A stretch of 64,000 nt of DNA, taken from assembly GCF_004354985.1 (NCBI RefSeq), contig NZ_SMSK01000003.1, positions 310,001 through 374,000 of the forward strand, in the 5' to 3' direction. A model generated the notes under the pieces. The model worked only from the letters and a program-made list of their open reading frames with translations. It did no database searches and was not told the DNA's origin. The stretch is from Segetibacter sp. 3557_3 (GTDB taxonomy: Bacteria > Bacteroidota > Bacteroidia > Chitinophagales > Chitinophagaceae). A program made the translations under genes and the position numbers. Positions 1-64,000 of the stretch are shown here, piece by piece (within the stretch, counting starts at the first letter, position 1; every line of letters begins with the position of its first letter).

Positions 1-2
1 TT

Positions 3-1079
3 GCTAAAGAATATGTAGCAGCCAGCAACAATGGAGGCGTACTTATTCTTAGTGAGCTGGCGGGCGCAGCAGCCGAACTTAATGAAGCGCTTTTGCTAAC
101 ACCTACCGATACCGATCAAATGGCCGAGTACCTGGCTACAGCCCTGGAAATGCCGCTTGCAGAACAGAAAAGCCGGATGAAGACTATGCAGGGCAGGCTG
201 CAGGAGTATGATGTTGTTGTTTGGGTAAATGACTTTCTTGATCAACTGGAAGAGATCAAAAATGAACAGCGGAGGGCTAAGGCAAAATTGCTGGATAATG
301 CAACTACGGAAAAAATCCACCGGCATTACCAGGGGGCTAAAAAAAGGTGTTTTCTACTGGACTACGACGGTACTTTGAGCCCTTACACAAAACTGCCATC
401 CGAAGCTGCGCCGGGAAAGCAGGTATTGCAATGCCTGAAAAATTTGAGTGCCGATCCCAAAAATGAAGTTGTGATTATCAGTGGGCGCGATTCCCAAACG
501 CTCGACAAGTGGCTTAGTCATCTTCCCATACATTTTGTGTCGGAACATGGTGTTTTTATCAAGCATAAAAATGGTAAATGGGAAACCCAGACCAAGGTGT
601 CACCGGAGTGGAAGGACAAGATCCGACCCATGTTTCAATCCTATGTGACGCGTTGCGCAGGATCTCTCATTGAAGAAAAGGCAAATACCCTTAGCTGGCA
701 CTACCGTAACACACAACCTGATCTCGGTTTTGTGCGTTCAAGGGAACTCCTGAATAACCTGCTTCAACTTACTTCAAATACACCGATCCAGGTAATTGAT
801 GGAAATAAGGTTATCGAAGTGCGACTTTCAGGCATGGACAAAGGGATTACTGGTCTCAAGCTTTCTACGCACTTTAATGCCGACTTTATGATCTGTATTG
901 GGGACGACACTACAGATGAGGACATGTTTAAAGCGCTACACAATAAGGCCTACACGATCCGTGTGGGCAGCGAAACTACCGCAGCCGATTATAGCCTTTC
1001 GTCACAGGAAGAGGTTATACCTTTTCTCGAAAACCTGATGCAGGAACAACCAAGCCGGAAAAAGCGGTGGTTGTTTTAA
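3..1079 (+). CDS. Trehalose-6-phosphate synthase/phosphatase fusion, C-terminal part (5' truncated by window edge)
   Basis: The reading frame is open from base 3, so the gene starts before the window. The first 25 or so visible residues (KEYVAA, then GVLILSELAGAA and a TD-rich stretch) match the end of a GT20 trehalose-6-phosphate synthase domain. A HAD-type phosphatase domain follows, with the DYDGTL nucleophile motif at about visible residue 120, the IISGRD motif shortly after, and the GDDTTDEDMF metal-binding motif near residue 299. The inferred role is cytosolic trehalose synthesis: making trehalose-6-phosphate and then removing the phosphate. Fused TPS-TPP proteins of this kind are common in Bacteroidota. 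The C-terminus is complete and ends in a basic tail. The family is clear; only the missing 5' end is uncertain. Confidence 0.9.
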   Translation, partial: AKEYVAASNNGGVLILSELAGAAAELNEALLLTPTDTDQMAEYLATALEMPLAEQKSRMKTMQGRLQEYDVVVWVNDFLDQLEEIKNEQRRAKAKLLDNATTEKIHRHYQGAKKRCFLLDYDGTLSPYTKLPSEAAPGKQVLQCLKNLSADPKNEVVIISGRDSQTLDKWLSHLPIHFVSEHGVFIKHKNGKWETQTKVSPEWKDKIRPMFQSYVTRCAGSLIEEKANTLSWHYRNTQPDLGFVRSRELLNNLLQLTSNTPIQVIDGNKVIEVRLSGMDKGITGLKLSTHFNADFMICIGDDTTDEDMFKALHNKAYTIRVGSETTAADYSLSSQEEVIPFLENLMQEQPSRKKRWLF

Positions 1080-1435
1080 TCATTCCCGGGTCGCAAAGAT
1101 TGGTACTGCTTGTAAGGCAGGTGGCCAAGCTGGTCTATCATCATTAACATTGATTTGAGCAATTTCAGTTTCTTAAAATAAGCTGCACACTACCCTGACA
1201 ACTCAACGCGTACGCTGTTTTATATCGGGTTTGCAGATGTAGGCGGATTAATTTGCAATTAAAAAATCGCTTGATTCTACAAAAAGTCGGAATTGGATAT
1301 AACAATAACCATCTGAATGCGTTTGTCGTAAGCAATAGGTTCCGCCACAACAGCGAAAAAACCGCCATGCTGCAAATGGGAGGTTTTTTCGTTGATGTAA
1401 GAAATAATATATTGCGAATTAATTCAAACGTTCTA
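1080..1435. other. Intergenic region, 356 bp, without a supported gene
   Basis: No convincing coding frame lies between the trehalose gene and the next lipoprotein. The frame of the lipoprotein stays open upstream to about 1253, but that extension has no protein character. The only structured element seen is the hairpin at 1354-1391. Confidence 0.6.
1354..1391 (+). terminator. Inverted repeat with T-rich right arm in the leader of the downstream lipoprotein gene
   Basis: The arms at 1354-1366 and 1379-1391 pair at 12 of 13 positions around a 12-nt loop. The right arm ends in a run of six T. It lies about 275 bp after the trehalose gene and about 45 bp before the next start codon. It could terminate transcription from upstream or attenuate the lipoprotein gene. 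The T run is inside the stem rather than after it, so this is not a textbook terminator. Confidence 0.4.
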
Positions 1436-2188
1436 ATGAAAACCGTTTCACTAACCGCTTTGTTGCTGTCATGCTGCAGCCTGTTTCTTTCCTCCTGTAA
1501 AAAATACGATATTGAAACACCACCCCCTGGTCCGGAGACTGAAATGGGCAACGGAAGGATAAGGTCGTTTTCAACCGTAGCCAACGGAAAACCACTAACG
1601 ATTGGCATTGAGTTAACACCGGCCTCGCTACAGGGACTCAGCACTTCAGGCCATAGTACATATTTGTTAACACTGAGTGATGAGATCAAGCGGCTTACTG
1701 CCTTTGACCACATTGTGGTTGATTGGAACCCCAAAGGCCACGCTCCCGATAGCGTTTACGACATTCCACACTTTGATTTTCACTTTTACACCATCAACAA
1801 TGCTGAACGTTTGGCCATCGGCAGTTGGGAAAAAGACTCAATTGCATTGAAGAAGAATCCCCCGCTGTCTTTCTTGCCACCTCATTATGTGCCTGCAGCC
1901 GCCGACCCTGACATGGGCAAGCATTGGGTAGACACCACCGGCCTGGAATTCGATAGGGTAACGTTTACCAAAACGTTCATCTACGGAACCTATAATGGCC
2001 GTGTAAACTTTGTGGAACCGATGATTACAAAGGCTTTTATAGACAAAGGAGACGGTTTTGATGATCCCATCCCGCAGCCAACAATTTATTCACCCGTTGA
2101 AGCCTGGTATCCGCAAATATATAGCGGCAAGAAAAATGCGGCGGGTAATTATACTGTGACTTTGAGTGATTTCGCGTGGCGGCCTTAA
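1436..2188 (+). CDS. Lipoprotein of unknown function (DUF5602/TTHB210-like guess)
   Basis: The start at the ATG at 1436 gives MKTVSLTALLLSCCSLFLSSC, a signal peptide ending in a lipobox with Cys21, so the product should be lipid-anchored. The 250-residue protein has a run with GHAPDSVYDIPHFDFHFY, a His/Asp-rich pattern I associate with DUF5602 (TTHB210-like) proteins; that link is from memory and weak. The mature part looks like a small beta-rich domain with no obvious catalytic motif beyond the histidines of HFDFHFY, which could bind metal. It stands alone, with long gaps on both sides. An upstream in-frame extension to about 1253 was rejected because the signal peptide fixes the start. Confidence 0.65.
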   Translation: MKTVSLTALLLSCCSLFLSSCKKYDIETPPPGPETEMGNGRIRSFSTVANGKPLTIGIELTPASLQGLSTSGHSTYLLTLSDEIKRLTAFDHIVVDWNPKGHAPDSVYDIPHFDFHFYTINNAERLAIGSWEKDSIALKKNPPLSFLPPHYVPAAADPDMGKHWVDTTGLEFDRVTFTKTFIYGTYNGRVNFVEPMITKAFIDKGDGFDDPIPQPTIYSPVEAWYPQIYSGKKNAAGNYTVTLSDFAWRP

Positions 2189-2294
2189 TCGACCGATATT
2201 GGTAAACACGGGCTCTGCCCTTAGCTGAAAGGCTTGCGGCTTTTCCAAATACAAGCGGTAATGCCAGGGTAACAATTATGATTTCTGCATCTGA

Positions 2295-2322
2295 GAAGAA
2301 GCGCCAACTTTGATGCTTCTTC
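2295..2322 (+). terminator. Small perfect hairpin downstream of the lipoprotein gene
   Basis: GAAGAAGC at 2295-2302 pairs perfectly with GCTTCTTC at 2315-2322 around a 12-nt loop, about 105 bp after the lipoprotein stop. No T run follows, so a role in termination is only a guess. Confidence 0.25.
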
Positions 2323-2407
2323 AAACATCTGTGCATCGACCGTGCTATGCAGATTATTTCCTTACATTTATCCCTTTAGAACATGCACAACCAACAACTG
2401 CTGTACT

Positions 2408-3463
2408 ATGGGCTATATGAAATATTTTACCTTTTACAACAAAAAAGACGTATTAGCATTAACAAAGGTCAGGCGTTTTGAGACAAAGGTAGGTGAGCGG
2501 GTTCTTGCCCTTTCCGACACCACGAACCTGGAAGAAGCAATTCAAAAGTCAGGTGCTAAGTTTGTCCTGATAGGTATTCCTGAAGACATTGGTGAGAAAG
2601 CCAACCACGGTATCGGTGGCACCGATACCGCATGGGAGCCATTCTTAAGTGCATTTCTCAACATCCAAAGCAATGACTTCCTGGAAGGGAGTAATATTCT
2701 TGTTCTCGGGCACTACGACTTCAAAGCAATATCCGGTTTAATTGATAGTAATGCGCTAAACGCTGATGAACGTATTGACGCTTACCGGCATGCCGTTAAC
2801 GAAGTTGATGAAGCAGTTGAGCCCTTAATTAAGCTCATTACCCAACTGGGTAAAATCCCGATTGTTATCGGCGGTGGTCATAATAATGCATATCCCCTTA
2901 TACGCGGTGCGGCTAAAGGCTTATACAAAAACAACGCGGTGCCTTTGGCATCCATCAATTGCCTTAGCCTTGACGCACAGGCAGATTTCCGGCCGCTTGA
3001 AGGCCGACATAGCGGCAATGGCTTCAGCTACGCGGAAGAAGATGGCTACCTTCAGAAGTACTTCATTCTTGGTTTACACGAAAACTACCTGACGCAGAAT
3101 ATCTGGCTTGATATCGTGAACAATCCGTTTATCGACTTTATTACTTACGAAGACATATTCCTGCACGAGAAGAAAACCTTCCTCGAGGCCATTGCACATG
3201 CAACTGCCTTTACTGATGATACGGCAACCGGGATCGAAGTAGACCTGAAATGTATTGAAGAATCATTGTGTGGTGCATCAACACCATCCGGGCTCTCGTC
3301 CATTCATGCACGCCAGTTTGTTTCGTATGCAGCGGCAGATGTAAAACCGGCATACCTCCACATCTGTGAAGGCGCATCAGCAATGCCTGATGGCAGAAGA
3401 AGTGAAACCACCGGTAAACTGATCAGCTACCTGGTGAGTGATTTTGTGAAAGCGCTGGAGTGA
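2408..3463 (+). CDS. Formimidoylglutamase-like protein of the arginase/ureohydrolase family
   Basis: The protein of about 351 residues follows the arginase fold order: GIPEDIG near the N-terminus, the GGGHNN metal motif (His158), the motif around residues 189-193 followed by EGRHSGNGFSYA, and GIEVD near 275-279. EGRHSGNGFSYA and the TPSG segment fit the formimidoylglutamase branch, which hydrolyses N-formimidoyl-L-glutamate to glutamate and formamide in histidine breakdown. Two positions usually occupied by Mn ligands differ: the DAHAD-type motif reads DAQAD (Gln191), and the usual DxD reads DLK (Lys281). Activity is therefore uncertain. No other hut genes lie nearby. ATG at 2408 or 2417 are both possible; the further upstream frame has no protein character. 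The gene ends at a strong bidirectional terminator. Confidence 0.8.
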   Translation: MGYMKYFTFYNKKDVLALTKVRRFETKVGERVLALSDTTNLEEAIQKSGAKFVLIGIPEDIGEKANHGIGGTDTAWEPFLSAFLNIQSNDFLEGSNILVLGHYDFKAISGLIDSNALNADERIDAYRHAVNEVDEAVEPLIKLITQLGKIPIVIGGGHNNAYPLIRGAAKGLYKNNAVPLASINCLSLDAQADFRPLEGRHSGNGFSYAEEDGYLQKYFILGLHENYLTQNIWLDIVNNPFIDFITYEDIFLHEKKTFLEAIAHATAFTDDTATGIEVDLKCIEESLCGASTPSGLSSIHARQFVSYAAADVKPAYLHICEGASAMPDGRRSETTGKLISYLVSDFVKALE

Positions 3464-3505
3464 GGAAGAAAATTAAAAATTAAAAATTAAAAATTCAAAA
3501 TGAAA

Positions 3506-3556
3506 AAAGAGCACAAGATTTTGCAGGTGACTGCATCTTGTGCTCTTTAATTTTTT
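3506..3556. terminator. Bidirectional intrinsic terminator between convergent genes
   Basis: AAAGAGCACAAGA at 3506-3518 pairs perfectly with 3536-3548, and an inner TGCAG/CTGCA stem closes a GTGA loop. An A-rich stretch precedes it and AATTTTTT follows, so it can terminate on both strands. It lies about 40 bp after the formimidoylglutamase-like gene and faces the DUF1080 gene on the other strand. Confidence 0.85.
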
Positions 3557-3766
3557 GCCCTTCAACAAAAGGCTTTCAGCCTATCAACTTATCAACCAAT
3601 CAACTTATCAGGTATCAACCAATCAACTCTCTCCTCAATACCCAATACCTTAATACCTCAATACCTTAATACCTCAATACCAAACCACTCAACCACTCAA
3701 CTTATCAACGTATCAACCAATCAACTCTCTCCTCAATACCCAATACCTCAATCCCAAATCCCCTAT
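3557..3766. repeat. Low-complexity word tract (ATCAACTT and CAATACCT words)
   Basis: The tract is built almost only from variants of AACTTATCAACC, ACCAATCAACT and AATACCTCAATACC. The segment ending in CTCTCTCCTCAATACCCAATACCT occurs twice about 120 bp apart. Read on the minus strand it follows the stop codon of the DUF1080 gene as a G/T-rich tract. The same words recur in reverse complement after the first pectate lyase gene and in direct orientation before the sugar-binding protein gene near 61 kb. Confidence 0.85.
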
Positions 3767-3768
3767 CA

Positions 3769-4533
3769 TCACAATACCCGCAACCAGATGTTCCTGAAAC
3801 TAATGGGTTCACTTTTATCGCCATGCGACTGAAGTTTGATGGGTGCTGCACCATGTTTTTTGTAGGCGGGTTTGCCAATGTAAGGTGTGTCGCCTTTTAA
3901 TTCGTAATTGTTTTGCACAAGCACCCCGTTGTGAAGCGCTGTAATCCTGCCCGGCGACTTTACAGAGCCATCATCATTGAAACGTGGTGCCGTCCAGATG
4001 ACGCTATAGGTTTGCCATTCACCCGGCTTTTTGCAAGCATTTACCAATGGAGGTGATTGCTTATAAATGCTGCCCGCCTGCCCGTTTACGTAGGTGGTGT
4101 TGTTGTAATTATCAAGCACCTGCAGTTCGTAGCCGCCCGCATTACCCGGGAAGGCGGCCAGGAAAATGCCGCTATTGCCACGTGCCTGGCCCGTGCCGGT
4201 AATGTTCTCCGGTATCCGGTATTCAATGTGTAGCTGAAAGTCGGTAAACCTCCGTTTTGTTTGTATGTCGCCGGTTTTTTTGTCTACCGTCATCATGCCA
4301 TTATCCACGATCCACTTTGCTTTTGCCGTGGTATCGTTGCTCATTACCCATTCACCAATGTTTTTTCCGTCGAAAAGAATGATCGCATCAGCGGGCGCAT
4401 CAAATGGGCCCGAACCCGGCTTAACGATGGGCGGAACAGGGGTATAATATTCGGTGTCTTCAGGTTTTGCCTGTGCAAACAGCCCACTGGTAAACAGCAG
4501 GGAAGTCGTAATAGCAAGCAACGCTTTTTTCAT
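3769..4533 (-). CDS. Secreted DUF1080 (3-keto-disaccharide hydrolase-like) protein
   Basis: The start at 4533 gives MKKALLAITTSLLFTSGLFAQ, a clear signal peptide; an upstream in-frame extension of 23 residues was rejected. The 254-residue product is one DUF1080 domain, a concanavalin-like jelly roll: LFDGKNIGEW, then a WIVDNGMM strand, FTDFQLHIEYRIP, the RGNSGIFL motif, YELQVLDNYNN and GEWQTYSVIWTAP. Some relatives hydrolyse 3-keto-glycosides; others only bind sugars. Its neighbour 115 bp upstream on the same strand is a Gfo/Idh/MocA oxidoreductase. Pairing of these two families is common, and sugar oxidation to 3-keto sugars followed by hydrolysis is a plausible joint role. The product should act in the periplasm. 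Confidence 0.85.
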   Translation of the reverse strand: MKKALLAITTSLLFTSGLFAQAKPEDTEYYTPVPPIVKPGSGPFDAPADAIILFDGKNIGEWVMSNDTTAKAKWIVDNGMMTVDKKTGDIQTKRRFTDFQLHIEYRIPENITGTGQARGNSGIFLAAFPGNAGGYELQVLDNYNNTTYVNGQAGSIYKQSPPLVNACKKPGEWQTYSVIWTAPRFNDDGSVKSPGRITALHNGVLVQNNYELKGDTPYIGKPAYKKHGAAPIKLQSHGDKSEPISFRNIWLRVL

Positions 4534-4648
4534 AATCTTTTGTATACTTTTTGGTTTATGTACAATGAGAAGCAGGCACGTTAAAGATCGGGTTCTACAC
4601 AACTTCTAACAGCGTGCAAAAGCAGCTGTTTGATGCATGACCACAAGC

Positions 4649-5980
4649 CTACACTTTAGGCAGCTTATAACCATTGTGGTACTCTTTCATCAGGTATTCC
4701 TTATTTATGCTATTGTCGCTAAACGCATGCTTCGCTGCATCCCACTCCAACTTCTTGCCACTACGGAAAGCAATGTTTCCCAGCTGGGCAACTGTGGCCA
4801 CGTGTGCACCGGCCTGTATAGAACAATGCAGGTCTTCCATTTTCCTGGACTTGATTACGTTCACGAAATTGATCATGTGCATGTTCAAACCGTTGTCGGA
4901 TGCTTTTACCAGGGGCTTGCTCACCTTACTGGTACTTTGGCGTTCTTCAATTACTTCCCATCCACCGCGGTTTAAGATCAGTGTGCCATTGTTACCAATG
5001 TAGGCAATTCCATGATCGCGGTTATAGGAACCATTATCGATGCCCATTGCGGAGTCCCACACCATATTGAAACCATCAAATTCGTACAGCGTGGTCAGGG
5101 TGTCTGGTGTTTCCTCGTAAAGGTCGGGGTAAGCAAAACGACCACCCAATGCAGATACCGATTTTGGTGCAGGCGACTTCATGCCAAGCAATCCATAATC
5201 GAGCAAGTGTACACCCCAGTCGGTCATTAGACCGCCAGCATAGTCCCAAAACCAACGAAAGTTAAAGTGGAAGCGGCTGGAATTAAATGGCCGTTTTTTA
5301 GCAGGGCCAAGCCAGCTGGCATAATCAACACCAGCAGGTGGTGCACTGTCGGGAACAACGGGCCCTGGTTTCATCCAGCCCTGGTAACACCAGACTTTTA
5401 CCGTACGTATGTTGCCAAGAACCCCGGTATGAACGTAGTCAACCGCATCCCTGAAGTGCTGCTGGCTTCGTTGCCATTGGCCAGCCTGCACCACCTTATT
5501 GTATCGTTGCTGTGCCCTTTCCATTGCACGGCATTCTTCAATTGAGTTGCCAACAGGCTTTTCTACATATACGTCTTTCCCCGCTTCAACAGCGTGGATC
5601 ATCATGAGCGCATGCCAGTGATCGGGGGTGCCAATGATCACGGCATCAACATCTTTTTGCTCGAGCAGCTTGCGGTAATCACCATAGGTTTTTACCGATG
5701 CGGTATTCACCTTCATTTTACCCAGGTCGTTCATCCGTTGATCTATCACCGATTTATCAACATCACATATCGCTACTACGTTAACCCCGGGTATCTTAAG
5801 TATGGCCGTTAAATCCGACCAGCCCATACCCTTGGCGCCAATCAGTCCTACATTCAGCTGATCGCTGGGTGCGATACGGTTCTTGAAAATGGCAAATGCT
5901 TCATTATTGAAAGCAGAACCCAAAAAGGTGCCTCCAGCTACCAACGAGGCGTTTTGTAAAAATTTCCTACGGTCAAGCAT
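4649..5980 (-). CDS. Gfo/Idh/MocA family oxidoreductase with Tat signal
   Basis: The 443-residue protein begins with DRRKFLQNASLVAGG, a twin-arginine signal, so it is probably exported folded with its NAD(P) cofactor. The Rossmann segment is GLIGAKGMGW (about residues 45-54), followed by AICDVD and the EKPVGNSIEE motif, with Lys141 the usual catalytic-site lysine. The C-terminal half has the typical beta sheet, with WFWDYAGGLMTDWGVHLLD. The substrate is not visible; family members oxidise or epimerise sugars and inositols. It is the first gene of a two-gene minus-strand unit with the DUF1080 protein. A LacI-type operator-like site lies upstream at 6048-6061. Confidence 0.88.
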   Translation of the reverse strand: MLDRRKFLQNASLVAGGTFLGSAFNNEAFAIFKNRIAPSDQLNVGLIGAKGMGWSDLTAILKIPGVNVVAICDVDKSVIDQRMNDLGKMKVNTASVKTYGDYRKLLEQKDVDAVIIGTPDHWHALMMIHAVEAGKDVYVEKPVGNSIEECRAMERAQQRYNKVVQAGQWQRSQQHFRDAVDYVHTGVLGNIRTVKVWCYQGWMKPGPVVPDSAPPAGVDYASWLGPAKKRPFNSSRFHFNFRWFWDYAGGLMTDWGVHLLDYGLLGMKSPAPKSVSALGGRFAYPDLYEETPDTLTTLYEFDGFNMVWDSAMGIDNGSYNRDHGIAYIGNNGTLILNRGGWEVIEERQSTSKVSKPLVKASDNGLNMHMINFVNVIKSRKMEDLHCSIQAGAHVATVAQLGNIAFRSGKKLEWDAAKHAFSDNSINKEYLMKEYHNGYKLPKV

Positions 5981-6047
5981 ATTGAAGAATTAAATAATTA
6001 AATAATTAAAAATGTAAAATGTAAGATGAAAAACATCGATATCGGAA

Positions 6048-6061
6048 TGAAAACGATTACA
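6048..6061 (-). promoter_or_regulatory. Possible LacI-family operator upstream of the oxidoreductase gene
   Basis: TGAAAACGATTACA is an imperfect palindrome centred on CG, with 6 of 8 half-site positions matching. The TGxAAxCG pattern resembles LacI-family operators. It lies 68-81 bp before the oxidoreductase start. A single site with no regulator gene nearby is weak evidence. Confidence 0.25.
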
Positions 6062-6267
6062 ATTGTCCATTTTTTTAATACAAATTCTCTCTCAAGTTCA
6101 CATTACCATCCTGGTTTTAAAACTTGAATCCGTATGGTTCGCTTTAAATGAATTTAGCTGTGTCTGGCAGTCAATTCATTATACTCAATTAATTCCTTAA
6201 AGGTTAAAGCGAAGCAATCATGGCAAATTCAATGGCAGAACAAAATTGGCGCATAGCATTCCCAACC

Positions 6268-6326
6268 GTACAAGAGTGCGACGCAACGTTGTCCTATAGA
6301 ATTCCTGAAGCCGGGTCCATAAAAAA
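6268..6326 (+). repeat. Dispersed 58-bp element, copy A
   Basis: Starts with GTACAAGAGTGCGACGCAAC and ends with CCGGGTCCATAAAAAA. It is close to consensus and matches the reverse complement of the copy at 28945-29002 over almost its full length. It lies at the 3' side of the DUF4159 gene. Confidence 0.85.
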
Positions 6327-6356
6327 TATAATGTACTAAACCGCATGACTCAAAGC

Positions 6357-6403
<47 letters not shown>

Positions 6404-7024
6404 TCATCCCATCGCATACACCACAATGTTCATTGCAAACTTCGTATTATCCTCAGCTAAAAAACGTTTGTTCCTGAAATCGTAATCCCATTCACACCCA
6501 TAATCTTTATTACTGTACAATACCGCGATCCTGCCATCAATCTCTATTGCCTTCAGGTAATCGTGCACAAGGTCGTCGCCCCAGCCGTTAAGTTCAAAAG
6601 ATGTGGTCGGCGGTCCTTTTTCAAACGTAAAAAACGACCGGTAAAGCTCATGTGTTTTTGGGATCTTCTTTAGTGCGCCAGCGCCAAATAACGTAGCCAT
6701 TTGCGTTTCAAAAGATCTTGCAAACAGGCCGTCGATATCATGATTGCAATCATCCACAAACGTAAACCCGCCATTGCGAATATATTTTTTAAAGTAAGCG
6801 CTTTCTTTTGAATCGAACTGAACCAGCTTATGCCCGCTGAGGTAGGTGAAAGGTGACTGGAAAAGTTCATCACCCGACAAATCGATTACTCTCTCTTCGA
6901 GGTTCACCGGAATGGTCGTGTATTCAATCAGCGAATTCAACACATTTGAAGGCATACGCTGATCGGTGTTCCAGTCGCCCGACCTGTACCTTATTCGTGT
7001 AAATGTAAATCTCGGGCGCACCAT
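6404..7024 (-). CDS. DUF4159 domain protein divergent from the MoxR operon
   Basis: The 206-residue product is a single DUF4159 domain: FTRIRYRSGDWNTDQ at the start, a central LSGHKLVQFDSKESAYFKKYI and GGFTFVDDCNHD, and VLYSNKDYGCEWDYDF near the end. The fold is thought to resemble a class I glutamine amidotransferase without its catalytic triad. No signal peptide is visible at this start, although relatives are often exported; no better upstream start was found. DUF4159 genes commonly sit with MoxR, DUF58 and BatA genes, as here, with a 107-bp divergent spacer. Function is unknown; the context suggests an accessory role in the same envelope system. Confidence 0.8.
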   Translation of the reverse strand: MVRPRFTFTRIRYRSGDWNTDQRMPSNVLNSLIEYTTIPVNLEERVIDLSGDELFQSPFTYLSGHKLVQFDSKESAYFKKYIRNGGFTFVDDCNHDIDGLFARSFETQMATLFGAGALKKIPKTHELYRSFFTFEKGPPTTSFELNGWGDDLVHDYLKAIEIDGRIAVLYSNKDYGCEWDYDFRNKRFLAEDNTKFAMNIVVYAMG

Positions 7025-7131
7025 GTCGATCCTTTTTTATAGCCGAATGTCACCGGCAATTTTTTTCGTTTCTGTTTTTGCCCTAATTTCCTCTTTGGTC
7101 AACAACGTAAACGATCCTTAAATATACTGCT

Positions 7132-8133
7132 TTGGAAATATCAGAAAGTTCGGTTCAACAATTATTGCAGAAGTTAGGGCAACTTGTTCGGGAAATCCAG
7201 AAAGTGATTGTTGGGCAGGATGAAGTATTGGAGGAAGTTATCGTTGCCCTACTCGCCGGAGGGCACTGTTTAATTGAGGGGGTTCCCGGCCTTGCTAAAA
7301 CGTTAATGGTGCGCACTATGGCGCAGGCACTCGATCTTTCGTTTCGCCGCATTCAATTTACCCCTGACCTTATGCCGACCGACATTGTTGGCACAGAGGT
7401 GCTTGAAGAGGACCATTCAACAGGCAAAAGGTTCTTCCAGTTTAACAAAGGACCCCTGTTTGGCAACATCATCCTTGCCGATGAAATCAACCGGACACCG
7501 CCCAAAACCCAGTCGGCGTTGTTGGAGGCCATGCAGGAGTTTGAGGTTACTTATGGGGGTAAAACTTATCCGCTTGATCGTCCGTTTTTTATTCTGGCTA
7601 CACAAAACCCGATCGAGCAGGCGGGCACCTATCCATTGCCCGAAGCCCAGCTCGACCGCTTTTTATTGTACATCAGGATTGGTTACCCCACCGAACAGGA
7701 AGAAACGGCTATACTCACCAATACCACCGCCAACCGTAAAACCCATGTTGGCCAGGTGTTAAACGCCGGGGAGATACAACAACTGCAGGCACTCGTTCGC
7801 GATGTTACCATTAACGACGACCTCGTCATCTATGTGTCCTCGATCATTCGTGCAACACGGCCGGCAACCAGTACCAATGCTTATGTAAAAGAATGGGTGC
7901 GATGGGGGGCAGGTCCCCGTGCGGGGCAGGCCCTGATCCTCACCGCAAAAGCACGTGCATTGTTAAAAGGGCGCTATGCTGTTCAAATGGAAGATATCCA
8001 GGCAATGGCGCGCCCGGTTTTACGTCATCGCGTACTCATGAATTTTAAAGCGGAGGCGGAAAATATTACCTCCGACGACGTTACTCAAACCCTTTTTAAA
8101 TCCATCTCAAGGCCAAAAGGCAACCTTGTGTAG
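7132..8133 (+). CDS. MoxR-family AAA+ ATPase
   Basis: The 333-residue protein has Walker A GVPGLAKT (about residues 50-57), Walker B LADEINR (Asp117-Glu118) followed by the family hallmark PKTQSALLEAMQE, sensor ATQNPIEQAGTYPLPEAQLDRF, and the C-terminal lid. MoxR ATPases act as chaperones that activate or insert metal or cofactors into partner proteins carrying vWA domains. The next genes encode exactly such partners (DUF58, BatA-type). The start is TTG at 7132, chosen because the family N-terminus begins here and no in-frame ATG precedes it. It heads a five-gene plus-strand operon. Cytosolic. Confidence 0.95.
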   Translation: MEISESSVQQLLQKLGQLVREIQKVIVGQDEVLEEVIVALLAGGHCLIEGVPGLAKTLMVRTMAQALDLSFRRIQFTPDLMPTDIVGTEVLEEDHSTGKRFFQFNKGPLFGNIILADEINRTPPKTQSALLEAMQEFEVTYGGKTYPLDRPFFILATQNPIEQAGTYPLPEAQLDRFLLYIRIGYPTEQEETAILTNTTANRKTHVGQVLNAGEIQQLQALVRDVTINDDLVIYVSSIIRATRPATSTNAYVKEWVRWGAGPRAGQALILTAKARALLKGRYAVQMEDIQAMARPVLRHRVLMNFKAEAENITSDDVTQTLFKSISRPKGNLV

Positions 8134-8160
8134 CTGATAAACGCCTGCTACCTTGTGAGC

Positions 8161-8221
8161 TTTTTTTGGTGACCGGCATTTGTCCATCTTGCAACTCCGG
8201 TTGCGACGCTCCTTTCAACAG
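8161..8221 (-). repeat. Dispersed 58-bp element, divergent copy L, inside the moxR operon
   Basis: TTTTTTTGGTGACCGGCATTTG followed by a degenerate GTTGCGACGCTCC core matches the family consensus read in the opposite orientation. It sits in the only sizeable gap (144 bp) of the MoxR operon, between the ATPase and the DUF58 gene. It shares GACCGGCATTTG with the copies near 53.47 kb and 28.95 kb. Confidence 0.6.
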
Positions 8222-8277
8222 TAAAGCCATATGCAGCAGTAAGAAACCGATATTGTGAACCAGAACCCTTTTACCAT

Positions 8278-9165
8278 ATGAGCCGACTGGCCGACCCGAA
8301 AACGCTGATGGCAATAAAAGACCTGCCGCTGGCTGCAAAAACCACGGTAGATGGATTTTTGGCGGGCATACACAACAGCAGCGTAAAGGGTATTGGCATG
8401 GAGTTCAGCCAATATCGAAGTTATCAGCCAGGCGATGATCTTCGCCGCCTCGACTGGAAGATGTTTGCCCGATCCGACCGTTATTACATCCGTGAGTCAG
8501 AAATAGAAACCAGTATATCGGTGCGGCTACTTGTTGATGCAAGCGCATCAATGAACCATACATCGGGGGCTTTTACCAAAATAGAATACGCGCGATACCT
8601 CGCAGCTTCTCTCGCTTACCTGGCACAAAGGCAGGGTGATGCAACCGGCTTGTTTGTGTTCCGGCAAGGCGAACTGTTTTCCCTTCCCGCACGCCAGGAT
8701 CATCAGCACCTTGCCCGCATTTATTACCAGCTGGAACAGATCGATCCACAAGGTGGATTCACCAACCCGGTAGATTATAAAAGCATTTTCTCCGGTATCA
8801 ACAAAAGAGAGCTGCTCATCTTTATCACCGATTATTACGAGCAGGATGGAGAGATTAGCCGTTTGTTACATGCGTTGGCTTCGAATAAACATGAGATTAT
8901 TGTCTTTCACCTGCTTGCACCTAACGAAATAAACCTCGATTACAAAGGTTTTAGCACGCTTGAGGACCTTGAAACGGGCAAAACCATTCGTATTGATCCA
9001 TCACAAAGCAAGCAGCTATACAAGCAGGCTTTAGAGAAATACCTTGCGGATGTACGCGCAGGATTACTGGACAAAAACATTTTTTACCGCTTAATCAATA
9101 CTGAACACCCGGTGGATGAGGCATTGCGGGACTTTCTTGTGCAACGAAATAAAATCCGGGGCTGA
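8278..9165 (+). CDS. DUF58 domain protein (vWA-like), MoxR partner
   Basis: The 295-residue protein carries the DUF58 signature QYRSYQPGDDLRRLDWKMFAR at about residues 46-65, then a vWA-type LLVDASASM with the DxSxS metal-site pattern at residues 87-91. Tail residues contain a second conserved TDYYEQDGE. No signal peptide or membrane segment is visible. DUF58 proteins are regular partners of MoxR ATPases, which are proposed to remodel or load their metal site. The ATG at 8278 fits the family start. It is followed by the membrane gene after 2 bp, so the two are surely co-transcribed. Confidence 0.93.
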   Translation: MSRLADPKTLMAIKDLPLAAKTTVDGFLAGIHNSSVKGIGMEFSQYRSYQPGDDLRRLDWKMFARSDRYYIRESEIETSISVRLLVDASASMNHTSGAFTKIEYARYLAASLAYLAQRQGDATGLFVFRQGELFSLPARQDHQHLARIYYQLEQIDPQGGFTNPVDYKSIFSGINKRELLIFITDYYEQDGEISRLLHALASNKHEIIVFHLLAPNEINLDYKGFSTLEDLETGKTIRIDPSQSKQLYKQALEKYLADVRAGLLDKNIFYRLINTEHPVDEALRDFLVQRNKIRG

Positions 9166-9167
9166 CG

Positions 9168-10646
9168 ATGTACTTTCTTCAATCCATATGGTTATTGGCG
9201 ATTGCAGGCATTATTGTTCCAATTGTCATTCACTTATGGAATGTTAGGTCGGGCAAGGTGCTGAAAGTGGGTAGTATTGCTTTGCTATCCGAGCGTTCAC
9301 GAGCGCATGCAACCAGCTTTAAGCTTTCAGACCTGCTGCTTCTGATCCTTCGCTGCCTTATTTTGATTGCACTGGCGTTGCTGCTGGCTAAGCCGTATTA
9401 TTTACAACAAACCAGGCAAACGGCAGAAAAGGGCTGGTTGTTAATCGAAAGGCAGCACATCGGCCGGGCTTACACCATCTATGGATCCACGATAGATTCC
9501 CTGATAAACGCCGGTTTTACGTTTCGATATTTCGAACCCGGTTTTCAAAAGGCAGATTGGGAGCAGGTAAAACAGGCAGTCAACGATACCGGCTTAAGGA
9601 GCATTTTGAACTACTGGGGGCTGGTGAAATCACTCGACCAGCTGGCACCAGAACGACTTCCGATTTACCTGTTTACCACAAATCGCCTTCAGCACTTTTC
9701 CGGCGCAAGGCCGGTTGTTGCCATGAACCTGAACTGGCGGGTATACTCAACCCTGGATACCATACAAACGAGTATTGTCGATGCTTTCAGAACTGCGGCT
9801 AACCGGCTGAAAGTTATACAGGAGACCTCATCATCAAAGGCCATAAGTTATCTTGCTGTCGATACGGCTTCCTACGTTAAGGCTATCCATCAGGGCAATG
9901 AGGGCCAACCTTATTTAATAACGCAAACCGGCGACAGCATTCCGGTGGCCACCAGTAAGTTAAAGGTGGTTATTTATTCAGGCAAACAAGTCAATGACGG
10001 GAGGTACGTTAATGCAGCATTGCGGGCCATTCAGGACTTTACTGAAAGGCCAATATCAATTGCATTCACAACACAGAAGAATGGGGTCCCGGCAGGTGAT
10101 TGGCTCTTTTGGCTCAGTGATGAAGCACTGCCATCAACATCGCACAAACACATCTTTGTATATGCCGGCGGCAAACCATTGGCTCAGTATTCAACCGGGA
10201 TTATACCAATGGGATTGCCGATCGCCGCTAATCTTTATCAACAGGTAAATGCACCGGAAACTTTACAACACAACGCAGTTGTGCTCTGGAAGGATGGCTT
10301 CGGAAGGCCATTACTCACCAGCGAACAAGGTCAGTCGACAGTTTACCGCTATTACAGTCGCTTTGATCCGGCCTGGAACGATCTCGCTTGGAGCAGCCAA
10401 TTTCCGGAACTACTTTATCGCTTAATGTTCAACCACGCGGAAGCGGAATTTACCGGCACCGATCTTCGGAGTATAGATCCACTGCAAATTGCCCCGGTTA
10501 CTAAGCCGGCAAACGTTGCCGCTGCGAAGCCGGAGCTCGCAGAGAAAAAAGATCTGAGCCGCTGGTTTTGGTTGCTTGCATTCCTCTTGTTTATTGCGGA
10601 ACGCTGGGTATCTCTGCACAACAAAAAAGGAGTCGTCAATGCATGA
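9168..10646 (+). CDS. BatA-type N-terminal domain membrane protein
   Basis: The 492-residue product begins with the Bacteroidota BatA N-terminal pattern: LQSIWLLAIAGIIVPIVIH as a first membrane helix, a short linker, then a second helix around residues 55-77 (LLLLILRCLILIALALLLA). A long extracytoplasmic region follows without a clear vWA MIDAS motif, and a last helix near residues 468-485 ends the protein. The role is probably structural or regulatory in the MoxR complex at the inner membrane. It starts 2 bp after the DUF58 stop and its own stop overlaps the next start by 8 bp, showing translational coupling. Confidence 0.88.
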   Translation: MYFLQSIWLLAIAGIIVPIVIHLWNVRSGKVLKVGSIALLSERSRAHATSFKLSDLLLLILRCLILIALALLLAKPYYLQQTRQTAEKGWLLIERQHIGRAYTIYGSTIDSLINAGFTFRYFEPGFQKADWEQVKQAVNDTGLRSILNYWGLVKSLDQLAPERLPIYLFTTNRLQHFSGARPVVAMNLNWRVYSTLDTIQTSIVDAFRTAANRLKVIQETSSSKAISYLAVDTASYVKAIHQGNEGQPYLITQTGDSIPVATSKLKVVIYSGKQVNDGRYVNAALRAIQDFTERPISIAFTTQKNGVPAGDWLFWLSDEALPSTSHKHIFVYAGGKPLAQYSTGIIPMGLPIAANLYQQVNAPETLQHNAVVLWKDGFGRPLLTSEQGQSTVYRYYSRFDPAWNDLAWSSQFPELLYRLMFNHAEAEFTGTDLRSIDPLQIAPVTKPANVAAAKPELAEKKDLSRWFWLLAFLLFIAERWVSLHNKKGVVNA

Positions 10647-12741
10647 GTCGCGGGGACAGGAGCTGGTAGCTTCATTTCAAAAACGATGGTCGGCGAAGAT
10701 CTTATTCGCTTACTTGTTATTGTTTGCTGCTGCACTCATCATGATGATTGGCTTATTCATCCGGTTTGGCACTTCTACTTGGCCAATCGCGCTAATGTTA
10801 TGCATTACAGCTGTTGCAGCAAAAAGGCATCGCTGGTTTAACCCGGTAAAGCAGGACGAAGTCGTTCGATACCTCAACAGTACGGCCGGCCACTTACAGG
10901 AAAGTGCAGCTCTTCTGTTAAAGGCTCCCGGGCAGATGAACCCTCTTGAAAAGCTACAGGCACAAAAGATCTTGCAGGCTCCTGTAACGGTACCTGAACC
11001 CCCCGGTCTGAGAAAGCGATTGCAGTTTGGTGCCGGTTTACTTATAGCTGCTGTCGTTGTTGTATTGCTAATGTTATTGGTTGCGCCAAATCAATCCGGG
11101 TTTGCTTCGCTGGCACCGCTAGCAGGGCCCAAAGCTGAAACGAAACTTGCCGCGATCAGGTTGGCCCGCATACGGATAAGCCCGCCTGCATACACCCGGA
11201 AACCGGCACGCGAGCAAGGGTTATTCAACCTCATTGCTGAAGATGGTGCAACAGTAAGTTGGCAGGTAACCACTACGCTTGCCGTAAATAGTGTGGAGCT
11301 CATTTTTAATGATAAGCAGGTATTGCGGTTGAAGCCTTCTACAAAAGACCAAACTGAATGGCAGAGCCATAAAAAGATTACCGCTGCAGGGTTTTACCAG
11401 GTCAGGATCAACAACACCCTATCAGAACTGTACAGTATTGAACTTCGCCGCGATCAGCCACCCGCTATTATCGTTCGTTCTCCAAAGCCAACCAGTCTTA
11501 TTGAATATGGACAACCATCAAGAGCATTGGTGGATGTGTTGCTCACGGATGATTATAGCATTACTGCAGCAGCGATTCATGCTACGATTGCGAGTGGAAG
11601 CGGGGAAGCCGTAAAGTTTAAGGAACAACAATTGACCTTTCTAAATTTTACACCCGGAAAGGCAAGATATCAACTGAATAGTCGTATCGATCTCAATCAG
11701 ATGGGAATGCAGCCGGGCGACGAGCTGTACTTCTATATTTCGGCACGGGACAGTTATGAACAAGAAAAACGTTCTGATATTTTTATCGTTCGGCTGGAAG
11801 ATACTGCGAGGTTGATGGAGATTGAAGGGCTCGCAAACGGGGTGGACTTGAAACCGGAATTCTTTAGGAGCCAACGCCAGATCATAATCGAAACGGAGCA
11901 GTTGCTTAAAGACAGGGATACGATGAGTGCGGCCCTGTTTGCGGCGAAAAGCAATGACCTTGGGGTTGACCAAAAATTATTACGGCTGCGCTATGGCAAG
12001 TTCCTGGGCGAAGAAACGGACAACGAGATCGGAGAGGATCATGACCATGAAGGTGAAGAACACGCTGAAGAATTCGGGAACACCGACAAGGTAGTGGAAA
12101 GCTATGCCCATAAACACGATATTGCCGAAGATGCTACCTTTTTTGATCCGCAAACAAAAAAGCAACTTAAGGCAACCCTTGGCGAGATGTGGAAGGCCGA
12201 ACTACAATTGCGCACGATAAAACCCCGTGATGCCCTGCCTTTCGAGTACAGGGCTTTGCGGCTACTCAAAGATCTTCAACAAAAGTCGAGGTCATACGTT
12301 GCAAAAACAGGTATAAAAACAACCCCCCTGCAACCAGGAAAGCGACTGACGGGTGAGCTCGCCGACGTAAATCAGCCCGTTTATCGTGGAGAACGGAAGG
12401 CGCCAGAAGACAATGCTCTTGTGGTTCGCAAGGCACTTGGTGTATTGGGAGACATTCGACCATCACAAAAGATCAGCGCCGAAAACCTCGGCGTTCTCCA
12501 ACAGGCAGCAAACAGGTTGTCTGTTTTTGCTGCCAATAAGCCTGCAGTTTTTTTGCCCGGGTATAAAGCCCTGCGCAATGTGCTTGAAGGTAGGTACCAG
12601 AACAATGATATCAGGGTTGCCGGCATGGCCTTTCAGCAAATGCTTACCAGCCCGGCTGAACGCCCGCACGCAACTGAGCGAGCCCCGAACATGCGTTTAG
12701 GTGACCGTTATTTGATGAACCTAAACCGGAAACATGACTGA
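10639..12741 (+). CDS. Large membrane protein of the MoxR operon (DUF4175-like)
   Basis: The ATG at 10639 overlaps the previous stop by 8 bp and gives a 700-residue product. Two helices lie near residues 22-45 and 50-60, and a third strong one near 135-155 (LLIAAVVVVLLMLLVAP). A beta-rich region with QPPAIIVRSPKP follows, then helical, charged sequence. I associate this layout with DUF4175-like proteins in MoxR/BatA loci, with moderate confidence. An acidic, His-rich loop at about residues 457-495 (DHDHEGEEHAEEF, then HKHD) could bind divalent metal. It overlaps the next gene by 8 bp. Confidence 0.7.
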   Translation: MHESRGQELVASFQKRWSAKILFAYLLLFAAALIMMIGLFIRFGTSTWPIALMLCITAVAAKRHRWFNPVKQDEVVRYLNSTAGHLQESAALLLKAPGQMNPLEKLQAQKILQAPVTVPEPPGLRKRLQFGAGLLIAAVVVVLLMLLVAPNQSGFASLAPLAGPKAETKLAAIRLARIRISPPAYTRKPAREQGLFNLIAEDGATVSWQVTTTLAVNSVELIFNDKQVLRLKPSTKDQTEWQSHKKITAAGFYQVRINNTLSELYSIELRRDQPPAIIVRSPKPTSLIEYGQPSRALVDVLLTDDYSITAAAIHATIASGSGEAVKFKEQQLTFLNFTPGKARYQLNSRIDLNQMGMQPGDELYFYISARDSYEQEKRSDIFIVRLEDTARLMEIEGLANGVDLKPEFFRSQRQIIIETEQLLKDRDTMSAALFAAKSNDLGVDQKLLRLRYGKFLGEETDNEIGEDHDHEGEEHAEEFGNTDKVVESYAHKHDIAEDATFFDPQTKKQLKATLGEMWKAELQLRTIKPRDALPFEYRALRLLKDLQQKSRSYVAKTGIKTTPLQPGKRLTGELADVNQPVYRGERKAPEDNALVVRKALGVLGDIRPSQKISAENLGVLQQAANRLSVFAANKPAVFLPGYKALRNVLEGRYQNNDIRVAGMAFQQMLTSPAERPHATERAPNMRLGDRYLMNLNRKHD

Positions 12742-14527
12742 ATGGTTGTTCATTGCGGTTGCATGTACCATCCTGTTCCTGTGGCTTGCTTACCGGGAAT
12801 ACCGGAGGACAAACCCGCTGTTCAGGTGGGGTCGGATCATAGCGAGCCTTGTAGCATGCGCCTCCTTAGCCCTTCTTGGCATACCACTACGGTACGAACG
12901 GAAAATAGTAGAAGAAAAAGCAACGGCAATTGTCTTGACCGGCGGTTTCAATCGCGATAGTGTGGATCGGTTTATACGTGCTCAACAAAACCGACCGCCC
13001 ATCTACACCACGAGTGATCAGATTGCCGCGGATCCCGATATGGGTGCCACTTTCATTACGGGTGTTCAGGAAATAACGGGTAAAACCATCCATGTGTTTG
13101 GCAATGGCTTTTCTGACTTTGAATTGGCCACGTTCAACAATACGCCTTTGAAATATCATCCACCTGGTTCTGTCGAAGGCATGCGGGGGATCAACTGGAA
13201 CCGTCAGGTTATTGCAGGCAACGAGTTGTTGGTGACTGGCACCTATCACAACCTTAAAAAATTAAAAGTGAACGTCGCGCTTTCCTTATTGGGGCGTACG
13301 GTTGACTCGATATCCCTGGATCCAAACCAACCAGGTTTTACACTCAAAACAAAACCTGTTTTTACCGGGCGTAATCAGTATCAACTTACGGTACTTAATG
13401 GCAAGGACACACTTGAAAACAATCCTGTACCCATTGAAGTCGTGTCACCAAAACCGTTAAGGGTAATCCTGCTTGCATCGTTTCCCGACTTTGAACATAA
13501 GTTTCTCAAGCGGTGGCTCACTGCCAGGGGATACGAAGTGGTCGCAAAAACATCCATAAGTAAAAATAAGTTTCAGACCGATCTCGTGAACTCTTCGATC
13601 GCAACGGCCTTTACCCTTAGTGCATCCCTTTTATCAAAGTTCGACCTGTTGATTACCGACCATTCCACACTGGCAGGGCTCAACACCCAATCACAAAATT
13701 TAATTCAGCGAATGGTGTTTAGCGATGGACTGGGGATTGTTGTAACAGCCGATAGCATGGGTGGAAGAGGTATGTTTTATAGCGGAATATTTCCAACCCT
13801 TTCATATCCGAATACTGCGGCAACGATTAACGCCCGGATCAACAGCACTGATATCAAGTTGCCTTCACTGCCGGCAGCGGGCCATTTACACATCAAACCG
13901 GTTGCCGGAACCCGTGCACTGGTTAACGACATGGCAAATCGCACCCTGGTAAACTCGGGCTTATTTGGAAAAGGTAAGATCGTATTTAGTACCCTAGCCA
14001 ATACCTATGTTTGGTCGCTCGCCGAACAACAGGGGGAGTATAACAGCTTCTGGACAACCATCATAAACGGTGCGCTGCGAGCTTCCCAGGCTGGCGAGAG
14101 CTGGGGAACTGCGCCACTACTGCCGGTTGTAAATGAACCCGCGAAGCTTTGCCTCAGAACCGATCAGCCAGGCATTCCAACCGGGGTAACCGGGCAACAA
14201 TCGGTGTACCTCCGCCAAGATCCAAGCCTGGAATATTCCTGGGAAGGAACCGTTTGGCCGAGAACGGCAGGTTGGCAACAGATTGTAGCGGCAGATGGAA
14301 CTACCAGGTGGTGGTATGTTTACCCTGAGGGCGCATGGGCGTCGATTAGAGCAGCTGATAAAATATCAGCAACCAAAGCATATGCTTTAAGCCATTCACC
14401 TTCAGCACTCGCAAGGCCTGCACCTTCACAGGAGACGGCTGAAGTGAACCCAAAATACTTTCTGATCTTGTTTCTTGCCGCTTGCAGTTTCTTATGGATT
14501 GAAAAAAAATTCCTTGCCTCCAAATGA
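12734..14527 (+). CDS. Membrane protein with glutamine-amidotransferase-like domain, end of the MoxR operon
   Basis: The 597-residue product has two N-terminal helices (LFIAVACTILFLWLAY and IIASLVACASLALLGIP), a long periplasmic part and a C-terminal helix near residue 580. The central region (PLRVILLASFPDFEHKFLKR, then FDLLITDHSTLAGL and GLGIVVTADSMGG) looks like the Rossmann-type GATase1 fold seen in vWA-associated membrane proteins, but no Cys-His-Glu triad was recognised. It starts inside the preceding gene (8-bp overlap), so it belongs to the same transcript. The specific job is unknown. Confidence 0.7.
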   Translation: MTEWLFIAVACTILFLWLAYREYRRTNPLFRWGRIIASLVACASLALLGIPLRYERKIVEEKATAIVLTGGFNRDSVDRFIRAQQNRPPIYTTSDQIAADPDMGATFITGVQEITGKTIHVFGNGFSDFELATFNNTPLKYHPPGSVEGMRGINWNRQVIAGNELLVTGTYHNLKKLKVNVALSLLGRTVDSISLDPNQPGFTLKTKPVFTGRNQYQLTVLNGKDTLENNPVPIEVVSPKPLRVILLASFPDFEHKFLKRWLTARGYEVVAKTSISKNKFQTDLVNSSIATAFTLSASLLSKFDLLITDHSTLAGLNTQSQNLIQRMVFSDGLGIVVTADSMGGRGMFYSGIFPTLSYPNTAATINARINSTDIKLPSLPAAGHLHIKPVAGTRALVNDMANRTLVNSGLFGKGKIVFSTLANTYVWSLAEQQGEYNSFWTTIINGALRASQAGESWGTAPLLPVVNEPAKLCLRTDQPGIPTGVTGQQSVYLRQDPSLEYSWEGTVWPRTAGWQQIVAADGTTRWWYVYPEGAWASIRAADKISATKAYALSHSPSALARPAPSQETAEVNPKYFLILFLAACSFLWIEKKFLASK

Positions 14528-14663
14528 AAAGCGCATAAAAAAGGATAGATTGCCTGTTGCTTAACGGTTTAATTACTGCAAGACATTACCCGAATAATCA
14601 TTGCCGCTGGACATGATTTGCCATTCTCATCATTAAACTTCATCACCTTAAAAAAGGAAAATA

Positions 14664-16301
14664 TTGAAAAGAAAAGACTTTTTGCAAATGTCTGCTATGG
14701 GCCTGGGTGCGTTGGTGATCCCGCGTTCATTTCTGCTGGGTAATCCAATTGATCCATTACAGGCGATAAATGAAGGGATAGATGTTAGTGTAAAAAAGCA
14801 ACTTGCCGATGCAGCACTATCGGCAGCAAAAGCAAGGGGCGCCACTTATGCTGATGTACGAATAGGCAGGTACCTTAACCAGGTTGTTGCTACCCGCGAA
14901 AACAAAGTTCAGGGTGTGGCAAATACGGAGTCGTTTGGTGTTGGTATTCGTGTACTGGCAAATGGCTGCTGGGGGTTTGCGGCTACCAATAATGTAACTA
15001 CTGCCTCACTCGCTGCCACAGCAGAGCGCGCCGTTGCCGTGGCAGAAGCAAACGCTAAAATCCAGGGAGAGCCGGTTCGACTTGCGCCGCAGAAAGGATA
15101 TGGCGAGGTAAGTTGGAAACCGCCGATACAAAAAAATGCTTTTGAAGTTCCCGTAAAAGATAAGGTGGACCTCTTGCTTTCAGCAAACGCAATTGCCATG
15201 CAGAACGGGGCAAATTTTGTGAACTCCAATATTTTCGCCGTCAACGAGCAAAAGTATTTTGCCTCTACTGACGGGTCGTACATCGACCAGGACATCCACC
15301 GGATTTTTCCAACCTTTACGGTTACGAAAATCGACCAGGCAAATGGAAAGTTTGATACCAGGAAAGCCTTGAGCTCACCCATGGGAATGGGTTACGAATA
15401 CCTTGAACCGCTCGCATCGGCAAAAGTGCCCGGAATAGTTACACGCTATGGTATGCGCTACGATATGCTGGAAGATATAAAGGCGGCAACAGCGGAGGTT
15501 GCTCAAAAGAATAAGGCTAAATCAGTGGAGCCCGGCAAATATGACCTCGTACTTGATCCTTCCCATCTATGGTTAACGATTCACGAATCTGTCGGCCATC
15601 CTACAGAACTCGACCGGGTGCTAGGCTATGAAGCAAATTATGCCGGCACCAGTTTTCTAACTTTAGACAAATGGCAGGGGAAGAACTTTGCATTCGGAAG
15701 TAAACTCGTAAATGTTGTTGCCGATAAAACCCAGGAAGGTTCGCTGGGCGCAGTGGGTTATGACGACGAAGGTGTGCGTTGCAAAACATGGGACCTTATC
15801 AAAGACGGGGTACTGGTAAATTACCAGGCCATCCGCGACCAGGCACATATTATCGGCTTAGAAGAGTCGCACGGTTGCTGTTATGCCCAAAGCTGGGCAG
15901 ATGTACAGTTCCAACGGATGCCAAACGTGAGCCTGCAGCCGGGTAAAGAAAAACGAAGCGTGGATGACCTGATCAAAAATGTAGAGAAAGGAATATATAT
16001 CATTGGTGATGGTTCTTTTTCGATTGACCAGCAACGGTACAATTTCCAGTTTGGCGGACAAACTTTCTACGAAATCAAAAACGGCAAGATAGCAGGAATG
16101 CTCCGGGACGTAGCCTACCAGGCGAATACCCGTGAGTTCTGGAACTCATGCACTGATATCGCTGATAAAAGCGATTATCGTTTGGGTGGTGCGTTTAACG
16201 ATGGTAAAGGCCAGCCTTCGCAGTCGAATGCGGTTTCTCATGGCAGCGCAACAACCCGTTTCAATGGCGTAAACGTAATTAATACAGCAAGAAAAATATA
16301 A
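14664..16301 (+). CDS. tldD: TldD-family metalloprotease with Tat-like N-terminus
   Basis: The 545-residue protein has the TldD active-site motif HESVGHPTE (HExxxH type) at about residues 306-314, which binds zinc in the TldD/TldE heterodimer. GARGATYADVRIG near residue 50 and the C-terminal DGKGQPSQSNAVSHG match the family. The N-terminus MKRKDFLQMSAMGLGALVIP is Tat-like but has Arg-Lys rather than Arg-Arg, suggesting possible export, as in other Bacteroidota TldD proteins. TTG at 14664 is the only start that gives this signal. The partner subunit starts 7 bp after the stop. TldD/TldE pairs cut unfolded or leader peptides. Confidence 0.92.
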   Translation: MKRKDFLQMSAMGLGALVIPRSFLLGNPIDPLQAINEGIDVSVKKQLADAALSAAKARGATYADVRIGRYLNQVVATRENKVQGVANTESFGVGIRVLANGCWGFAATNNVTTASLAATAERAVAVAEANAKIQGEPVRLAPQKGYGEVSWKPPIQKNAFEVPVKDKVDLLLSANAIAMQNGANFVNSNIFAVNEQKYFASTDGSYIDQDIHRIFPTFTVTKIDQANGKFDTRKALSSPMGMGYEYLEPLASAKVPGIVTRYGMRYDMLEDIKAATAEVAQKNKAKSVEPGKYDLVLDPSHLWLTIHESVGHPTELDRVLGYEANYAGTSFLTLDKWQGKNFAFGSKLVNVVADKTQEGSLGAVGYDDEGVRCKTWDLIKDGVLVNYQAIRDQAHIIGLEESHGCCYAQSWADVQFQRMPNVSLQPGKEKRSVDDLIKNVEKGIYIIGDGSFSIDQQRYNFQFGGQTFYEIKNGKIAGMLRDVAYQANTREFWNSCTDIADKSDYRLGGAFNDGKGQPSQSNAVSHGSATTRFNGVNVINTARKI

Positions 16302-16308
16302 TTGAACT

Positions 16309-17625
16309 ATGCCGATCTTAAGTACAGAAGAAGCGCAGGCGATACTAAAAAAGGCCTTGTCCTATTCTAAGGCCGATGAATGCACCGTTACCCTTGGGGG
16401 TTCAGAGGGTGGTAACATACGATATGCCCGCAATGCTGTTTCAACCGCCGGTGATGTAAGCCAGATGTCACTGGGTGTAACATCATCGTTTGGGAAAAAA
16501 AGCGGTTCTGCAACCATAAATGAGTTTGATGATGCCTCATTACAGAAGGTAATCAAAAGGGCCGAGGAGCTTGCGAGTCTTGCACCCGAGAACCCGGAAT
16601 ACATGCCTTTGCTTGGACCACAAACTTACCTGGAGTCTGTTGCCTTTAAACCTGCAACTGCTGCTATGGATCCTGACAAGCGCGCTGACGCCGTTGCAAA
16701 AAGCCTGAACGTAGCAAAAGAAGGAAAATTAGAGGCAGCGGGTTTTCTCGAAAACACGGCCGGCTTCAACGCCATGCTAAACTCGAAAGGGTTGTATGGT
16801 TATAACAAGAATACTGACGTTTCGTTTTCGGTAACCCTCCGCAACCAGGCAGGCACCGGGTCAGGATATGTAGACAAAAGTTATAACGACGTTGCCAAAC
16901 TTGACACCCTTGCGCTGACCAGGATCGCTGCTTCAAAAGCAAATGGCTCCGCCGGCGCTAAAGCTATCGAGCCCGGCAAGTATACTGTTATACTTGAGCC
17001 GCTTGCTGCCAGTGATATGTTGTCGAACCTGATGAATGGTTTCGACGCGCGAAACGCCGATGAGGGAAGGAGCTTTATGAGCAAGAAGGGTGGGGGTACC
17101 CGGCTGGGAGAACAGCTATTCGATCCCAAAGTGACCATTTATTCGGATCCATTAAATGCTGACCTGCCCGGTGCAACATGGAGTCCTGATGGCCGCCCGG
17201 TTACTAAAACCGTTTGGGTTGATAAGGGGGTTGTAAAAAAGCTGGCCTATTCACGCTACTGGGCGCAGCAGAAAAACGCAGAAGCATTGCCGCCTGCAAA
17301 CCGCGTTATCGTTGAGGGAGGTACCGCTTCGTTAGAGAATATGATCAAGAATACCGAGAAGGGTATCCTGGTTACCCGGTTTTGGTATATACGGAACGTA
17401 GACCCTCAGACCTTATTATTAACGGGCCTAACACGTGATGGTACATTTTATATTGAAAACGGAAAGATCCAGTTCCCGATTAAAAACTTCAGGTTCAATG
17501 AGAGCCCGGTTATTATGCTAAACAATGTTGAGGAGCTCGGAAAGCCGGAAAGAACAGGTAATATGATTGTACCACCGATGAAGATTCGTGATTTTACATT
17601 TACCTCCTTGTCAGATGCTGTATAA
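16309..17625 (+). CDS. tldE: TldE/PmbA-family partner of TldD
   Basis: The 438-residue protein has the TldD/PmbA fold order (AVSTAGDVSQMSLGVTSSFG, APENPEYMPLLGPQTY, GKYTVILEPLAASDML) but no HExxxH motif, as expected for the non-catalytic subunit. GGGTRLGEQLFDPKVTIYSD and the GRPVTKTVWVDKGVVKKL segment match the family C-terminal half. No signal peptide is seen, in contrast with its TldD partner, so the pair's location is unclear. It follows TldD after 7 bp and is the last gene of this two-gene unit; a long gap follows. Confidence 0.92.
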   Translation: MPILSTEEAQAILKKALSYSKADECTVTLGGSEGGNIRYARNAVSTAGDVSQMSLGVTSSFGKKSGSATINEFDDASLQKVIKRAEELASLAPENPEYMPLLGPQTYLESVAFKPATAAMDPDKRADAVAKSLNVAKEGKLEAAGFLENTAGFNAMLNSKGLYGYNKNTDVSFSVTLRNQAGTGSGYVDKSYNDVAKLDTLALTRIAASKANGSAGAKAIEPGKYTVILEPLAASDMLSNLMNGFDARNADEGRSFMSKKGGGTRLGEQLFDPKVTIYSDPLNADLPGATWSPDGRPVTKTVWVDKGVVKKLAYSRYWAQQKNAEALPPANRVIVEGGTASLENMIKNTEKGILVTRFWYIRNVDPQTLLLTGLTRDGTFYIENGKIQFPIKNFRFNESPVIMLNNVEELGKPERTGNMIVPPMKIRDFTFTSLSDAV

Positions 17626-17781
17626 TGTATTTTCGTAATTTTTGTAAGGGGCTATTATCAGCGCCGGGCACGCGGCATTATATTCAAGATTTAAGCGACG
17701 GATTAGAGGGAGGATTTAGGGTGCGCAATATGGATCAGGTATTTTGAAGGTGCACCGTTTATTGTTGCCATATTGATACAA

Positions 17782-17840
17782 GTACAAGTGAGGACACTCG
17801 TCCGACGGGCTCATCCGGGCGGGCAACAATGTTCCATGTT
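17782..17840 (+). repeat. Dispersed element, copy E, with GC-rich insert
   Basis: GTACAAGTGAGGACA is followed by GTCCGACGGGCTCATCCGGG and CGGGCAACAATGTTCC. The order matches the copy at 38836-38921 read in reverse complement, including the GC-rich block inserted before AACAATGTT. This copy is more divergent and its insert folds less well. Confidence 0.65.
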
Positions 17841-17904
17841 TGTTGCAGTTGGTAACCAAGAAGAACAAATAGTAAAGTTTGCACATATTTTCAAGGCGTC
17901 GCAT

Positions 17905-17934
17905 ACAGGCTGTTTCTTAGATGAAGCAGCCTGT
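17905..17934. terminator. Stable hairpin in the gap after TldE
   Basis: ACAGGCTGTTTC at 17905-17916 pairs with GAAGCAGCCTGT at 17923-17934 at 11 of 12 positions around a 6-nt loop. The following sequence is only mildly T-rich (GTTATTATG), so it may be a terminator or another structured element. Confidence 0.35.
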
Positions 17935-18350
17935 GTTATTATGAGCATATTCTCCATCATTGCCGATTTTGATTCCAACAGTTCGATCGGAAACTCCCGG
18001 GTCCAAAGCCGCCGATCTAAGGGCAAAAACAGCATACCTGCGTTCTTGTTATGGTAGTCTGGTACAACCAGCACAATGGTGATTTATCTGCAACAAAGCA
18101 TAGCATAAAGGTTATTGGTTGATTGATATTAGTATTATAATACATCAGTGGGCCAAGCTTCAGGCGTATTTGCGAAAGAATTATAGCAAACAGCTAATTC
18201 AACTTTCAATAGGGTGTTAGTTGGGTGTCAATTACAATATGACGAATGCAACCGATGTACATTTATATTGATGGTGCACCTGGATGGATTAGTGACGGAT
18301 TAAAATGTTGAAAATAGTAAAATCATCCATCATTATAGTAAAACCTGACA

Positions 18351-18381
18351 TTGTTTAAGGGGTAAATGGTAGCTACTTTTA
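18351..18381 (+). promoter_or_regulatory. Bacteroidota-type promoter candidate before the DUF3826 gene
   Basis: TTG at 18351-18353 and TACTTTTA at 18374-18381 are separated by 20 bp, close to the Bacteroidota sigma pattern of TTG and TAnnTTTG. The second element ends in TTTA rather than TTTG. Confidence 0.3.
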
Positions 18382-18403
18382 TCTAAGTAAAAATAAACCT
18401 GCA

Positions 18404-19270
18404 TTGCGCACTTCAGGGCGGTTTAAATTACTTGCTAACGATACCAATTTGAAACAACTTAATTTCATTTGCTTGCACGATAATCATCATCCTTCGTTGG
18501 TTCCTGCTGTCGCTATTATAAACAATAAACGACAATCCGGTTATTCTTATTCTCCAGTAGATCACGCTGATCGTGCGGGCAGGTTCAATGCCGGCCGGTA
18601 TGGCATTTTGTTGGTGCTTCTTTTTCTCTCCTTATCCTTGTTTTCGCAGAGTGCCGGCACCGACACTACCGGGCAGGCTGCCTACCTGAAGACGATTACT
18701 GAACGTGCACAGAAAATTGTAAATACCCTTGGTATCAACGATAGTCGCAAGGCGACCACCGTACGCGATCTTATTGCGGGGCAGTACAAAAACCTGAATG
18801 ATATTCATACTTCACGCGACAACAGGATCAAAGCATTAAAGGCCGGGACAGCTCTGGACAAAGAAGCTTTGAATTTACAAGTGAAGCAGGTACAGGATGA
18901 AGCAAGTGCACAGATTGATAAACTTCATGTTGCTTATCTATCCTCGCTTTCCAGGAATCTAAATCCGGAGCAGGTTGATAAGGTGAAAGACGGAATGACT
19001 TATGACGTGGTTCATGTAACTTACAAGGCCACACTCGAAATGATCCCTTCACTGACTGAAGCACAAAAGAAGCAAATTATGTTGTGGCTTGTTGAAGCGC
19101 GCGAGCATGCTATGGATGCAGAGTCATCGCAAAAAAAGCATGAGTGGTTTGGCAAGTACAAAGGAAAGATCAATAATTACTTGTCTGCAGCCGGCTATAA
19201 CCTGACGAAAGAACGCGAGGAGTGGGTTAAGCGTATCAACGCATCCAAGCCCAATACTTCAAATAAATAG
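18404..19270 (+). CDS. Secreted DUF3826 protein heading the pectin locus
   Basis: The mature part, from about residue 85 onward, matches DUF3826: NDSRKATTVRDLIAGQYKNL, IHTSRDNRIKALKAG and SLTEAQKKQIMLWLVEAREHAMD. It is helical with many charged residues. The start is unclear. TTG at 18404 gives 288 residues with an unusually long leader before the hydrophobic YGILLVLLFLSLSLFSQ segment that must be the export signal; a later non-ATG start is likely. DUF3826 genes recur in pectin utilisation loci, but I know of no established activity. A paralogue lies at 47105-47815. It precedes SusC by 99 bp. Confidence 0.75.
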   Translation: MRTSGRFKLLANDTNLKQLNFICLHDNHHPSLVPAVAIINNKRQSGYSYSPVDHADRAGRFNAGRYGILLVLLFLSLSLFSQSAGTDTTGQAAYLKTITERAQKIVNTLGINDSRKATTVRDLIAGQYKNLNDIHTSRDNRIKALKAGTALDKEALNLQVKQVQDEASAQIDKLHVAYLSSLSRNLNPEQVDKVKDGMTYDVVHVTYKATLEMIPSLTEAQKKQIMLWLVEAREHAMDAESSQKKHEWFGKYKGKINNYLSAAGYNLTKEREEWVKRINASKPNTSNK

Positions 19271-19369
19271 TTTCAATTATACCAATGGTGATTTGCCCTC
19301 GGTAAATACCCTTTGCTGTTCCGGTATTTGGAATTACTGCCTCACATCTTATACTATAAAAAGTGTCAT

Positions 19370-22300
19370 ATGAATCAAAAACGCGCGGGCCGCTCACTCG
19401 CATTACTCCTCTTATTTCTGAGCAGTTTCTCCTTATTTGCCCAGGAAAGAACTGTAACGGGGGTAATCACCAACCAGGAAAACCTTGCGCCACTAGAGGG
19501 AGTTACCGTAACACTTAAAGGCACAACTAAAAGAACAACCACAAACACTGATGGCCGGTTCACCTTGAGTGTTCCTTCGAACGAGAGCGTTCTCGTAGTG
19601 TCGTATGTTGGTTTTTCAGAGCAGGAAGTAAAGGTGGGCAGCAAAACTGGTATCACTGTTTCACTTATCAAGGTCGATAACAAGATGAACGACGTCATCG
19701 TTGTTGGTTATGGTACCAAGAGAAGGGTAAATGTTCAGGGTGCAGTTTCAACGATTAAGGCAGCAGATATCGAAGATCTTCCCGTAGCAAACATTGGTTC
19801 AGCATTGGTAAACAGGGTGCCGGGCGTAAGTGTAAACTTTCAATCTGGTAAGCCTGGTTCAACCACAGAAATCAACATCAGGAATTCGCAAACGCTTAGT
19901 ACGTTTTCAGGCCTGACATCTCAACCGCTATATGTTATCGATGGTATCGTTGTTAATCCTACCATTTATAACCAGTCACCAAATCCTGACTTTTTCGAAA
20001 ACCTCGATGCAAGCCAAATTGAGGATATTACATTTTTGAAAGATGCGTCTGCAGCCATCTATGGTGCCGCAGGTGCAAAAGGTGTTATCCTGATCACCAC
20101 CAAAAAAGGTAAGATAGGTAAACCACGACTGTCGTATTCCGGCTACCTGGGTACTTCAACCGAAGCGGTTAAACCTCCTAAAACCTTAACTGCTTACGAG
20201 CATGCTAAATTTTTGAATGATGGATATGCATTAAATAACCGCCCGATAGTAGAAAGATTTTCTGATGCTGATCTTGCGTTGTTAAGAGAGATGCCCGACA
20301 GAACCTGGTATGATGATCTATGGCATTCCGGTAAAGTTCAAAGGCATACCCTTAACGTTTCCGGTGGTTCAGACCGGGTTACCTTTTTTGCAGGTGGCAG
20401 TTTTTATAAAGAAACCGGTAACTATGGTGACATCAAGGTTAGCAAGTACAGCTTACGTTCGGGCATGGATGCAAAAATCATAGAAGGACTGACTGCTAAC
20501 ATCAGCGTTTCAACCGACTTCAACGAAGAAAACAGGAATACATTAAAAGGTGCTAACGCCGAAACAGATGACTTATCAATTAGGGCACTTTACCTGACGC
20601 CAAAATGGGTACCGCTTACCATCAATGGTCAGCCAACCTTTTGGAACGGTCCGAACCCTCCCGGCAACTGGAACATGCAGGCATTGTTTAATTCCGGTAA
20701 TTACACCAGGAACCGCTCCCAGGGGTTAAGTGTAAATGCATCGCTTGAGTACAAACCAGCGTTTTTAAAGGGCCTGACTGCGAAAGTGCAGTTCGGAAAA
20801 CTTAACCGCACGGCAACTGATAAGCAATACTACCCGGCATATACGGTAACCAACTTCGTTCGCAGGGGCCCTACTGCTAATGGTAATACCCTGTATACCG
20901 ACTCTATTAACGCAACTACGCCTACACAAAGAATTACGAATAATGATCAGTTGTCAGAAGGGTCAACCGTATCTGGCAGCTACCAGTTGATTGGTACCTT
21001 AAGCTATGCTCAAAAGATCAGGGATCATGAATTTAGTGTGTTGGTAGGAACAGACCAAAGTGAAGCCGATAGCCGTAACCTATTCCTGACCAAACTGACA
21101 CAATTGGTTGCAGGTGTCGATGAGTTCTGGGCATGGAGCAACGACTTTGCAAACTACGGTTCCCTTACCGACATCATCCGGAACCCGCAGGCTACACAGT
21201 TTGCAAAACGTTCTGGTATCAGCAGGGCTGACTACTCTTTTAAAAACAAATATTTTGTTGAGTTTACCGGTCGTTACGACGCTTCGTCAAACTTTAGTCC
21301 TGATAACAGGTGGGGTTTCTTCCCAACTGTGGGAGTGGGTTGGAAAGTAAGTGATGAGAACTTTATGAAAGACTTCGGCTGGTTAACGAATCTAAAGCTG
21401 AGGGCTACATATGGTATGGTAGGAGAGGACAGGCTTTCAAACAAAACTTATGTTAGCCGTTTTACACAAACAACCGGTTATCTTTTTGGAAACACTTTCA
21501 CCAATGGTCTTGATCCCAATATTTACCCCAATCCTGACGCAACCTGGGAAAAGGCAAGAAGCTTCAACTTTGGATTTGACGCTGCAGTGCTCAACAACAA
21601 ATTAACGATTACTGCTGATTTTTACCAGCGATATACGTTTGATGCATTTGCCCAGCTTGATGCTGCTTCAGTGCCCCTTACTTCAGGCCTTATCAATCCC
21701 GTAAAGAATTACGGCAGGCAACTTGCCTGGGGATCTGAATTTGCGGTGGGTTACCGGGATAATTTTAGTCGTGACCTGAACTTTAATGTTGATGTAAACT
21801 TTGGCTGGTCGAATGGTCAGCTTTTACAGAACTACTATACCCCGATCAACTTTGGTTTGTTCGGCAGCAATGGTCTTTCAAACCCAATTGGTAAAGACCC
21901 ACGGACGTATAACGGTAACAACTACGGTTATATCGCAACAGGCATCTTGCGTTCGCAGGAGGAAGTTGATGCACTGCTTTCGAAAAATCCAAACTACCTC
22001 ATTGGCAACCAAAAGCCACAGGTTGGATTTATGAATTATGAAGACATCAACCGTGATGGAAAAATTGATGATAACGACGTAACTCTTATGTATGGCAGAA
22101 CAACCCCTGATGCTGCGTTCGGAATTACATTTGGACTTACCTACAAACAATTCAAGCTCCAGACCAACATGAACCTGGTGGTGGGTGGTAAAAGACTTTT
22201 CGATAGTGAAGCACGGAAAGTACCAACCATCAACCAGAATGGCCCGGCTTTCTGGAATGACCACTGGACACCGGAAAACCCGGATGCAAAGTATCCAAGA

Positions 22301-22564
22301 GCTGATGCGCCGCTGATTAGAGAAGCATCTACTTTCTGGGCCGTTAATGGTACAAGTGCAAGGATCAACAACATGGTACTTTCTTACAGCTTACCAAAGG
22401 CACTTTCAGAAAGATTTAAAATTCCGAATATGAGGGTGATGTTGAGTGGAACCAACCTTTGGACGCTGATTAACCCACTCAAATACAAAGATCCTTACAC
22501 CGGCAACTTCGCCAGCTATCCGACATTAAGAACAATTAACCTGGGTTTGAATGTGGGTCTCTAA
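19370..22564 (+). CDS. SusC/RagA-family TonB-dependent outer-membrane transporter
   Basis: The ATG at 19370 gives a signal peptide (SLALLLLFLSSFSLFAQ) and a 1064-residue protein. A carboxypeptidase-regulatory-like domain spans about residues 27-110 (VTGVITNQENLAPLEGVTV). The plug domain follows, with VVVGYGTKRRVNVQGAVSTI and the SusC signature YVIDGIV plus FLKDASAAIYGAAGAKGVIL. The remainder is the 22-strand barrel ending in TLRTINLGLNVGL. It imports oligosaccharides, here probably pectin fragments, using TonB energy together with the SusD partner 16 bp downstream. No N-terminal TonB-regulatory (anti-sigma contact) extension was seen. Confidence 0.96.
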   Translation: MNQKRAGRSLALLLLFLSSFSLFAQERTVTGVITNQENLAPLEGVTVTLKGTTKRTTTNTDGRFTLSVPSNESVLVVSYVGFSEQEVKVGSKTGITVSLIKVDNKMNDVIVVGYGTKRRVNVQGAVSTIKAADIEDLPVANIGSALVNRVPGVSVNFQSGKPGSTTEINIRNSQTLSTFSGLTSQPLYVIDGIVVNPTIYNQSPNPDFFENLDASQIEDITFLKDASAAIYGAAGAKGVILITTKKGKIGKPRLSYSGYLGTSTEAVKPPKTLTAYEHAKFLNDGYALNNRPIVERFSDADLALLREMPDRTWYDDLWHSGKVQRHTLNVSGGSDRVTFFAGGSFYKETGNYGDIKVSKYSLRSGMDAKIIEGLTANISVSTDFNEENRNTLKGANAETDDLSIRALYLTPKWVPLTINGQPTFWNGPNPPGNWNMQALFNSGNYTRNRSQGLSVNASLEYKPAFLKGLTAKVQFGKLNRTATDKQYYPAYTVTNFVRRGPTANGNTLYTDSINATTPTQRITNNDQLSEGSTVSGSYQLIGTLSYAQKIRDHEFSVLVGTDQSEADSRNLFLTKLTQLVAGVDEFWAWSNDFANYGSLTDIIRNPQATQFAKRSGISRADYSFKNKYFVEFTGRYDASSNFSPDNRWGFFPTVGVGWKVSDENFMKDFGWLTNLKLRATYGMVGEDRLSNKTYVSRFTQTTGYLFGNTFTNGLDPNIYPNPDATWEKARSFNFGFDAAVLNNKLTITADFYQRYTFDAFAQLDAASVPLTSGLINPVKNYGRQLAWGSEFAVGYRDNFSRDLNFNVDVNFGWSNGQLLQNYYTPINFGLFGSNGLSNPIGKDPRTYNGNNYGYIATGILRSQEEVDALLSKNPNYLIGNQKPQVGFMNYEDINRDGKIDDNDVTLMYGRTTPDAAFGITFGLTYKQFKLQTNMNLVVGGKRLFDSEARKVPTINQNGPAFWNDHWTPENPDAKYPRADAPLIREASTFWAVNGTSARINNMVLSYSLPKALSERFKIPNMRVMLSGTNLWTLINPLKYKDPYTGNFASYPTLRTINLGLNVGL

Positions 22565-22580
22565 TTCAAAAAACAATAAC

Positions 22581-24404
22581 ATGAAGTTTTCAAAATATAA
22601 GATACTTTCCGTAACAGCCGCTTTTCTTCTTGGCGGCGCGCTACTCTCATCCTGCAAGAAAGATTTTTTCGAAGTTGCAGATCCCAATGGGTTTGAAGTC
22701 GAAGGGTCTTTCGAGGATGTAGGTGCTGTAGGATTATTTCTCAACAGAACTTATGCCCTGGTTATGCCGGGATGGCCAACGCTTGGCGGTATACACAACA
22801 CTTCCGACGAACTAAACAATGCAAGTACTGCATGGCTTTATGGTCAGCTTACGGAGAATTCCGTAACCGACATCGGAACCAGCGGAACCAGCCTTACTGC
22901 AAACAGGTATGCGGATATTCGTCGTTGCAACCAGGCAATAGATGGACTAAACGCTTCCACCAGGCTTACGGAAGATGTAAAAAGGCCGTTAAAGGGCCAG
23001 TTCTTCTTCCTCAGAGCTTATACTTATTTTAAGTTGGTAAGACTGTATGGGGGTGTGCCATTGATATTTCATCCCCAGACTCCTGACCAGGAGTTACAGG
23101 TGCCGCGATCTAAAACCAGTGAATGTATAGCAGCGATTGCCAGCGACCTTGACTCGGCAACTGCTTATCTGCCTAAAGCCTGGGCCGGTAATGCCGACAT
23201 TGGGCGTGTTACCCGGGCTGCAGCTTCAGCCGTAAAAGCGAAAACATTATTATACTGGGCAAGTCCTCAATTTAACCCAAGCAATATCGCATCCCGTTGG
23301 ACAGCAGCTTACGAGGCAAATAAAGTAGCCTACGATATGTGCGTTGCTGATGGTTACGTTTTGCTGTCGAGCTATGCCAACATCTTCCTTACAGAAGATC
23401 ACAAAGAAATACTACTGGTAAGAAAATACCAGGCCTCTAAAGACCAGGGCCAGAATGTTGAGAACGTTACGCGTCCCGCATCAGAAAGCACCGCAGGTGG
23501 TGGCTCAAATCAACCCACATGGAATTTGGTTCAGGCATATCCGATGGCCAACGGCCTTGCTCCAACCGATGCAGGTTCAAATTACGATCCTGTGCACTTT
23601 TGGCTCAACCGGGATCCACGTTTCGCAGCTTCCATTTCCTATAATGGCGATGTATGGCCGCTGAGCGGAAAGGCCGGTCGTAAGCAGTGGAGTTATATTG
23701 GCATAACCGACGAAGGGTCTATCAACACCGGCTTTTATTTAAAACGTTTTATCAACCCTTCACTTACACCCGCCCAGGCGGTTTACAACTCCAACACTGG
23801 TGGTGGCAATGGTATGGACTGGATCGAACTGCGTTTGGCTGAAGTCATCCTAAACCTTGCTGAATGCGCAAATGAAACAGGCAACCTGGCTGAAGCAAAA
23901 AGTATGGTTCGGCTCATAAGGGTAAGAGCCGGGATTGTTGCCGGTGCATTTGACTACGGACTGGCTCCTGCAACCAACCAGGCAGCTATGCGGTCGCTTA
24001 TACTTAGAGAAAGACAAGTAGAGTTTGCGCTGGAAGGCGCCCGGAACTTTGACCTGAGAAGAACCCGCAATCTTGGATTGATCACGGCAAGGGAATCGTA
24101 CAGGGTACCAACCAAACCGCCTTACTACCCCGGAACAACGCGTACCGGAGCACTACCTACAGATATATTCCTTGAAAGAACGGATGCCTTTGGAATTAAA
24201 TTAAGGGATACCATCGCAATCAATACTCCTGCAAACTATGACCGCGTATTTGGTCCAGGTGTAATTGCCTCACTGGAAGGCGCGAACAATATCATCTTAC
24301 CCGACAGGTACTATGTGTACCCACTGCCAACCCTGTTTACCCAAACTCCGGCTATTGCACAAACAAATGGCTGGGCAGGTGGCACATTTGATCCTTATCA
24401 ATAG
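22581..24404 (+). CDS. SusD/RagB-family outer-membrane glycan-binding lipoprotein
   Basis: The ATG at 22581 gives a lipoprotein signal ending in LLSSC and a 607-residue product. Hallmarks of SusD include DGLNASTRLTEDVKRPLKGQ, FLRAYTYFKLVRLYGGVPLI and the C-terminal ELRLAEVILNLAECANETGN, with RERQVEFALEGARNFDLRRT. It would cap the SusC barrel at the cell surface and bind the glycan. It lies directly after SusC with 16 bp between, as is usual for this pair. Confidence 0.96.
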   Translation: MKFSKYKILSVTAAFLLGGALLSSCKKDFFEVADPNGFEVEGSFEDVGAVGLFLNRTYALVMPGWPTLGGIHNTSDELNNASTAWLYGQLTENSVTDIGTSGTSLTANRYADIRRCNQAIDGLNASTRLTEDVKRPLKGQFFFLRAYTYFKLVRLYGGVPLIFHPQTPDQELQVPRSKTSECIAAIASDLDSATAYLPKAWAGNADIGRVTRAAASAVKAKTLLYWASPQFNPSNIASRWTAAYEANKVAYDMCVADGYVLLSSYANIFLTEDHKEILLVRKYQASKDQGQNVENVTRPASESTAGGGSNQPTWNLVQAYPMANGLAPTDAGSNYDPVHFWLNRDPRFAASISYNGDVWPLSGKAGRKQWSYIGITDEGSINTGFYLKRFINPSLTPAQAVYNSNTGGGNGMDWIELRLAEVILNLAECANETGNLAEAKSMVRLIRVRAGIVAGAFDYGLAPATNQAAMRSLILRERQVEFALEGARNFDLRRTRNLGLITARESYRVPTKPPYYPGTTRTGALPTDIFLERTDAFGIKLRDTIAINTPANYDRVFGPGVIASLEGANNIILPDRYYVYPLPTLFTQTPAIAQTNGWAGGTFDPYQ

Positions 24405-24427
24405 TTAGTGATTATAAAAAAAATATT

Positions 24428-25360
24428 ATGCTCAAATTTATAACGGGTACTGTTATCGTTTTCTTCTTCTTTAGTTCATGCGTTAAAACGGTTGACCCTG
24501 TAGACAGCAACAATGCAATCGTTGAGCTCACCAGTACTGGCCCTAAATCGGTTACGGGTGATGTAACCGTCAATCCTAAGGACAGCCTTGTTTTTAGCTT
24601 TACAATCTCATCAAACAAACAGATGAAGTATGTTAGCATTCAGAAGAACCCCGTTAATCAAACTGCTTTCGTGGTGAGGGATACTTTAAGCGATGCTAAT
24701 GCAAACACTTATTCTGCTACCAAACGACTAATGGCCGACAGTGCCAATGGCAGTTACCTGTACCGTATCCAGGCACTCGATGCAAGGGGTAATTACATTG
24801 GTCACAGGGACATCAATGTAATTGTCAGCCCGGACTTCAACTACTTCACCTACCGGTTTTTGTACGTTCCCGATACCACTGCAAAAACGAATACAACCTA
24901 TATGTCGGCAGCAACGGGCACTGTATATAGTTATACAACTGGAGCTGCAAATAGTGCGGCGATCGACTTCGGTGTTTATTACGATACTTCAGGCACGGCA
25001 TCTGCCAGTACAACAGACGACCTGAGGTTCTCCCTCTATTCATTGAGTGCACCACAACCGCAGTTGAGCTATTATGATATCAGCAGCTGGACTAAAAATG
25101 TAACGATAATGAAGCGTTCAGCAAGCCCTGGATTTAATACTTTATTGTCTGCTGCTTCAATACGTGCAGCAACAAGTTCAACAGGTGCTGCAAGTTTAAC
25201 CACTGGTACGAGCACCAAGATCACCCAATTGGTGGCTGGAAACCTCGTGTATTTCAAAACCGCGGCAGGTAAAGTTGGATGTATGCAAATCAATTTCGCG
25301 AACGGCACCAGCCCGGCGAAGGACAGTTATATCAATGTTGACGTAAAAATCGAAAAATAG
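24428..25360 (+). CDS. Lipoprotein in SusE/SusF position
   Basis: The 310-residue product begins with a short hydrophobic signal ending in FFFFSSC, so it is a lipoprotein. The mature part is rich in Thr, Ser and Asn and looks like two beta-sandwich domains, the first with SVTGDVTVNPKDSLVFSFTI (Ig-like), without catalytic motifs. It lies 23 bp after SusD, the usual place of surface glycan-binding proteins, so that role is inferred from position. No specific family was recognised. Confidence 0.7.
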   Translation: MLKFITGTVIVFFFFSSCVKTVDPVDSNNAIVELTSTGPKSVTGDVTVNPKDSLVFSFTISSNKQMKYVSIQKNPVNQTAFVVRDTLSDANANTYSATKRLMADSANGSYLYRIQALDARGNYIGHRDINVIVSPDFNYFTYRFLYVPDTTAKTNTTYMSAATGTVYSYTTGAANSAAIDFGVYYDTSGTASASTTDDLRFSLYSLSAPQPQLSYYDISSWTKNVTIMKRSASPGFNTLLSAASIRAATSSTGAASLTTGTSTKITQLVAGNLVYFKTAAGKVGCMQINFANGTSPAKDSYINVDVKIEK

Positions 25361-25425
25361 ATAAGGCTTTCACTTACCAAAACTACCGTCTTCTAAAACT
25401 TACTTGTTGGCGTAAAATCTTTCTA

Positions 25426-27069
25426 ATGAGGTTTAATTTGAAAAGTCTTCTTGCTCTATTTGTATTATCTGGTGTATGCAGTAGCGCATCAGCCCAATAT
25501 CCTGATGTGCCTAAAGACATCCAGGAGGCCAGCAACGCCATGATGAAAGAGGCCATGCGCAAGTCGGATCTTGCGTGGGCTAAAGCCGTACCGATTATAG
25601 AGGCAGAAGCAAAACGTGGCAAACCTTTTATTCCCTGGGCCGGCCGGCCGGTAGATTTACCCCAAGCCGACATCCCTGCTTTTCCGGGAGCTGAAGGTGG
25701 TGGCAAATACAGCTTTGGCGGACGTGGCGGAAAGGTGATTGTTGTTACCAACCTTAACGACGAAGGACCCGGATCTTTACGCGACGCATGCGAGCAGGGT
25801 GGCGCACGTACCATTGTTTTTAACGTAGCAGGTATTATCCGTATTAAAACGCCATTGATTATTCGTGCACCCTATATTACCATACAGGGGCAATCTGCAC
25901 CTGGTGACGGGGTATGTGTTGCCGGCGAAACCGTTTGGATAAATACCCATGATGTTATTATCCGCCACATGCGTTTCCGTAGGGGTGAAACGAACGTAGG
26001 CAGGAGAGACGATGCGATTGGTGGAAATCCTGTCGGCAACATCATCATCGATCACGTGTCAGCAAGCTGGGGGCTCGATGAAAACATGAGCATGTACAGG
26101 CATATGTACAACGACAGTACCGGTAAAACCGAAACCAAGTTGGGCACCGTAAACATCACCATACAAAACTCGATTTTCTCAGAATGTCTTGATACCTGGA
26201 ACCACTCTTTCGGAAGCACCCTTGGCGGAGAGAATTGTTCTTTCATGCGCAACATATGGGCGGATAATGCTGGCCGCAATCCTTCTATTGGCTGGAACGG
26301 GGTTTTCAATTTCGTAAATAATGTTGTGTTTAACTGGGTACATCGGTCCACCGATGGTGGCGATTACACAGCCATGTACAACATCGTAAACAACTACTAT
26401 AAACCCGGGCCTGCAACCCCGAGAAATGAACCCATTGGTTATCGCATCTTAAAGCCCGAGTCTGGTAGAAGTAAACTTAAATACCAGGTTTATGGCAGGG
26501 CATATGTTACCGGCAATATCGTTGACGGCAATGATCGCGTAACAAAGGATAATTGGGATGGAGGGGTACAGGTAGAAGAACTGCCGAATGCAGGACAATA
26601 CAAAGACAACATAAAGGTTGATAAGCCATTGCCGATGCCCGAGCTTACCATTATGCCTACTATGGAGGCGTATAACCTCGTGCTCTCAAATGCCGGGGCT
26701 ACACTCCCCAGGCGTGATGATGTAGACAGCAGGATTGTTGAGCAGGTACGTACCGGCAAGATCACTTATAAAGACAATGTGGAACTGCCAACGACCCAGT
26801 TCAAACATCGCCGTTTACCCATTGACTCGTATAAGCAGGGCATCATTACCGACATCAAACAGGTTGGTGGTTATCCCGTATACAAGGGCACACCGTATAA
26901 AGACAGCGATAACGATGGCATACCAGACGAATGGGAAACCAAACACGGCCTTAATCCTAAGAACGCTGCAGATGCTTCGCAGTACAACAAAGAAGGCTAT
27001 ACCCGTATTGAAGAATACCTGAACAGTGTTGCTGCAAGTGCTGAGAAGATGGTAGCGGTTAGGAAGTAG
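25426..27069 (+). CDS. Secreted pectate lyase family protein with C-terminal calcium-binding repeat
   Basis: The 547-residue protein has a signal peptide ending in SSASAQ. The segment FPGAEGGGKYSFGGRGGKV begins a right-handed beta-helix of the PL1-like pectate lyase type, with GPGSLRDACEQGGARTIVFN, IIRAPYITIQGQSAPGDGV and HMRFRRGE. IIDHVSASWGLDENMS is the conserved core. Near the C-terminus, DSDNDGIPDEWETKHGLNP is a thrombospondin type 3-like calcium repeat. It probably cleaves polygalacturonate or rhamnogalacturonan by beta-elimination. The next gene is a close paralogue. Confidence 0.92.
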   Translation: MRFNLKSLLALFVLSGVCSSASAQYPDVPKDIQEASNAMMKEAMRKSDLAWAKAVPIIEAEAKRGKPFIPWAGRPVDLPQADIPAFPGAEGGGKYSFGGRGGKVIVVTNLNDEGPGSLRDACEQGGARTIVFNVAGIIRIKTPLIIRAPYITIQGQSAPGDGVCVAGETVWINTHDVIIRHMRFRRGETNVGRRDDAIGGNPVGNIIIDHVSASWGLDENMSMYRHMYNDSTGKTETKLGTVNITIQNSIFSECLDTWNHSFGSTLGGENCSFMRNIWADNAGRNPSIGWNGVFNFVNNVVFNWVHRSTDGGDYTAMYNIVNNYYKPGPATPRNEPIGYRILKPESGRSKLKYQVYGRAYVTGNIVDGNDRVTKDNWDGGVQVEELPNAGQYKDNIKVDKPLPMPELTIMPTMEAYNLVLSNAGATLPRRDDVDSRIVEQVRTGKITYKDNVELPTTQFKHRRLPIDSYKQGIITDIKQVGGYPVYKGTPYKDSDNDGIPDEWETKHGLNPKNAADASQYNKEGYTRIEEYLNSVAASAEKMVAVRK

Positions 27070-27291
27070 GTGGGTATTGGGTATTGAGGTATTGAGGATT
27101 TTAAATAGTTGATAAGTTGAATAGTTGATAAGTTGACAGGTTAAGTATTGAGGTATCGTTTGAGAGTTGATGGGTTCACAAGTTGACTTGTTGTTTAGTG
27201 GTCACGTTGAATGTGCACGAGTTGATTTTGCATTTTACATTTTGCATTTTTAATTGGCTCTTGCGCATTTTGAATTTTGCATTTTTATCGC
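27070..27291. repeat. Word tract between the two pectate lyase genes
   Basis: After the stop come GGGTATTGAGGTATTGAGG and repeated AGTTGATAAGTTGA words, the reverse complement of the words at 3557-3766. Just before the next start the tract switches to CATTTTACATTTTGCATTTT words. The switch of sense inside one gap illustrates the orientation rule described in the findings. Confidence 0.85.
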
Positions 27292-28941
27292 ATGATTATA
27301 AAAGTTTCGCTCTTTGTTTTAGCCATTCCATTTTTTGTTTTTCAAACTGCAAAGGCCCAGTATCCAACGATACCGCCGGCGCTGGAAGACTCACAAAAAT
27401 TAGAGATGGATAGATTTCAAAAGCTTTCTGATGCAGCCTGGGAGAAAGCTTTACCTGCCGTACAGGCAGACGAAAAGAAAGGCAAACCTTTCGTTCCCTG
27501 GGCAAAAAAACCTTCCGACTTATTGCAATCCAAAATCCTCGCCTTTCCTGGGGCTGAGGGAGGCGGAGCCTTTAGCTTCGGCGGAAGAGGTGGAAAGGTA
27601 TATGTGGTTACCAGCCTGGAGGATCGTGGCCCCGGCACATTACGCGAAGCCTGCGAGCAAGGCGGCGCACGTATCGTGGTGTTTAATGTTGCCGGCATCA
27701 TACAGTTAAAAAGTCCCATAAACATCCGCGCACCTTATATTACAATTGCTGGACAGACTGCACCCGGCGATGGGGTTTGTGTTGCAGGTGAGTCAATGCT
27801 GATCGATACCCATGATGTTGTAATTCGTTTTATGCGTTTTCGCCGGGGTGCTACCCATGTAACCCGTCGCGACGACGCCATTGGTGGCAACGGCGTAGGT
27901 AACATCATCATTGATCATGTTTCGGCAAGTTGGGGACTCGATGAAAACATGTCGATGTACCGCCACGTTTACGACCGTACCGGCAAAGCAGAAAAACTGC
28001 CGACCGTAAACGTTACCATACAGAACTCCATTTTTTCAGAGGCGCTTGATACCTACAACCATTCTTTTGGCAGCACCATTGGTGGACTCAACAGTACGTT
28101 TATGCGTAACCTCTGGGCAAACAATATCAGCCGCAATCCATCTATCGGTATGTATGGTGATTTCAGCTTTGCCAATAATGTTGTTTTTAACTGGTGGAAC
28201 CGATCGGCTGATGGCGGCGACAACAACTCCTTTTACAACTTCATCAACAACTATTATAAGCCCGGACCCATTACACCGCGCGATAAGCCGATAGGCCACA
28301 GGATATTGAAACCTGAGTCGGGTCGTTCAAAAAAAGACAGTATTGAATTTGGAAAAGCTTACGTCGCCGGAAACATTGTTGAAGGCAATGATCGCGTAAC
28401 TAAAGACAACTGGGATGGCGGGGTACAGGTTGCAGATGGACCAGATGCGGGAAAATACAAAGAGAGGATCCGTGTTGATAGGCCCTTGCCCATGGCACCG
28501 GTTGAAATCATTTCCGCCCAGGATGCTTACCAATATGTTCTTGAAAATGTTGGTGCCGTATTGCCCCGCCGCGACGGCGTTGACAAACGGATTGTTGAAA
28601 CCGTTCGTACTGGTAAAGTGAGTTATATTGAAGGTGGTAAAACAAACGTAGGCAGCAAATACATTAAGCGTCGCCTACCCGAAGACTCTTATAAGCAAGG
28701 CATCATCACCGATGTTAGCCAGGTGGGTGGTTACCCCGAGTATAAGGGAACACCATACAAAGACAGCGATAACGATGGTATGCCGGATGAATGGGAAACC
28801 AGCCACAAGCTTAATCCAAAGAATCCGGCCGATGCTGTTCTGGACCGCGATAAAGATGGATATACCAACATCGAAGAATACATTAACAGCGTAGTCGACC
28901 TTCGGATTGTAAAACCAACAACAAGTACAGCTAAACCATAA
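27292..28941 (+). CDS. Second secreted pectate lyase family protein (tandem paralogue)
   Basis: The ATG at 27292 gives a signal peptide (IIKVSLFVLAIPFFVFQTAKAQ) and 549 residues. The same landmarks as the preceding gene appear in the same order: FPGAEGGGAFSFGGRGGKV, GPGTLREACEQGGARIVVFN, HDVVIRFMRFRRGA, IIDHVSASWGLDENMS and the DSDNDGMPDEWETSHKLNP calcium repeat. Sequence differs most in the N-terminal 60 residues and the loop near residue 360-400. Tandem duplication is the simplest explanation. Different bond or methylation preference of the two lyases is plausible but not shown. A dispersed element starts 4 bp after its stop. Confidence 0.92.
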   Translation: MIIKVSLFVLAIPFFVFQTAKAQYPTIPPALEDSQKLEMDRFQKLSDAAWEKALPAVQADEKKGKPFVPWAKKPSDLLQSKILAFPGAEGGGAFSFGGRGGKVYVVTSLEDRGPGTLREACEQGGARIVVFNVAGIIQLKSPINIRAPYITIAGQTAPGDGVCVAGESMLIDTHDVVIRFMRFRRGATHVTRRDDAIGGNGVGNIIIDHVSASWGLDENMSMYRHVYDRTGKAEKLPTVNVTIQNSIFSEALDTYNHSFGSTIGGLNSTFMRNLWANNISRNPSIGMYGDFSFANNVVFNWWNRSADGGDNNSFYNFINNYYKPGPITPRDKPIGHRILKPESGRSKKDSIEFGKAYVAGNIVEGNDRVTKDNWDGGVQVADGPDAGKYKERIRVDRPLPMAPVEIISAQDAYQYVLENVGAVLPRRDGVDKRIVETVRTGKVSYIEGGKTNVGSKYIKRRLPEDSYKQGIITDVSQVGGYPEYKGTPYKDSDNDGMPDEWETSHKLNPKNPADAVLDRDKDGYTNIEEYINSVVDLRIVKPTTSTAKP

Positions 28942-28944
28942 GCA

Positions 28945-29002
28945 TTTTTATGGACCCGGCATTTGGAATACTATAGAACATTGTTGCGTCGCACTCTTGT
29001 AC
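28945..29002 (-). repeat. Dispersed 58-bp element, copy F
   Basis: Begins TTTTTATGGACCCGGCATTT directly after the pectate lyase stop and ends GTCGCACTCTTGTAC. Its reverse complement aligns with copy A almost end to end, including CTATAG and CCGGGTCCATAAAAA. Confidence 0.85.
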
Positions 29003-29027
29003 TATTGTATCGCTATTCAGCGAGAGG

Positions 29028-29200
29028 TGTCATTCGTCGCAACCCTGTTGTCATTCCGACGAAAGTTATTGTCAATCCGACAACGGAGGAATCTCCTCGA
29101 GTTGTCATTCCAGCGAGGAGGAGTCCCTTTCGTGACCTTTGTCATGCCGACAAAGGAGGAATCCCATCGTAAACATTCGTCATTCCGACAAACGAAGAAC
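29028..29200 (+). repeat. Cluster of GTCATTCCGAC / GGAGGAATC repeats
   Basis: Five imperfect copies of GTCATTCCGAC, several followed by GGAGGAATC or GGAGTCC, occur within about 175 bp. The pairs GTCATTCC and GGAGGAAT can form short hairpins. Similar CATTCCGA...GGAATC repeats occur between genes in many bacterial genomes. Confidence 0.75.
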
Positions 29201-29286
29201 CCCATCCCATGTGATTGCGCCAGTCGCGCTTGCCGGTGAGCTTTCGTTTGAATATGTTTTGTCACTCGCTGCCTAATGAGTCTGCC

Positions 29287-29346
29287 GTACAAGAGTGCGA
29301 CGCAACGATGTCTTTTAGCATTCCTGCAGTTGGGTTCAAAGAAATT
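29287..29346 (+). repeat. Dispersed 58-bp element, copy B, facing copy F
   Basis: Starts GTACAAGAGTGCGACGCAAC and continues GATGTCTTTTAGCATTCCTG. The first 20 bases form a perfect inverted repeat with copy F, about 285 bp away. The element lies just before the start chosen for the DUF4955 gene. Confidence 0.85.
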
Positions 29347-29365
29347 AAACTATACTTCATTATTC

Positions 29366-32300
29366 TTGAAAACATCGGTTAACATACTTGTTGTGCTGTG
29401 CTTATTGCTTGCCTTTTTTGGCATAAAGGCTATTGCACAACCAAAACCAATTAAGCCACCGCCGCCACTTTCGGAAAAGGCCGGTCGTTTAATCTATACC
29501 CCTGACTCACTCGGTAATAGGATTCCCGATTTCTCATATGCCGGGTACAAGGCTTCCAACCAGGCGATCCCAACTGTACCCGTCAAAGTATTTGTTCCCC
29601 TTAAAGCAGGTGATGCAACCGTTCGTATACAGGCGGCAATAGACTACGTTGCAAGCCTGCCGGCTGATCAGTCCGGTTTTAAAGGTGCCGTATTACTCGA
29701 CAAGGGCACATACCAGGTAAATGGCGGATTACAGATTCGTTCATCAGGTGTTGTACTTCGTGGAAGCGGGATGGGAGCGAATGGAACCATTTTGTTTGGT
29801 GCCGGCGATGACCGCGAAACGCTCATCACCATTTCAGGTATCGACGATATGCGAAAGGCTGCTGAAGTAAGGATACGCGATCCCTATGTTCCCGTAAATG
29901 CAAATAAGTTTCGCGTTGAAGGTTCGGCGATTAAAACAGGCGATAGGGTATTGGTGCACCGCCCCTCAACACAAAAGTGGATAGATGTTTTGGGTACCCG
30001 TCATTTTGGTGGTGGTATCGACGCGAGCGGATGGAAACCGGGTCAGCGCGACATTTTCTGGGACCGTGAAGTAACCGCTGTAAACGGGGATGAGCTTACC
30101 CTCGACGTGCCCATCACCAATGCACTCGATACGACGTATGGAGGCGGGCTGATTGCTACTTACCAGTGGAATGGCCGTATCAACAACGTGGGTATTGAAA
30201 ACCTGCGATGCCGCTCTGCATATGATCCCCTCAATCCAAAAGACGAAGCCCATCGCTGGATGGCTATCACAATTAACAACGTTATAGACGGATGGGTTCG
30301 ACAGGTTGTTTTCGAACACTTTGCAGGTTCTGCCGTATCGCTGCTTGAAGGCGCAAAGCGGGTGACCGTTGAAGATTGCAAATCATTGTCGCCTGTTTCC
30401 GAAATTGGCGGCGAGAGGCGCTATACTTTTATTACCCGTGGTCAGCAAACCCTGTTTCAAAGGTGTTACGCGGAAAACGGTTACCACGATTTCTCTGCAG
30501 CTTTTTGTACTGCCGGTCCAAATGCATTTGTGCAATGTCATTCGCAGTTGCCTTATAGTTTTAGTGGTGCGATCGACAGCTGGTCAACAGGTCTGTTGTT
30601 CGACATCGTAAACGTAGATGGCAATGCGCTTCGTTTTGGCAATCGCGGCCAGGATGCGCAAGGTGCGGGTTGGGCCGCAGCCAACAGTGTATTGTACCAG
30701 TGTACTGCCGCTATCATGGAAAGTGTGAAGCCACCAACAGCCAACAACTGGGCCTTTGGTAATTGGGCGCAGTTTACGGGCGACGGCTTTTGGGCAGAGT
30801 CGAATGGTGCCATTCAACCGCGCAGTTTGTTTTACGCGCAATTGGCAGAGCGATTAAATCAAAACGTTTCGGACCGCGCTTACATTCTGCCCATGTCTAC
30901 CGAGGCTTCCAGCAGCCCGCCGGTTAGTGTGGCCATGGAACTAACGGCCATCGCTGCTGATCCACCACTTGTATTGTTCGACTGGATTGACCAGGTAGCA
31001 GCGAAGAATAAAATTGTTACAACTAAGCCCGGTACAAAAACAATCGATGAAATTGGATTTGCAAAACCTGCGGCCCTTAAGCCTGTTACACCTATGACCA
31101 TAGTGAATGGATGGCTTGTTCGTGGCGATAGTGTATTGCACGGGAGAAGACACGAGGTATCCTGGTGGCGGGGCAATGTTCAGGGGGCTTTTGGTCTTCG
31201 CGACGCAAGTCCGCACATCACCCGTTTTGTGCCTGGTCGCACAGGCACCGGTCTTACCGATAATTTGGAAGACGTTGTTAACCTGATGAAAAGCCAGAAG
31301 GTAGTTGCGCTGGAGCACAACTACGGTTTATGGTACGAGCGCAGGCGCGATGATCATGAACGTATTCGCAGGATGAATGGCGAAGTATGGCCGCCCTTTT
31401 ATGAACAGCCTTTTGCCCGCAGCGGAAAAGAAACAGCTTGGGATGGACTTAGCAAATACGACCTGACAAAGTACAACAAGTGGTACTGGAGTCGTTTGAA
31501 AAAGTTTGCTGACCTCGCAGACCAACAGGGCCAGGTGTTGGTTCACCAGAACTATTTTCAACACAACATTATTGAGGCAGGCGCTCACTACGCCGACTTT
31601 CCATGGCGCACTGCAAACAACATTAATAGCACGGCCTTTCCTGAGCCACCACCATATGCAGGCGACAAGCGGATTTTTCTGGCTGCACAATTTTATGATA
31701 TCAGTAACCCGGCTCGTCGTGAATTGAATAAAGCTTACATCCGTAAGTGTATGGACAATTTTGCCGATAACTCGGGCGTGATCCATCTTACCAGTGCCGA
31801 ATTCACCGGACCATTTCACTTTGCAAAATTCTGGATCAATACGATCGCTGATTGGGAGAAGGAAAAGAAGAAACATCCATTTATTGGTCTAAGTGCAACA
31901 AAAGATGTTCAGGACTCCATCTTAAACGATCCGCAACTTGCACGCACTGTCGACATTATTGATATCCGTTACTGGCACTTCCAGGCAGATGGATCAGCGT
32001 ATGCACCAAATGGCGGGCAAAACCTTGCACCGCGGCAACATGCACGATTACTCAATCCTAAAAAAACGTCGTTTGATCAGGTTTACCGGGCAGTAAGGGA
32101 GTACAGGGATAAATACCCTGGCAAAGCTGTGATTTACTCCGGTGACAGCTACGATACCTATGGCTGGGCCGTATTTATGGCGGGTGGTTCTTTGCCCGCC
32201 CTGCCAACCATAAATTACCCCAAATTCTTCTCCAGCGCGGCGACCATGTTACCAATCCATCAGCAAGAAAATGGGGTTAAGATGCTCGCTAACAAAGACG

Positions 32301-32500
32301 GTGAACATATCGTTTATACAACAGGACAGGCGACTAGTATTGACCTGTCGGGTAAGCCAGGCAGCTTTGTCGTTCGATACATCAACCCGCAAAATGGCAG
32401 CGCCATTGGTCATGAACTGGAGGTAAGTGGTGGAAAAACGTTAAGCCTGAACAGCGACACCGGTGGGGCAGCACTTATCTGGATCACAAAGTTCAGATAG
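29366..32500 (+). CDS. Large secreted DUF4955-type beta-helix protein (DUF6298-like C-terminal part)
   Basis: The frame is open upstream to 29276, but that part is repeat DNA. TTG at 29366 gives a good signal peptide (KTSVNILVVLCLLLAFFG, ending IAQ) and a protein of about 1044 residues. The first two thirds look like a pectate-lyase-type beta-helix: LLDKGTYQVNGGLQI, VVLRGSGMGANGTILFGAG and FQRCYAENGYHDFSAAF, fitting DUF4955. The C-terminal third (EHNYGLWYERRRDDHERI, IYSGDSYDTYGWAVFMAGGS) resembles DUF6298. Both assignments are from memory. The role is probably in breakdown of a rhamnogalacturonan structure, given the flanking pectate lyases and GH140 enzyme. Confidence 0.75.
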   Translation: MKTSVNILVVLCLLLAFFGIKAIAQPKPIKPPPPLSEKAGRLIYTPDSLGNRIPDFSYAGYKASNQAIPTVPVKVFVPLKAGDATVRIQAAIDYVASLPADQSGFKGAVLLDKGTYQVNGGLQIRSSGVVLRGSGMGANGTILFGAGDDRETLITISGIDDMRKAAEVRIRDPYVPVNANKFRVEGSAIKTGDRVLVHRPSTQKWIDVLGTRHFGGGIDASGWKPGQRDIFWDREVTAVNGDELTLDVPITNALDTTYGGGLIATYQWNGRINNVGIENLRCRSAYDPLNPKDEAHRWMAITINNVIDGWVRQVVFEHFAGSAVSLLEGAKRVTVEDCKSLSPVSEIGGERRYTFITRGQQTLFQRCYAENGYHDFSAAFCTAGPNAFVQCHSQLPYSFSGAIDSWSTGLLFDIVNVDGNALRFGNRGQDAQGAGWAAANSVLYQCTAAIMESVKPPTANNWAFGNWAQFTGDGFWAESNGAIQPRSLFYAQLAERLNQNVSDRAYILPMSTEASSSPPVSVAMELTAIAADPPLVLFDWIDQVAAKNKIVTTKPGTKTIDEIGFAKPAALKPVTPMTIVNGWLVRGDSVLHGRRHEVSWWRGNVQGAFGLRDASPHITRFVPGRTGTGLTDNLEDVVNLMKSQKVVALEHNYGLWYERRRDDHERIRRMNGEVWPPFYEQPFARSGKETAWDGLSKYDLTKYNKWYWSRLKKFADLADQQGQVLVHQNYFQHNIIEAGAHYADFPWRTANNINSTAFPEPPPYAGDKRIFLAAQFYDISNPARRELNKAYIRKCMDNFADNSGVIHLTSAEFTGPFHFAKFWINTIADWEKEKKKHPFIGLSATKDVQDSILNDPQLARTVDIIDIRYWHFQADGSAYAPNGGQNLAPRQHARLLNPKKTSFDQVYRAVREYRDKYPGKAVIYSGDSYDTYGWAVFMAGGSLPALPTINYPKFFSSAATMLPIHQQENGVKMLANKDGEHIVYTTGQATSIDLSGKPGSFVVRYINPQNGSAIGHELEVSGGKTLSLNSDTGGAALIWITKFR

Positions 32501-32718
32501 AAGCGGTGAGTCCTTTTTCGGAGGTAGGTTTCAAGCAGCGTTATCATCGTCGCTTAATCCGCGGATCCCTATTCACGCTCATGCCAGTCCAGCGAAAAAG
32601 TGGCTGGTGTCTACAATGTTTTGAGTCGATTGAGTTGTTCGACTACAACAGATCATTTGCAACACAGATACCAGACAAGACAACCTTAAGTAACTAATCC
32701 AGCAACAAATTATCCGGT

Positions 32719-34098
32719 ATGTATTTAAAACGAATTGTTCTTGCACTTATTATACTCAGTAGCCTGAACAGCTATGGGCAGAAAACCGGCAAGCTTTCGA
32801 TATCACCTGATGGGCGTTATTTTACACAGGCTAATGGAGACCCGTTTTTCTTGCTTGGCGACACCGGTTGGCTGCTTTTTGGAAAACTGAACAGGGAGGA
32901 AGCGGCACGTTACCTTGATAACCGTAAGCAAAAAGGCTTTAACATGATCCAGGTGATGGTTCTGCATAGTTTAAACGTGGTTAATGCATACGGCGACTCA
33001 GCACTGATCAATAAAAATGTAGCCACGCCAAAAACTACCCTGGGTGCCAGCTTCTCCGACACTGTCCAATACGACTATTGGGACCACGTGGATTATATCG
33101 TGAACCTTGCCGAAGAACGCGGGTTGTACATGGGTATGGTCCCTGTTTGGGGCAGCAATGTTAAGAGTGGATGGGTGAGTCAACAGGAAGGTGCAACATA
33201 TGCTAAGTGGCTCGCGAACCGGTACAAAGACAAGTCAAATATAGTTTGGTTAAATGGTGGCGACATAAAGGGAAGCGACTCGATGAACACCTGGAAAGCG
33301 ATTGGAACAAACCTGCGTGCGACCGACCCCAATCACCTCATCACTTTTCATCCTTTTGGACGTACCACTTCAAGCGAATGGTTTCATACCGAACCCTGGC
33401 TCGACTTCAACATGTTTCAGTCGGGTCATAAAAGCTATGATCTTGATACCGCTGCCGCCGAACATAAGTTTGGTCCGGATAACTATAAGTTCGTGTTGAT
33501 GGATTACGCCAAAACTCCCATCAAGCCAACCCTCGACGGCGAACCTTCGTATGAAGAGATCCCATATGGACTTCACGATACGACAAAGCCGCGATGGAAT
33601 GACAATGATGTGAGGCGTTATGGTTACTGGAGCGTTTTTGCAGGTGGAGCCGGTTATACCTATGGGCACAACGCGGTCATGCAGATGCGTAAACCCGGCG
33701 AAACTGGTGCTGCTTATGGCTCACGTTTTTACTGGTCCGATGCCATCGATCATCCTGGTGCCGGGCAATTGCAGTACCTAAAAAAACTCATGTTGTCAAA
33801 ACCTTATTTCGACCGGGTTCCCGACCAGTCGCTGGTAGCCGGTAAGCAGGGCGAAAAGTACCAATACATTGCAGCTACCAGGGGTAAAGATTATGCATTT
33901 GTTTATAGCTATACCGGCCGCAACTTCGAAGTAAACCTGGGTAAAACCGGTGGTAGTAAAGTAAAGGCCTCCTGGTATAACCCCCGCAACGGCACCTCCC
34001 AGCCCATCGGTCGTTTCGATAATAAGGGCACTAAGCAATTTGACCCACCAGGGGTAGAGAAGGAAGGGAACGATTGGGTGCTGGTGTTGGAGAAGTAG
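32719..34098 (+). CDS. GH140-type (DUF4038) apiosidase-like glycoside hydrolase
   Basis: The 459-residue secreted protein (signal ending SLNSYGQ) starts its domain with SPDGRYFTQANGDPFFLLGDTGWLLF and LDNRKQKGFNMIQVMVLH, the DUF4038 pattern of GH140. The TIM-barrel core continues with YDYWDHVDYIVNLAEERG, SNIVWLNGGDIKGSD and LDGEPSYEEIPYG; the Glu of GEPSYE is a likely catalytic residue. The last 90 residues form the small beta domain often labelled collagen-binding-like. Characterised GH140 enzymes release chains bound through apiose in rhamnogalacturonan II, which suggests that glycan as a target. It lies among lyases, rhamnosidase and esterases. Confidence 0.85.
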   Translation: MYLKRIVLALIILSSLNSYGQKTGKLSISPDGRYFTQANGDPFFLLGDTGWLLFGKLNREEAARYLDNRKQKGFNMIQVMVLHSLNVVNAYGDSALINKNVATPKTTLGASFSDTVQYDYWDHVDYIVNLAEERGLYMGMVPVWGSNVKSGWVSQQEGATYAKWLANRYKDKSNIVWLNGGDIKGSDSMNTWKAIGTNLRATDPNHLITFHPFGRTTSSEWFHTEPWLDFNMFQSGHKSYDLDTAAAEHKFGPDNYKFVLMDYAKTPIKPTLDGEPSYEEIPYGLHDTTKPRWNDNDVRRYGYWSVFAGGAGYTYGHNAVMQMRKPGETGAAYGSRFYWSDAIDHPGAGQLQYLKKLMLSKPYFDRVPDQSLVAGKQGEKYQYIAATRGKDYAFVYSYTGRNFEVNLGKTGGSKVKASWYNPRNGTSQPIGRFDNKGTKQFDPPGVEKEGNDWVLVLEK

Positions 34099-34100
34099 TG

Positions 34101-34165
34101 ATGAGATATGAACGATGAGAGATGACGCCAAGATATGAGTGATGAGATATGAGTGATGAGACGTA
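34101..34165. repeat. Word tract (GATGAGATATGAGT) after the GH140 stop
   Basis: Tandem variants of GATGAGATATGAGTGATGAG directly follow the stop. Their reverse complement (CTCATATCTCATC) appears before the GH43-like gene at 34910-34940, so the intervening four-helix-bundle gene lies between inverted copies of these words. Confidence 0.85.
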
Positions 34166-34273
34166 AATTTTTAATGTCGTGACTATGGTTCAGCCTGTTG
34201 AATTTGGAGAAGATGGTTACCTAGCTGTAGTGTTGGTTTCAAAGTTCTAATCAATAATTATTACCGAAGAAAG

Positions 34274-34636
34274 ATGCCGGAGAAGAGCATTTTGAAAGAC
34301 AAAAGTTTCAATTTCGCGATTAGAGTAATCAACCTTTACAAGTACCTTACGGAAGTGAAAAAAGAGTTTGTGATGAGTAAACAATTGCTGCGAAGTGGAA
34401 CAGCAATTGGTGCATTAATTCGTGAAGCGCAAAATGGTGAAAGCAAAATGGATTTTGTGCATAAACTCGCCATCGCCCAAAAGGAATGCGACGAAAGTTT
34501 ATATTGGTTGGAGCTGTTACATCAAACCCAATTCTTAAGCGAATCAGAGTTTCAGAGTATTCACTCGGAAGCAGAAAACATTTTGCGAATGATTAAAAGT
34601 TCAATAATTACTGTGAAACAAAATCTGAAGAAATAA
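34274..34636 (+). CDS. Four-helix-bundle protein (S23/IVS-type, Avd-like)
   Basis: The 120-residue protein has the pattern of the four-helix-bundle family first found in 23S rRNA intervening sequences: DKSFNFAIRVINLYKYL, LLRSGTAIGALIREAQNGES, DFVHKLAIAQKECDESLYWL and a last helix around residues 98-118. The family fold is a small pentameric bundle that binds nucleic acid; relatives include the Avd accessory protein of diversity-generating retroelements. No rRNA gene, reverse transcriptase or template repeat is nearby. It has no link to pectin breakdown and interrupts the locus, flanked on both sides by word tracts in inverted orientation. The function of free-standing copies is unknown. Confidence 0.85.
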   Translation: MPEKSILKDKSFNFAIRVINLYKYLTEVKKEFVMSKQLLRSGTAIGALIREAQNGESKMDFVHKLAIAQKECDESLYWLELLHQTQFLSESEFQSIHSEAENILRMIKSSIITVKQNLKK

Positions 34637-34654
34637 CACTATTTAAATATACAA

Positions 34655-34940
34655 CACGATCCACAAATGCTATGAAGTTAGAACACGAGAACTCATCTCT
34701 AATTACCAATAACATCTATTAACAAGCCAGCGAGTAGAGACTTCACAACATTGCGTCTCATCTCCCATAACTCATATCTATTAACTAAGGAAGCGAGTGG
34801 AGACCTGACAACATTGCGTCTCATCTCTCATATCCCATAACTCATATCTCTTTACATCCCATCACTCATCTTTTTTTACACAACAAACAGTAAATATTTT
34901 ACACGCTTGCGTCTCATCACTCATCTCTCATATCTCATCG
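34655..34940. repeat. Word tract (CTCATATCTC, CATTGCGTCTCATCTC) reaching into the GH43-like gene
   Basis: CATTGCGTCTCATCTC occurs twice about 70 bp apart, and a related CTTGCGTCTCATCACTCATC a third time at the start of the next gene. AGCGAGTAGAGAC and AGCGAGTGGAGAC recur in the same units. The tract continues without a break into the first 11 codons of the GH43-like gene. Confidence 0.8.
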
Positions 34941-35824
34941 TTCTCTTCGCCTCGTGCAGCGTAGGTAAAAACGTCTACCTCTTCACCTCTTTTCACGAAC
35001 CGGCAACAGCAGGCCTTCGCATGTTGTACAGCCACGACGGATACAAGTGGAACGACTTTGATACGGTATTCATTCGTCCGCAGATAGGGGATAAGGTGAT
35101 GCGTGATCCTTCGATTGTTCAGGGGCCGGATGGCAACTATCATTTTGTTTGGACCTTAGCATGGAAGGGCAACAAGGGTTTTGGTTATGCTTCATCAAAG
35201 GACCTCATCAACTGGTCAGAACAACGTGCCATTGATGTGATGGCCAACGAATCAACGGCAGTTAATGTTTGGGCGCCCGAATTGTTTTACGACGATGAGC
35301 GCGAGCAGTTCATCATCATATGGGCTACAACCATCCCGAAGCGGTTTCCCCGCGGAATCGAAGAAGAAGACAATAACCACCGGATGTATTATGTTACCAC
35401 GAAAGATTTTAAAACTTTTAGTGATACCAAACTGTTTTTGGACCCGGGCTTTAGCGTGATCGACTGTGTGATTGTAAAAAGAGGAAAAGAAGATTATGTA
35501 CTTGTGCTGAAAGACAATACCCGCCCCGCACGAAACATCAAAATCGCTTTCAGCAAACATCCACTTGGACCATTCACAAAGCCCTCTGAAGCGTTTACAC
35601 CGCTGTTTACCGAAGGGCCGGCTGTTGCAAAAGTAAAAGATGGTTACCTGGTGTATTACGATCAATACCGTGAAAAGATCTACGGCGCGCAACGAACAAG
35701 CGACTTCATCAACTTCACCGACGCAACAAAAATCGTAAGTGTACCAGAGGGCCATAAACATGGTACGATCTTCAAAGCCGATAAGAAGCGGTTGAAAGCC
35801 TTACTTCGATATAGCGGGAAGTAG
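34907..35824 (+). CDS. GH43-like glycoside hydrolase lipoprotein
   Basis: The 305-residue product is a five-bladed propeller of the GH43 type. Candidate catalytic residues are Asp67 (MRDPSI), Asp186 (SVIDCVI) and Glu236 (FTEGPAV), with WAPELFYDD in between. TTG at 34907 is the only usable start, since the family core begins at NVYLFTSFHEP (residue 22) and the next ATG is inside it. The first 17 residues (MRLITHLSYLIVLFASC) form a lipoprotein signal, and 11 of them are encoded by the word repeat running in from upstream. Likely an arabinofuranosidase, xylosidase or related enzyme on pectin side chains, anchored in the envelope. Confidence 0.8.
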   Translation: MRLITHLSYLIVLFASCSVGKNVYLFTSFHEPATAGLRMLYSHDGYKWNDFDTVFIRPQIGDKVMRDPSIVQGPDGNYHFVWTLAWKGNKGFGYASSKDLINWSEQRAIDVMANESTAVNVWAPELFYDDEREQFIIIWATTIPKRFPRGIEEEDNNHRMYYVTTKDFKTFSDTKLFLDPGFSVIDCVIVKRGKEDYVLVLKDNTRPARNIKIAFSKHPLGPFTKPSEAFTPLFTEGPAVAKVKDGYLVYYDQYREKIYGAQRTSDFINFTDATKIVSVPEGHKHGTIFKADKKRLKALLRYSGK

Positions 35825-35964
35825 CCAATAGCACACGGATACCGCGGATGGAAAAGGATTAGGTTAAGGAGAGTGATTAAACCTGTCGCTTGAAATATCA
35901 AAAATAATTCCGTACCATCAGTGTCGCCCGTGTTCCATAGTATAAATTCGATAAAAATAACGAT

Positions 35965-36729
35965 ATGCCCCACAACAGCGCATCCAGAAGACAATTCATA
36001 AAGAACACCTCCGCAACGGGGCTTTCCATGCTCGCCATTCCTGCACTGGTATCATCGGTTTTTGCCGCGCAGGGACTTAAGAAAAAAGTCACCATTGCGC
36101 AAGACGACATTATTCTTTTCCAGGGCGACTCGATCACCGACGCCGGCAGAAAAAAAGATGAGCTAAACCCCAACAATCCCGGCGCTTTGGGTTCCGGCTA
36201 TGCAATGATTGCCGGTTCAACCCTTTTGTTTCAGCATGCCGGAAAAAACCTTAAAGTTTTCAACAAAGGCATCAGCGGAAATAAAGTGTACCAGCTCGCC
36301 GAACGTTGGGAAAAAGACTGCCTTGCACTGAACCCTGATGTACTCAGCATAATGATTGGCGTGAACGATTTTTGGCATACACTAACCAACAATTATAAGG
36401 GCACGGTTAAAACGTACTCAGATGATCTGACGAAACTGCTCGACAGCACAAAACAAAAATTACCCGACCTGAAACTGATCATCGGCGAGCCATTCGCAGT
36501 TACAGGAGTAAAAGCAGTTGACGACAAATGGTTTCCGGCGTTCAACGATTACCGTGCCTCAGCAAAGGAAGTCGCCACCAAATTTGGAGCAGTATGGGTG
36601 CCATACCAAAGCATATTCGATAAGGCACAAAGAACAGCTCCGGGCGTTTACTGGACCGGTGATGGTGTTCATCCTACACTCGCGGGCTCACACCTGATGG
36701 CACATGCCTGGCTGGAAGCGGTCAAGTAA
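35965..36729 (+). CDS. Tat-exported SGNH/GDSL esterase (rhamnogalacturonan acetylesterase-like)
   Basis: The 254-residue protein starts with SRRQFIKNTSATGLSMLAIP, a twin-arginine signal. All SGNH blocks are visible: FQGDSITDAG with Ser56, GISGNKVYQL with Gly104, IGVNDFW with Asn134, and DGVHPTLAG with Asp233 and His236. It should remove acetyl groups from pectic sugars in the periplasm; the exact substrate is inferred from the neighbours. A gap of 140 bp separates it from the GH43-like gene. Confidence 0.9.
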   Translation: MPHNSASRRQFIKNTSATGLSMLAIPALVSSVFAAQGLKKKVTIAQDDIILFQGDSITDAGRKKDELNPNNPGALGSGYAMIAGSTLLFQHAGKNLKVFNKGISGNKVYQLAERWEKDCLALNPDVLSIMIGVNDFWHTLTNNYKGTVKTYSDDLTKLLDSTKQKLPDLKLIIGEPFAVTGVKAVDDKWFPAFNDYRASAKEVATKFGAVWVPYQSIFDKAQRTAPGVYWTGDGVHPTLAGSHLMAHAWLEAVK

Positions 36730-36731
36730 TG

Positions 36732-36936
36732 CAAAATGCAAAATGTAAAATGCAAAATTAAAGCCTCCCTGAAAACTGCCTTTCTAATTTCAGCTGAGAT
36801 CCGCTAATCCGCCATTCGTAATTCGCTAATCCGTAATCCACGAATTCGCCGTTCTCTCTGCGCAATCTTGGCTTCTCTCGTTCTCTGCGGTGAATGGTTT
36901 TAATCCGCCAATCCGTAATCCGCGAATTCGTATATC
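36732..36936. repeat. Word tract (GCAAAATGTAAAATG, then CCGCTAATCCGTAATCC)
   Basis: Directly after the esterase stop come four A/G-rich TGCAAAATG units. Later the tract changes to repeated CCGCTAATCCGTAATCC and TTCTCTGCGGT words that run up to the next start. The same later words recur at 43.3, 46.6-47.1 and 55.0-55.3 kb. Confidence 0.85.
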
Positions 36937-36939
36937 ATT

Positions 36940-38775
36940 ATGAATATATCCCGAATATCCTTGTTAGTTTTTTGCTGCCTTTCGAAAGTCATGGCACAGG
37001 ACACCGTACGTTATGTTGGCAATACGTTAGTAAATGTCGATTACCACCATGGCCAACTCGCGCCGGTTGTTGGTGTACACAACATACAGGTTTTTCGCGC
37101 CAACCGCGAGCACCCCGAATGGGCCGGTGGTTTTAACTGGACCTATAACCACGCACCAATGCTCGCTTATTGGAACAACCAATTTTACCTGGAGTTCTTA
37201 AGCAACCCGATCGGCGAACACCAGCCACCCGGTCAAACGTTTTTGCTCACGTCAAAAGACGGTTACACCTGGTCAAAGCCAAGTGCGGTATTTCCACCCT
37301 ACAAAATTCCCGACGGTACACGAAAGGAAGGTCGTACCGAAGTGGCAAAAGACCTTTATTCGGTAAACCACCAGCGTATGGGTTTTTATGTTTCTAAAAA
37401 GAACAGGTTGATGGTGCTTGCATACCATGGCGTCGTACTCGGACCAGGTGATGATCCAAACGATGGTAAGGGTGTAGGAAGGGTCATCCGCGAAGTGTAC
37501 AAAGATGGTACTTATGGTCCCATCCACTTCATCCGCCACAATAAAGGCTGGACAGAAAAAAATACTTCCCATCCATTTTACAAGTCCAGCAAAGACAAAG
37601 GTTTTGTCGAAGCCTGCGAAGAGCTACTTGCTAATCCGCTCATGACCCAACAGTGGGTTGAGGAAGCTGATCGCGATGATCCGTTAATCAGTTTGAAAAA
37701 AGATTATAAGGCGCTCAGCTACTATCACCTGAACGACGGAAGGGTTGTGGGCCTGTGGAAAAATGCACTCACTGCAATAAGTAGCGACAATGGTAAAACC
37801 TGGCCGGCAAATGCCGTTCGGGCGCCAAAATTTGTTAACAGCAATGCAAAGATCTGGGGACAGAAAACATCTGACGGCAAGTTTGCAACAGTTTACAACC
37901 CGTCGGAATTCAGGTGGCCGCTTGCATTGTCAATAAGCAGCAACGGGCTCAATTTCGATCGGCTGTTATTGGTAAACGGCGAGATCTCTACCATGCGTTA
38001 TGGTGGTGCATATAAGTCATACGGTCCGCAATATGTTCGTGGAATCAACGAAGGAAACGGAACACCACCCGATGGCAATATGTGGGTAACCTATAGCATG
38101 AATAAAGAAGACATGTGGGTATCGAAGATACCCATCCCGGTAACTGAAAAAGTGACGGCAGATGTACAGGAAGATTTTAATACAATGCCTGCAGGCAACG
38201 AATTACGATACTGGAACTATAACAGTGGTTTATGGACACCTGTTGCAATCGGCCAAACCAACGCCGGCACAAAGGCGCTTACGTTGCAGGATTGGGACCC
38301 CTTTGATTATGCAAAGGCCGAAAGGGTTATTCCTGCGGCAAAAACAATGAGTGCCGAGTTTACGCTTATACCACAGCAAAATGATCACGGCCAACTCGCT
38401 ATCGAGTTCCAGGACGCTAAAGGAACTGCGGGCGTAAGACTTACTTTCGACTCTGCCGGAAACCTGCATACCAAAGCAGGTTATCGCAATCGCAACCTGA
38501 TGAAGTATACTGCGGGTGAGCAATACAACTTCAGGATCGACCTGAATACCGAGACTCGTTTTTATAACATTACGGTTAACGGAAAGGCACTACCGGCAGG
38601 GCTGTTTTTTGCCCCGCTTGATAAAATTGAACGCATTGTATTTCGTACTGGCGAGGTGCGTCGCTTTCCTGATGCCGATACCCCAACCGACCAGAATTAC
38701 GACCTGCCAAAGGGCGGTGAACAGGCAAAGAAAGCGGGTTATTACATCACCTCGTTGAAAACAAAATCGCAATAA
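36940..38775 (+). CDS. Secreted beta-propeller (sialidase-fold-like) protein with C-terminal lectin-like domain
   Basis: The 611-residue protein has a signal peptide ending in KVMAQ. The first 400 residues have sialidase-like blades: HAPMLAYWNNQFYLEFLSNP, LLTSKDGYTWSKP, AISSDNGKTWPANAV and LSISSNGLNFDRLLLV, the SxDGxTW pattern of Asp-boxes. Conserved-looking charged sites include RKEGRTE and the DRDDPL loop. The last 200 residues (DVQEDFNTMPAGNELRYWNY onward, FTLIPQQNDHGQLAIEFQD) resemble a LamG-type jelly roll. I do not recognise a named family. Position suggests a glycosidase or binding protein for a pectic side chain. Confidence 0.65.
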   Translation: MNISRISLLVFCCLSKVMAQDTVRYVGNTLVNVDYHHGQLAPVVGVHNIQVFRANREHPEWAGGFNWTYNHAPMLAYWNNQFYLEFLSNPIGEHQPPGQTFLLTSKDGYTWSKPSAVFPPYKIPDGTRKEGRTEVAKDLYSVNHQRMGFYVSKKNRLMVLAYHGVVLGPGDDPNDGKGVGRVIREVYKDGTYGPIHFIRHNKGWTEKNTSHPFYKSSKDKGFVEACEELLANPLMTQQWVEEADRDDPLISLKKDYKALSYYHLNDGRVVGLWKNALTAISSDNGKTWPANAVRAPKFVNSNAKIWGQKTSDGKFATVYNPSEFRWPLALSISSNGLNFDRLLLVNGEISTMRYGGAYKSYGPQYVRGINEGNGTPPDGNMWVTYSMNKEDMWVSKIPIPVTEKVTADVQEDFNTMPAGNELRYWNYNSGLWTPVAIGQTNAGTKALTLQDWDPFDYAKAERVIPAAKTMSAEFTLIPQQNDHGQLAIEFQDAKGTAGVRLTFDSAGNLHTKAGYRNRNLMKYTAGEQYNFRIDLNTETRFYNITVNGKALPAGLFFAPLDKIERIVFRTGEVRRFPDADTPTDQNYDLPKGGEQAKKAGYYITSLKTKSQ

Positions 38776-38835
38776 GTATTGGCCTGGCCGTTTTCACTAG
38801 TCCTACGGGTTCGTTAATCCCGTTTATTTCAAAGA

Positions 38836-38921
38836 TTCTTTTTGGACCCAGCCGAAGTGACTCTATTTAACATCCTTGCCCGCCCGGCTGCGCCAGTCGG
38901 ACGGGCGTCGCACTCTTGTAC
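38836..38921 (-). repeat. Dispersed element, copy D, with 27-nt hairpin insert
   Basis: TTCTTTTTGGACCCAGCCG opens the element and GTCGCACTCTTGTAC closes it. Between CATCCTTG and CGTCGCAC lies the GC-rich inverted repeat at 38878-38906, which copies A, B, C and F lack at that position. Confidence 0.85.
38878..38906. repeat. GC-rich hairpin inserted in dispersed element copy D
   Basis: GCCCGCCCGGCTG and CAGTCGGACGGGC pair at 11 of 13 positions around a CGC loop. A nearly identical block lies at 53494-53522 in the same position within copy K. Confidence 0.85.
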
Positions 38922-38961
38922 AACATCTTTTCATTGCAGCTTATCCTCCTGATCCTGTGCT

Positions 38962-40455
38962 ATGTTCCACTTCGATAACTTGTGTTCCCTGGCTGTTTCC
39001 AGATACTTGCCTCACCCATTATTTAGGCAAGTGGTGTGCCTGATCGTTATCGTTCATTGTTTAACATTACCCGCATTTGCTGAGGTAATATTACCAAAAG
39101 TACTTGGGCACAACATGGTGCTCCAGCAAAACAAACCGCTACCAATTTGGGGAAATGCCCAACCGGGAGAAAAGGTATCGGTCAGCTTTGCCAATCAATC
39201 CAGGTCTGTGATTACTGGTGGAACAGGCAAATGGCTTGTTACACTTGATCCATTAACCGCATCCGAACAACCTCGCGAATTCATCATCAAAGGCAACAAT
39301 ACCATCACGCTAAAGAATGTATTGGTAGGGGAAGTTTGGTTGGCTTCAGGTCAGTCGAATATGGAATACACGATGCGGAAAAACAGCAAGGTGGTTACTA
39401 CTGATAGCGCGAACTTAAACTCACCAGTAAATGAATTACAACGGGCGAATAATGCATCCATCCGCATATTCCTGGTCACCAGTAAAAATCTGCGGAAGCC
39501 CGACTCCACACACAGTGGCTGGAGTACTGCACGTGACTCGGCGCTGAGATCTTTTTCCGCTGTTGCTTACTTTTTCGCCAAAGAACTGTACGACAAGCTG
39601 CATGTGCCAATTGGCATGATTTCTTCGGCAATACCAGGCAGTGCGATAGAGCCATGGTTACCGGGAACACCTCAAACTTACGGAAGTAAAGCCATCCAAC
39701 TTGATGAAAGTAATCCCGGTAAATTCTATACTACAATGGTTGGTCCCTTGGCGCCTTATGCCATCAAGGGGTTCCTGTGGTACCAGGGTGAAACCAATTG
39801 TTTTCAAAACGAAACTACCGAATACAGGCAGAAGTTAGCAGCACTGATTTGGGGTTGGCGCAAGCAATGGACAGATGAAAAGTTGCCTTTTTATTACGTA
39901 CAGATAGCGCCATTTTATTACTCGAAAAGCGCAGGCAAATACCCGCTTACAAAAGAAACCCTTCCAAAGTTTTGGGAGGCCCAGGCCCTGGTAATGCAGC
40001 TACCAAATACAGGAATGGCTGTCATCACCGGTACTGTAAAAAATCCTGAAGATCTTCATCCCGGAACCAAGTGGGAGGTGGGGCGAAGACTTGCACAATG
40101 GCCGCTAGCAAAAGATTACAATATAAACGTCGTCCCTTCAGGACCCATATTCAGGAGCAAAAAGCTTGCAGGCAATACCCTTGAGCTTTCATTTGACTAT
40201 GTTGGCCAGGGCCTGGTTTCTAAAGATCGATTACCCTTAACCCACTTTGTTGTTGCAGGTGCCGACAAAAGGTTTGTTCCGGCAACGGCCTTCATCAAAG
40301 GAGATAAAGTAATTGTTTCCGCAGAAGGTGTGTCACGGCCGATGGAAGTTCGTTTTGCATGGGACGAAACAGCCGATCCAAATTTCTCCAACAAAGATGG
40401 TTTACCGGCAATGCCTTTCCGCACTGATGGGGTACCTACGGCTAGTTTCAAATAA
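38962..40455 (+). CDS. Sialate O-acetylesterase-like SGNH esterase
   Basis: The 497-residue protein has a signal peptide ending in LPAFA, then the family start VILPKVLGHNMVLQQNKPLPIWG and a beta-sandwich linker. The catalytic region begins with VWLASGQSNMEYTM, the nucleophile being Ser132 of GQSNME, and FLWYQGETNC is also typical. The late motif NPEDLHPGTKWEVGRRLA contains the candidate catalytic Asp and His. In pectin loci this family removes acetyl esters from plant glycans rather than sialic acid; that role is inferred from position here. Confidence 0.9.
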   Translation: MFHFDNLCSLAVSRYLPHPLFRQVVCLIVIVHCLTLPAFAEVILPKVLGHNMVLQQNKPLPIWGNAQPGEKVSVSFANQSRSVITGGTGKWLVTLDPLTASEQPREFIIKGNNTITLKNVLVGEVWLASGQSNMEYTMRKNSKVVTTDSANLNSPVNELQRANNASIRIFLVTSKNLRKPDSTHSGWSTARDSALRSFSAVAYFFAKELYDKLHVPIGMISSAIPGSAIEPWLPGTPQTYGSKAIQLDESNPGKFYTTMVGPLAPYAIKGFLWYQGETNCFQNETTEYRQKLAALIWGWRKQWTDEKLPFYYVQIAPFYYSKSAGKYPLTKETLPKFWEAQALVMQLPNTGMAVITGTVKNPEDLHPGTKWEVGRRLAQWPLAKDYNINVVPSGPIFRSKKLAGNTLELSFDYVGQGLVSKDRLPLTHFVVAGADKRFVPATAFIKGDKVIVSAEGVSRPMEVRFAWDETADPNFSNKDGLPAMPFRTDGVPTASFK

Positions 40456-40506
40456 GCTAAATCTGTGCTACTGGCAGGTGTACGCTTTACAATAACCTAT
40501 TCTGAT

Positions 40507-43263
40507 TTGAAATCACAACTACTTATACTTTTTCTATTTGTCGTTATTACCGGCACCGCGCAAAAAACCCAAATACAGTATTTGTCGGGTACGGGCGAAG
40601 ACAATACCGTACAATGGGATTTTTACTGCACCGATGGTCGAAACTCCGGTAAATGGACAACCATACCGGTACCCTCCAACTGGGAGTTGCAGGGATTTGG
40701 TAAATACGATTATGGTTTTGCAAAGGATAGTGTTCGCGGCAAAGAAAAAGGGATGTACAAACATCGCTTTACGGTACCTGCAGCATGGAAGGGCAAAACC
40801 GTAAACATCGTTTTCGAAGGTTCGATGACGGACACGGAGGTAAAAATAAATGGCCAGGCTGCCGGGGAAATTCACCAGGGTGCCTTTTACGTATTCCGGT
40901 ACAACATCAGTCAATTACTAAACTACGGAAGTGAAAACCTGTTGGAAGTCACAGTTGCGAAACACTCGGCAAACCAGTCGGTAAACGAAGCTGAACGCAA
41001 AGCCGACTTCTGGATATTTGGTGGCATCTTCAGACCGGTTTATCTCGAGATGTTGCCAGTTCAACACATTAGTCAGGTGGCTGTTGACGCAAAAGCAAAT
41101 GGAGCCTTTACCACCAGCGTTGAAACTAAAGGTGCAGCAGACCGGGTGGACATAAACTTGTTTAATTCACAAGGCGCAAAAGTGGGTACTATTACGAGCC
41201 CGGTAAGTGGCTCTGGTACAACAACATTATCCCGTACTTTTCCCCGGGTAAACCAGTGGACCTCGGAGTCGCCCTATTTATACAATGCAGTCTTCACCCT
41301 ATACAGCAAGGGTAAACCTGTACATACCATCGCAAAGAAAATTGGCTTTCGCACTGTTGAAGTAAAGCAACGCGACGGTATCTATGTAAACGGTGTTAAA
41401 GTGAAAATGAAGGGCGTTAACCGGCATTCGTTCTGGCCAACGAGCGGTCGCACCACGAGCAAAGCAATAAGCCTCAAGGATGCACTTTTGATGAAAGACA
41501 TGAACATGAACGCCGTCCGTATGTCGCATTATCCTCCCGACGGTCACTTCCTGGATGTATGTGACTCATTAGGCTTATACGTGATGGACGAACTGGCGGG
41601 CTGGCATGGTCACTATAATACTCCAACCGGCACAAAGCTGTTAAAAGAGATGATTACCCACGACGTGAACCATCCCTCCATCATCATCTGGTCAAATGGC
41701 AACGAAGGCGGTCACAACTTTGACCTTGATCACCTGTTTACCGCATACGATATTCAGAAACGTCCCGTTGTGCATCCATGGCAGTTGTTTGGCGGCATAG
41801 AGACCCAGCACTACCGCGAATTTAACTATGGCATTGGGAACTACAACAATGGTCGCGAAATTGTAATGCCAACCGAATTCCTGCACGGTAATTATGACGG
41901 TGGCCATGGTGCCGGTCTACAGGATTATTGGGAACACATGTGGCACGACCCCCTTAGTGCAGGTGGTTACCTCTGGGACTTTGCCGACCAGGCCGTGGTT
42001 CGCACCGATAAAGATGGCATGCTCGATACCGATGGCAGCCGTGGTGCAGATGGTATTGTTGGTCCATACCATGAAAAGGAAGGCAGCTACTACGCGATAA
42101 AAGAAATATGGAGCCCCGTGTATTTTGAACGCAGAAACCTTACCGATGACTTCGATGGCAGACTCAACATTGAAAACCGTTACCACTTCACCAACCTTAG
42201 TTCGTGCAGGTTTACCTGGAAGCTCCGCAATGTAGATGGCAAGGGCGCTTCAGATCTCACGGGCACTATTGCATCACCAGATTTGCTGCCCTTACAGAAA
42301 GGCTCACTGCTTTTGCGCTTGCCTGCTAACTGGAACACTTACCAGGCATTGTATGTTACCGCCTACGGCCCCGATAAAAAAGAACTGTTTACCTGGAGCT
42401 TTCCCATCATCTCGCCGGCCATGGTGTTAAAAAAGCGAATGCCTGTTGCAAACCCGGGAAAAGTACAGGTTACCGAGCAGGACTCGTTATACAACATCAA
42501 CACCGCCGGGGTAAACATCAGCATCAATCGCAACAGCGGTAAACTGGAAAAGGTGTCGAATACAAAAGGGCTCATCCCGTTTACAAAAGGTCCGGTACTG
42601 CAGGAGGGCGTAAACAACTTTCAAAACTTCACCCATCGCTTTGCCGGTGATACCCTTGTGATTGAGTCTTCTTTTGACCGGAAAAAAAGCTACAATATTT
42701 TGCGCTGGTTGGTATACCCTTCTGGTATCATCAACATGCAGGTCCAGTATTTTCCGGCAGAATACTTCACCTGGTTTAATGGCGTTAATTTTTCTTTTCC
42801 CGAAAAGGAGATGAAAAGTGTGGAGTATATGGGGAATGGTCCCTACCGGGTTTGGAAGAACCGGCTGAAAGGGAACAGCTTTGGCATTTGGAAAAAGGAT
42901 TACAACAATACCGAAACAGGGGAAACATGGGTGTACCCTGAGTTTAAGGGTTATCATTCAAATATGTACTGGTGTAAGTTTATCACCAGCACACAGCCAT
43001 TCACGGTTTATACCGATAAGGAGGACCTGTTTTTCAGGTTGTTTACACCAGCATGGAAAACCGACCAGTGGCACAATTATGAACCCTTGTTCCCTGGTGG
43101 TGACATCTCGTTTATGCAGGGCATCCCGAGCATTGGGTCGAAAACGCAACGCAATGAAACAACAGGGCCGATGGGTGCAAAAAACATTTTTTACGATTAC
43201 GAAAAAGATCCTCAACGTGCGCTGAACATCAACCTTTACTTTGATTTCCGGGTCACGAAATAA
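40507..43263 (+). CDS. GH2-family glycoside hydrolase (beta-galactosidase-like)
   Basis: The frame is open from GTG at 40465, but TTG at 40507 gives a cleaner signal peptide (KSQLLILFLFVVITGTAQ) and about 918 residues. The N-terminal sugar-binding domain ends at FRPVYLEML; the TIM barrel carries GVNRHSFWPTSGRT, MNAVRMSHYPPD, and IIIWSNGNEGGHN, where Glu is the acid/base. The nucleophile is probably the Glu of PTEFLHG, followed by GGYLWDFADQ. C-terminal beta domains complete it. Periplasmic exo-glycosidase, probably for galactose, arabinopyranose or glucuronate residues; the specificity is not visible. Confidence 0.9.
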   Translation: MKSQLLILFLFVVITGTAQKTQIQYLSGTGEDNTVQWDFYCTDGRNSGKWTTIPVPSNWELQGFGKYDYGFAKDSVRGKEKGMYKHRFTVPAAWKGKTVNIVFEGSMTDTEVKINGQAAGEIHQGAFYVFRYNISQLLNYGSENLLEVTVAKHSANQSVNEAERKADFWIFGGIFRPVYLEMLPVQHISQVAVDAKANGAFTTSVETKGAADRVDINLFNSQGAKVGTITSPVSGSGTTTLSRTFPRVNQWTSESPYLYNAVFTLYSKGKPVHTIAKKIGFRTVEVKQRDGIYVNGVKVKMKGVNRHSFWPTSGRTTSKAISLKDALLMKDMNMNAVRMSHYPPDGHFLDVCDSLGLYVMDELAGWHGHYNTPTGTKLLKEMITHDVNHPSIIIWSNGNEGGHNFDLDHLFTAYDIQKRPVVHPWQLFGGIETQHYREFNYGIGNYNNGREIVMPTEFLHGNYDGGHGAGLQDYWEHMWHDPLSAGGYLWDFADQAVVRTDKDGMLDTDGSRGADGIVGPYHEKEGSYYAIKEIWSPVYFERRNLTDDFDGRLNIENRYHFTNLSSCRFTWKLRNVDGKGASDLTGTIASPDLLPLQKGSLLLRLPANWNTYQALYVTAYGPDKKELFTWSFPIISPAMVLKKRMPVANPGKVQVTEQDSLYNINTAGVNISINRNSGKLEKVSNTKGLIPFTKGPVLQEGVNNFQNFTHRFAGDTLVIESSFDRKKSYNILRWLVYPSGIINMQVQYFPAEYFTWFNGVNFSFPEKEMKSVEYMGNGPYRVWKNRLKGNSFGIWKKDYNNTETGETWVYPEFKGYHSNMYWCKFITSTQPFTVYTDKEDLFFRLFTPAWKTDQWHNYEPLFPGGDISFMQGIPSIGSKTQRNETTGPMGAKNIFYDYEKDPQRALNINLYFDFRVTK

Positions 43264-43748
43264 ATCTCACCGCGGAGAACAAGAGAAGCAGAGACTACGC
43301 AGAGAGAATGTGATTATCGGATTCCGAATTAGCGTATGGCGGATTAAAACCCACCCCAGAGAACGGGATTATCGGATCCCGAATTAGCGGATGGCGGATT
43401 AAAACCCACCGCAGAGATCGGGATTATCTGATGCCGAATAGACGATTTGCGGATCCAATTTGGTGCAATAATCATGTCCGCGGGCAAAAATGAATTTTAC
43501 ATTTTACATTTTTCATTTTACATTATTAAACCGCGGAGAACAAGAGCAGCAGAGACTTCGCAGAGAGAATGTGATTATCTGATTCCGAATTAGCGAATGG
43601 CGAATAAATTAATGCGATGATCATGTTCCCCGGCAGAGGTAATTTTTTACATTTTACATTTTTCATTTTTTACCGCAGAGACCAATAGCTGCACATATTT
43701 CGCAGGCCCTATTCTGATTTTTTACTTTTGACTTTTGACTTTTTGCAT
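43264..43748. repeat. Word tract upstream of GH78, including the left 242/297-bp inverted arm (43269-43565)
   Basis: A unit of about 240 bp runs through GCGGAGAACAAGAG, GTGATTATCGGATTCCGAAT, AGACGATTTGCGGATCC and TTTTACATTTTACAT words. The reverse complement of the unit lies at 46671-46912 beyond the GH78 gene, near-identical over long stretches. The left arm has one extra 55-bp tandem unit (CCAGAGAACGGGATTATCGG onward), which accounts exactly for its greater length. A second, more divergent half copy follows at 43566-43690, then TTTTGACTTTTGACTTTTT words up to the start codon. Confidence 0.9.
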
Positions 43749-46514
43749 ATGAAATTTACTTCCCCGATTATCGCGCTTTGCGTCGTTGCAATAACGTTCA
43801 CCTCGTTTCGCGACAAGCCTTCCACAGCTGTCCAGCTCGTGAACCTTCGCACCGAAATGCTGACCAACCCGCTTGGTATTGATACGCGTAAACCAAGGTT
43901 GAGCTGGGAGCTTGCCAGTGATCAGCGGGGTGTTGAACAGGTTGCCTACAACGTACTCGTTGCATCGTCTCCCTCAAAGCTGGCGGCGAATGAAGGCGAC
44001 CTGTGGAACTCGGGAAAAGTAAGTTCCAATCAATCTATTCACATCAGCTATAATGGAAAACCTTTACACAGCAGGGCTGAGTGCTACTGGAAAGTAAAAA
44101 CCTGGACCAAAACCGGTGAGAACGAATGGAGCAGTGCCCAACACTGGAGCATGGGCCTGCTGGAAAAAACAGATTGGCAAGCTAAGTGGACGGGCCTGGA
44201 TAAAGCTTTTCCGTGGGATAGCGTAACTAAAATGTCGAGGCTTTCTGCGAGGTATTTTCGAAAGAACTTTACTGCACCAAAACAGTTGCAAAAGGCTACC
44301 GTCTACATTAGTGGATTAGGTCTTTATGAACTTTATATCAACGGTCAGAAAATCGGCGACCAGGTACTGGCACCGGCACCCACTGACTATTCGCAATCGC
44401 TGTTGTACAACACTTTTGATGTCACCAACAACATCAAGACCGGAACAAATGCAATTGCCACTGTTTTGGGCAATGGCCGCTTCTTCGCCATGCGCCAAAA
44501 TTATAAACCGCAAAAGTGGCACACCTTCGGTTATCCCAAAATGCTCCTGCAATTGGAGATGGTATTTACCGATGGCAGTAAACAAACCGTCATCAGTGAT
44601 GGCTCATGGAAGGTTACGGCTGACGGGCCAATACGAACCAACAATGAATATGATGGCGAAGAATACGACGCCACTAAAGAGATCCCCAACTGGAACTACC
44701 CCATCTTCGACGACCGCAAATGGTTAGATGCACAACTGGTAAAGGCTCCTGGTGGCAGGGTTGTTTCACAGATGACCCCACCCATGAAAGTGATGGAAAC
44801 CTTAAAGCCGGTTTCGGTAAAACAGTTGCGGGGCGACACGGTGATCATGGACATGGGCCAGAACATGGCAGGATGGGTGCGGATGAAAGTTAAAGGCGAT
44901 CGTGGAAGAAAAGTAACCCTGCGGTTTGCAGAAAGCCTTACCCCTGATGGTGGCCTGTATACGGCAAACCTCCGGGACGCCCTTGTAACTGATGTTTACA
45001 CCTTACGCGGCATAGGTGAAGAAACCTGGGCACCCAGCTTCGTTTACCACGGGTTTCGTTATGTGGAAATTACCAACTACCCTGGCAAAGCAGGCGTGGG
45101 GGACTTTGTAGGAGAGGTCGTATATGATCAAATGCAAACTACCGGAACGTTTGAAACCTCGGACCGGACGATTAACCAGATCCATAAAAATGCTTATTGG
45201 GGTATCCGTGGCAATTACAAAGGCATGCCGATTGATTGCCCACAGCGAAACGAACGTCAGCCCTGGCTTGGCGATCGAGCCACCGGCGCTTATGGCGAGA
45301 GTTTCATTTTCGACAATGGAAAGTTGTATGCCAAATGGCTGAAGGATATCCAGCAATCTCAAACTGCTGAAGGCAGCATTCCGGATGTAGCGCCCAGCTT
45401 TTGGTTTTACTATAAAGACAATGTAACCTGGCCTGGTACCTACCTGATGATCGCGAATATGCTGTACAATCAGTACGGCGATAAACAACCCATCATCGAT
45501 CACTATGCATCCATGAAAAAGTGGATGAAATATATGCAGGGTAAATACATGACGAACTACATCGTAACAAAAGACAGTTATGGTGATTGGTGCGTTCCTC
45601 CGGAATCACCGGAGCTGATTCACTCCAAAGATTCATCGCGTATTACCGACCCGCAGCTGCTTGCTACAGCAACCTATTACCATATGTTACAGCTCATGCA
45701 ACGTTTCGCGACCCTCAGCGGACAAACCGCTGACGTGCCCGGCTATGCGGCGCTGGCAGAAAAGGTGAAAGCTGCTTTTCAAAAAAAGTTCTACAATCCG
45801 GAAACGAAGAATTACAGCAACAATACGGTAACCGCAAACATTCTTCCACTGGCATTTAAGATGGTGCCTGAGGGTGCTGATGAAGCCGTGTTTCAACACA
45901 TCGTTGATAAGACGATGATTGAAAATAAGGGACACATCAGTACCGGTGTAATTGGCACCCAGTGGTTGATGCGTTGGCTAACAAAATATGGAAGAGCCGA
46001 CATTGCATTTCGGCTCGCTTCCATCAGGGATTATCCAAGCTGGGGCTATATGGCCGAAAACGGCGCCACTACTATTTGGGAATTGTGGAACGGCAATACG
46101 GCAAACCCAAGTATGAATTCGCAAAATCATGTCATGCTGCTCGGCGACCTGGTGGTATGGTATTATGAAAACCTAGGCGGCATCAAAACAAGCACGGAAA
46201 ACCCCGGATTTAAAGTCATTGAAATGAAGCCTTCTTTTGTTGAGGGCCTCACGAAAGTTCATGCCTCGTACCAATCGGTACATGGCCTTATTAAAAGTGA
46301 ATGGAATAAGACCGGATCATCATTGAAGTGGGACATCAGTGTTCCCGGCAACGCAAAAGCAATCGTGTTTATACCAGCTTCATCCTCTGCTGCAGTCATG
46401 GAGAGTGGGAAGGCTATTCCGGATACCGAAACCGTAAAGTTCCTGCGTATGGAAGCCGGCAATGCGGTGTACGAAGTAGGATCGGGGAGTTATTCGTTTT
46501 CGACTGGCAAATAA
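43749..46514 (+). CDS. GH78 alpha-L-rhamnosidase
   Basis: The ATG at 43749 gives a signal-peptide-like start (KFTSPIIALCVVAITFTS) and 921 residues; an upstream frame extension of 7 codons was rejected. The N-terminal beta-sandwich is the usual one: RPRLSWEL-type KPRLSWELASDQRGV and YWKVKTW. The (alpha/alpha)6 barrel holds IDCPQRNERQPWLGDRATG near residues 495-513, containing the candidate acid Glu, and the late EWGATTIWE-type GATTIWELWNGN with the second Glu. It would release L-rhamnose from rhamnogalacturonan oligosaccharides in the periplasm. It lies between large inverted repeats. Confidence 0.92.
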   Translation: MKFTSPIIALCVVAITFTSFRDKPSTAVQLVNLRTEMLTNPLGIDTRKPRLSWELASDQRGVEQVAYNVLVASSPSKLAANEGDLWNSGKVSSNQSIHISYNGKPLHSRAECYWKVKTWTKTGENEWSSAQHWSMGLLEKTDWQAKWTGLDKAFPWDSVTKMSRLSARYFRKNFTAPKQLQKATVYISGLGLYELYINGQKIGDQVLAPAPTDYSQSLLYNTFDVTNNIKTGTNAIATVLGNGRFFAMRQNYKPQKWHTFGYPKMLLQLEMVFTDGSKQTVISDGSWKVTADGPIRTNNEYDGEEYDATKEIPNWNYPIFDDRKWLDAQLVKAPGGRVVSQMTPPMKVMETLKPVSVKQLRGDTVIMDMGQNMAGWVRMKVKGDRGRKVTLRFAESLTPDGGLYTANLRDALVTDVYTLRGIGEETWAPSFVYHGFRYVEITNYPGKAGVGDFVGEVVYDQMQTTGTFETSDRTINQIHKNAYWGIRGNYKGMPIDCPQRNERQPWLGDRATGAYGESFIFDNGKLYAKWLKDIQQSQTAEGSIPDVAPSFWFYYKDNVTWPGTYLMIANMLYNQYGDKQPIIDHYASMKKWMKYMQGKYMTNYIVTKDSYGDWCVPPESPELIHSKDSSRITDPQLLATATYYHMLQLMQRFATLSGQTADVPGYAALAEKVKAAFQKKFYNPETKNYSNNTVTANILPLAFKMVPEGADEAVFQHIVDKTMIENKGHISTGVIGTQWLMRWLTKYGRADIAFRLASIRDYPSWGYMAENGATTIWELWNGNTANPSMNSQNHVMLLGDLVVWYYENLGGIKTSTENPGFKVIEMKPSFVEGLTKVHASYQSVHGLIKSEWNKTGSSLKWDISVPGNAKAIVFIPASSSAAVMESGKAIPDTETVKFLRMEAGNAVYEVGSGSYSFSTGK

Positions 46515-47104
46515 TGAAAAATGAAAAAGTTCATTTCTGCTTCGGAACAAGATCATTGCATAGATTGAATCCTCCATTCGTTAATCCGGAATCCGCAAAT
46601 CCGTAAATCTTCTTCGCCCGATCTCTGCGGTAAAAAAGTCAAAAGTCAAAATTAAGAAGTAAAAAAAGGACTCTGCGAAGTCTCTGCTTCTCCCGTTCTC
46701 TGCGGTTCAAAAATGTAAAATAAAAAATGTAAAATGTAAAATTCATTTCTGCCCGGGGACATGATTATTGCACCAAATTGGATCCGCAAATTGTCTATTC
46801 GGCATCAGATAATCCCGATCTCTGCGGTGGGTTTTAATCCGCCATCCGCTAATTCGGAATCCGATAATCACATTCTCTCTGCGAAGTCTCTGCTTCTCTC
46901 GTTCTCTGCGGTAAAAAGTCAAAAGTAAAAATTAATAAGTCAAAAAAGGACTCTGCGAGGTCTCTGCTTCTCCCGTTCTCTACGGTTCAAAAATGTAAAA
47001 TGTAAAATGTAAAACGGAACTCTGCGCCAACTCTGCCTCTCTCGTTCTCTGCGGTTCTGTATTCAATCCGCGGTTCGCTAATCCGTTAATTCACTAATCA
47101 TATC
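46515..47104. repeat. Word tract downstream of GH78, including the right inverted arm (46671-46912)
   Basis: The tract opens with TGAAAAATGAAAAAG directly after the stop, then CCGTTAATCCGGAATCCGC and CTCTGCGAAGTCTCTGCTTC words. The arm at 46671-46912 mirrors the left arm. The rest (46913-47104) repeats CTCTGCGAGGTCTCTGCTTC and ends in TTCGCTAATCCG words before the DUF3826 start. No gene is supported in these 590 bp. Confidence 0.9.
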
Positions 47105-47815
47105 ATGAAATCAAACATAATCACTGCCGCAATTATTAGTGGCCTCCTGCTGTCATCTTCAGCCTATAGCCAAACCCAGAGCGTTGCAACACCTGCAGCC
47201 TCCTCCGACAACAAAGCAAAGTCCGACGAGGACCAGGAAAAACGGGCCGCTGAATGGATCGGTTCACTTAACCTGAACGATGCCGGTAAAGAAGCCCGCC
47301 TACGGACTGTCGTTGTTACACACTTAAAAACCATTCGCGACTGGCACAACGAACATCCCCCTTCAACTGTGCCAGCAGGCATCAACCCGGTAACCGGCAA
47401 CAAACTGAGCGACCTTGAGAGGCAGGTCATTGCCAACTCGGCAATGCCGAAGTCAGTTCATGAAAACCTCATGTCGGGTTTAAGAAAGGACCTCACTGAA
47501 GACCAGGTGGAACTGGTGTTGGATAAATACACCATTGGTAAAGTGGCGTTCACGATGAATGGGTACAAGTCCATCGTTCCCAACATGACCGAAAAGGAGG
47601 AATCTACAATCCTCGCCTTTTTAAAACAGGCGCGCGAGCAGGCGGTGGATTATAAAAACATGAACCAGATCTCTGCAATATTCGAGATCTATAAAACAAA
47701 GTCGGAACAATACCTCAACAACAATGGCCGCAACTGGCGCCAGATGTACAAGGAATATACCGATGCGGTTAAAGCGAAAAAAGCTGCGGCTGCAGCTGCA
47801 AAACCCACCCAATAA
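47105..47815 (+). CDS. Secreted DUF3826 protein, second paralogue
   Basis: The 236-residue protein has a signal peptide ending in SAYSQ. The DUF3826 region includes LNDAGKEARLRTVVVTHLKTIRDWH, LTEDQVELVLDKYTIGKVAF and NMTEKEESTILAFLKQAREQAVD, matching the paralogue at 18404-19270 in its last two segments (there SLTEAQKKQIMLWLVEAREHAMD). It ends in a Lys/Ala-rich tail. Alpha-helical, with no recognisable catalytic motif. The two paralogues lie near the two ends of the pectin locus, suggesting a role tied to it; no activity is known to me. Confidence 0.85.
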   Translation: MKSNIITAAIISGLLLSSSAYSQTQSVATPAASSDNKAKSDEDQEKRAAEWIGSLNLNDAGKEARLRTVVVTHLKTIRDWHNEHPPSTVPAGINPVTGNKLSDLERQVIANSAMPKSVHENLMSGLRKDLTEDQVELVLDKYTIGKVAFTMNGYKSIVPNMTEKEESTILAFLKQAREQAVDYKNMNQISAIFEIYKTKSEQYLNNNGRNWRQMYKEYTDAVKAKKAAAAAAKPTQ

Positions 47816-47968
47816 TAGGGAAGGGGGTGGAGTTTTGGGATCGGATACACCGCATAAGTCGTAAGCGTCACAGTCTCACTGAGATGATTACTGTAAATTC
47901 AAAAACGATCTTTATAAAAGATCAGGTAATCACCTTTACGACATAAAAGGGCAAAAAATCTAAACGGT

Positions 47969-49096
47969 ATGATGAGAAGAAATCTGTTGATGTTGTTTTT
48001 AGCAACTATGTTGGCTCCCCGGGCATTTGCCCAGCTAAAACTTTGGCAACAGGGGCTTGTAGCACAGGAGTTCATTTTCGATAAAGCGCCTTTTCCCGAA
48101 AGCCATAGTGCCACCATTGAAGAGACACCAAAGGGTTTGGTTGCAGCATGGTTTGGCGGAACCAAAGAACGCAACCCCGATGTGGAGATCCGCGTAAGTC
48201 GCCGGGTAAACGGTAAATGGACAGCACCGGTGTCCGTTGCAAATGGTATACAAAACGATACCCTTCGATATCCCACATGGAACCCTGTTTTGTACCAGGT
48301 TCCTAATGGTGAGCTCCTGTTGTTTTACAAGATTGGTCCCAAGCCTTCCGAATGGAAAGGATGGATGATCTCATCGAAGGATGCGGGTATCACCTGGTCA
48401 CAGCCAAAGGCACTACCGGAAGACATAATCGGACCTGTAAAAAACAAGCCGGTGCTCGTGGGTAAAAGACTGATTTCCCCATCAAGCACCGAAGGCTCAG
48501 GTGGAAAACTGCATTTCGAGATATCGGACGATTTCGGAAAAACGTGGCGGAAAGTGGGCCCGATTAATGGTGAAGAATTCAATGCCATACAGCCCACCAT
48601 TTTCGTTCATAAGGATGGTAAGCTCCAGATATTTGCACGTAGTCGCAATCGCGCCATTCTTGAGTCGTGGTCGAAGGACAAAGGCGAAACCTGGTCACCA
48701 CTGGCGAAGTCGTCGCTGCCAAACAATGCGTCAGGATTTGATGGTGTCACCCTGAAAGATGGGCGTCACCTTTTGGTATACAACCACGTACTTGCGCCGG
48801 GTGATGAACCAAAGGGCGCTCGTACCCCGCTGCATATTGCGGTTTCAAAAGATGGTAAAAACTGGTTTGCTTCCATGTTGTTGGAGGACTCGCCGATCAG
48901 CCAGTATTCTTACCCTGCGGTTATCCAGTCGAGAGATGGTATGGTACACGTGGCGTATACCTGGAGACGTCAAAAAATCAGGTATGCAAAACTTGATCCC
49001 TCAAAATTGAAGATGATTCCGATCGTAAATGGAAAATGGCCGGACCTACCCGGCTATACCGCGCCAAAAGCTGGTGAGGTTACCGATGAGCAATAG
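47969..49096 (+). CDS. Secreted BNR/sialidase-fold protein (exo-alpha-sialidase-like family)
   Basis: The 375-residue protein has a signal peptide ending in APRAFAQ. FPESHSATIEETPKGLVAAWFGGTKE, RVSRRVNGKWTAPVSVANG, and four Asp-box-like repeats (SKDAGITW, SDDFGKTW, SKDKGETW, SKDGKNW) define a six-bladed sialidase fold. RSRNRAILESWS and SQYSYPAVIQSRDGMVHVAYTWRRQKI fit the catalytic face of the family. In pectin loci such proteins are not expected to act on sialic acid; a uronic or deoxy-keto sugar is more likely. It is the last carbohydrate gene before the transposase. Confidence 0.85.
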   Translation: MMRRNLLMLFLATMLAPRAFAQLKLWQQGLVAQEFIFDKAPFPESHSATIEETPKGLVAAWFGGTKERNPDVEIRVSRRVNGKWTAPVSVANGIQNDTLRYPTWNPVLYQVPNGELLLFYKIGPKPSEWKGWMISSKDAGITWSQPKALPEDIIGPVKNKPVLVGKRLISPSSTEGSGGKLHFEISDDFGKTWRKVGPINGEEFNAIQPTIFVHKDGKLQIFARSRNRAILESWSKDKGETWSPLAKSSLPNNASGFDGVTLKDGRHLLVYNHVLAPGDEPKGARTPLHIAVSKDGKNWFASMLLEDSPISQYSYPAVIQSRDGMVHVAYTWRRQKIRYAKLDPSKLKMIPIVNGKWPDLPGYTAPKAGEVTDEQ

Positions 49097-49133
49097 CTGT
49101 TCCCCTGGCTAAACCGTTTGAAAGTCCGGAAAA

Positions 49134-49161
49134 GAATATTAGTTTATCGCAAACTAAATTC
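49134..49161 (+). repeat. Hairpin just upstream of the Y1 transposase start
   Basis: GAATATTAGTTT and AAACTAAATTC pair, with one bulged A, around ATCGC. It lies 9-36 bp before the ATG. Position and shape resemble the subterminal hairpins of IS200-type elements or an mRNA structure that could limit translation. Confidence 0.5.
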
Positions 49162-49169
49162 TTCACTAC

Positions 49170-49643
49170 ATGAAGAAATCAAACACGTACACCAGGTTGC
49201 ACATTCATTTTGTTTTTGCGGTAAAGTTCAGGGCCGCCGTTATTGATCAACAATGGGAGGATCATTTGCACAAATACATCACCGGGATCGTTCAAAACAA
49301 CGGGCATAAAATGCTCTGCATAAATACTGTCCCGGACCATCTTCATTTCATCGCCGGCATCAACCCGACACAATCCATTTCGAAGATGATGGAGCTGGTC
49401 AAGGGCGATAGTTCCGAGTTTGTCAATAAGGAACAGTTTACCGCCAGGAAGTTTTATTGGCAAAGCGGTTTTGGAGCATTCAGTGTAAGCTATTCGCACG
49501 TCGACCGAGTTATAAAGTATATACTGAACCAAAAGCAACACCACCAGGTAAGCACGTTTAAGCAAGAGTACGTCAAGATGCTTGTCGATAACCAGGTTGA
49601 TTATAATGAGCAATATATCTTCCAGGATCTTGCGGATGATTAA
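49170..49643 (+). CDS. Single-domain Y1 (HUH) transposase, IS200/IS605 TnpA-like, possible RAYT
   Basis: The 157-residue protein has the IS200-type order: THIHFVFAVKFR-like start (RLHIHFVFAVKFR), the HUH metal motif DHLHFI with His57 and His59, FYWQSGFGAFSVS, and the nucleophile helix VIKYILNQKQHH with Tyr117 and Gln121. It should nick and rejoin single-stranded DNA at hairpins. All catalytic residues are present, so it may be active. No TnpB is nearby. About 75 bp after its stop a long array of GCCCCAGCGGGGC palindromes begins, which suggests a REP-associated tyrosine transposase rather than a simple insertion sequence. Its orientation is the same as that of its neighbours. Confidence 0.9.
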   Translation: MKKSNTYTRLHIHFVFAVKFRAAVIDQQWEDHLHKYITGIVQNNGHKMLCINTVPDHLHFIAGINPTQSISKMMELVKGDSSEFVNKEQFTARKFYWQSGFGAFSVSYSHVDRVIKYILNQKQHHQVSTFKQEYVKMLVDNQVDYNEQYIFQDLADD

Positions 49644-49819
49644 TGTTCCCCCCGTTGATTTTGTGTATATCGGAACCGTCTCAAACTCCATTGCTGGCGT
49701 ACTGAATAAATGGCTAGCCCCGCTGGGGCATCGCTTGCTGAGGGTGGTTGTTAGGTTAGCAAGTGGGTAGCCCCGCTGGGGCATTGAGTCCTCCCTCATC
49801 ACGGCAATGCATTCCCATA

Positions 49820-49852
49820 CCGTGGTAACAACATGTTGCCCCGCAGGGGCAT
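49820..49852 (+). repeat. Left inverted boundary repeat of the palindrome array
   Basis: CGTGGTAACAACATGTTGCC and the attached palindrome are the reverse complement of the sequence at 51631-51663, differing only in the two central bases of the palindrome. Confidence 0.85.
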
Positions 49853-51630
49853 GGATCCGATGTCCATGATCGCGCGCTACAACCCATTTGTTTTCAAAAT
49901 TTGTTGATCGGGTTTCATGCCCCAGCGGAGCATCCCATCAGTCACCCCATTTGTCACACAATGCAATCCATGCCCCAGCGGGGCAACCCAATGGTGCGGG
50001 ATATTGAACATAATCAATGCTGCATTTCATCAAACCGCGACAACCTCTGTGTAACATGATGGGGTCTGTGCCCGATAGCGGGTACCCAATTGCAAAATCA
50101 ATCGACAAATTGATGAGCATGTCCCAGCGCGATAATCCCCTGGGTAACCCGTATAGGAGCATGCCCCAGCGACGAAACCTACCCTGTAACACCATGCCGT
50201 CCATGCCCCAGCGGGGCAACATATCCTTAGACACGGTTCATAAATCAAATGTCCATGCCCCAGAGGGGCAACCCATTTGTGCGGGATATTGAACATAATC
50301 AATGCTACATTTCATCAAACCGCGACCACCTCTGTGTAACACGATGGGGTCTATGCCCGATAGAGGCTACGCAATTGCAAAATCAATCGACAAATTGGAT
50401 GATCACGCCCCGTCGCGATAATACACTGGGTAACCCGTATAGGTGCACGCCCCAGGGGCGAAACCTACCCTATAATCCAATGCCGTCCATGCCCGAGCGG
50501 GGCAACATATCCTTAGACACGGTTCATAAATCCAATGTCCATGCCCCAGCGGGGCAACCCATTTGTGCGGGAGGTTGAACGTAATAAATGGTGCATTTCG
50601 TCAAACCGCGACCACCTCTGTGTAACACGATGGGGCCTATGCCCGATAGGGGCTACCCAATTGGAAAATCAATCGACAAAATGGATGATCACGCCCCGTC
50701 GCGATAATACACTGGGTAACCCCTATAGGTGCACGCCCCAGCGGCGAAACCTACCCTGTCACACCATGCCGTCCATGCCCCAGCGGGGCAACCCATTGGT
50801 GCGGGATATTGAACATAATCAATGCTGCATTTCATCAAACCGCGACAACCTCTGTGTAATATGATGGGGTCTATACCCGATAGCGGCTACGCAATTGCAA
50901 AATCAATCGACAAATTGGATAAACATGCCCCAGCGCAACAATCCACTGGGTAACCCGTATAGGTGCACGCCCCAGGGCGAAACCTACCCTGTAACACCAT
51001 GCCGTCCATGCCCCAGCGGGGCAACCCATTGGTGCGGGATATTGAACATAATCAATGCTGCATTTCATCAAACCGCGACCACCTCTGTGTAACACGATGG
51101 GGTCTATGCCCGATAGAGGCTACGCAATTGCAAAATCAATCGACAAATTGGATGATCACGCCCCGTCGCGATAATACACTGGGTAACCCGTATAGGTGCA
51201 CGCCCCAGCGGCGAAACCTACCCTGTAACACCATGCCGTCCATGCCCCAGAGGGGCAACATATCATTAGACACGGTTCATAAATCGAATGTTTATGCCCC
51301 AGCGGAGCAACATATCGTTAGACACGATTCATAGATCCGGTTCCATGCCCCAGCGGGGCAACATATCATTAGACACGGTTCATAAATCGAATGTCCATGC
51401 CCCAGAGGGGCAACCCATTTGTGCGGGATATTGAACATAATCAATGCTACATTTCATCAAACCGCGACCACCTATGTGTAACACGATGGGGTCTATCCCC
51501 GATAGAGGCTACGCAATTGCAAAATCAATCGACAAATTGGATGAGCATGCCCCAGCGCAACAATCCACTGGGTAATCCGTATAGGAGCATGCCCCAGCGG
51601 CGAAACCTACCCGGTAACACAATGCCGTTC

Positions 51631-51663
51631 ATGCCCCAGCGGGGCAACATGTTGTTACCACGT
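51631..51663 (-). repeat. Right inverted boundary repeat of the palindrome array
   Basis: GGGGCAACATGTTGTTACCA, preceded by its palindrome, mirrors 49820-49852. The two enclose all six higher-order units. Confidence 0.85.
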
Positions 51664-51846
51664 CGCGCGACAAACCCTGTGTATCACGATCGGGTCCAAA
51701 CGCCATCAGGGCAACCCATCTGCTTGAATTGATTGATCGGATGTTCATGTTCCGGCGCTACCAGCCATTTGTTTTCAAAATTTGTTAATCGGGTTCCATG
51801 CCCCACCGGCGCTACCCAGTTGTTCTTGTTCGATTGCAAAACAGCC

Positions 51847-53445
51847 ATGAAAAATCTACCCATATTTGACCTCGCCATCATCATCATCTACCTCCTGACG
51901 ATGGTGTTTGTGGGTTATTATTTCTCGCGCAAAAACCGAAATTCCGACCAGTTCACCAAAGCTTCCGGCTCTATACCCGGGTGGGCAATTGGCCTATCCA
52001 TATACGCGACATTCCTGAGCAGTAATACTTTCCTGGGTGTTCCCGGAAAAGCATTTGGCTCTAACTGGAATGCTTTTGTTTTCAGCATATCCATGCCTTT
52101 CGCCGCCTGGATCGCATCAAAATATTTTGTGCCCTTTTACCGGCAAACGGGTGAAATTTCCGCTTATACCCACCTCGAAAACCGGTTTGGTCCCTGGGCG
52201 CGAACGTACACTGTTGTTTGTTTCCTCCTAACCCAACTTGCCCGCATGGGTTCCATCTTTTTTGGAATTGCCCTTAGCCTGCAGGCGCTGCTGGGTTACC
52301 CTATGGCAACGATTATGATCGTCATGGGTATTTGCATAATCCTCTATACCGTAATGGGTGGTATGGAAGCGGTAATCTGGACAGAGGTCGTACAAGGGGT
52401 AATTAAAACACTTGGTGCCCTGCTTATCCTGTACCTTATCGTTTCCGAAATGCCGGGCGGGGTTTCCGGCATTATCGATATCGGTATGCAGGAGAATAAA
52501 TTCAGCCTCGGCAGCTTGAGTCCGGATTTAACCCAGTCAACTTTTTGGGTGGTGCTTTTTTACGGGTTCTTTATCAACCTGAATAATTTTGGAATGGACC
52601 AGAATTATGTGCAGCGTTATCATACAGCTACGTCATCAAAGCAAGCCTCCCGTTCAATATGGTTGTGCGTCGCATTATATGTTCCCGCTTCATTGTTGTT
52701 CTTCATCATTGGCGCGAGCCTGTTTGCTTACTACCAGGTTCATCCCGAGATGATCGAAACGGTGAAGCTGAATGTTGCGGCCGAACGCCTCGGCGGTGGG
52801 GCGACAGCAAACCAGGTTTCCGGAATGGCTGCATCATTAACACCTGCTGATTATGGCGATAAAGTGATGCCGCATTTCATGGTCACGAAGATCCCTACCG
52901 GGCTTGTCGGGCTCATTGTATCCGCTATACTTTCGGCAGCCATGAGCACCATCAGTTCGGGAATGAACTCCTCCGCCACGGTGTTCACAATGGACATCTA
53001 TAAACGATACTTCCGCCCCAACATCGGCGAAAAAGGCAAGTTGTACACCTTGCACGTGGCTACTGTTGTATTTGGTTTACTAGGGCTCGCCACGGGCATC
53101 GCGATGATAGGCATCAAAAGCCTGCTCGATATCTGGTGGGAACTCTCCGGCATATTTGCCGGGGGTATGCTGGGATTGTTTTTGTTGGGTATCATCAGCC
53201 GGCAAACCAGGAGCCATGAAGCATTTACCGCAACCGCAATTGGCATTGTCGTAATCTTATGGATGACCTTTTCGGTTTACCTCCCCGACCGGTATGCCTT
53301 CCTGCGCAATCCATTGCACAAGAGTATGGTAATCATCGTAGGTACCTTAACAATTTTTCTTGCGGGCCTGCTGTTAACCGCAGCAAAAACAAAGGTCAAA
53401 TTAACCTTGCCGACAGAGGAGCCCGTATCCACGATTGAACCGTAG
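51847..53445 (+). CDS. Sodium:solute symporter (SSS family)
   Basis: The ATG at 51847 gives 532 residues with about 13-14 membrane segments. IFDLAIIIIYLLTMVFVGYYF opens it; SGSIPGWAIGLSIYATFLSSNTFLGVPG contains the conserved sodium-site helix; GGMEAVIWTEVVQG and ILSAAMSTISSGMNSSATVF are typical. The frame is open upstream through the repeat array, but only the ATG at 51847 precedes the first helix. It probably brings a sugar or sugar acid across the inner membrane; the next gene encodes a DapA-family aldolase, as in sialic acid and other keto-acid loci. The GC-rich array sits directly upstream and could affect expression. Confidence 0.92.
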   Translation: MKNLPIFDLAIIIIYLLTMVFVGYYFSRKNRNSDQFTKASGSIPGWAIGLSIYATFLSSNTFLGVPGKAFGSNWNAFVFSISMPFAAWIASKYFVPFYRQTGEISAYTHLENRFGPWARTYTVVCFLLTQLARMGSIFFGIALSLQALLGYPMATIMIVMGICIILYTVMGGMEAVIWTEVVQGVIKTLGALLILYLIVSEMPGGVSGIIDIGMQENKFSLGSLSPDLTQSTFWVVLFYGFFINLNNFGMDQNYVQRYHTATSSKQASRSIWLCVALYVPASLLFFIIGASLFAYYQVHPEMIETVKLNVAAERLGGGATANQVSGMAASLTPADYGDKVMPHFMVTKIPTGLVGLIVSAILSAAMSTISSGMNSSATVFTMDIYKRYFRPNIGEKGKLYTLHVATVVFGLLGLATGIAMIGIKSLLDIWWELSGIFAGGMLGLFLLGIISRQTRSHEAFTATAIGIVVILWMTFSVYLPDRYAFLRNPLHKSMVIIVGTLTIFLAGLLLTAAKTKVKLTLPTEEPVSTIEP

Positions 53446-53840
53446 TGCAAAAAAGTTTTGGTACCGGCATTTGTTCATTGACGGATCGTCGTTGCCCGCC
53501 CGGGCGCGCCAGTCGGACGGGCGTCGCATTGCGTTCGTCGGCAAACCATTGTGCAGCTGCAGCCTTAGCGGTAATATGTACACGAAAAGGCAACAGCAAA
53601 CGAAAGGTAGTTTTAGATGGACTATTATTTAATCAACCGGAACCTGCGTTGTTCCCGGTAATGATTTTACTTTGCTGCAAGGCGACGAAATCACCATTTG
53701 GATAACCGGTATTGGCACAATGGTGAACATTGTAGAATGAACCCAGGTGTCACCTTATTTGCAGCAAAAATGAAACGATAGCATATTTCAGATTATGCAC
53801 TTGCCTGCAGTTTTACACTCCATATTTTAAATGATCGTTT
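53446..53840. other. Intergenic region, 395 bp, with a dispersed element
   Basis: No supported gene. Copy K of the dispersed element with its GC-rich hairpin occupies 53451-53540. The rest (53541-53840) shows no repeat, motif or coding pattern that I can recognise. Confidence 0.6.
53451..53540 (-). repeat. Dispersed element, copy K, with GC-rich hairpin insert (53494-53522)
   Basis: AAGTTTTGGTACCGGCATTTG opens the element 6 bp after the symporter stop. The hairpin GCCCGCCCGGG ... AGTCGGACGGGC sits between CGTCGTTG and GTCGCATTGCG, the same site as in copy D. It lies where a terminator would be expected. Confidence 0.75.
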
Positions 53841-54821
53841 ATGCAATTACCTGATAAGAAATTTGTTCCTGTAATGATCACCCCGTTTAACCTTAAAGCA
53901 AAGGTTGACCTGGATGCGGTTTCAAGGCTGGTTGATTTTTACCTGGCCGCCGGGGTGAAAGGGTTTTTCGCCAATTGCCTGAGCAGCGAAATGTACAGCA
54001 TCAGCGAAGACGAAAGGCTTGACCTTACCCGGCATATTGTGCGCTATGTAAAAGGCCGGGCACCAATTGTAGCTACGGGCTCATTCGGACTTACCATCGA
54101 AGACAAAGCAGATTTTACCCAAAGGATATACGATACGGGCATCGACGCGGTTATCCTTATTACCGGGCACTATGCCAACGTCGACGATGATGACGATGTA
54201 TTGATGCGCAACTTCGACAGGATGCTCAAACTTACCGGTGATATTCCATTGGGACTATACGAATGCCCTGCGCCATACAAACGCATATTGTCGGCACCCG
54301 TATTTGAAAAGCTGGTTGCTACCAACCGCTTTGTGTATCACAAAGACACGTCAATTGAGCTGGAGCAGGTAAAAGCAAAACTTGCAATTGCGAAGAACGA
54401 TCCCAACCTGGAGTTTTATGACGCGCACACACCAAACGCGATGCATTCGCTTCAAATGGGTGCTAGAGGTATGTCGTCGATCTCGGGAAACTTTTACCCT
54501 GAGATTTTGGTCTGGATGTGCAATAACGCTTCTAATCCGGATAAGCAGGAGGAAGTAAAATGGTTGCAAGCTGAACTTTCCGCTGTTGATCCCGCCATCC
54601 ACGTGGCTTATCCAATGAGTGCAAAATACTTCCTGCGTAAACGCGGCTTACCCGTGCGTACCATCAGCCGCGCCCATGCGCTTGAGCTTACACCCCAACA
54701 AAAACAAACCCTCGACGAAATCTATGATCGCTTCACAGGCTGGTGCGACAAGCTGGATATTACTCCGGTGAATGTCGAGGAACTCATGAAGCCGTTAATA
54801 CACCTGGATCCACCGATTTAG
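53841..54821 (+). CDS. DapA/N-acetylneuraminate-lyase family aldolase or dehydratase
   Basis: The 326-residue protein is a class I TIM-barrel aldolase: FVPVMITPFNLKAKVDLDAV, a GVKGFFANCLSSEMY segment in place of the usual GTTGE loop, IVATGSFG, Tyr140 in GLYECP and the Schiff-base Lys168 in YHKDTS. The family cleaves or dehydrates 2-keto acids such as sialic acid or 2-keto-3-deoxy sugars. The loop FFANCLSSEMY differs from typical DapA, so lysine biosynthesis is unlikely. It sits between the symporter and the isomerase gene and probably handles a keto acid from pectin breakdown (inference). Confidence 0.88.
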   Translation: MQLPDKKFVPVMITPFNLKAKVDLDAVSRLVDFYLAAGVKGFFANCLSSEMYSISEDERLDLTRHIVRYVKGRAPIVATGSFGLTIEDKADFTQRIYDTGIDAVILITGHYANVDDDDDVLMRNFDRMLKLTGDIPLGLYECPAPYKRILSAPVFEKLVATNRFVYHKDTSIELEQVKAKLAIAKNDPNLEFYDAHTPNAMHSLQMGARGMSSISGNFYPEILVWMCNNASNPDKQEEVKWLQAELSAVDPAIHVAYPMSAKYFLRKRGLPVRTISRAHALELTPQQKQTLDEIYDRFTGWCDKLDITPVNVEELMKPLIHLDPPI

Positions 54822-55305
54822 TGATGAGTTATGAATTGAGAGTTATGACTTGAGCAGCTTATGTTGAATGTTGTATGTTAATTGTTGAAGGGTTCGCGTG
54901 CAGAGTTATGTAGGTCATGTAGAAGTCGGATTTAGCTTTCGGGTTATGTCCTGGGATTATTTCTCAGCGCAGCCTTAGCCATTTTAACTCTCTACGTACA
55001 AAATTCAAAGGTCAAAATCAAAAAGTAAAAAGAACGGATTCTGCGAAGTCTCTGCTCTCATTTCTCTACGGTTTAATCCGTCATTCGCTAATCCGTGATT
55101 CGCTTCTCCTGTTCTCTGCGGTAAAAAATTCAAAAGTCAAATTCAAAAATAAAAAGAAGCCCCTTTGCTGCAGAAGTTTGATGAAGTCGGGACTACATGA
55201 ATCCGTCATTCGCTAATCCGTCATCCGTTAATCGGCTTTTCTCTGCCACTCTCGTTCTCTGCGGTTTAATCCGCTAATCCGTAATCCGCAAATTTTTAAG
55301 ACAAC
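54822..55305. repeat. Word tract between aldolase and isomerase genes
   Basis: After the stop come GATGAGTTATGAATTGAGAG words; further on are CTCTGCGAAGTCTCTGCTCTC, AATCCGTCATTCGCTAATCCG (twice) and GTTCTCTGCGGTTTAATCCG (three variants), ending just before the isomerase start. About 100 bp in the middle (54890-55000) lack the words. No gene is supported. Confidence 0.85.
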
Positions 55306-56718
55306 ATGACTGAAAAACTAACCCTTGGTGTAATCATTGGTAACCGCGATTTTTTTCCTGATAAACTCGTAGGTGAATGCCGTGCTGACCTTTTAACCGC
55401 ATTGGAAAAAGCAAACATTCGCCCGGTGATGCTGGAAGAAAGCGCCACCAAACTGGGTGGTGTAGAAACTTTCCAGGAAGCGCATAAGTGTGCCGAACTA
55501 TTTAAGTTACATGCACACGACATTGTTGGCGTATTGGTGGTGCTGCCAAATTTCGGCGATGAAAAAGGTGTTGCCGAAACCCTCAAGCTCGCGGGTCTGA
55601 ATGTACCCGTGCTCGTGCAGGCATATCCCGACGACCTGGATAAAATGGACGTCGCGCGCCGTCGCGACGCATGGTGCGGTAAAATTTCCGTTTGCAATAA
55701 CCTTTACCAATACGGGATAAAATTCTCGCTCACCACCAAGCACGTGGTACATCCTTCAGACGAATCGTTCGCAAACGACCTGCGTGAATTTGTTGCCGTT
55801 TGCCGTGTGGTACGCGGACTCAGAAAGGTTCGAATAGGTGCGGTAGGAGCAAGACCCGGTGCTTTCAATACCGTTCGGTATAGTGAGAAGATTTTGCAGC
55901 GCCACGGTATATCCGTGGTTACAGTGGACCTGTCGCACATTCTTGGTGCCGCCAACAAGCTCACCAAAGATGACGGTAGCGTAAAACTGCGCATGGATGA
56001 AATCCGCGCATACACATCTACCGGCCGTACCCCTGAAGATCGCCTGGTGCAGATCGCCAAACTCGATGTGGTATTAAGGGAATTTATGCAGGAACATGCA
56101 CTGGACGCTACCGCCATTCAATGCTGGACATCAATACAACAAAACTATGGTTGCAACGTATGTACGAGCATGAGTATGATGAGTGAAAACATGTTGCCAA
56201 GTGCCTGTGAAGTGGACGTAACCGGAACCCTCACCATGTATGCCATGCAGCTTGCTTCAGGATCACCCAGTGCACTTGTCGATTGGAACAACAACTATGC
56301 AAACGACGACGAAAAATGTGTTTTGTTTCATTGCGGTAACTGGGCAAAATCGTTTTTACCGGATATTGAAATCAGCACAGCCCCGATACTTGGAACAACA
56401 GTAGGTGAGGAAAACACCTATGGTGCACTTGCAGGTCGCACACCCGCTTCTGCACTTACCTATGGTCGCATTAGTACCGACGATAATAAGGGTATTATAA
56501 AGGCTTACTTTGGTGAAGGGAAACTTACCGATGATGCGCTCAATACTTTTGGTACCCGTGCGGTAGCCCAGATCAACGACCTGCAGGGGCTGATGAAGTT
56601 TGTTTGCAAAACAGGTTTTGAGCACCACGTAGTGATGAATGCTTCCAAAACAGGAACAATACTCAAAGAAGCTTTTGAGAACTACATGGATTGGGAGGTG
56701 TATCAACACGGAGGTTAG
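55306..56718 (+). CDS. L-fucose/L-arabinose isomerase-like sugar isomerase
   Basis: The 470-residue protein has the two-part layout of the fucose/arabinose isomerase superfamily: VIIGNRDFFPDKLVGECRAD at the start, VGVLVVLPNFGDEKGVAETL, then RIGAVGARPGAFNTVRYSEKIL and the later AIQCWTSIQQNYGCNVCTSMSMM with CEVDVTGTLTMYAMQLASG, where a Glu and Asp should bind metal. It interconverts an aldose and a ketose in the cytosol. The actual sugar cannot be read from the sequence. It lies upstream of a split transketolase and fucosidase, so fucose, apiose-type or other released sugars are possible. Confidence 0.82.
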   Translation: MTEKLTLGVIIGNRDFFPDKLVGECRADLLTALEKANIRPVMLEESATKLGGVETFQEAHKCAELFKLHAHDIVGVLVVLPNFGDEKGVAETLKLAGLNVPVLVQAYPDDLDKMDVARRRDAWCGKISVCNNLYQYGIKFSLTTKHVVHPSDESFANDLREFVAVCRVVRGLRKVRIGAVGARPGAFNTVRYSEKILQRHGISVVTVDLSHILGAANKLTKDDGSVKLRMDEIRAYTSTGRTPEDRLVQIAKLDVVLREFMQEHALDATAIQCWTSIQQNYGCNVCTSMSMMSENMLPSACEVDVTGTLTMYAMQLASGSPSALVDWNNNYANDDEKCVLFHCGNWAKSFLPDIEISTAPILGTTVGEENTYGALAGRTPASALTYGRISTDDNKGIIKAYFGEGKLTDDALNTFGTRAVAQINDLQGLMKFVCKTGFEHHVVMNASKTGTILKEAFENYMDWEVYQHGG

Positions 56719-56743
56719 CATTATTTTAATGTTGAATTTTGAA

Positions 56744-56878
56744 TCAATGTCGTTTACTTAAGAGAAATCTTTTGGTGACCAGCTGTGTGAATTCTATTTG
56801 CCATCGTTGTGTCACTCCCTTGTACCGCATGCCTTTATTCACCTTTTTCTGCCACTTTTCTTAAATAAACGACATTGA
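56744..56878. mobile_element. 135-bp MITE-like element, copy 1
   Basis: Ends are 19-bp inverted repeats of the form TCAATGTCGTTTAYTTAAG (56744-56762 and 56860-56878; 18 of 19 match). The bases ATTTTGAA flank both sides directly, as an 8-bp target duplication would, though the surrounding words are themselves repetitive. The interior carries a divergent copy of the dispersed element (TTGGTGACC ... CCATCGTTGTGTCACTCCC). It is identical in length to copy 2. Confidence 0.8.
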
Positions 56879-56994
56879 ATTTTGAATGTTGAATTGGGCA
56901 TTTTAATTTGATTATGCGTTGTTGATTAGGCATCACGGTGCCTTGGCAGGAACTTCAACCTACCCGATAATTCAGCTGAAGAGTTTGCCACAAA

Positions 56995-57052
56995 TACAAG
57001 AGTGCGACGCAACGATGCTTCATAGAATTCCTGGATTCTGGCCCAAAAAGAA
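56995..57052 (+). repeat. Dispersed 58-bp element, copy C
   Basis: TACAAGAGTGCGACGCAACG begins it, followed by ATGCTTCATAGAATTCCTGG and a CCCAAAAAGAATT end. It lacks the GC-rich insert. Confidence 0.85.
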
Positions 57053-57280
57053 TTGCTCCTGAATAACTTCGCACATCATTTTCAATAAACCAGTTGTTGG
57101 TAAACCCAAAAGCTTGCAGGAAGAAGTTTATTCTCGGATGTTTCGTTAACCAAATCCACGCAAGCTTGCTAGATGTCGTTTTAATCCTGAGTTACCATTG
57201 TTATAAATGAGTCGTGTTTGCCTGCTGGTATCGTCTCGCATTTTTGACTTTTGACTTTTTAATTTTTACTTATTATCGCC

Positions 57281-58108
57281 ATGATTTCAGAAAAAGACCT
57301 GCAACAAAAATCACTGGAGTATCGCAAAAGAATATTGCACTATATCTATAAAGCAAAAGCCGGTCATACCGGTGGAAGCCTATCCTGCGTAGACATACTT
57401 GCGGTGCTTTACAACAATATACTAAACGTAAGTGCCGATAACTTTTCCGACCCTGACCGCGACCGTTATATACAAAGTAAAGGTCATTCAGTAGAAGCCT
57501 TATTTGTGGTATTGGCCGACCGGGGATTTTTTCCCGAGACCGACCTTGAAACACTTTGCCAATACAAGTCGCATTATATCGGACACCCCACCCGTAAAGT
57601 GTATGGGGTTGAACAAAACACCGGTGCACTCGGGCATGGTTTACCCATTAGTGTAGGTACTGCACTTGCAGCCAAACTCGACGGTAAAAGTTATCGCGTG
57701 TTTACATTATTGGGTGATGGCGAACTTCCTGAAGGTTCCAATTGGGAAGCTGCGCTTACGGCATCGCACTACAAACTGGATAACCTCTGCGCCATTATCG
57801 ACCACAACAAACTCCAGATCAGCGGAACCACTGCCGATGTTTGTAATACTGACCCGATAGATGAAAAATTCAAAAGCTTTGGCTGGGAAGTCAGGCATGT
57901 GGATGGCCATGACTTTAATGTTCTAAACGACACATTTCAATCCATACCCTTTGCATCGGGTAAGCCCAACCTGGTTATTGCGCATACCATCAAAGGCAAA
58001 GGCATCAGCTATATGGAAAACCAGTTGAAGTGGCACCATGGTGTACCAACCAAAGAAGAATATGCCACTGCCGAACAGGAATTGGATCTTGCACTTGCCG
58101 CCTTTTAA
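57281..58108 (+). CDS. Transketolase, N-terminal (thiamine-diphosphate binding) subunit
   Basis: The 275-residue protein is the first half of a split transketolase. AGHTGGSLSCVDILAVLY holds His29; SKGHSVEALF, GHPTRKVYGVEQNTGALGHGL and the ThDP motif GDGELPEGSNWEA ending with Asn176 (IIDHNKLQ) are all present. The catalytic Glu lies on the partner subunit at 59665-60633. The two form the active enzyme and transfer a two-carbon unit between ketose and aldose phosphates. A secreted fucosidase gene lies between the halves. As it has no other transketolase partner, this is probably a specialised catabolic enzyme. Confidence 0.93.
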   Translation: MISEKDLQQKSLEYRKRILHYIYKAKAGHTGGSLSCVDILAVLYNNILNVSADNFSDPDRDRYIQSKGHSVEALFVVLADRGFFPETDLETLCQYKSHYIGHPTRKVYGVEQNTGALGHGLPISVGTALAAKLDGKSYRVFTLLGDGELPEGSNWEAALTASHYKLDNLCAIIDHNKLQISGTTADVCNTDPIDEKFKSFGWEVRHVDGHDFNVLNDTFQSIPFASGKPNLVIAHTIKGKGISYMENQLKWHHGVPTKEEYATAEQELDLALAAF

Positions 58109-58160
58109 GGTACGCGGCCAGCAGTGCAATATGGATTGATAAGCCTGCTAGGGGGACAAC

Positions 58161-59699
58161 ATGTATAAAGTTTGCTTAACCATATCACTGGTCGTCCTGC
58201 TTTTGCAGCAATCAACTGCGCAGGAAACATACGACAGCTCCTGGGCCGGACTTCAAAATCCTGTACCGTCGTGGTTTCCGGCTGCCAAGTTTGGCATCTA
58301 CGTACATTGGGGCCCATACACCGTACCCGCGTACAACAGCGAGTGGTATTCACGTAGCATGTATGTTCCAGGAACAGAATCGTACCGCCACCAGCTTGCT
58401 ACCTATGGTTCACAAAAAACCTTTGGCTACAAAGACTTTGTAAACCAGTTCAGGGGAAAAGCTTTCAACGCAAAAGATTGGGTGGCCCTTTTTAGCAGGG
58501 CAGGTGCCCGGTTTATTGGTTGTACAGCCGAACACGCCGATGGTTATTCGATGTGGAACAGCAAGGTGAACCCGTGGAATGCGAAACGGCTCGGTCCCGG
58601 TGATGTGATTGGTGAACTATCGAAATCCGCGCATAAAAAGGATTTGCCCTTTATGGCCACCTTTCATCACCAATGGCAATGGGGATGGTATCCAACATTC
58701 GACAGCACTGTCGACGCCGGCAATCCGCAATATGCCTCGCTTTATGGTCCGGTGGTGTCTGTTGCAGCATGGGAACACAAGCCATTAGCGGACCGCCCCG
58801 ATAAAGCCTTTTGTGAACAGTGGACGGCAAAGGTGCTCGAGGTTACCGGCAAGTATAAACCCGATCTGCTTTATTTTGACTCCAGGTTAAACCACATCCC
58901 GGAGCAATACCGTAAACAGATCGTGAAAGATTATATGCGCCGGGGTCCAAAGCACCAATTGATCCTTTATAAATCGGCCGAATTGCCCGAACACGTAGGC
59001 TTGCGGACGTATGAAAAAACCCGTCCCGATAGCAGTATGCCGGAAACATGGCTAACCGAGGAGCCGATCAGCACTTACAGCTGGTCGTACACTCCCGATA
59101 TGCAGCTACGGTCTGCACAAAACATCCTGCAGGTTTTGGTAGATGCCGTTAGTAAAAACGGGGTTTACCTGCTGAACGTTTCGCCCGATGCCGACGGAGC
59201 CATTCCGGAAGCACAACAACAAGTACTGGAAGCGATAGGTAACTGGCTACACCTGAATGGTGAGGCAATCTATGATACCCGCCCCTGGGTGGTATTCGGT
59301 GAGGGTCCTGGAATCGAGAAAAACAGGCCCTTGTTGAAAGACCGAAGGAAGTATTTTGAAGTGGGCTATACTGCCGACGACATCAGGTATACGAGCAAAG
59401 GCAACTTTGTATATGCAACCTTTTTAAGCACGCCTGAGGCAGGCCAATCTAAATCACTAACAGCTTTTAATCAGTCCTTGTTTCCCCAAACAATGCGGGT
59501 TGCTGATGTTACCGTACTTGCGACAGGTAAAAAAGTTGACTGGAAATGGTTGGCTGGTCTTTTAACCATTAACATGCCACCGAATGACAGCGATAACCTG
59601 CCGTATACCCTGAAGATCAGAATGGATCAACTTATTAAAGAACCTAGTATAAAAAATAATCAAATTGGGAGCGATCGAACAACAAACCGGAACCGATAA
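58161..59699 (+). CDS. GH29 alpha-L-fucosidase
   Basis: The 512-residue protein has a signal peptide ending in STAQ and the GH29 core: WFPAAKFGIYVHWGPYTVPAYNSEWYSR, IGCTAEHADGYSMWNSKVNPWNAKR, LLYFDSRLNHIPEQYRK, where the Asp of YFDSR is the likely nucleophile, and STYSWSYTPD. The C-terminal beta domain follows. It should release L-fucose (or a related 6-deoxy sugar) from glycans in the periplasm. It starts 52 bp after the first transketolase half and its last 35 bp overlap the second half's start, so all three are probably one transcript. Confidence 0.92.
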   Translation: MYKVCLTISLVVLLLQQSTAQETYDSSWAGLQNPVPSWFPAAKFGIYVHWGPYTVPAYNSEWYSRSMYVPGTESYRHQLATYGSQKTFGYKDFVNQFRGKAFNAKDWVALFSRAGARFIGCTAEHADGYSMWNSKVNPWNAKRLGPGDVIGELSKSAHKKDLPFMATFHHQWQWGWYPTFDSTVDAGNPQYASLYGPVVSVAAWEHKPLADRPDKAFCEQWTAKVLEVTGKYKPDLLYFDSRLNHIPEQYRKQIVKDYMRRGPKHQLILYKSAELPEHVGLRTYEKTRPDSSMPETWLTEEPISTYSWSYTPDMQLRSAQNILQVLVDAVSKNGVYLLNVSPDADGAIPEAQQQVLEAIGNWLHLNGEAIYDTRPWVVFGEGPGIEKNRPLLKDRRKYFEVGYTADDIRYTSKGNFVYATFLSTPEAGQSKSLTAFNQSLFPQTMRVADVTVLATGKKVDWKWLAGLLTINMPPNDSDNLPYTLKIRMDQLIKEPSIKNNQIGSDRTTNRNR

Positions 59700-60633
59700 A
59701 GCCAACCTGGATGTATTTTCCAGCACACTGCAGCAACTCGCAAAAACCGACAAACAGATCGTGGTGGTAACCAGTGACTCGCGGGGTTCAGGCAAGCTAA
59801 CACCATTTGCAAATAAGTTTCCTGCACAGTTGGTGGAGGTAGGCATTGCCGAGCAAAACCTTATTGGTGTTGCTGCCGGACTTGCATCAACAGGTAAAAA
59901 AGTGTTTGCCGTATCGCCAGCTTGTTTTCTTACTGCTCGTGCACTTGAACAGATCAAAAACGACGTTGCTTATTCCGATAACCCGGTGAAGGTGATTGGC
60001 ATTAGTGCCGGGGTAAGTTATGGCGCACTTGGCTCTACCCACCATAGCCTTCACGACTATGCCGTGCTTCGGGCAGTCAACAATATAACAGTTGTTGCAC
60101 CTGCCGACAACTTCGAAACCGAAAGAGCCATCACCCTGGCTGCTGGTTCACCGCATCCGTTTTACATAAGGTTTGGAAAAAAGGTAATGCCTTTACTGGA
60201 TGCAAACAATACGTCGTTTGAATTTGGCAAAGGACGGATCATTCGTGAAGGTGGAGATGTTATATTGATTGCAACTGGTGAAGCAGTTTACCCGGCATTG
60301 CAAGCCGCTGAAAAACTTTTGTCCGACGATGATGTTCACGCAACCGTGATCAGTATGCATACCATCAAGCCCCTGGATTATGAATTGCTTGCAAAAGTTG
60401 CTGCTTCCGGTAGTCCCATCATAACGATAGAAGAACACAGCGTATATGGCGGACTCGGCGAAGCATGCGCCTCATTTTTACTGGAGAGTGGCTACCACAA
60501 TAAATTCAAGATTGTCGGTATTCCTGATGAATACACTGTCACCGGTTCTCAAGTTGAGATACTTAATCACTATGGTATTTCAGGTGAGGGGATAGCAGCT
60601 ACCGTTATGGAGTTGTTGGGCGTATCACATTGA
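59665..60633 (+). CDS. Transketolase, C-terminal (pyrimidine-binding) subunit
   Basis: TTG at 59665, inside the fucosidase 3' end, gives a 322-residue protein that completes the split transketolase. VTSDSRGSGKL is followed by FPAQLVEVGIAEQNLIGVAAGLA, with catalytic Glu63; SAGVSYGALGSTHHSLHDYAVLRA and the C-terminal Rossmann domain (VILIATGEAVYPALQAAEKL, VISMHTIKPLD) match. The subunit binds the ThDP pyrimidine ring and the acceptor sugar. The overlap with the fucosidase suggests translational coupling. No frameshift joining the two frames is indicated. Confidence 0.92.
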   Translation: MGAIEQQTGTDKANLDVFSSTLQQLAKTDKQIVVVTSDSRGSGKLTPFANKFPAQLVEVGIAEQNLIGVAAGLASTGKKVFAVSPACFLTARALEQIKNDVAYSDNPVKVIGISAGVSYGALGSTHHSLHDYAVLRAVNNITVVAPADNFETERAITLAAGSPHPFYIRFGKKVMPLLDANNTSFEFGKGRIIREGGDVILIATGEAVYPALQAAEKLLSDDDVHATVISMHTIKPLDYELLAKVAASGSPIITIEEHSVYGGLGEACASFLLESGYHNKFKIVGIPDEYTVTGSQVEILNHYGISGEGIAATVMELLGVSH

Positions 60634-61043
60634 TTGCCCTGATCAAAACGAAGGGGAGGAAGACAGTTAAGAGTTATGAATTAAGCATTATGAGTTAAGT
60701 GTTATGATTGATGAGTTAAGGTTATGAATGATGAGTTATGAATCAATGTCGTTTATTTAAGAGCTTTAGTTGGTGACCGGCTACAAGAATTCTATTTGCC
60801 ATCGTTGTGTCACTCCCTTGTACTGAATAACTATATTGACCGAATATGCAACAACAAGCTTAAGTAAACGACATTGAGTTATGAATGATGAGTTTTGAGT
60901 TGGAGCAGTGCCGGCAGTGAATTCATCTTTAAAAGAGATTTATTGATTGCTCAAATCTTCAACTTATCAACCTATCAACTGATAAACTTTCCCCTGAATA
61001 CCTCAATACCCAATAGCAAATACCCAACGCCTAACGACTTCAT
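60634..61043. other. Intergenic region, 410 bp, with a MITE and word tracts
   Basis: No supported gene. After the stop come GAGTTATGAATTAAGCATTATG words, interrupted by the MITE at 60743-60877. Before the next start the tract changes to CTTATCAACCTATCAACTG and AATACCTCAATACCCAAT words, the ones also seen at 3557-3766. Confidence 0.75.
60743..60877. mobile_element. 135-bp MITE-like element, copy 2
   Basis: Inverted ends at 60743-60761 and 60859-60877 match copy 1. GTTATGAA lies directly on both sides, as an 8-bp target duplication would, within a GATGAGTTATGAAT word tract. The interior keeps TTGGTGACC, GAATTCTATTTGCCATCG and TTGTGTCACTCCCTTGTAC from copy 1 but differs in the right third. Confidence 0.8.
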
Positions 61044-61997
61044 ATGAAACAATTCTTTTTTCGCGCTCCATCATTTCTCCTGCTGCTAATGCTTACCGCG
61101 GCCTTCGGCTTCGGTTGTAAAAGTAAGCGCAGCGATGGCCCTAAGAAAATGGCGGTAATTGTATCCACCTTAAACAATCCATGGTTTGTTTTCCTGGCGG
61201 AAAATGCAGCAGCAAAGGCAAAAGAACTTGGCTACGAAGCAAAAATTTTTGACTCGCAAAACAATACGGCGCTTGAAACCGACCACTTCGAAAATGCGCT
61301 GGCATCCGGCTATAGTGCCGTACTTTTTAACCCTACCGATGCGGATGGTTCCGTAGTGAATGTGTTAAAAGCAAAGGAGGCAGGTGTGCCCGTTTTTTGT
61401 ATGGACCGGGAAGTGAATTCAGACGCTGCGACTTCACAGATTCTTTCCGATAGCTATTCCGGTTGCGTAGCAATGGGTAAATACTTTGTGCAACAATTAA
61501 ACAAAAAAGGCAATTACGTAGAACTGCTTGGACTTGTCGGCGACAACAATACCTGGCAACGATCAAAGGGTTTTCACAGCCTGGTTGATTACTACCCTGA
61601 GTTAAAGATGGTTGCCCAGCAAAGCGCAGATTTCGATCGCAACAAGGGGATGGAAGTACTCGAATCTATACTCCAGGCCCATCCAAATATCGACGCGGTA
61701 TTTTGTGGGAATGACGCGATGGCCATGGGTGCATACCAGGCACTGGTATCGGCGGGCAAGCCTAATGTAAAAGTATTTGGCTTCGATGGTGCTGAAGATG
61801 CAATCACCGGTATTGGCGAAGGAAAGATAGCTGCAACCGCCATGCAATTCCCGAAAGTGATGGCAGAAACGGCTGCCGTTTATGCCGACGAATACCTGAA
61901 AGGAAAACGTGAATTTCCCAAAAAGATGCCTGTTGCGGTAGAACTGGTTACCAAAGAAAACATCAAGGATTATATAGCTTATGGTAAAAAGGACTAG
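61044..61997 (+). CDS. Ribose-type ABC transporter sugar-binding lipoprotein
   Basis: The 317-residue protein has a lipoprotein signal (Cys25 in FGFGC) and the periplasmic-binding-protein fold of the RbsB family: [45 protein letters not shown], then PVFCMDREV and the C-terminal lobe with [19 protein letters not shown] and [13 protein letters not shown]. Binding-site aromatic and polar residues (Asn28-Asn29, Phe32 in the mature core) fit pentose or hexose binding. It is the first gene of an import operon with DUF2291 and ATPase genes downstream and feeds the isomerase/transketolase genes upstream (inference). The substrate is not determined. Confidence 0.9.
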
Positions 61998-62212
61998 CTT
62001 GTTTTGCACTGAAAAGGTCTGCATGTTTTAGTGCTGCGTACGTCCTGTAAAAGGCGGTTGAATGCGTGCAGGTTAGTGCCCCTTCCTTATCCTGACCCGT
62101 AAACAAATGCCACTGCTAAGACTTACTGCTATCAGCTGTATAAGCTCGAATTTTAGACGCACACAACTTGTGATTGATTCAGCACAGCCCTTCACACCCA
62201 AAAACTCCTGCT

Positions 62213-62848
62213 TTGAAGAAAACCTTGAAATACATACTCGGCCTTGCGGCCCTTGTATTTGTCGCTTATAATTCGGTGTACTTCAAAAAGCTTGACGCCG
62301 TAAGGGCCTCAGCCCACAAACAGTTTGATGCTTCTGCTTATGCCCGGAAGTATTACGATACCCGGTTGAAACCTGCATTGAAAAATGCTGTTGAGATCAA
62401 CCAATTGCTTGCACTAGCCAGGGTTGATAAAGAAGCCGCGTTTAACAGGCATTCACATGCGCTTGGTATTGGCAATATCCGTTACTTCCTGGTGCAGGGC
62501 ACAGGAGAAATAACAGGGATAAATGAAAATGATGTTGCCGTGATCAGCAAAAACGATAGTACACAAAGTGCGTTGAAGATCGCAACGGAATTCGTTTTTG
62601 GCAATGCCATACGCGATGCCTCCGGACTGATTAACCTAAACGAATTTTCGAGTACCGCCGATTTTAATAACGTATCAGCTGAAGTGAATAAGATTGTTCG
62701 TAACGAAGTTTTGCCCGCTTTTAAATCAACCGCAAAAAAAGGCGACCGGGTTCACTTTGTTGGCGCAATCGAACTCAACAGGCAACACCTGAAACTTGAC
62801 GACCTGGAAATTATACCTGTAGCGCTGAACCTGATAAAGGATAAATAA
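62213..62848 (+). CDS. DUF2291 protein linked to the sugar ABC transporter
   Basis: TTG at 62213 gives a short N-terminal membrane segment (LKYILGLAALVFVAYNS) and about 211 residues; the frame is open to 62174 but those codons add nothing. AYARKYYDTRLKPALKNAVEI, RHSHALGIGNIRYFLVQGTGEI and FGNAIRDASGLINLNEF match DUF2291, which recurs between binding-protein and ATPase genes of ribose-type importers. The product is probably an inner-membrane-anchored periplasmic accessory; its role is unknown. The ATPase gene starts 10 bp after its stop. Confidence 0.85.
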   Translation: MKKTLKYILGLAALVFVAYNSVYFKKLDAVRASAHKQFDASAYARKYYDTRLKPALKNAVEINQLLALARVDKEAAFNRHSHALGIGNIRYFLVQGTGEITGINENDVAVISKNDSTQSALKIATEFVFGNAIRDASGLINLNEFSSTADFNNVSAEVNKIVRNEVLPAFKSTAKKGDRVHFVGAIELNRQHLKLDDLEIIPVALNLIKDK

Positions 62849-62858
62849 AAGTCTGCCT

Positions 62859-64000
62859 GTGCTTGCTGTAAAAAACATAACCAAGAAGTTTTCCGGCGTA
62901 ACGGCCCTCAACAACGTTTCGCTTGTGCTAAATGCCGGCGAGGTAACCGCAATTATTGGTGAAAACGGCGCGGGTAAATCCACATTGATGAAAATCCTTT
63001 CGGGTGTTTATCCCGACTATGAGGGCACCATCAGTTTCAAGGATCAGGTAGTACGTTTTTCAAATCCAAAAGAAGCCCAGGAAAAAGGCATCACCATCAT
63101 ACACCAGGAACTTAACCTTGTGCCTTTTCTTACCGTAACAGAAAATATATTTCTTGGTCGTGAGATATTGACACGCTGGGGCACCCTCGACAAAAAAGCG
63201 ATGGCAGCAAAAACCAAAACATTGCTCGACAGGTTGCGGTTGACCATCTCGCCGGATACAATGGTTTATGCATTGAAGGTGGGCCAGCAGCAGGTGGTTG
63301 AAATTGCAAAAGCCTTGCTGCTCGAGTCGGACCTGATCATCATGGACGAACCGACCTCTGCGATTAGTGAAAGCGAAGTTGACGTGCTGTTTTCGATAAT
63401 TGAAGACCTGCGCAAAGAAGGTAAGGCAATCGCATACATATCCCACAAACTTGATGAGTTGTTTAAGATTGCCGACCGTTACATTATCATGAGAGATGGG
63501 CAGGTGATTGAAGACGGGCGGATGAACGGCACTGACCATGATGGGATCATCAGCAAGATGGTTGGCAGATCGGTGAACATGGTACGTAAAGCAGATGGGA
63601 TCGGCAATTCCGAGACTATCCTGGCGGTACGTGGGTTGAACCTGCAACACAGGATTAAAGAACAGGGCTTACGTTTAAAAGACATCTCTTTCACGGTAAA
63701 CCGCGGCGAGATCGTGGGCGTTTTTGGCTTAATGGGTGCAGGACGTACTGAATTGCTGGAAACCGTATTTGGATTGCACCCTAACCTTTGTTCGGGGAGC
63801 TTAACGGTTAACGGGAATGCGCTTGCTTTCAAGTCGCCGTGTGCAGCCATTGCCGCCGGGCTTGCATTGGTGCCGGAGGATCGGAAGAAAGATGGATTGA
63901 TGCTCGGCCTTAATGTTCGAAAGAACATCAGCATAACAACCCTTGAAGCACTAAGCAATATGGGTTTCCTGGATAACAAAAAGGAATGCTCTTTATCAGG
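62859..64000 (+). CDS. Ribose-type ABC transporter ATPase (3' truncated by window edge)
   Basis: GTG at 62859 begins a 380-residue visible part. The first ABC domain has Walker A GENGAGKST (residues 34-42), IIHQELNLVPF as the Q-loop, signature VGQQQVVEIAKAL, Walker B LIIMDEPTSAI and ISHKLDE. The second half follows, with GLMGAGRTELLETVFG and the family motif PEDRKKDGL. Two-domain ATPases of this kind are typical of RbsA/XylG sugar importers. The frame is still open at the window end, where the rest of the second domain and then a permease gene should follow. It shares a transcript with the DUF2291 and binding-protein genes. Confidence 0.93.
   Translation, partial: MLAVKNITKKFSGVTALNNVSLVLNAGEVTAIIGENGAGKSTLMKILSGVYPDYEGTISFKDQVVRFSNPKEAQEKGITIIHQELNLVPFLTVTENIFLGREILTRWGTLDKKAMAAKTKTLLDRLRLTISPDTMVYALKVGQQQVVEIAKALLLESDLIIMDEPTSAISESEVDVLFSIIEDLRKEGKAIAYISHKLDELFKIADRYIIMRDGQVIEDGRMNGTDHDGIISKMVGRSVNMVRKADGIGNSETILAVRGLNLQHRIKEQGLRLKDISFTVNRGEIVGVFGLMGAGRTELLETVFGLHPNLCSGSLTVNGNALAFKSPCAAIAAGLALVPEDRKKDGLMLGLNVRKNISITTLEALSNMGFLDNKKECSLS

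Follow-up and report, generated by a model that had tools for sequence, protein, structure and literature searches.

A Y1 transposase gene and its hairpin array in Segetibacter sp. 3557_3: a probable relative of the REP/RAYT repeat systems

A Y1 (HUH) transposase gene and the palindrome array that follows it were analysed in a 64,000-nt stretch of the Segetibacter sp. 3557_3 genome (the window). Comparison with homologous loci suggests that they probably represent a REP/RAYT-like system built on an IS200/IS605-related TnpA-Y1 subclass 1.2 enzyme, with its own hairpin family and with arrays growing in cis. The system is apparently an undescribed relative of the REP/RAYT repeat systems.

The Y1 gene and palindrome array of the window

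The features located in the window were as follows (a dot denotes no strand).

47969..49096, +, gene for a BNR_2 protein, member of the operon on the upstream side of the insertion
49170..49643, +, Y1 (HUH) transposase gene, 157 aa, uninterrupted ORF
49717..51812,., whole palindrome array of about 2.1 kb, 25 sites with at most 3 mismatches to GCCCCAGCGGGGC
49717..49729, -, exact palindrome, orientation opposite to that of the main array
49770..49782, -, exact palindrome, orientation opposite to that of the main array
49821..49853,., 33-nt inverted repeat (97%), left arm, pairs with 51630-51662; the two arms enclose most of the array
49838..49850, -, palindrome GCCCCTGCGGGGC (minus strand), outward box GTTAC at offset 13, left array bracket
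49851..49937, +, 87-nt end module, first copy, 84% match to 51732-51818
49967..50792, +, four-site unit in tandem, 2.9 copies at a period of 286 bp
49972..49984, +, exact palindrome, type B (without box)
50205..50217, +, exact palindrome, type A, box CTTAG at offset 13
50257..50269, +, palindrome GCCCCAGAGGGGC, type B, 52 nt past the type A at 50205
50491..50503, +, near-palindrome GCCCGAGCGGGGC, type A, box CTTAG
50537..51259, +, four-site unit minus one 52-bp module, 3.1 tandem copies at a period of 234 bp
50543..50555, +, exact palindrome, type B, 52 nt past the type A at 50491
50777..50789, +, exact palindrome, type B
51010..51022, +, exact palindrome, type B
51238..51414, +, single 52-bp module, 3.4 copies in tandem
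51244..51256, +, palindrome GCCCCAGAGGGGC, type A, box ATTAG
51296..51308, +, near-palindrome GCCCCAGCGGAGC, type A, box GTTAG
51347..51359, +, exact palindrome, type A, box ATTAG
51399..51411, +, palindrome GCCCCAGAGGGGC, type B, 52 nt past the type A at 51347
51630..51662,., 33-nt inverted repeat, right arm, pairs with 49821-49853
51633-51645, exact palindrome inside the right arm, outward box GTTAC at offset 13
51732..51818, +, 87-nt end module, second copy, close to the array's far end
51847..53445, +, gene for an SSF symporter, member of the operon on the downstream side of the insertion

The intact 157-residue HUH transposase of the initial annotation was confirmed, with H57, H59 and Y117 present in the motifs D56-H57-L58-H59, W97-Q98 and Y117-I-L-N-Q121-K-Q-H124-H125. 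Pfam Y1_Tnp matched the protein (E=2.2e-26), and it passed the NCBIfam IS200/IS605 model (NF033573; 74.4 bits, cut-off 55) and failed that for REP_Tyr_transpos (NF047646; 31.7 bits, cut-off 80). It displayed the feature set of subclass 1.2, namely YILNQKQHH, WQ, DHLH and 32 residues after HH, the DHLH being one conservative difference from the DH[IV]H of that subclass, and by this sequence signature it is assigned to TnpA-Y1 subclass 1.2. In a Foldseek search, its fold matched TnpA of ISDra2 and IS608 with hairpin DNA (E about 1e-8).

Matching to GCCCCAGCGGGGC in the better orientation gave 9 exact sites between 49717 and 51812, 16 with at most one mismatch, 20 with at most two and 25 with at most three. 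Over the whole window and both strands, 53 matches with up to 3 mismatches were obtained, a number reached in none of 100 shuffles (mean 14.4, sd 4.1). More than twenty near-palindromes starting 75 bp past the gene had been reported; their number stands, far above chance, but the first one starts 73 nt 3′ of the stop codon and several of the 25 sites have lost symmetry. Perfect hairpins (stem of at least 5 bp, loop of 3–4 nt, CC tip) were present at 14 sites, and the three copies closest to the gene were inverted with respect to the remainder. Further sites start at 49919, 50163, 50449, 50641, 50735, 50927, 51202, 51549, 51591 and 51800. Instead of the 25–35-bp modules proposed between the palindromes, spacings of mainly 52, 98, 94 and 42 nt from start to start were found, making up a 286-bp four-site unit that recurs in tandem steps of 286, 234 and 52 bp. 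A CRISPR-like reading of the array was ruled out, the spacers being repeated modules. A known RNA family was likewise ruled out, as the region 48800–52000 gave no Rfam match at E up to 1, and so was a phage source of the array DNA, which had no match in 50,697 phage records.

A search of the 6.75-Mb genome placed 10 of 10 palindrome sites inside the array, and a DNA search of the same genome gave no other match. The palindrome was thus absent elsewhere in this genome, a result that the initial annotation had listed as counting against its reading; cognate palindromes dispersed in the host, as expected of a RAYT, were not found. At the searched depth the genome held one copy of the Y1 gene, rather than the several near-identical copies with defined ends of an IS200/IS605 element; the paralogues were 28–33% identical, the one at 33% having a single CC-tipped hairpin nearby.

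Hairpins and boxes beside related Y1 genes

Homologous loci were chosen by protein alone, as the best 80 of at least 587 candidates (hereafter the best 80). All 80 entered the flank counts; the motif counts used 76, since 4 had stops in the stretch that was matched. In 79 of the best 80, hairpins tipped with CC-(3–4 nt)-GG lay no more than 700 nt from the gene, L122 being the sole exception, so that the palindromes are not absent beside orthologous transposases, the other result named beforehand as adverse. A stricter count that drops self-closing 4-nt loops gave 76 of 80 loci, the fuller count keeping them. In the best 80 there were 410 such hairpins within 700 nt (103,565 bp) versus 47 beyond 1,500 nt (324,894 bp), a 27-fold difference; by the stricter count, the other 15 tip dinucleotides showed near-to-far ratios of 0.4 to 2.2. 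The consensus RYYCC occurred in 352 of the 410 near hairpins. Loci of this set had up to 29 hairpins, most commonly spaced 50–55 nt apart, and 15 of the best 80 had tandem arrays with a 100–500-bp unit no farther than 700 nt from the gene; a long array in cis is therefore not confined to the window locus. Array sizes differed widely among the 87 loci in which lengths were counted (the 80, the window and 6 chosen relatives).

Stem letters were in common within loci (0.775 versus 0.507 when shuffled; 72 loci with at least 2 hairpins). The outer stem letters varied between loci and tracked the protein: stem letters correlated with protein distance (r=0.38; 0 of 2000 permutations; 68 loci), with the same outcome after allowing for GC.

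Other loci were also inspected. In a small control of three canonical IS200 loci of the family, no CC-tipped hairpin lay within 700 nt; two or more were present at 7 of 20 canonical RAYT loci. Among 32 loci of relatives, 19 were put in subclass 1.2 by the author's choice (alignment A1 set plus L029) and 13 were classed as other; these 13 weaker Y1 hits had fewer hairpins, 19 in all, with at least two in 4 loci. A Bernardetia plasmid gene that bears the signature (46% identical) had no CC-tipped hairpin within 3 kb. Persicobacter had three within 700 nt, none with GGTA[AG], and more copies 2–3 kb away.

Of the 410 hairpins of the best 80, 167 (about 40%) had a GGTA[AG] box exactly 13 nt beyond the loop, compared with a mean of 0.8 and a maximum of 7 of 410 at other offsets. 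In a second set of 19 loci from a separate search, which includes the window and may share species with the 80, the box was at offset 13 in 28 of 86 hairpins (other offsets, mean 0.5, maximum 10); beside 20 canonical RAYT genes, it was there in 0 of 26. The exact box was missing from 243 of the 410 hairpins and from 30 of the best 80 loci, and the window boxes (CTTAG, ATTAG, GTTAG and GTTAC) depart from it. No conserved GT[AG]G-type block was seen at the 5′ foot of the hairpins across the best 80, and a few window copies read GTA or GTT ahead of GCCCC. The nearest boxed hairpins on either side of the gene were mutually inverted in 22 of 29 loci, and the boxes closest to the gene point inward.

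In the window, the Y1 gene and the array separate the BNR_2 and SSF operon genes. Copies limited to one genome site, inside an operon, would suit a tandem repeat that is passive, its hairpins serving the operon in regulation, nucleoid binding or termination, with the transposase next to it by chance. Such a reading is very improbable: BNR_2 and SSF were directly adjacent, without room for an array, in 7 of 19 related BNR_2 loci, and Y1 was present in none of the 19; the hairpins accompany the gene in nearly all of the best 80; and no Rfam family was matched. Moreover, when the flanks (up to 1.5–4 kb) of 111 related Y1 loci were compared with five neighbour proteins of the window, 110 had no relative of any of them, L052 being the only locus that did.

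Dispersed elements and placement of the enzyme

In another genus of the family (G018 and its kin), the same hairpins were dispersed as inverted, REPIN-like elements. Hairpin-plus-tail matches numbered 69, 32 and 12 in three species, and 0 in a control with the pattern reversed. Both outward boxed tails were present in 14 of 20 dispersed stretches read and at least 4 perfect hairpins in 7 of 20; the unit had the order B′-A′-A-B, from which L139 deviates with another hairpin order. One dispersed element was missing at the orthologous site of a sister species, a single site being compared; at a second site, in a 19-kb stretch of G018, about 1.5 kb was missing in G112 and was not readable as an empty site. 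Inverted pairs that are dispersed and change between close genomes, as REPINs do, were thus found in G018 and its kin, the change being at one site, and not in the window genome. A palindrome population belonging to the enzyme, as first proposed, is borne out by this dispersal in the related genus, but in the window's own genome no member lies outside the array.

The Y1 genes found beside dispersed copies were interrupted in both G018 and G111. Together with the low copy number, this would accord with a domesticated enzyme whose hairpins serve host or self-regulatory roles (tnpA autoregulation, replication fork, DNA uptake) and whose mobility is a relic. The wide variation in array size and the element present or absent between sister species fit continued movement, and we regard domestication as distinctly unlikely.

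A quick tree was built with 76 rows in all, including one in three of the 76 loci used for the motif counts (best 80 of at least 587, the 4 with stops removed); RAYT locus L194 and IS200 locus L204, which have stops, were kept out of the tree and retained in the flank counts. The 19 RAYTs split from all other rows at 100. All 19 RAYTs had the motif YI..NP, which none of 106 others showed, and Y---Q--HH occurred in 0 of the 19. Four IS200 rows fell on long branches within the signature-bearing rows; monophyly is not claimed. The Y1/RAYT phylogeny suggested at the outset thus set the RAYTs apart and gave no firm grouping with mobile IS200, the position of which was unsure.

Membership of the window enzyme in the class 2 RAYTs was ruled out by its REP_Tyr_transpos score, its Y motif YILNQKQHH and the tree. 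Palindromes beside a low-copy Y1 gene and REPIN-like inverted pairs in a relative are what a canonical RAYT/REP system (class 2 TnpA-REP) in Bacteroidota would have; given the score, the split, the missing NP and the box 13 nt past the loop in place of a conserved 5′-foot GTAG, such a system is the least probable reading, with hardly any chance of being correct. Of the RAYT-like enzyme with its own palindromes that had been annotated, the palindromes hold, being found beside related Y1 genes in other surroundings, but the enzyme is not of RAYT class 2.

An ordinary IS200-type element was also considered, in which the hairpins would simply represent the two ends, left and right, of a single IS after duplication by slippage. 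The NCBIfam IS200/IS605 equivalog cut-off passed, the gene and array lying within an operon that has neither in relatives, and the mutual inversion of the nearest flanking boxed hairpins all speak for it. Nevertheless, it is unlikely, given the single copy found at the searched depth, with distant paralogues, and the many hairpins per locus in the best 80; in addition, IS properties are not shared by subclass 1.2 according to the text of Quentin et al. (PMC6006769). The boxes near the gene point inward and those of the dispersed elements outward; therefore, the gene does not simply lie between two outward ends.

Proposed mechanism and relation to known systems

For the REP/RAYT-like system that we favour, the following steps are proposed. 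The enzyme would bind the hairpin as a single strand and read its tip and stem, by analogy with TnpA of IS608 and ISDra2 and with TnpA-REP, all of which contact loop and stem of the hairpin in the account of PMC8266576. On the same analogy, cutting would occur at or near the box, the ends being joined through Tyr117. The mobile, REPIN-like unit would be a hairpin pair with outward boxes. Because the window copies appear to have multiplied solely in cis, via tandem duplication of the four-hairpin unit, the array may be regarded as a stock of ends beside their enzyme. The array is bracketed, like one over-long unit, by the 33-nt inverted repeat (49821-49853/51630-51662), whose boxes face outward.

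A wider proposal is more tentative, its chances being somewhat below even. Subclass 1.2 may be coupled to hairpins by a fixed code (RYYCC-N3/4-GGRRY plus a GGTAG-like box 13 nt past the loop), representing a second, IS200-side origin of the transposase–palindrome partnership, separate from the class 2 RAYTs, with non-autonomous elements perhaps born from circle junctions and with cis arrays in some lineages. The order B′-A′-A-B would be expected from the joined ends of a circle carrying A-B-gene-B′-A′; from this resemblance, non-autonomous elements may arise from the circle of a gene-bearing element. In some lineages, including that of the window, the same process would remain in cis and give long arrays.

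The enzyme resembles TnpA-Y1 subclass 1.2 as described in PMC6006769 in DH-x-H, WQ, Y---Q--HH, a C-terminal tail of about 30 residues, low copy number and occurrence in Bacteroidetes. Table 1 of that paper (Quentin et al. 2018) gives REP as "no" for the subclass and its text states that typical terminal IS200 structures are generally lacking, in contrast to the CC-tipped hairpins counted here in the best 80. The tabulated "no" is a description rather than a definition, and it is disputed by these counts. Searches of open-licence PMC papers listed none with an account of hairpins for subclass 1.2 in its title or abstract opening.

Class 2 TnpA-REP/RAYT systems likewise have a low-copy Y1 gene beside its own palindromes and dispersed inverted pairs, here in a related genus; they differ in their separate enzyme branch, whereas the present hairpins have the CC-N3/4-GG tip and 13-nt box, as a rule no 5′-foot GT[AG]G, and are often amplified in cis. 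IS200/IS605 elements (IS608, ISDra2; subclass 1.1) provide the closest solved structures and the curated family, and their hairpin ends are read single-stranded, as predicted here; the present loci differ in many hairpins per gene, inward boxes around it and low copy number. TIRtrons/TIRYTs (Di Nocera et al. 2013, PMC3733652) also combine Y1 genes with flanking inverted repeats that are partly self-complementary and in some cases dispersed; a GGGGWSAS motif is common to some, the repeats are long TIRs, and their description there, as far as consulted, includes neither a CC-N3/4-GG tip nor a box at 13 nt. The Bacteroidetes TnpA-REP of subclass 2.6, with "atypical secondary structures" (PMC6006769), shares the phylum and non-GTAG hairpins but is of class 2, its Y motif containing NP.

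How a transposase comes to maintain a population of short palindromes (REPINs) has, to our knowledge, been studied mainly for proteobacterial RAYTs of class 2. Should the same partnership have formed on a second enzyme branch, with a simpler and very regular layout of hairpin and box and with several stages in view (single pairs, cis arrays and dispersed elements with a broken enzyme), the published negative for REPs in subclass 1.2 would be revised, and both the recognition code and the path leading from a gene-bearing element to a non-autonomous repeat could be tested directly.

The Y1 gene, its array and the surrounding operon

The initial annotation described a 157-residue Y1 transposase beside a palindrome array, and both were confirmed (Pfam Y1_Tnp, E=2.2e-26), the first palindrome lying 73 nt past the stop of the gene.

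Features of the window and further Y1 genes of its genome
49170-49643, + strand: Y1 transposase gene, 157 aa, with D56-H57-L58-H59, W97-Q98 and Y117
49717-51812: palindrome array, 25 sites within three mismatches of GCCCCAGCGGGGC
C3:3146-3589: second Y1 gene, 33% identical to the window Y1, single hairpin downstream
C22:14448-14762: third Y1 gene, 28% identical, stop codon inside

Scored in the better orientation, 9 array sites matched GCCCCAGCGGGGC exactly, 16 with at most one mismatch, 20 with at most two and 25 with at most three; the whole window held 53 matches on both strands vs a shuffled mean of 14.4 (0/100 shuffles as high). The first three copies were inverted, a four-site unit of 286 bp (start-to-start distances 52, 98, 94, and 42 nt) recurred across much of the array together with repeat steps of 234 and 52 bp, a 33-nt inverted repeat with one mismatch enclosed 49821-51662, and an 87-nt module was located near each end. 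In the genome (6.75 Mb, 35 contigs, 100% complete by tool estimate), GCCCCNGCGGGGC occurred 10 times (reversed control, 0), and looser GCCCCN{2,5}GGGGC 17 times, 13 of these falling in the array and the remaining 4, which had different loops, outside it (control, 13); the 2.2-kb array DNA had no match anywhere else in this genome. The proposed population of the enzyme's own palindromes thus holds in this genome for the array and not outside it, all 10 GCCCCNGCGGGGC sites being within. The copies probably remained in cis and multiplied through tandem duplication, driven by either the enzyme or ordinary slippage.

The stretch around the insertion, 43728-56718, is likely a sugar operon, with DUF3826, BNR_2 and SSF symporter genes as members. 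By eye, a large ORF (43728-46514) is in the same operon, and ORFs after SSF resemble DapA-type and sugar-isomerase-type proteins. SSF was directly 3′ of BNR_2, with a gap of at most about 0.2 kb, in 7 of 19 related BNR_2 loci (L165, L166, L168, L171, L174, L175, and L181, from six genomes), in a comparison whose alignment covers some genes only partly; SSF was not found in the available stretch of the remaining 12, and Y1 was found at none of the 19. In the window, 2,750 nt holding Y1 and the array separate the two genes, so that gene and array most likely arrived together in a pre-existing operon, the alternative being repeated loss.

Classification of the enzyme

The window protein scored 74.4 bits with the NCBIfam IS200/IS605 model (cut-off, 55). 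Its earlier reading as RAYT-like did not hold in the sense of RAYT-family membership, since the REP-associated transposase model gave 31.7 bits, below the cut-off of 80, and RAYTs formed a separate split (support 100) in a quick 76-row tree. There, the window row grouped with L014, L015, and L052 (support 97), all three having GCCCC..GGGGC hairpins near the gene; the four IS200 rows were long branches of unsure placement. A family-wide search with the NF047646 model placed canonical RAYTs above its cut-off in 33 of 79 genomes but, at E up to 1e-15, detected none in that of the window.

In the description by Quentin et al. 2018 (PMC6006769), TnpA-Y1 subclass 1.2 is found chiefly in Cyanobacteria and Bacteroidetes and is defined by low copy number, a conserved C-terminal domain and the motifs Y---Q--HH, WQ, and DH[IV]H; Table 1 of that paper gives REP as "no" for it. 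The window protein has YILNQKQHH, WQ, and DHLH. The Y---Q--HH signature was present in 73/76 translated contig-search matches and 24/26 relatives' genes, and in 0/19 canonical RAYTs and 0/4 IS200. The best matches of the AlphaFold model (mean pLDDT 85) were the TnpA-DNA complexes of ISDra2 and IS608 (E about 1e-8), with 4er8, a TnpA-REP of E. coli type, at 3e-5.

Hairpins at related loci

Palindromes were sought beside related transposases, as the initial annotation had suggested, in 80 loci chosen on protein alone (the best 80 of at least 587), a hairpin having a stem of at least 5 bp, a loop of 3–4 nt and a CC/GG tip. The 103,565 bp closest to the genes (up to 700 nt away) held 410 of them vs 47 in the 324,894 bp beyond 1,500 nt, a 27-fold enrichment by density; 79/80 loci had at least one within 700 nt, the sole exception being L122, and 75/80 at least two. 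A stricter count gave 385 near vs 42 far, with spacing peaking at 50–55 nt; enrichment for the 15 alternative tip dinucleotides ranged from 0.4- to 2.2-fold. RYYCC stems occurred in 352/410 hairpins, and 44/46 copies of GCCCC..GGGGC proper were within 600 nt of the gene. Density was 3.2 per kb in 19 relatives-search loci (the window's included), 1.1 at 13 weaker Y1 matches, 0.9 at 20 canonical RAYT loci (at least two hairpins in 7/20), and 0 at 3 IS200 loci. A Bernardetia plasmid gene with the subclass 1.2 signature (L264, 3001-3468) had no CC-tipped hairpin within 3 kb on either side.

Relatives of five window neighbour proteins were absent from 110 of 111 loci (one was found at L052), so the surroundings differ from the window's. 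Outer stem letters agreed within a locus (0.775 vs 0.507 shuffled) and tracked protein distance (r=0.38, 0/2000 permutations; GC-corrected, 0.38, 0/1000), a correlation that shared ancestry by itself could also yield. L118, L122, and L130 bear Methylococcaceae, Streptomyces, and Planctomycetaceae MAG titles, yet their Y1 genes are of Bacteroidota type, by either transfer or bin contamination.

Arrays had a median of 4 hairpins (87 loci counted), the largest having 29 (L120) and 26 (L084); by the same rule the window array has 14. Tandem repeats of 100–500 bp were found in 15/80 loci at up to 700 nt from the gene vs in 2/80 beyond 1,500 nt; a long array in cis, as initially described, is not confined to the window.

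Boxed hairpins, dispersed elements and a possible mechanism

GGTA[AG] started at precisely 13 nt beyond the loop in 167/410 hairpins from 50/80 loci (other offsets: mean 0.8, maximum 7), in 28/86 from the 19 relatives-search loci (mean 0.5, maximum 10), and in 0/26 beside canonical RAYTs. Boxed hairpins (type A) tended to occupy the outer positions and unboxed ones (type B) the inner positions, with median distances of 87 and 74 nt vs 48 and 36.5 nt. In 22/29 loci, the type A hairpins closest to the gene on either side were mutually inverted with the box facing the gene. The window follows this scheme in weaker box letters: five sites carry CTTAG, ATTAG or GTTAG at offset 13, each type A run is followed by a boxless hairpin 52 nt on, and both hairpins bracketing the array carry an outward-facing GTTAC.

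Hairpins of the same letters were scattered at 93 sites (looser pattern; control, 2) in G018, one of three species of another Chitinophagaceae genus; hairpin-plus-tail matches across the three numbered 69, 32, and 12 (control, 0). The usual parts of the elements, about 57 nt apart, are a hairpin with the tail GACACGTTAGTAG (A) and one with the tail GACATGTTAAA (B). Among 20 dispersed stretches, 14 had both outward boxed tails and 7 had at least four perfect hairpins, mostly ordered B′-A′-A-B; that at L139 had another order. Along 19 kb of collinear sequence, G112 lacked the element of G018:C2:102.9 kb at its orthologous site and G111 had it in a longer form, a single-site comparison compatible with gain or loss. 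The Y1 gene beside dispersed-type hairpins was interrupted in both G018 and G111. Two stretches of about 100 bp in G018 (L219, 8255-8370 and 9083-9187) had matches at dozens of sites in both G111 and G112, apparently a second, unrelated family of dispersed short repeats.

For the Y1 enzymes of IS608/ISDra2 and for TnpA-REP, contacts with both the loop and the stem of the hairpin in single-stranded form are described, with the cut position chosen via a short guide (PMC8266576). By analogy, the constant tip, locus-specific stem and fixed-distance box are probably the requirements of a hairpin-reading Y1 enzyme. The box would be a putative cut site, and a hairpin pair with outward boxes may form a mobile, REPIN-like unit. 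Were A-B-gene-B′-A′ to circularize, the joined ends would read B′-A′-A-B, the commonest order among the dispersed elements examined.

The TIR-flanked Y1 genes described in PMC3733652 are of a different kind. No description of hairpins for subclass 1.2 was found in titles and abstract openings of the open-licence PMC literature. The window system belongs to a known kind, the palindrome-coupled Y1 transposase, of which it is an apparently undescribed form.
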